Source of the DNA: a bacterium
GTDB lineage: Bacteria > JAMCPX01
Length of the DNA stretch: 13,470 bases
NCBI GenBank assembly: GCA_021789095.1
Contig: JAJYJX010000054.1
Coordinates: 1-13,470, forward strand
Reading direction: 5' to 3'
The notes beneath the pieces are model-generated. The model searched no databases. It was not told where the DNA came from and was given only the letters and a program-made list of their open reading frames with translations. Positions 1 to 13,470 of the stretch are shown piece after piece. A program made the translations under genes and the position numbers. Each line of letters opens with the position of its first letter. The stretch's first letter is position 1.

Positions 1-1
1 A

Positions 2-304
2 GACAGGGAGAACGTGATGTCAACGGCCATAGGCTGCAACATAGCGCTGCCGCATGTAACATCGGACATGCTTGATAAGCCCATACTTGTTATCGGTGTG
101 GACAAAAACGGCATAACGTATGACGAATCATCAGAAATGGTAAAGATGATTTTTATGTTTGTAGGACCTTCCCAGAACAGGGAAGCCTATCTTGAGGCAT
201 TGGTCCGTACGTCAAAAATACTGAAGGTCGAGAAGAACAGGAAAATGCTGATAGATGCATCTTCACCTTCACAGGTAATATCAATTTTGAAAGGACTGGA
301 CTGA
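2..304 (+). CDS. PTS EIIA type-2 domain protein, 3' part only
   Basis: This is the C-terminal part of a phosphotransferase-system EIIA (fructose/nitrogen-regulatory PtsN type) domain. The frame is open at the left edge, so the start lies outside the window; the GTG at 14 is internal, because the preceding in-frame residues D-R-E-N also fit the family. The segment around H18 of the visible part (STAIGCNIALPH, codon 53-55) matches the family's GIGNGVAIPH motif, whose histidine accepts the phosphate. The rest follows the alpha/beta layout, with a 'SPSQVISIL' C-terminal helix. The stop is two bases before the Fpg-family gene, so the two are probably cotranscribed. Whether this EIIA moves sugar or acts as a regulator cannot be judged without the missing N-terminus; a stand-alone PtsN-like role is the commoner case. 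Confidence 0.8.
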   Translation, partial: DRENVMSTAIGCNIALPHVTSDMLDKPILVIGVDKNGITYDESSEMVKMIFMFVGPSQNREAYLEALVRTSKILKVEKNRKMLIDASSPSQVISILKGLD

Positions 305-306
305 TC

Positions 307-1071
307 ATGCCCGAGCTGCCGGAAGTTGAAGCAAGACGCACAGCCATAGAGAAGGCATTTAAAGCCAGCCGCTTAACAGGGTTTGACCTATACAAAAACG
401 GCATAGTCAAGCACGCCGATTCGCGTGTTCAGAAAAGCATCTCAGGCGAGACACTCAGAAACGTCGACAGGAGAGGGAAATACCTGATTCTTGAGTTCAC
501 TGGGCGGTTACTGTTCACACTCCATTTCGGGCTTTTTGGCGATATGGCTATAGCCCCCCCGGAGGAACAGTTGCCGTCAGTGTGTGCACGCTTTGTCTTC
601 AGCAATAGAAAGTGTCTGTTCCTTTTGAAATGGGCAAGCCTGTGGTTCGGCAGGGGCGTTGAAGAACTTGAGAAACTGGGACCGGATCCTCTTGCAACGC
701 CGGAAACATTTACCCTTGATTATCTGTCTGATGCACTGGCAAAAAAAAAGACAAACATGAAACAGTTCCTCATGGATCAGTCTGTAATAGCGGGCATTGG
801 TGCTGTCTACGCTGATGAGATCCTGTTCAAATCGGCTATACTTCCGACAAAGCCTGCAAAGGACTTAAGCAGTGGAGATGCTTCAAGGCTCTATACTACG
901 ATTATAAAGACCTTAAAGACTGCTGTCGAAAAAACGGTTGCATCCGGCAGTGAGGACAGGCCTTTTCTGTCACTGGAGCGCAGAAAAACCTGTCCGGTAT
1001 GCGGGAAAGGGATTATCAACACGAGGCTTGCAGGCAGGAGGACACTTTACTGCCCGTCCTGCCAGCATTAA
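307..1071 (+). CDS. mutM: Divergent Fpg/MutM-family DNA glycosylase
   Basis: This 254-residue protein belongs to the formamidopyrimidine-DNA glycosylase family, which removes oxidised purines and nicks the strand. It starts MPELPEVE, giving the catalytic Pro2 and Glu3, and has a candidate K58 in GKYL. It also has a helix-two-turn-helix (about 159-180) and a C-terminal zinc finger with C229, C232, C249 and C252, including the GRRTLYC arginine region. Several usual residues are changed. The conserved Asn of the GIGN motif is Ala166, the void-filling Met is Leu76, and the D-x-R-R-F-G loop reads A-S-L-W-F-G (110-115). The segment before the zinc finger is about 15 residues shorter than usual, so the lesion-capping loop looks absent. 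The fold and the lyase residues are clear. Substrate preference, and whether it is a true 8-oxoG repair enzyme, is open; the symbol marks the family. It follows the EIIA gene by 2 bp. Confidence 0.8.
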   Translation: MPELPEVEARRTAIEKAFKASRLTGFDLYKNGIVKHADSRVQKSISGETLRNVDRRGKYLILEFTGRLLFTLHFGLFGDMAIAPPEEQLPSVCARFVFSNRKCLFLLKWASLWFGRGVEELEKLGPDPLATPETFTLDYLSDALAKKKTNMKQFLMDQSVIAGIGAVYADEILFKSAILPTKPAKDLSSGDASRLYTTIIKTLKTAVEKTVASGSEDRPFLSLERRKTCPVCGKGIINTRLAGRRTLYCPSCQH

Positions 1072-1077
1072 CCCGAA

Positions 1078-1357
1078 AAATGCATTGGGAAATAAGGAAG
1101 TTTGAGTAAAAAGCCTGCGTCAAATATAGGTATTCTTCGAAAATAAGACAAAACCAGTACTCCGTCATTGCGAACGAAGTGAAGCAATCCTTCCGCATAC
1201 TTGTAGATTGCTTCGTCATTTCATTCCTCGCAATGACAATCTTACAGAGGACTTTGACATCCTTTATGAGAAAAAACTTATTTATCTTAGGTGGATCGCA
1301 CGACCCATGCCCCGCATGGGTGCCCCGAACGAATGAGCGAACTTCCTTATTGCATTT
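1078..1357. repeat. Outer imperfect inverted repeat pair
   Basis: 1078-1102 contains AAATGCA, seven extra bases, then ATAAGGAAGTT. 1340-1357 is the reverse complement of the same 18 bases without the extra seven. The pair brackets the whole repeat-rich part of the gap, as the ends of a small non-autonomous element would, though no target-site duplication was seen. Confidence 0.4.
1164..1237. repeat. Palindromic dispersed repeat (REP/MITE-like)
   Basis: The left arm 1164-1189 (begins GTCATTGCGA, ends GAAGCAATC) and the right arm 1206-1237 (begins GATTGCTTC, ends TCGCAATGAC) are inverted copies. They differ by one internal run of about six bases and a few mismatches, around a 16-bp centre. The words GTCATTGCGA and GAAGCAATC match a repeat type I know from many deltaproteobacterial and Nitrospirota intergenic regions. 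Only one copy is present here, so mobility is an inference. Confidence 0.7.
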
Positions 1358-1417
1358 AGTTAAACTTCGTTGACATTGAGGTCTTCTTGCTGGTAATTTT
1401 TGGCAAGGAGGTGGGAC

Positions 1418-2188
1418 ATGGCTGATACCATAGTAATGATTCACGGCATGTGGGGACATAGCTGGTACTGGGAACGTTACAAGAAATTTTTCGAGTCAAA
1501 GGGATATACCTGTGTAACTCCGGTCCTCAGGTTTCACGACATGGATCCAAAGGCAGCACCTCCGCCTGAACTCGGTACAACGAGCCTTCTTGATTATGCC
1601 GCTGATCTTGAGAAAGAGATAAAAAAACTCCCGTCTAAACCGATCCTTATGGGACATTCCATGGGCGGGCTGCTTTCACAGATGCTCGCTGAAAGAGGAC
1701 TAACAAAGGCAGCAGTCCTTCTTACGCCTGCATCGACATCCGGCATCCTTGCACTGAGGCCTTCGGTCATAAAAAGCTTCTGGAGTACGATGATAAGATG
1801 GGGATTCTGGAAAAAGCCCATGCGCCAGACATTTGATGAGGCAGTATATTCGATGATGCACCTGCTCCCTGCTGAAGAACAGAAAAATTCCTACGAAAAA
1901 TTTGTCTATGAATCAGGCAGGGCAGCATTTGAAATAGGGTTCTGGCTTTTTGACGGCAGGAAGGCCGCTAGAGTCGATGCATCAAAGGTAACATGCCCGG
2001 TCCTTGTCATCGCAGGCAAGGAGGACAGGATCACACCATCATCCGTTGTCAAAAAGGTTGCAGACAAGTACAAGTCGGTATCGTCATACAGGGTATTCGA
2101 TCACCATGCTCACTGGGTTGTCGGGGAACCGGGATGGCAGGACGTTGCTGCTTACGTATACGACTGGCTCAGACAAAATGTTAAATAG
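1418..2188 (+). CDS. Alpha/beta-fold hydrolase
   Basis: A 256-residue serine hydrolase, probably cytoplasmic, with no signal peptide. The strand and oxyanion region IHGMWGHSWYW lies at residues 8-18. The nucleophile elbow GHSMGG puts the catalytic serine at 81, the acid is most likely D203 (AGKEDRITP) and the base H232 (HHAHW). A cap-like insert of mixed helices (about 110-185) sits between the core strands. The ATG at 1418 is chosen because an AAGGAGGTG ribosome-binding site lies at 1405-1413; the TTG at 1400 would place that site inside the gene. The sequence resembles small esterase/lipase-like hydrolases, but nothing here defines a substrate. It converges on hemY with a 19-bp gap and stands alone between a repeat region and the haem block. 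Confidence 0.85.
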   Translation: MADTIVMIHGMWGHSWYWERYKKFFESKGYTCVTPVLRFHDMDPKAAPPPELGTTSLLDYAADLEKEIKKLPSKPILMGHSMGGLLSQMLAERGLTKAAVLLTPASTSGILALRPSVIKSFWSTMIRWGFWKKPMRQTFDEAVYSMMHLLPAEEQKNSYEKFVYESGRAAFEIGFWLFDGRKAARVDASKVTCPVLVIAGKEDRITPSSVVKKVADKYKSVSSYRVFDHHAHWVVGEPGWQDVAAYVYDWLRQNVK

Positions 2189-2205
2189 GTTGAATCAGAA
2201 AACTT

Positions 2206-2223
2206 AGCTATTCATAAATAGCT
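2206..2223. terminator. Weak AT-rich hairpin between convergent genes
   Basis: Arms 2206-2212 and 2217-2223 (AGCTATT / AATAGCT) form a perfect 7-bp stem with a 4-base loop, overlapping the hemY stop codon. On the - strand it is followed by AAGTTTTC, a poor T-run. It could act as a weak terminator for hemY and possibly for the hydrolase. Confidence 0.3.
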
Positions 2224-3617
2224 TTCAGTACGTTCTGCGCTGCTGTATTTCCGCTGTTTATGCAGTCGCTTATGCCTATGCCGTGATAAGCGCTTCCGCA
2301 AAGCTGTATATTGCCAAGCCCTGCAGTCATCTGCTCTATTGTTTTGACCCTTGGCTCATGGCCTATCGTGTACTGGGGCATTGCCCTGTCCCACCTGTAA
2401 ACGAGTGCAAGCACAGGCTCAACCGAAATCCCCATAATGTCCTTAAGATCAGACCTTACCAGCCCGATAATCTCCTTGTCGTGTTTAAAAACCATGTCCT
2501 GGTTCGCAGCCCCTCCAAGAAAACACCTTATCAGCACGGTGTCCTCGGGTGAACGGTAAGAGAATTTAGAGCTTGTCCATGTTGCTGCCATTATATGTCT
2601 TTTTTCTTTTCTCGGCACAACAAAACCAAATCCTTTCAACGGATGTGTGAACCCTCTTTTGTTGTAAGCCAGAGACACGGTCGCTGTTGATACATACGGT
2701 ATCGAAAGCAGGAGATCGGACAAATCTTTTGACATGGATGAAATGATGTTTGCCGCTGCATAAGCAGGCGTTGCAATAATAATGCCGTCAGCACCAATCC
2801 GTCCCCCGTCCGACAGAATGACTCTGTAAGCATTGCCGCTGTGTTCAATCGTTGCCGCCCGAACACACGTCTTAAAGTTAACACCTCTGGACTGCTGCCG
2901 AAGGGTATCCACAATCTCTTTCAAACCTTTTTTCATGGTCATGAACATCGACAGGTTCTTCACCGGTATATGTTTTTTCTTGGCACGGCGGGCATTGATC
3001 ATACCCCTGATAAGACTGCCGTACTTCTGTTCCATATCTACAAAACGCGGGAAGCTGCTCTTTACACTCATTGTCTCGGGATCGCCGGCATGCACGCCTG
3101 CAACAAGGGGCTCTGCGATCCTGTCAAGCGCCTCCCTGCCAAACCTCCTTACAGTAAACTCTGAAAGGCTCTCATCAATACCATCGCTGCGTTTCGGAAT
3201 AAACAGCTCCATGCCCATTCTTATCTTGCCCGGCAGTGAAAAGAGCGTGCTGGTTGCAAACGGGGTAAACCTTGTCGGGATCATCAAAACAACACCCTCG
3301 GGCAGTTTGTGCAGCTTATTGTGCCATAGGACATAGGTGCCCTGGTTTTTGTTGTTCGTGCCTATGAGCCTATCTGATATGCCCATCTCATTTACCAGTA
3401 TGCCTGCATACGGCTTTTCTGTGAAGAAGCAGTCCGGACCCGCTTCTATAACAAATCCGCCTCTATACTCTGTGCGTATAGTGCCGCCCAGATAGTCCGC
3501 TTTCTCTATAACTGTAATATCAAGCTCGATGCCTGCCTGGGTCCTGAGCTTGTTCAGCCTGAATGCTGCCGACAGTCCTGATATGCCTGCCCCTATTATA
3601 ACTATGGATCTTTTCAT
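2208..3617 (-). CDS. hemY: Oxygen-dependent-type protoporphyrinogen oxidase (HemY/PPO)
   Basis: A 469-residue FAD flavoprotein that oxidises protoporphyrinogen IX to protoporphyrin IX, the penultimate haem step. The N-terminal Rossmann motif GAGISG (residues 9-14) is followed by an E-K-x-x-x-L-G-G-T segment typical of the PPO/amine-oxidase fold, which binds the FAD ribose. The C-terminus carries the FAD-contacting GSAYHGIGISDCINSG stretch, close to the usual A-Y-x-G-V-G-V-P-D-C motif. Length is normal. No signal peptide or membrane helix is evident, so the protein is probably cytosolic or peripheral to the inner membrane. The start ATG overlaps the hemH stop in an ATGA arrangement, so translation is probably coupled, and no strong ribosome-binding site is seen. 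It is named hemG in some genomes; it is not related to the flavodoxin-like HemG. Confidence 0.93.
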   Translation of the reverse strand: MKRSIVIIGAGISGLSAAFRLNKLRTQAGIELDITVIEKADYLGGTIRTEYRGGFVIEAGPDCFFTEKPYAGILVNEMGISDRLIGTNNKNQGTYVLWHNKLHKLPEGVVLMIPTRFTPFATSTLFSLPGKIRMGMELFIPKRSDGIDESLSEFTVRRFGREALDRIAEPLVAGVHAGDPETMSVKSSFPRFVDMEQKYGSLIRGMINARRAKKKHIPVKNLSMFMTMKKGLKEIVDTLRQQSRGVNFKTCVRAATIEHSGNAYRVILSDGGRIGADGIIIATPAYAAANIISSMSKDLSDLLLSIPYVSTATVSLAYNKRGFTHPLKGFGFVVPRKEKRHIMAATWTSSKFSYRSPEDTVLIRCFLGGAANQDMVFKHDKEIIGLVRSDLKDIMGISVEPVLALVYRWDRAMPQYTIGHEPRVKTIEQMTAGLGNIQLCGSAYHGIGISDCINSGNTAAQNVLKAIYE

Positions 3618-4507
3618 ACATTTATAACCGTGTCCTTGAGCGCCCGGACAAACAGCTCCGACGTATTCAATGACGGCGTGCGCACAAAGTTCAGCCCAAG
3701 TGAATCCGCATGCTGCCTATAAACAACGTCAATGTCGTAAAGTGTTTCAACATGATCAGACACAAATCCGTACGGCACAATAACAATATTCTTTTTGCCA
3801 TTCTTTGCACACATGTCCATTACATCTTTCACATCGGGGCCAAGCCATTCGCCGCCTGACATACCCTTGCTCTGGAAGGCGAGCTGGTACTGGGGTAAAG
3901 ATATGTCTTTCAAAACCAGTTTCAATGTTTGTTCAAGCTGTTCCACGTAGCCGTCCGCTTTTGCCGTGTTGACAGGCAGGCTGTGGGCACTGAAAATAAC
4001 AAACGGGCTCTTCATATTTTTCAACGCATGGATGATCCCCTGCTGCAGGGCTTTTATAAAAAACGGATTTGTATGATAGCTTTTTACGATCTTTACGCTC
4101 AAGTCCCTGCCTGCAACAACCTTCTCCAGTTTCCCTATATACTTTCCCGAGCTTGCACTGTTATAATAAGGTGAGAGCGGCAGTGCTGTAATATCGTGTA
4201 TGTTCAGAGAAACAATGTATTCGACAGCATGTTCTATAGATGGCTCTGTGTACGCCATGCCCGTAAAGACCCTATATTCCTGTCTGTCCGTGTTGAGCGC
4301 CCTTTCAAGCGCCTGCGCCTGCATTCGTGTTATCGCTTTGAGCGGCGAGCCTCCGCCGATTAATCTGTACCGGCTTTTAACTGCCTCTATCTGCTGTACA
4401 GAAATCTGCCTGCCTTCCATCAAAGACTTTAAAAACGGCTCGACTTCGTCCATGGACTCAGGCCCGCCGAACGCGAGCAACAAAACTGCTTTTAAATATT
4501 TATTCAT
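3614..4507 (-). CDS. hemH: Ferrochelatase
   Basis: A 297-residue ferrochelatase that inserts Fe2+ into protoporphyrin IX. The N-terminal LLLAFGGPES block lies at residues 9-18 and the IGGGSPL block at 50-56. The metal-binding or catalytic histidine is H175 in SAHSLP, and the partner glutamate is E254 in SDHVETLYDID. A Q-S-K-x-x-x-x-x-x-W-L-G-P stretch at about 212-224 matches the family. I start at the ATG at 4507, which gives MNKYLKAVLLLAFGG; the start at 4543 adds 12 residues not expected in the family. The ribosome-binding site is weak (AGG about 10 bases upstream). The gene ends in a four-base overlap with hemY and lies 261 bp after hemE, so it may have its own promoter as well as read-through. 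Confidence 0.95.
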   Translation of the reverse strand: MNKYLKAVLLLAFGGPESMDEVEPFLKSLMEGRQISVQQIEAVKSRYRLIGGGSPLKAITRMQAQALERALNTDRQEYRVFTGMAYTEPSIEHAVEYIVSLNIHDITALPLSPYYNSASSGKYIGKLEKVVAGRDLSVKIVKSYHTNPFFIKALQQGIIHALKNMKSPFVIFSAHSLPVNTAKADGYVEQLEQTLKLVLKDISLPQYQLAFQSKGMSGGEWLGPDVKDVMDMCAKNGKKNIVIVPYGFVSDHVETLYDIDVVYRQHADSLGLNFVRTPSLNTSELFVRALKDTVINV

Positions 4508-4768
4508 CTTTTCTAAACCTACATGACAGGGTAATCCGAACAAAACAACACACTGAGAGCTGCATGGTATAAAATAACCAAAGTAAAGAGTTTGTGCAAT
4601 GAGCGAAAGAATGCGTCAATCAGGGTCTGCTTTGAATATAAGCAAAACAAATAAAACAAGGCGCCTGCATATAAACTTACGGAGGACTTATAAACCGGAT
4701 AAAGCCACTCACTCCGGCATCTTTGGTGGATCGCAGATAGAAGCGAAAAAACAGACTCTCTACTTATA
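4508..4768. other. Gap between hemE and hemH, possible promoter
   Basis: This gap is unusually long for an otherwise tight haem block. A - strand frame of up to 93 codons (4519-4800) crosses it, beginning inside hemE and ending 11 bp before hemH. It has hydrophobic stretches but no ribosome-binding site and no family I recognise, so I do not call it a gene. Confidence 0.5.
4571..4599 (-). promoter_or_regulatory. Candidate promoter for hemH-hemY
   Basis: On the - strand TTGCAC (4599-4594) and TATTTT (4576-4571) are separated by 17 bases, a sigma-70-like arrangement about 65 bp upstream of the hemH start. The -10 match is weak and the call rests on spacing and position only. Confidence 0.3.
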
Positions 4769-5815
4769 TTATCGTTCCGACAGTTCATGCACGAATTCAA
4801 TAAGCGCCTTAACGTTGGATTCCGGCGTTTCCGGGAGCACTCCGTGTCCCAGATTAAATATGTGGCCGTTGCGCCCGCCTGTCATCTCTATAACGGCCTT
4901 CACATGCTTTTTTATCTCGGACGGAGCCGCAAACAGCACGACAGGGTCAAGGTTACCCTGGATTGCCTTTTTATACCTTATACGCTTCCACGCACTGCCA
5001 ATGTCGATCCTCCAGTCAACGCCTATAACGTCTCCTCCTGAACGGCTCATAAGCTCGAGCAGACCTGCGTTGTTGGTCGCAAAGTTTATCACCGGTACAC
5101 CGTATTTTTTTAATCCGCTGAGTATTGTTCTGTTGTACGGCATGACATATTTCTCATAGTCATACGGGCTCAGGCATCCTGCCCATGAATCAAACAGCTG
5201 AACAACATCAGTCCCTGCTTTTATCTGTGAAGCAAGATAAAGCAGTACTATACTGGAAAGCTTACCCATGAGCTCGTGCCATGCGCCTGCAGATTTAAGC
5301 ATCATCATTTTTGTGAACAGATAATTCTGTGAATGCCCCCCTTCTATCATGTAGCTTGCAAGTGTAAAAGGTGCGCCTGAGAACCCTATCAACGGGATAT
5401 CCTTGCCGAGTGCCTCCTTTACAATCTTTATGGCTGAAAGCACGTAGTGCAATGATTCCTCGGGCTCTATGATTCTCAGCGCTTTTACCTGGGACAGTGT
5501 TCTTATGGGTTTATGGATAACAGGACCGTCCTGTTTCGTAAATCCAAACCCGACTCCCATGCCTTCGAGGGGCAGAAGGATGTCGGCAAAGATGATGGCT
5601 GCATCAACATCGAGCTTCTCAACAGGCTGAAGTGTCACCTCTGCAGCTATAGCCGGGTCCTTGCACATCTCTATGAAGGAATGCCTGCTCCGTATCTTCC
5701 TGTACGCCTTCATGAACCTGCCGGCCTGGCGCATGATCCATACAGGCGTAGCGTCAACGGGCAGTCTTCTGCAGGCATTGAGAAATCTTTGTTTTTTGGT
5801 CATCTTTTTATACAT
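4769..5815 (-). CDS. hemE: Uroporphyrinogen decarboxylase
   Basis: A 348-residue enzyme that removes four carboxyl groups from uroporphyrinogen III to give coproporphyrinogen III. The signature PVWIMRQAGR lies at residues 24-33 (substrate-binding R29 and R33), and FADILLP carries the catalytic Asp at 78. GFSGAPFTLASYMIEGG and the C-terminal GHGVLPETP are also present. I start at the ATG at 5815 because AAGGG lies eight bases upstream (5828-5824). Longer starts at 5833 or 5857 add residues foreign to the family, and the ATG at 5803 lacks a ribosome-binding site. A short leader frame from upstream ends over this start codon. The gene is followed by hemH and hemY on the same strand. Coproporphyrinogen oxidation is not encoded in this window. 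Confidence 0.95.
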   Translation of the reverse strand: MYKKMTKKQRFLNACRRLPVDATPVWIMRQAGRFMKAYRKIRSRHSFIEMCKDPAIAAEVTLQPVEKLDVDAAIIFADILLPLEGMGVGFGFTKQDGPVIHKPIRTLSQVKALRIIEPEESLHYVLSAIKIVKEALGKDIPLIGFSGAPFTLASYMIEGGHSQNYLFTKMMMLKSAGAWHELMGKLSSIVLLYLASQIKAGTDVVQLFDSWAGCLSPYDYEKYVMPYNRTILSGLKKYGVPVINFATNNAGLLELMSRSGGDVIGVDWRIDIGSAWKRIRYKKAIQGNLDPVVLFAAPSEIKKHVKAVIEMTGGRNGHIFNLGHGVLPETPESNVKALIEFVHELSER

Positions 5816-5879
5816 AATGTTTGCCCTTAACATACCAGATCGTACCTGGCAAAACAAATTGCATACAGGTATTGAGAAT
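5808..5879 (-). other. Possible leader frame before hemE with orphan Shine-Dalgarno
   Basis: A perfect AAGGAGGT (5893-5886, - strand) is followed six bases later by ATT rather than ATG. The frame from that ATT (5879) or from the ATG at 5864 (MQFVLPGTIWYVKGKHYV) ends in TAA at 5808, overlapping the hemE start ATG at 5815. This could be a coupled leader peptide using a rare start. It could also be a remnant of a longer hemE 5' end or a chance feature. No hemE-frame start fits that ribosome-binding site. Confidence 0.3.
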
Positions 5880-5912
5880 GAACAAACCTCCTTATTATTT
5901 TTCCCGGGCTTA

Positions 5913-6722
5913 TTATGAGGTATGCTGTGCCAGTCCTGTACTTATCAGTTCTTCGAACCTTTTGACGGACAGATCGAGGTACTGCTTCTTTATGTCCACC
6001 CCTACGAACCTCCTGCCGTACAGGTAAGCTGCAAGACCTGTTGTTGAGCTGCCGGTAAACGGATCAAGGATCAGATCATCCCTGCCGGTGCTTGCAAGAA
6101 CGATCCTTCTTAGGAGTTCAAGCGGTTTTTGGGTCGGATGTTTGCCAAACTTTTTTTCATCCGGCTTTGGGGTGCTGATTGCCCAGACAGAGCGCATCTG
6201 TGCATCCTTTTTTTTCAGGAAATCACCCTGCCAGTCTCCGCTTTTGACCGTTTTGTAATTAAAGACATGCTTTGCGTCCCTGCTCTTTTTTGCCCACAGC
6301 AGTGTTTCATGACTCGCAGTAAAGAACCGGCAGCTGAGGTTCGGGGAGGCGTTGGGCTTGAACCACACGATATCGTTCAGGATATGAAAATTATTCATCT
6401 GCAGTGCAACACCGCACTGATATATCGAGTGATACGTTCCGCTTATCCAGATTGTCCCGCTTGGCTTTAAAACCCTTCTGCATGCCCTGATCCATACGAG
6501 GTGGAATTCAAAGTTATTCTTTGTTCCGCTGCCCATGTCCCAGTCCCCTTTTTTTACGCTTATACGCTTCCCGCTCTGGCACGTAAAACTTCCGCCGGAG
6601 AGGAAGTAAGGCGGGTCTGCAAAGATCATATCAACGGAGTCTTCGGGCAGTTTGTCCAGGAACTCAAGCGTGTCCGCCCTGTACAGGACAAACCTCGGTC
6701 TTTCATAATAAGGCTTGATCAT
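5913..6722 (-). CDS. DpnA-like DNA N6-adenine/N4-cytosine methyltransferase
   Basis: A 269-residue S-adenosylmethionine-dependent DNA methyltransferase of the beta class. The catalytic motif IV DPPY (36-39) comes before the AdoMet-binding motif I, D-P-F-T-G-S-S-T-T-G (220-229), where the usual GSG is GSS. A KHPTQKP box lies between them. DPPYFLSGG, the KKGDWD segment and 'NLSCRFFTASHETLLWA' recall the single-strand-tolerant GATC methylase DpnA, so adenine methylation is likely, but the recognition site is not proven. The ATG at 6722 gives MIKPYYERP, the family's expected N-terminus. The upstream ATG at 6776 abuts a TATAAT box and would lie before transcription starts. No restriction endonuclease is adjacent, so it looks like an orphan methylase. 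It lies 97 bp upstream of hemE on the same strand. Confidence 0.88.
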   Translation of the reverse strand: MIKPYYERPRFVLYRADTLEFLDKLPEDSVDMIFADPPYFLSGGSFTCQSGKRISVKKGDWDMGSGTKNNFEFHLVWIRACRRVLKPSGTIWISGTYHSIYQCGVALQMNNFHILNDIVWFKPNASPNLSCRFFTASHETLLWAKKSRDAKHVFNYKTVKSGDWQGDFLKKKDAQMRSVWAISTPKPDEKKFGKHPTQKPLELLRRIVLASTGRDDLILDPFTGSSTTGLAAYLYGRRFVGVDIKKQYLDLSVKRFEELISTGLAQHTS

Positions 6723-6776
6723 GACCGAACAATACCAGAAAACTATGGGATATGGAATAAACTTGAGAGTGTTCAT

Positions 6777-6782
6777 ATTATA
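6777..6782 (-). promoter_or_regulatory. -10 box for the methyltransferase gene
   Basis: A perfect TATAAT reads on the - strand at 6782-6777. The -35 partner is poor, only a loose TTCTGA about 18 bases upstream. It sits inside the 68-bp space between the divergent methyltransferase and barrel genes, so both promoters must overlap here. Confidence 0.4.
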
Positions 6783-6790
6783 GTATCTAT

Positions 6791-7552
6791 ATGCGTTCTA
6801 TCAGAACTGTTTTTTTGGTTTTTGTCATAAGCTTATGCCTGTTACATGACGGCACGGCCATGGCAGGTCCGCCCTTTCTCACGGATGACCCGGAGCCTGT
6901 CGAGTACCATCATTATGAATTCTATGTATTCGGCATCACGGACAGGACAAAAGACGATACCACCGTCCAGGCCCCTGCAGTAGAATTCAATTACGGTGTA
7001 CTGCCGGAAACGCAGTTTCACATCATTGTTCCGTATACCAACAATTTCCCGCAGCAGGGCGCGGTCTGGCACGGGCTCGGCGATATCGAGCTTGGGATCA
7101 AGTACAGGTTTGTGCATGAAAGCAGCGGTATTCCGCAGATCGGGGTTTTTCCCATGATAGAGGTCCCGACCGGCAATGCTGAAAAGGGACTCGGTAACGG
7201 CACGGCATGGTACCGCCTGCCTGTCTGGGTGCAAAAAAGCTTCGGGCCCTGGACAACCTACGGCGGAGGCGGATATACGATCAACCCTGCACCCGGGATG
7301 CGCAATTACTGGTTTTCCGGCTGGCTGCTCCAAAAAGACGTGAGCGAAAAACTGACGCTCGGGGGTGAGCTGTTTGCTCAGGGACCTGATACCGTTGGCG
7401 CACACTACACCGTTATTGCCAATGCAGGCGGGTACTGGAATTTCACCCCTGATTTCAGCCTGCTGTTCTCTGCAGGACACAGTGTGGCCGGAGAAGAACA
7501 CACGGTGTCGTACCTCGGCCTGTACTGGACATGGGGACCGAAAGAAAAGTAA
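6791..7552 (+). CDS. Outer-membrane beta-barrel protein, MetA/phenol-degradation-like family
   Basis: A 253-residue exported protein. The N-terminus MRSIRTVFLVFVISLCLL followed by HDGTAMA-GPP is a clear signal peptide with cleavage after about residue 25. The mature part opens PPFLTDDPEPVEYHHYEFYVF and continues in alternating amphipathic strands with many aromatic and glycine residues, ending in ...GLYWTWGPKEK. This opening and layout match a family of putative transporters annotated from the MetA pathway of phenol degradation (Pfam Phenol_MetA_deg type). The assignment is from memory and the function is unproven; a passive outer-membrane channel is the usual guess. The ATG at 6791 has no visible ribosome-binding site, and the upstream space is shared with the divergent methyltransferase. 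Its last 98 bases overlap the tail of the small - strand cysteine-rich gene. Confidence 0.7.
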   Translation: MRSIRTVFLVFVISLCLLHDGTAMAGPPFLTDDPEPVEYHHYEFYVFGITDRTKDDTTVQAPAVEFNYGVLPETQFHIIVPYTNNFPQQGAVWHGLGDIELGIKYRFVHESSGIPQIGVFPMIEVPTGNAEKGLGNGTAWYRLPVWVQKSFGPWTTYGGGGYTINPAPGMRNYWFSGWLLQKDVSEKLTLGGELFAQGPDTVGAHYTVIANAGGYWNFTPDFSLLFSAGHSVAGEEHTVSYLGLYWTWGPKEK

Positions 7553-7715
7553 CGGGTTTACTCTCTTCGGCGTGCGATGTAATCTCTCTGTTGCATCTCC
7601 TGTGCTCTTTGCACAATGCCTCGCATTTTTCTGCCCATTCTTTTTCCGCATAGTGAAGACCGCACTCCCGACACTGGTAAAGACTTTTATTATTCTCTTT
7701 TTTTTCTCTGGCCAT
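7455..7715 (-). CDS. Small cysteine-rich (zinc-finger-like) protein
   Basis: Eighty-six codons starting MAREKKENNKSLYQCRECG. The core has C-x2-C, then 12 residues including AEKEWAEK, then C-x3-C-x5-C and N-R-E-I-T-S-H-A. I recognise this pattern from small conserved proteins with CxxCG...EWAEKCEAWCKxHxxCN, of unknown function and presumably zinc-binding. Those end near the 'ITSHA' point; here the frame runs about 30 residues further, antisense to the end of the barrel gene, as if the normal stop had been lost. The ATG at 7715 lies 11 bp after the stop of the next small gene upstream and lacks a good ribosome-binding site, so coupling is likely. The frame is open farther upstream, but that part overlaps the 42-codon gene. 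Confidence 0.65.
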   Translation of the reverse strand: MAREKKENNKSLYQCRECGLHYAEKEWAEKCEALCKEHRRCNREITSHAEESKPVTFLSVPMSSTGRGTTPCVLLRPHCVLQRTAG

Positions 7716-7726
7716 AAGAAGCTGTC

Positions 7727-7855
7727 TTATTTCGATCCCTTCTTGGTACCCCGTCTTGTCCCGGAACGTCCGGGCCAGCAGACCGGACAGGGACCGCTCC
7801 CCTGATATTTGTGGCCCCGACTGCATGTTTTCCATTGTTTGCCTGTGGTTTTCAT
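7727..7855 (-). CDS. Very small zinc-ribbon-like protein (42 residues)
   Basis: Forty-two codons starting MKTTGKQWKTCSRGHKYQGS, then GPCPVCWPGRSG and a basic tail rich in R, K and G. The C-x3-G-H...C-P-x-C arrangement, with CSRGHKY and CPVCWPG, resembles tiny conserved zinc-ribbon proteins of unknown function. GGAGG (7864-7860) lies four bases before the ATG at 7855, and a second AGGAGG lies about ten bases farther upstream. Both support translation. It overlaps no other convincing gene, and its stop is 11 bp before the other cysteine-rich gene on the same strand. Metal binding is inferred from the cysteines and histidine only. Confidence 0.65.
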   Translation of the reverse strand: MKTTGKQWKTCSRGHKYQGSGPCPVCWPGRSGTRRGTKKGSK

Positions 7856-7957
7856 CGTTCCTCCGAAGACCTCCTGAACCCTGTGCTCGCTCACAGTGAT
7901 ATTTTAGCAATTCTTATAAGGGTATTCCAGTTCCTTGCAGTGTCCTTCAAATCTGCA

Positions 7958-9169
7958 TTAAGCACGCGGATGTGCTCCATAGTACGGATCCGGCTCGCCA
8001 ATCGAGCGGTACATCGCCGTGCGAAGTACCCGGTCTCTCGGATCGATTAAATAGGTATCCATCCTGTTCGTTACATATCCATATCCTATCCCTGCTTCCG
8101 GGTCGGCAAACCCGAATGACCCTCCAGCCCCCGGCGTGCCGAACGAGCCCGGATGACCAAAGGGGTTCCCCTCATCCGGTTTCGAAAACCCGAGCGAAAA
8201 CGGCACCTCAACTTTCAGGGCCTCGTCATGGAAACCATGGAGGGGCGGGACTGCCGGTGCCATGAGCTGCCTGAGCGTTTCCTCCCGCAAGCCCAGCTTC
8301 CGGCTGCCAGCTGCAAACTCGCTGTACACCTGCGCAATCGCACGGGCGGTTCCCACTCCTCCGCCCGCAGGGATCTCAAGAGCCCGGGCATAGATACGTT
8401 CTTTGTCCAGAGGATAGAGCGAAGCCCACAGCGCACGGCGGATATTCGACCGCGGGTACATCGCTGCCAAAGCAAAAGAGATCGGTATTGTAGTGAAAGC
8501 GTGGGTCATGCTGGCAAACTTGAGAACTGCAAGCCGTGAGTTGGGAATATCCACGGGGAGACGGATATACAAATCCAGTCCGAGAGAGTTCGCGATTTCG
8601 TCCTGGAAGTACTGTCCCAGACTCCTGTGCCCGGGGTCGACCCTGCGCAGAAGCTCGCTCTCATAGAACCCGAGCGTGAGGGCATGATATGCCTGCCGGG
8701 TTCCCGGCTTCCAGGCAGGCTTCTGCCTTGCCAGGATTACTGCCAGCATGTCGAGGTTGGCAATGACGCTCCTGTCCACAGGTTCGTCAAGGGCGAACAG
8801 CCCGGCCTGGTGAGCCATGAGCTGTCTGACGGTGATCGTTTCCTTGCCCCGCTGCGCGAACTCCGGCCAGTACCTGCTCACACGCTCGTCGTAATCGAAC
8901 AAGCCCCGCGAATGAGCAAGAGCCATGGTAAGGCCGGAAATGCCCTTGGTTGTCGAGAAAACCAGGACCATCGTACCTTCTTCCCACGGCTCGCCGGTCG
9001 CCTCGTTGCGGATGCCGCCCCAGAGATCGACCACTCTCTCACCGCGGTAGTAAACGCAGCAAGCGGCCCCAAGCTCGTCGCGGTGCTTGAAGTTCCCAAC
9101 GAAGGCTTCCCGTACGGCTTCAAACCCATGTCTGACGAAACCGGATATAACCGGCCCTGCCTGCTTCAT
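7958..9169 (-). CDS. Serine hydrolase, beta-lactamase/class C esterase fold
   Basis: A 403-residue serine hydrolase of the beta-lactamase-related (EstB-like) family, which in practice usually contains esterases or lipid hydrolases. The S-x-x-K motif is STTK (S72, K75) and the second-site tyrosine is Y161 in YHALTLGF, where true class C beta-lactamases have Y-x-N. The third motif region is the glycine-rich HPGSFGTPGAGG (339-350) in place of K-T-G. No signal peptide is seen, so it is probably cytoplasmic. The ATG at 9169 is supported by GGGGAGGT seven bases upstream. It is visibly richer in G and C at third positions than the haem genes, which hints at a different history. It is followed on the same strand, after about 100 bp, by the two small cysteine-rich genes. 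The substrate is unknown. Confidence 0.88.
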   Translation of the reverse strand: MKQAGPVISGFVRHGFEAVREAFVGNFKHRDELGAACCVYYRGERVVDLWGGIRNEATGEPWEEGTMVLVFSTTKGISGLTMALAHSRGLFDYDERVSRYWPEFAQRGKETITVRQLMAHQAGLFALDEPVDRSVIANLDMLAVILARQKPAWKPGTRQAYHALTLGFYESELLRRVDPGHRSLGQYFQDEIANSLGLDLYIRLPVDIPNSRLAVLKFASMTHAFTTIPISFALAAMYPRSNIRRALWASLYPLDKERIYARALEIPAGGGVGTARAIAQVYSEFAAGSRKLGLREETLRQLMAPAVPPLHGFHDEALKVEVPFSLGFSKPDEGNPFGHPGSFGTPGAGGSFGFADPEAGIGYGYVTNRMDTYLIDPRDRVLRTAMYRSIGEPDPYYGAHPRA

Positions 9170-9257
9170 CTTCGGTACCTCCCCGATTGCTGGACGGTGC
9201 CTGTTCTATGTTTCATCGCAGAAAGTATAGCTTACATCGTTTTTAAATACAACTCTC

Positions 9258-9295
9258 GATAAACAGGGATAAACAGTGACAGCTGTCCTTGTTTA
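9258..9295. promoter_or_regulatory. Repeated GATAAACAG words and near-palindrome
   Basis: GATAAACAG occurs at 9258-9266 and again at 9268-9276, one helical turn apart. The second copy forms the left half of a 26-bp near-palindrome (9270-9295) with TAAACA outer arms and a perfect GACAGCTGTC centre, 11 of 13 positions matching. It lies about 90 bp upstream of the serine hydrolase start and before tRNA-Ser, so it could be an operator. No binding protein can be named. Confidence 0.35.
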
Positions 9296-9400
9296 CCTTT
9301 GATAGGCAAAAGAGATCCCGGACTAAACTGCCGCATATTTTTTTATCGTGGTTTACTTTTTCCAAATTTTAGAATAGACAATGTGTTGTAACAAATTGAT

Positions 9401-9488
9401 GGAGAGGTGTCCGAGTGGTTTAAGGAGCACGCCTGGAGAGCGTGTTACCGTCACAAGCGGTACGTGGGTTCGAATCCCACCCTCTCCG
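9401..9488 (+). tRNA. tRNA-Ser (anticodon GGA)
   Basis: This is a complete 88-base class II tRNA. The acceptor stem GGAGAGG/CCTCTCC pairs over seven bases. The anticodon stem CACGC/GCGTG encloses CTGGAGA, giving GGA. The long variable arm pairs TACCG with CGGTA, and the T arm reads GTGGG-TTCGAAT-CCCAC. The discriminator is G at 9488, and CCA is not encoded. Serine isoacceptors with this anticodon read UCC and UCU. The gene is a likely integration target, given the copy of its 3' end and the recombinase remnant just downstream. Confidence 0.95.
9470..9488 (+). repeat. tRNA-Ser 3' end, repeat copy 1
   Basis: The last 19 bases of the tRNA (TCGAATCCCAC then CCTCTCCG) recur at 9624-9642 with one change (T to G), in the same orientation and 135 bp away. 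This matches the att-site duplications left by tRNA-targeting integrases. Confidence 0.6.
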
Positions 9489-9623
9489 TATACTTCTTTG
9501 AAGGATTCGAACGCCCCTGAACGCCGACCGAGAAGGGAGGAAAAGCCGCCACGCTGGGGCGGCGGCAGTGAAAGGGCAGGACCTGAAGGTGAGGAGCGGG
9601 GTTGCAGAGCGACGAACCTGAAG
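9489..9623. other. GC-rich 135-bp segment between tRNA 3'-end copies
   Basis: No gene is convincing here. The segment is much richer in G and C than its flanks and contains a strong hairpin (GCCGCC 9545-9550 with GGCGGC 9558-9563). It also has a T-arm-like word on the opposite strand (GGATTCGAAC). A frame of 91 codons runs through tRNA and segment and is rich in R, E, P and G; this probably reflects composition. Confidence 0.5.
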
Positions 9624-9642
9624 TCGAATCCCACCCTCGCCG
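9588..9642 (+). repeat. tRNA 3'-end copy 2 with acceptor-like pairing
   Basis: The repeat proper is 9624-9642. Its CCTCGCC (9635-9641) can pair with GGTGAGG at 9588-9594 over seven bases with one G-T wobble, followed by a G in the discriminator position, as in a short acceptor stem. The T-stem 5' strand is missing, so this is not a functional tRNA. It could be a remnant, an att site with structure, or a tRNA-like element. Confidence 0.5.
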
Positions 9643-9656
9643 TTGTTTATAAATAG

Positions 9657-9875
9657 TTAGATGTTCTCGTTGTTCCCTTCATTGTCCCCATCATACCTCA
9701 CTATGGCTGTTCCAGTAAAATCAAGAGTATTTAATCCGGCTCTCAAGTTATCAGGCGCAAGATGTGCGTATCTTTGTGTCATGGCTGCCATCTTGTGTTC
9801 CCAAATGCGTTGCACAATGTGCTGGTCAACGCCATGACAAAATTTTGGACCACCTTCAATCTGGCAGGGCAGGGA
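9657..9875 (-). pseudogene. Tyrosine recombinase (integrase), C-terminal remnant
   Basis: On the - strand an open stretch of 72 codons ends at TAA (9659-9657) and is closed upstream by TAG (9878-9876), with no suitable start. From about residue 14 it reads HGVDQHIVQRIWEHK, then MAAMTQRYAHLAPDNLRAGL. This is the C-terminus of phage-type integrases, where LGH and MTxRYAHLSPEHL supply the last catalytic His and the nucleophilic Tyr. The usual LGH is WEH here. The R-x-x-H region and everything upstream are absent. The stop lies 14 bp from the second tRNA-Ser 3'-end copy, as expected for an integrase beside its attachment site. The preceding 13 residues do not look like integrase, so the break lies near 9836. 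Confidence 0.75.
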
Positions 9876-9895
9876 CTACGAAAGGAGGCTCCGCC

Positions 9896-9946
9896 ATGAG
9901 ATCAATGACAAAGCACCCGGATTACGAGACTCCCGCAATTGAATAA
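9896..9946 (+). CDS. Possible 16-residue peptide gene or truncated gene start
   Basis: AAAGGAGG (9881-9888) sits seven bases before an ATG. The frame MRSMTKHPDYETPAIE ends at TAA in 9944-9946. The translation signal is among the best in the window, yet the product is tiny. 'YETPAIE' resembles the start of some modified-peptide precursors, but no core peptide follows. It may equally be the first codons of a gene cut off when the neighbouring integrase decayed, or chance. Confidence 0.25.
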   Translation: MRSMTKHPDYETPAIE

Positions 9947-9965
9947 AATCGGTGAAAAGAGGTAC

Positions 9966-10865
9966 TCAAAGGATTTCATCTAGGACCCAGCGTCCACGTT
10001 GATCCTCCGGGACCAGACCGTTGACGAGGAAATCTCCGATAAATCTGAGAACGTCCTCTATGCCATACTTTTCGTCAAGTTTGATGCGGAAGCTCATCAC
10101 CTCGATCAAGCCGGTAAGACTGAAAGCTAGAAGCTCGGGGTCTACGTTTGGCCTGACTATCCCCAACTCTATAGCCTCGCGTACCTCTTTGATTACCGGT
10201 CCGGTGAGAGCCCTGTACATACGGTTAAGCTTCTCTTGCGGCCAGTTCTCCTCTGAGGCTATCTCGGCGCGGAGTTGATTCAGAATCTCCATATAGCGTG
10301 TGTAATTTTCAAAAAAAGTCCGGCCGCGGATAATCAATCGTTTGCCCAGGTTTTGCTCTCCTTTAATATTTCGAGCAGCATCGCCAACGATGTGATGGAA
10401 CACTTCTTCTACTACATCGATGAACAGGTCGCGTTTATTTTTGAAGTGAATATAGAAAGTCCCTATGGAAATCCCCGCCTTGTGAGTGATGTCATTTACC
10501 TTGGTGTTATGATAGCCCTTTTGTGAAAACACCTCGATGGCGGCGTTGATGATTTCCTTTTTTCTGGATTCTTGTGGTTCCAAACTGGCATTCTGAAGTT
10601 CGTTTTCCCCGTCAGACCGATTGCCGATGGCCTCAAGTCGTTCTATTTCCTGCTTTAAGAATATTATAGGCATGCGGAGGTCATTGCGAAGTCGTTTAAT
10701 TATAGATAGACGTGCCAGATGACTTGAATCGAAATATGCCATCGTGCGCCCTGTTTTCTGAGGTGGATGAAGCAATCCTTGTCTCAAATAATAATGGATT
10801 GTGGACTTGGGCAACCCACTATGAAGCGCAAGTTCGCTAATCTTCATTAATTTCCTAGTCTCCAT
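9966..10865 (-). CDS. MerR-TetR fusion transcriptional regulator
   Basis: A 299-residue regulator with two DNA-binding modules. Residues 6-78 are a MerR-type winged helix (MKISELALHSGLPKSTIHYY, then LRQGLL and the R-x-L-x-x-D-L-R-x-P pattern). A short polar linker (80-100) follows. Residues 101-150 are a TetR helix-turn-helix (AAIEVFSQKGYHNTKVNDI, then GISIGTFYIHFKNKRDLF), and the remainder is an all-helical TetR-like ligand and dimer domain. The ATG at 10865 is supported by GAGGAGG five bases upstream. It is divergent from the flavin oxidoreductase gene, with a dyad-rich 326-bp intergenic space. Control of its own promoter and of that operon by a small ligand, perhaps an acyl-CoA, is the natural inference. 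The effector and the sense of control are unknown. Confidence 0.88.
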   Translation of the reverse strand: METRKLMKISELALHSGLPKSTIHYYLRQGLLHPPQKTGRTMAYFDSSHLARLSIIKRLRNDLRMPIIFLKQEIERLEAIGNRSDGENELQNASLEPQESRKKEIINAAIEVFSQKGYHNTKVNDITHKAGISIGTFYIHFKNKRDLFIDVVEEVFHHIVGDAARNIKGEQNLGKRLIIRGRTFFENYTRYMEILNQLRAEIASEENWPQEKLNRMYRALTGPVIKEVREAIELGIVRPNVDPELLAFSLTGLIEVMSFRIKLDEKYGIEDVLRFIGDFLVNGLVPEDQRGRWVLDEIL

Positions 10866-10898
10866 GGCTACCTCCTCTAATACTCAATTAAGCATGTT

Positions 10899-10919
10899 AC
10901 TTTATATCAACTATAAAGT
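10899..10919. promoter_or_regulatory. Perfect 21-bp dyad, candidate operator
   Basis: The 8-bp arms ACTTTATA (10899-10906) and TATAAAGT (10912-10919) flank TCAAC. It lies 34 bp upstream of the regulator start. A further CTATAAAG word recurs at 10926-10933, 15 bp from the first at 10911. Position and symmetry suit autoregulation by the MerR-TetR protein. Confidence 0.5.
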
Positions 10920-11064
10920 TAAACTCTATAAAGAAATATTTTTTTGTCCTTATAAATCAATATAATATAAAATTATCATATTCACCACACTTTAATCAGT
11001 GTTTAAATATTAAGTAGTTATCCATAGAATAGAATTCATGTAACATATTGATAAGTTTAACTTT
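10915..11064. repeat. 11-bp inverted repeat flanking the intergenic region
   Basis: AAAGTTAAACT at 10915-10925 and its exact reverse complement at 11054-11064 lie about 130 bp apart. One is next to the 21-bp dyad and the other just before the -35 box of the oxidoreductase promoter. The pair could be paired operator half-sites for looping. AT-rich composition raises the chance of coincidence. Confidence 0.35.
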
Positions 11065-11068
11065 TTTC

Positions 11069-11097
11069 TTGACAAAGCAATTTTTATACTTTATTAA
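11069..11097 (+). promoter_or_regulatory. Sigma-70 promoter of the oxidoreductase operon
   Basis: A perfect -35 TTGACA (11069-11074), a 17-bp spacer and a -10 TATTAA (11092-11097) place the start of transcription near 11104, about 90 bases before the ATG. It is the best promoter match in the window. Confidence 0.65.
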
Positions 11098-11100
11098 TAG

Positions 11101-11118
11101 CGAACGACAATTCATTCG
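11101..11118. promoter_or_regulatory. Dyad at the predicted transcription start
   Basis: CGAACG (11101-11106) and CATTCG (11113-11118) form an imperfect dyad (5 of 6 positions) around ACAATT, directly over the predicted +1. A repressor bound there would block initiation; the divergent TetR-type regulator is the obvious candidate. Confidence 0.35.
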
Positions 11119-11191
11119 TAACTGTAGACTTACTCCAGATGCGAAGACTTGTCAATAGCAAAATGAAATTCGAAGTTCAGGAGGTGGCAAT

Positions 11192-12565
11192 ATGACAGAT
11201 AAAAAAGAAAAAGTTACGAAAAAGAGTGCAGGGCAAGCAAAGTTCGCACAAGGTAAAACCGAAAACCCGGCGAAGGCACCGGCCCTCAGATCCAACTATC
11301 CGGAGTTGTTTCAGTCTATCAAGATCGGCACATGCGAGATCAAGAACCGGATCGTCATGGCACCGATGAATACGGTGTTTTCAATGGACAATCTTGGTTA
11401 TGTGAACGAGCAAATCATAGCTTACTACGCAGCGCGAGCGAAAGGTGGGACCGGCCTCATAATCTCCGAGTGCGAGCTCGGTACCAGACTGGCCTCCGAG
11501 TTCCCTTTCACTTCGAATCTGCATCTTTTCGACGTGACTCACGTTCCGGGACTTGAGGAGTTGACCGAGACGGTTCATGCCTTCGGCTCCAAGATCTTCA
11601 TCCAGCTATCCATCGGCTTCGGACGGCAGGGACATAACAAACATCATAAATCCCCTCCCGCTCCCTCACCCATTCCCTATCTGACGGATCCCGAGCTCAT
11701 GCCCAAGAAGATGCTGGAGTTCATCTCCGCCCATCCTCAAGTGCTCGATCCCCGGATTCCCACGATGGCTCATGCAGACATGCCCAGGGAGATGACCATA
11801 GAGGAGATCAAAAGCGAGATCGAGGAATTTGCCCAGTCTTGCGTCCTGGCTCTCATAGCCGGCTTCGATGGTATCGAGCTGCACGCGCCCCACGGATATC
11901 TCGAACATCAATTCCTCTCTCCTCGATCAAACAAGCGTACCGATGAGTATGGAGGTTCGCTTGAAAACCGTATGAGGATCGTGATCGAGCTATATCAGGC
12001 TGTACGGGCTAAGATCGGAAATGCTGCTCCCGTGGGTATACGTCTATCTGGCGATGAGCACATGCCTGACGGGATCCACCATGACGAGCTCAAAAAGGTT
12101 GTAAAGAAGCTGGGAGATCTGGGCATAGACTATGTCCACCTTTCCGATGGTTCTTATGAAGCGTTAAAATATTTTTTCCCGGACGAAGAAAACCTGCATC
12201 TGGTAGAGGAAGCCCAAGGCTTCAAGTTGGTCTTACCCAAACATGTGCCTGTGATCAGCGTCTCACTCTACGATCCCCAGAATTCGTCTCAGGCGATCAG
12301 GGAAGGAAAGATTGACATGGTGAGTCTTGGTCGTCAGATGCTGGCCGACCCAAACTATGCCAACAAGGTGATGAACGGCGAAAAATATTGGAAGTGTACA
12401 CGCTGCAACGAGTGCCTTATGCGGGCATCGGCTGGCCTTCCTGTCCGTTGCAAGATCAACCGCAACCTGGGCCGCGAGAAGTATATGCCTGAATACTGGC
12501 GACCGACCCGCAGGCCTGGCAAGCCCATCCTTCCCGAGGTTCCATTGCTTCCACCTCTCGAATAA
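11192..12565 (+). CDS. Old-Yellow-Enzyme family NADH:flavin oxidoreductase with Fe-S motif
   Basis: A 457-residue FMN (beta/alpha)8-barrel enzyme of the family that includes 2,4-dienoyl-CoA reductase, 2-enoate reductases and trimethylamine dehydrogenase. RIVMAPMNT (53-61) and HGYLEHQFLSPRSNKRTDEYG with GGSLENRMR (234-262) are FMN and active-site segments, and VSLGRQMLADP (377-387) binds the phosphate. C402, C405, C408 and C420 (C-x2-C-x2-C-x11-C) should hold a 4Fe-4S cluster, with spacing close to trimethylamine dehydrogenase. After the cluster only about 37 proline-rich residues remain, so the C-terminal FAD/NAD(P) module of the long family members is absent and an outside electron donor is likely. 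A 33-residue Lys/Ala-rich N-terminal tail is unusual. AGGAGGTGG (11179-11187) fixes the start. Reduction of an unsaturated carboxylate or acyl-CoA is likely, with the substrate unknown. Confidence 0.85.
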   Translation: MTDKKEKVTKKSAGQAKFAQGKTENPAKAPALRSNYPELFQSIKIGTCEIKNRIVMAPMNTVFSMDNLGYVNEQIIAYYAARAKGGTGLIISECELGTRLASEFPFTSNLHLFDVTHVPGLEELTETVHAFGSKIFIQLSIGFGRQGHNKHHKSPPAPSPIPYLTDPELMPKKMLEFISAHPQVLDPRIPTMAHADMPREMTIEEIKSEIEEFAQSCVLALIAGFDGIELHAPHGYLEHQFLSPRSNKRTDEYGGSLENRMRIVIELYQAVRAKIGNAAPVGIRLSGDEHMPDGIHHDELKKVVKKLGDLGIDYVHLSDGSYEALKYFFPDEENLHLVEEAQGFKLVLPKHVPVISVSLYDPQNSSQAIREGKIDMVSLGRQMLADPNYANKVMNGEKYWKCTRCNECLMRASAGLPVRCKINRNLGREKYMPEYWRPTRRPGKPILPEVPLLPPLE

Positions 12566-12654
12566 AGAAACAGAAAAGTTTGTAGATCTTGGTGTAAGGA
12601 TGAAGGACAACATGATGAATAAAAACAGATAGACAATGAAAAAGGAGGATTCTA

Positions 12655-13470
12655 ATGAGCAAAGGAAGAATCGCAATCATCGGTATCGGCGAGGTGCCGA
12701 CAGCTAACCGCCCAGAACGCACGCAATGGGACATTATTTATGATACCTGCATGGAAGCGGTCAGTGACTCGGGCTTAAGCAAAAATGACATAGAAGGCGT
12801 GATTAGTGTCACTCCGCAAGCCCAGCCGAAGATAGCCGCCGAACTTTCCTTCGGCAAACTGCCCGAAGAGCTTGGGCTCAAAGGATGCAAAGATACAGTT
12901 AGTGTAAATGCCGGCGGGGCATCAACCTCGAACGCTGTACGGCTGGCCGAGCAGTGGGTGACGAGCGGTGTGGCAAAGGCTGTTCTGGTTCAGCATGTTA
13001 CTGTCCATTCCACCATCCCGATTCCCGACCTGATTAATTTCTTTGCCAAGGCGGGCGTGGACCTGCAATGGGAATATCCCTACGGCACCACCTACAACAT
13101 CATCATGGGCCTGATGGCCAATCGCTATATGTATGAGTCGGGCTGCACGCCCGAGCAGATGGCCTCGGTGGTTACGGCCCTCAGAAGTTGGGCTGCTAAA
13201 GACCCGAACTCGTTCTTCTACGGCAAGGCTGTTCCTTCAGTGGAGAAGGTACTGGCTTCTGACCTTCTCAACACTCCTCTGCATAAACGTGAAAGCAATG
13301 TTTTAGGCGACGGCGGCTGCGCTATGGTCGTTGTTTCGGCCGAAGATGCCAAGAAAATGAAGCGTCCGGCAGCCTACAAGCTTGGCGATTCCGTGCGTTA
13401 CTTCAGCGGCACCTGCGTTATGCGTGATTTCAAGAAAGTGGAAGAAGGATTCAAGGTCACGGCCAAGGAG
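12655..13470 (+). CDS. Thiolase-fold (SCP2-thiolase/lipid-transfer type) protein, partial
   Basis: The first 272 codons of a gene that continues beyond the window. It starts MSKGRIAIIGIGEVP and has AGG-rich ribosome binding (AAAGGAGG about seven bases upstream). The thiolase N-terminal fold is clear, with a beta-strand opening, the region SVNAGGASTSNAVRLA (83-98) and LGDGGCAMVVVSAEDA (217-232) equivalent to the GDGAAA loop. At the position of the nucleophilic cysteine the sequence has Gly88, so ordinary thiolysis by the classical mechanism is unlikely. Cysteine-less members of this group include retro-aldolases such as Ltp2, which work with an OB-fold/zinc-ribbon (DUF35) partner. No partner is visible here, but the downstream side is cut off. 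The gene follows the flavin oxidoreductase by 89 bp, probably in one operon. Confidence 0.85.
   Translation, partial: MSKGRIAIIGIGEVPTANRPERTQWDIIYDTCMEAVSDSGLSKNDIEGVISVTPQAQPKIAAELSFGKLPEELGLKGCKDTVSVNAGGASTSNAVRLAEQWVTSGVAKAVLVQHVTVHSTIPIPDLINFFAKAGVDLQWEYPYGTTYNIIMGLMANRYMYESGCTPEQMASVVTALRSWAAKDPNSFFYGKAVPSVEKVLASDLLNTPLHKRESNVLGDGGCAMVVVSAEDAKKMKRPAAYKLGDSVRYFSGTCVMRDFKKVEEGFKVTAKE

Follow-up and report, generated by a model that had tools for sequence, protein, structure and literature searches.

The gene that runs off the 3′ end of the window, by which we mean the whole 13,470-nucleotide stretch analysed here (an entire contig, C188 of genome G000), probably codes for an aldolase that is one subunit of a hydratase/retro-aldolase module and represents one branch of the clade containing Ltp2 and Sal; judging from sequence, we put the probability of this reading at about two in three. 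In the literature found, thiolase-fold retro-aldolases have been characterised in steroid degraders with MaoC hydratases. The present module may, at somewhat less than an even chance, be an anaerobic, non-steroid one, in which a DUF35-joined crotonase and a Tyr/His aldolase degrade β-branched or cyclic acids in bacteria of the sulfate-reducer type. If so, the hydratase/aldolase device would be a general way past blocked β-oxidation, with a different hydratase recruited via the same DUF35 tether in a single-copy member found in Desulfobacterota and small phyla, and the module would be a direct target toward finding an unknown anaerobic route.

The window gene and its active site

The open reading frame (12655–13470, forward strand) starts with an ATG just 3′ of an AGGAGG ribosome-binding site seen in the printed sequence (12643–12648, forward strand) and is interrupted by the contig end, leaving the N-terminal 272 of about 393 residues. 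By homology, alignment and tree, its product is a cysteine-less thiolase-fold protein, predicted to be a DUF35-dependent retro-aldolase: residues 2–256 match NCBIfam thiolase/lipid-transfer models (best 4e-32), and the solved structures matched include Ltp2 (6OK1, 3e-16) and DUF35-type thiolases. Against three close relatives, dN is 0.03–0.07 and dS ranges from 0.45 to saturated; with dN far below dS, the gene is under purifying selection. In the closest relative (L022, 94% identical, from a metagenome assembly), codon 252 of the aldolase is an in-frame stop (L022:2474–2476) and the frame is intact downstream, which reflects either an assembly error or inactivation.

What takes the place of the thiolase nucleophile? 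The segment SVNAGGAST (residues 83–91) carries Gly88 (codon 12916–12918, forward strand), which shares an alignment column with the nucleophilic Cys of paralogues including 7YVY and 6ESQ, and with the Gly of Ltp2 and Sal. The preliminary description had read Gly88 as a replacement of the catalytic Cys, and the full-length alignment agrees, with no Cys at that position: Gly88, Tyr290 and His340 are all invariant in 15 full-length relatives (mean column identity 83%). The latter two residues are read from relatives at 90–94% identity, the window gene stopping short of both. Tyr290 occupies the position of the HDAF His and replaces the catalytic His of thiolases, as in TcLtp2 and CtSal, and His340 sits in GRGHTGSG. 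Where thiolases carry the signature of a nucleophilic Cys and the HDxF His, the family has Gly88 and Tyr290 instead. Among 67 sequences, in which the residue counts are not independent because the sequences are related, Cys at the nucleophile position goes with His at the second position in 14 of 14, and Tyr at the second position goes with Gly at the nucleophile position in 33 of 33. A strict coupling of Gly with Tyr and of Cys with His was rejected, as the association is one-way and 14 Gly sequences retain His.

The tested bases are Tyr294 in TcLtp2, where Tyr344 is the acid, and Tyr302 in CtSal, where it is paired with Cys304; in CtSal, moreover, Gly89 makes a backbone contact to the substrate hydroxyl (PMC12329534). 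Since the base and the Gly are common to these enzymes and the window family, and Tyr344 and Cys304 are absent, another acid would be needed. The column of His340 holds Tyr344 in Ltp2 and Gln352 in Sal, and His340 is the best candidate for this acid; the predicted Tyr/His pair would then differ from the Tyr/Tyr pair of Ltp2 and the Tyr/Cys pair of Sal.

Clade and fold

The YDHF motif of Ltp2 and the YDCY motif of Sal are absent from the window family, which has Y-(L/M)-A-Y and so lacks residues that matter in Ltp2 or Sal. For this reason the family is assigned to the wider Ltp2/Sal clade, as neither an Ltp2 nor a Sal. Trees were built from 74 sequences and then from 73 with three active-site stretches taken out, and the family branches outside Ltp2 and outside Sal. 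With the active-site columns removed, one side of a 100/99 split holds the family, the copy in genome G047, L006, Ltp2, Sal, 4U4E and a few others, and the other side holds every Cys thiolase; the family and the G047 copy group together at 100/100. A cysteine-less protein of the aldolase type with a DUF35 partner had been proposed beforehand, and this is borne out both by the clustering with Ltp2 and Sal rather than with BbsB or SCP2 thiolases and by the DUF35 gene adjoining the aldolase gene in relatives. An AlphaFold model of moderate confidence (pLDDT 68, low around 117–150 and 333–341) gives Z scores of 32.8 against Ltp2 and 32.0 against Sal across about 355 residues, a fold match that alone does not tell aldolases from thiolases. 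The aldolase of the L024 locus contains a Thiolase_C_1 domain.

Operon layout and partner enzymes

In relatives, a divergent MerR-TetR regulator is followed by genes for the aldolase, DUF35, crotonase, acyl-CoA dehydrogenase, CoA ligase and amidohydrolase, in that order; an Old-yellow-enzyme gene lies before or after the operon, and an SDR gene is often present. The preliminary description had suggested looking among the next genes for a DUF35/OB-fold protein, acyl-CoA ligase, hydratase or dehydrogenase, and all four kinds are present there, the hydratase as an enoyl-CoA hydratase and the dehydrogenase as an acyl-CoA dehydrogenase. The conserved operon core has no hydroxyacyl-CoA dehydrogenase at the loci of relatives, as non-oxidative cleavage would allow, and no steroid genes stood out around the aldolase in the operon neighbourhoods. 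In the window genome, contig C182 opens at base 1 with an operon tail of 79% DNA identity to L024, consisting of the dehydrogenase C-terminus, the ligase, the amidohydrolase and a TRAP solute-binding protein; the aldolase end, DUF35 and crotonase are therefore most probably hidden in the assembly gap that separates C188 from C182. Molybdopterin oxidoreductase genes with similar N-terminal sequence adjoin the operon in two distant genomes (L046:122–3389 and L025:19436–20816), and a URO-D-like gene adjoins it in G047.

The DUF35 gene lies directly behind the aldolase gene and codes for a protein with a ChsH2-type zinc ribbon and an OB domain. Among solved structures, its closest match is the CtShy DUF35 (1.9e-26), with ChsH2 second (8e-19) and the DUF35s of thiolase complexes behind both. 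DUF35 and crotonase form one stop-free ORF in nine complete loci (L027, L029, L030, L031, L033, L034, L035, L036 and L037), the DUF35 part being 56–62% and the whole crotonase part 64–70% identical to the L024 counterparts; Pfam domains confirm the fusion in L027, the same fusion reaches the contig end in L028, and the two are separate genes in L023–L026 and G047. The hydratase that DUF35 tethers has a MaoC fold in Shy and in ChsH2 (PMC11321319), the mark of steroid side-chain systems, and a crotonase fold in the window family. A literature search on DUF35-hydratase fusions returned steroid work and otherwise unrelated papers. The crotonase retains both catalytic Glu residues (GGLEL and TEI). 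The dehydrogenase has Pro (FSPIS) where the MCAD type has Glu, and the Glu of its LNPERI aligns with the helix-G base of isovaleryl-CoA dehydrogenase, the catalytic Glu position of that enzyme (PMC10925408). The amidohydrolase has the fold of dihydroxybenzoate/ACMSD/carboxyvanillate decarboxylases, and its model (pLDDT 69) fits decarboxylases, hydratases and C-C hydrolases equally well.

In the window, the gene of an Old-yellow-enzyme-family reductase (PF00724; 11192–12565, forward strand) lies 89 bases 5′ of the aldolase in the same direction, and that of a MerR-TetR double-headed regulator (9966–10865, reverse strand) is divergent from the operon, as are its orthologues. The ene-reductase and the two-headed regulator reported beside the aldolase are real, and their order is kept in a distant genome. 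In G047 the order runs from the regulator through reductase, aldolase, DUF35, crotonase and dehydrogenase to the ligase; a gene for a condensation-domain protein separates the reductase from the aldolase, and the amidohydrolase gene lies farther on. Identity between the window and G047 is 80% for the reductase, 74% for the regulator and 40% for the aldolase, the reductase being far more conserved than the gene it adjoins; in a set of 98 G047-related genomes, only G047 itself has the amidohydrolase at this level. The reductase has a four-Cys motif (C-x2-C-x2-C-x11-C), which resembles the Fe-S site of 2,4-dienoyl-CoA reductase, and is without the C-terminal FAD/NAD(P)-binding domain.

At L024:7934–9709 (reverse strand), the divergent regulator is duplicated in tandem, a single ORF of 591 residues holding two MerR-TetR units. 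Between regulator and operon, palindromes with CTATAG or TATAAAGT arms recur in the window (10866–11191) and in several relatives, and CTATAG-containing ones occupy a similar place in L026, L027, L030 and L035. These palindromes, including ACTTTATATCAACTATAAAGT with its 8-base arms in the window (10899–10919), are weak candidates for the operator of the MerR-TetR protein. Elsewhere in the window, 6791–7552 encodes a predicted MetA-pathway-like protein (PF13557, weak match).

Distribution

A scan of GTDB genomes yielded 17 close relatives (64–94% identity) and one distant paralogue (L039). The records of the close relatives are mostly Desulfobacterota or deltaproteobacterial MAGs, together with one from Nitrospirae and Desulfosarcina widdelii PP31 (L036), a cultured strain carrying the module. 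Each of four genomes has exactly one family member, at 771–842 bits, with the next paralogue at 99 bits or less. In the phylum of the window, the aldolase is found in one of nine genomes, the window's own, which suggests gain by transfer. The 40% identical relative in G047 belongs to another small phylum, of which three genomes were searched. Contamination or misbinning of the window was considered and is unlikely: most of the phylum's other genomes carry an orthologue, 66–77% identical, of the hemG gene on the same contig. Literature searches on this operon in sulfate reducers and on the D. widdelii genes returned nothing.

A possible route

The relatives' operon in sulfate-reducer-type bacteria looks like an uncharacterised anaerobic route that shortens branched or cyclic acids. 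We infer both a retro-aldolase activity and an acyl-CoA degradation route; the preliminary description is supported in its observation as well as in its interpretation. A β-branched acyl-CoA hydrates to a tertiary β-alcohol, which is not oxidisable to a 3-ketoacyl-CoA. Thiolysis is consequently impossible, and retro-aldol cleavage resolves the block, as at the steroid C17 side chain. In the route proposed here, the acid would be activated by the CoA ligase, and the acyl-CoA dehydrogenase, with its isovaleryl-CoA-type base, would produce a 2-enoyl-CoA that is probably β-branched. The crotonase hydratase, DUF35-tethered to the aldolase, would then add water to give a β-hydroxyacyl-CoA, probably a tertiary one, and the Gly88/Tyr290 enzyme would cleave it without CoA into a ketone or aldehyde and acetyl-CoA or propionyl-CoA. 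Tyr290 would take the β-hydroxyl proton, the backbone of Gly88 would fill the place of the cysteine, and the enolate would probably be protonated by His340. Tertiary-alcohol chemistry would in this way link the dehydrogenase type to the aldolase, and the module would bypass the block that the tertiary β-hydroxyl of such acids would impose on normal β-oxidation. The reductase and the amidohydrolase may have roles in the same route. Literature searches found nothing relevant on retro-aldol cleavage in sulfate-reducing bacteria and nothing useful on DitZ.

Alternative explanations

Could the protein be a thiolase or acyltransferase working through a different residue, such as a Cys near 83–85 or a conserved His, in a pathway of ordinary β-oxidation? 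The fold is the same, the lowest pairwise E-value among solved structures belongs to the Cys thiolase 7YVY, many relatives have a Cys at positions 82–84, and an SDR gene lies 3′ of the operon in several loci, whose product could oxidise a secondary alcohol, which counts against a retro-aldolase. However, these Cys residues are not conserved, being absent from the window protein and its closest relatives; with Tyr replacing the thiolase His and the tree grouping the protein with aldolases, an unconventional thiolase seems unlikely. The loss of both the nucleophile and the HDAF His would also suit a catalytically dead homologue, one that scaffolds the DUF35-hydratase or is its lipid-binding subunit, but the replacement residues are invariant and equal to the tested aldolase residues, and the mean column identity is as high as stated above and dN/dS low, which makes this very unlikely.

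The module might also build rather than degrade, forming C-C bonds of the Claisen or aldol type (e.g., in branched acyl-CoAs). PhlABC, found among the fold matches, exemplifies the C-acylating enzymes within related DUF35 complexes, and a condensation-domain protein is encoded in the G047 locus. The CoA ligase, the acyl-CoA dehydrogenase, the TRAP solute-binding protein (in the window genome) and the hydratase fusion partner make up, by contrast, a catabolic set, and the building direction is accordingly highly improbable.

Comparison with known systems

The predicted retro-aldolase has counterparts in several known systems. Ltp2 with ChsH1-ChsH2, the actinobacterial steroid C3 side-chain aldolase (6OK1), has in common with it the thiolase fold, Gly at the nucleophile site and Tyr at the HDAF site, and likewise has a hydratase-tied DUF35 partner and acyl-CoA dehydrogenase genes nearby. 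It differs in its MaoC-fold hydratase, in the YDHF motif in place of Y-L/M-A-Y and in its second catalytic residue (Tyr344, against the candidate His340), and identity in structural alignment is about 22%. Sal-Shy, the proteobacterial bile acid side-chain aldolase (9MYR), also shares the thiolase fold, the Gly, the Tyr and a hydratase-tied DUF35, which is the nearest solved relative of the DUF35 in the relatives' operon. Its hydratase, however, is a MaoC protein rather than a crotonase, the essential Cys of YDCY is Ala in the window family, and Gln352 stands where the family has His340. BbsAB, the benzoylsuccinyl-CoA thiolase (7PXP), is likewise a pair of a thiolase-fold and a DUF35 protein in an anaerobic acyl-CoA route, but BbsB retains Cys and His and lies on the thiolase side of the tree, whereas the window family lies on the aldolase side. 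4U4E, a 'putative thiolase' of Sphaerobacter, belongs to the same clade and has the Gly/Tyr signature, but forms a separate branch.
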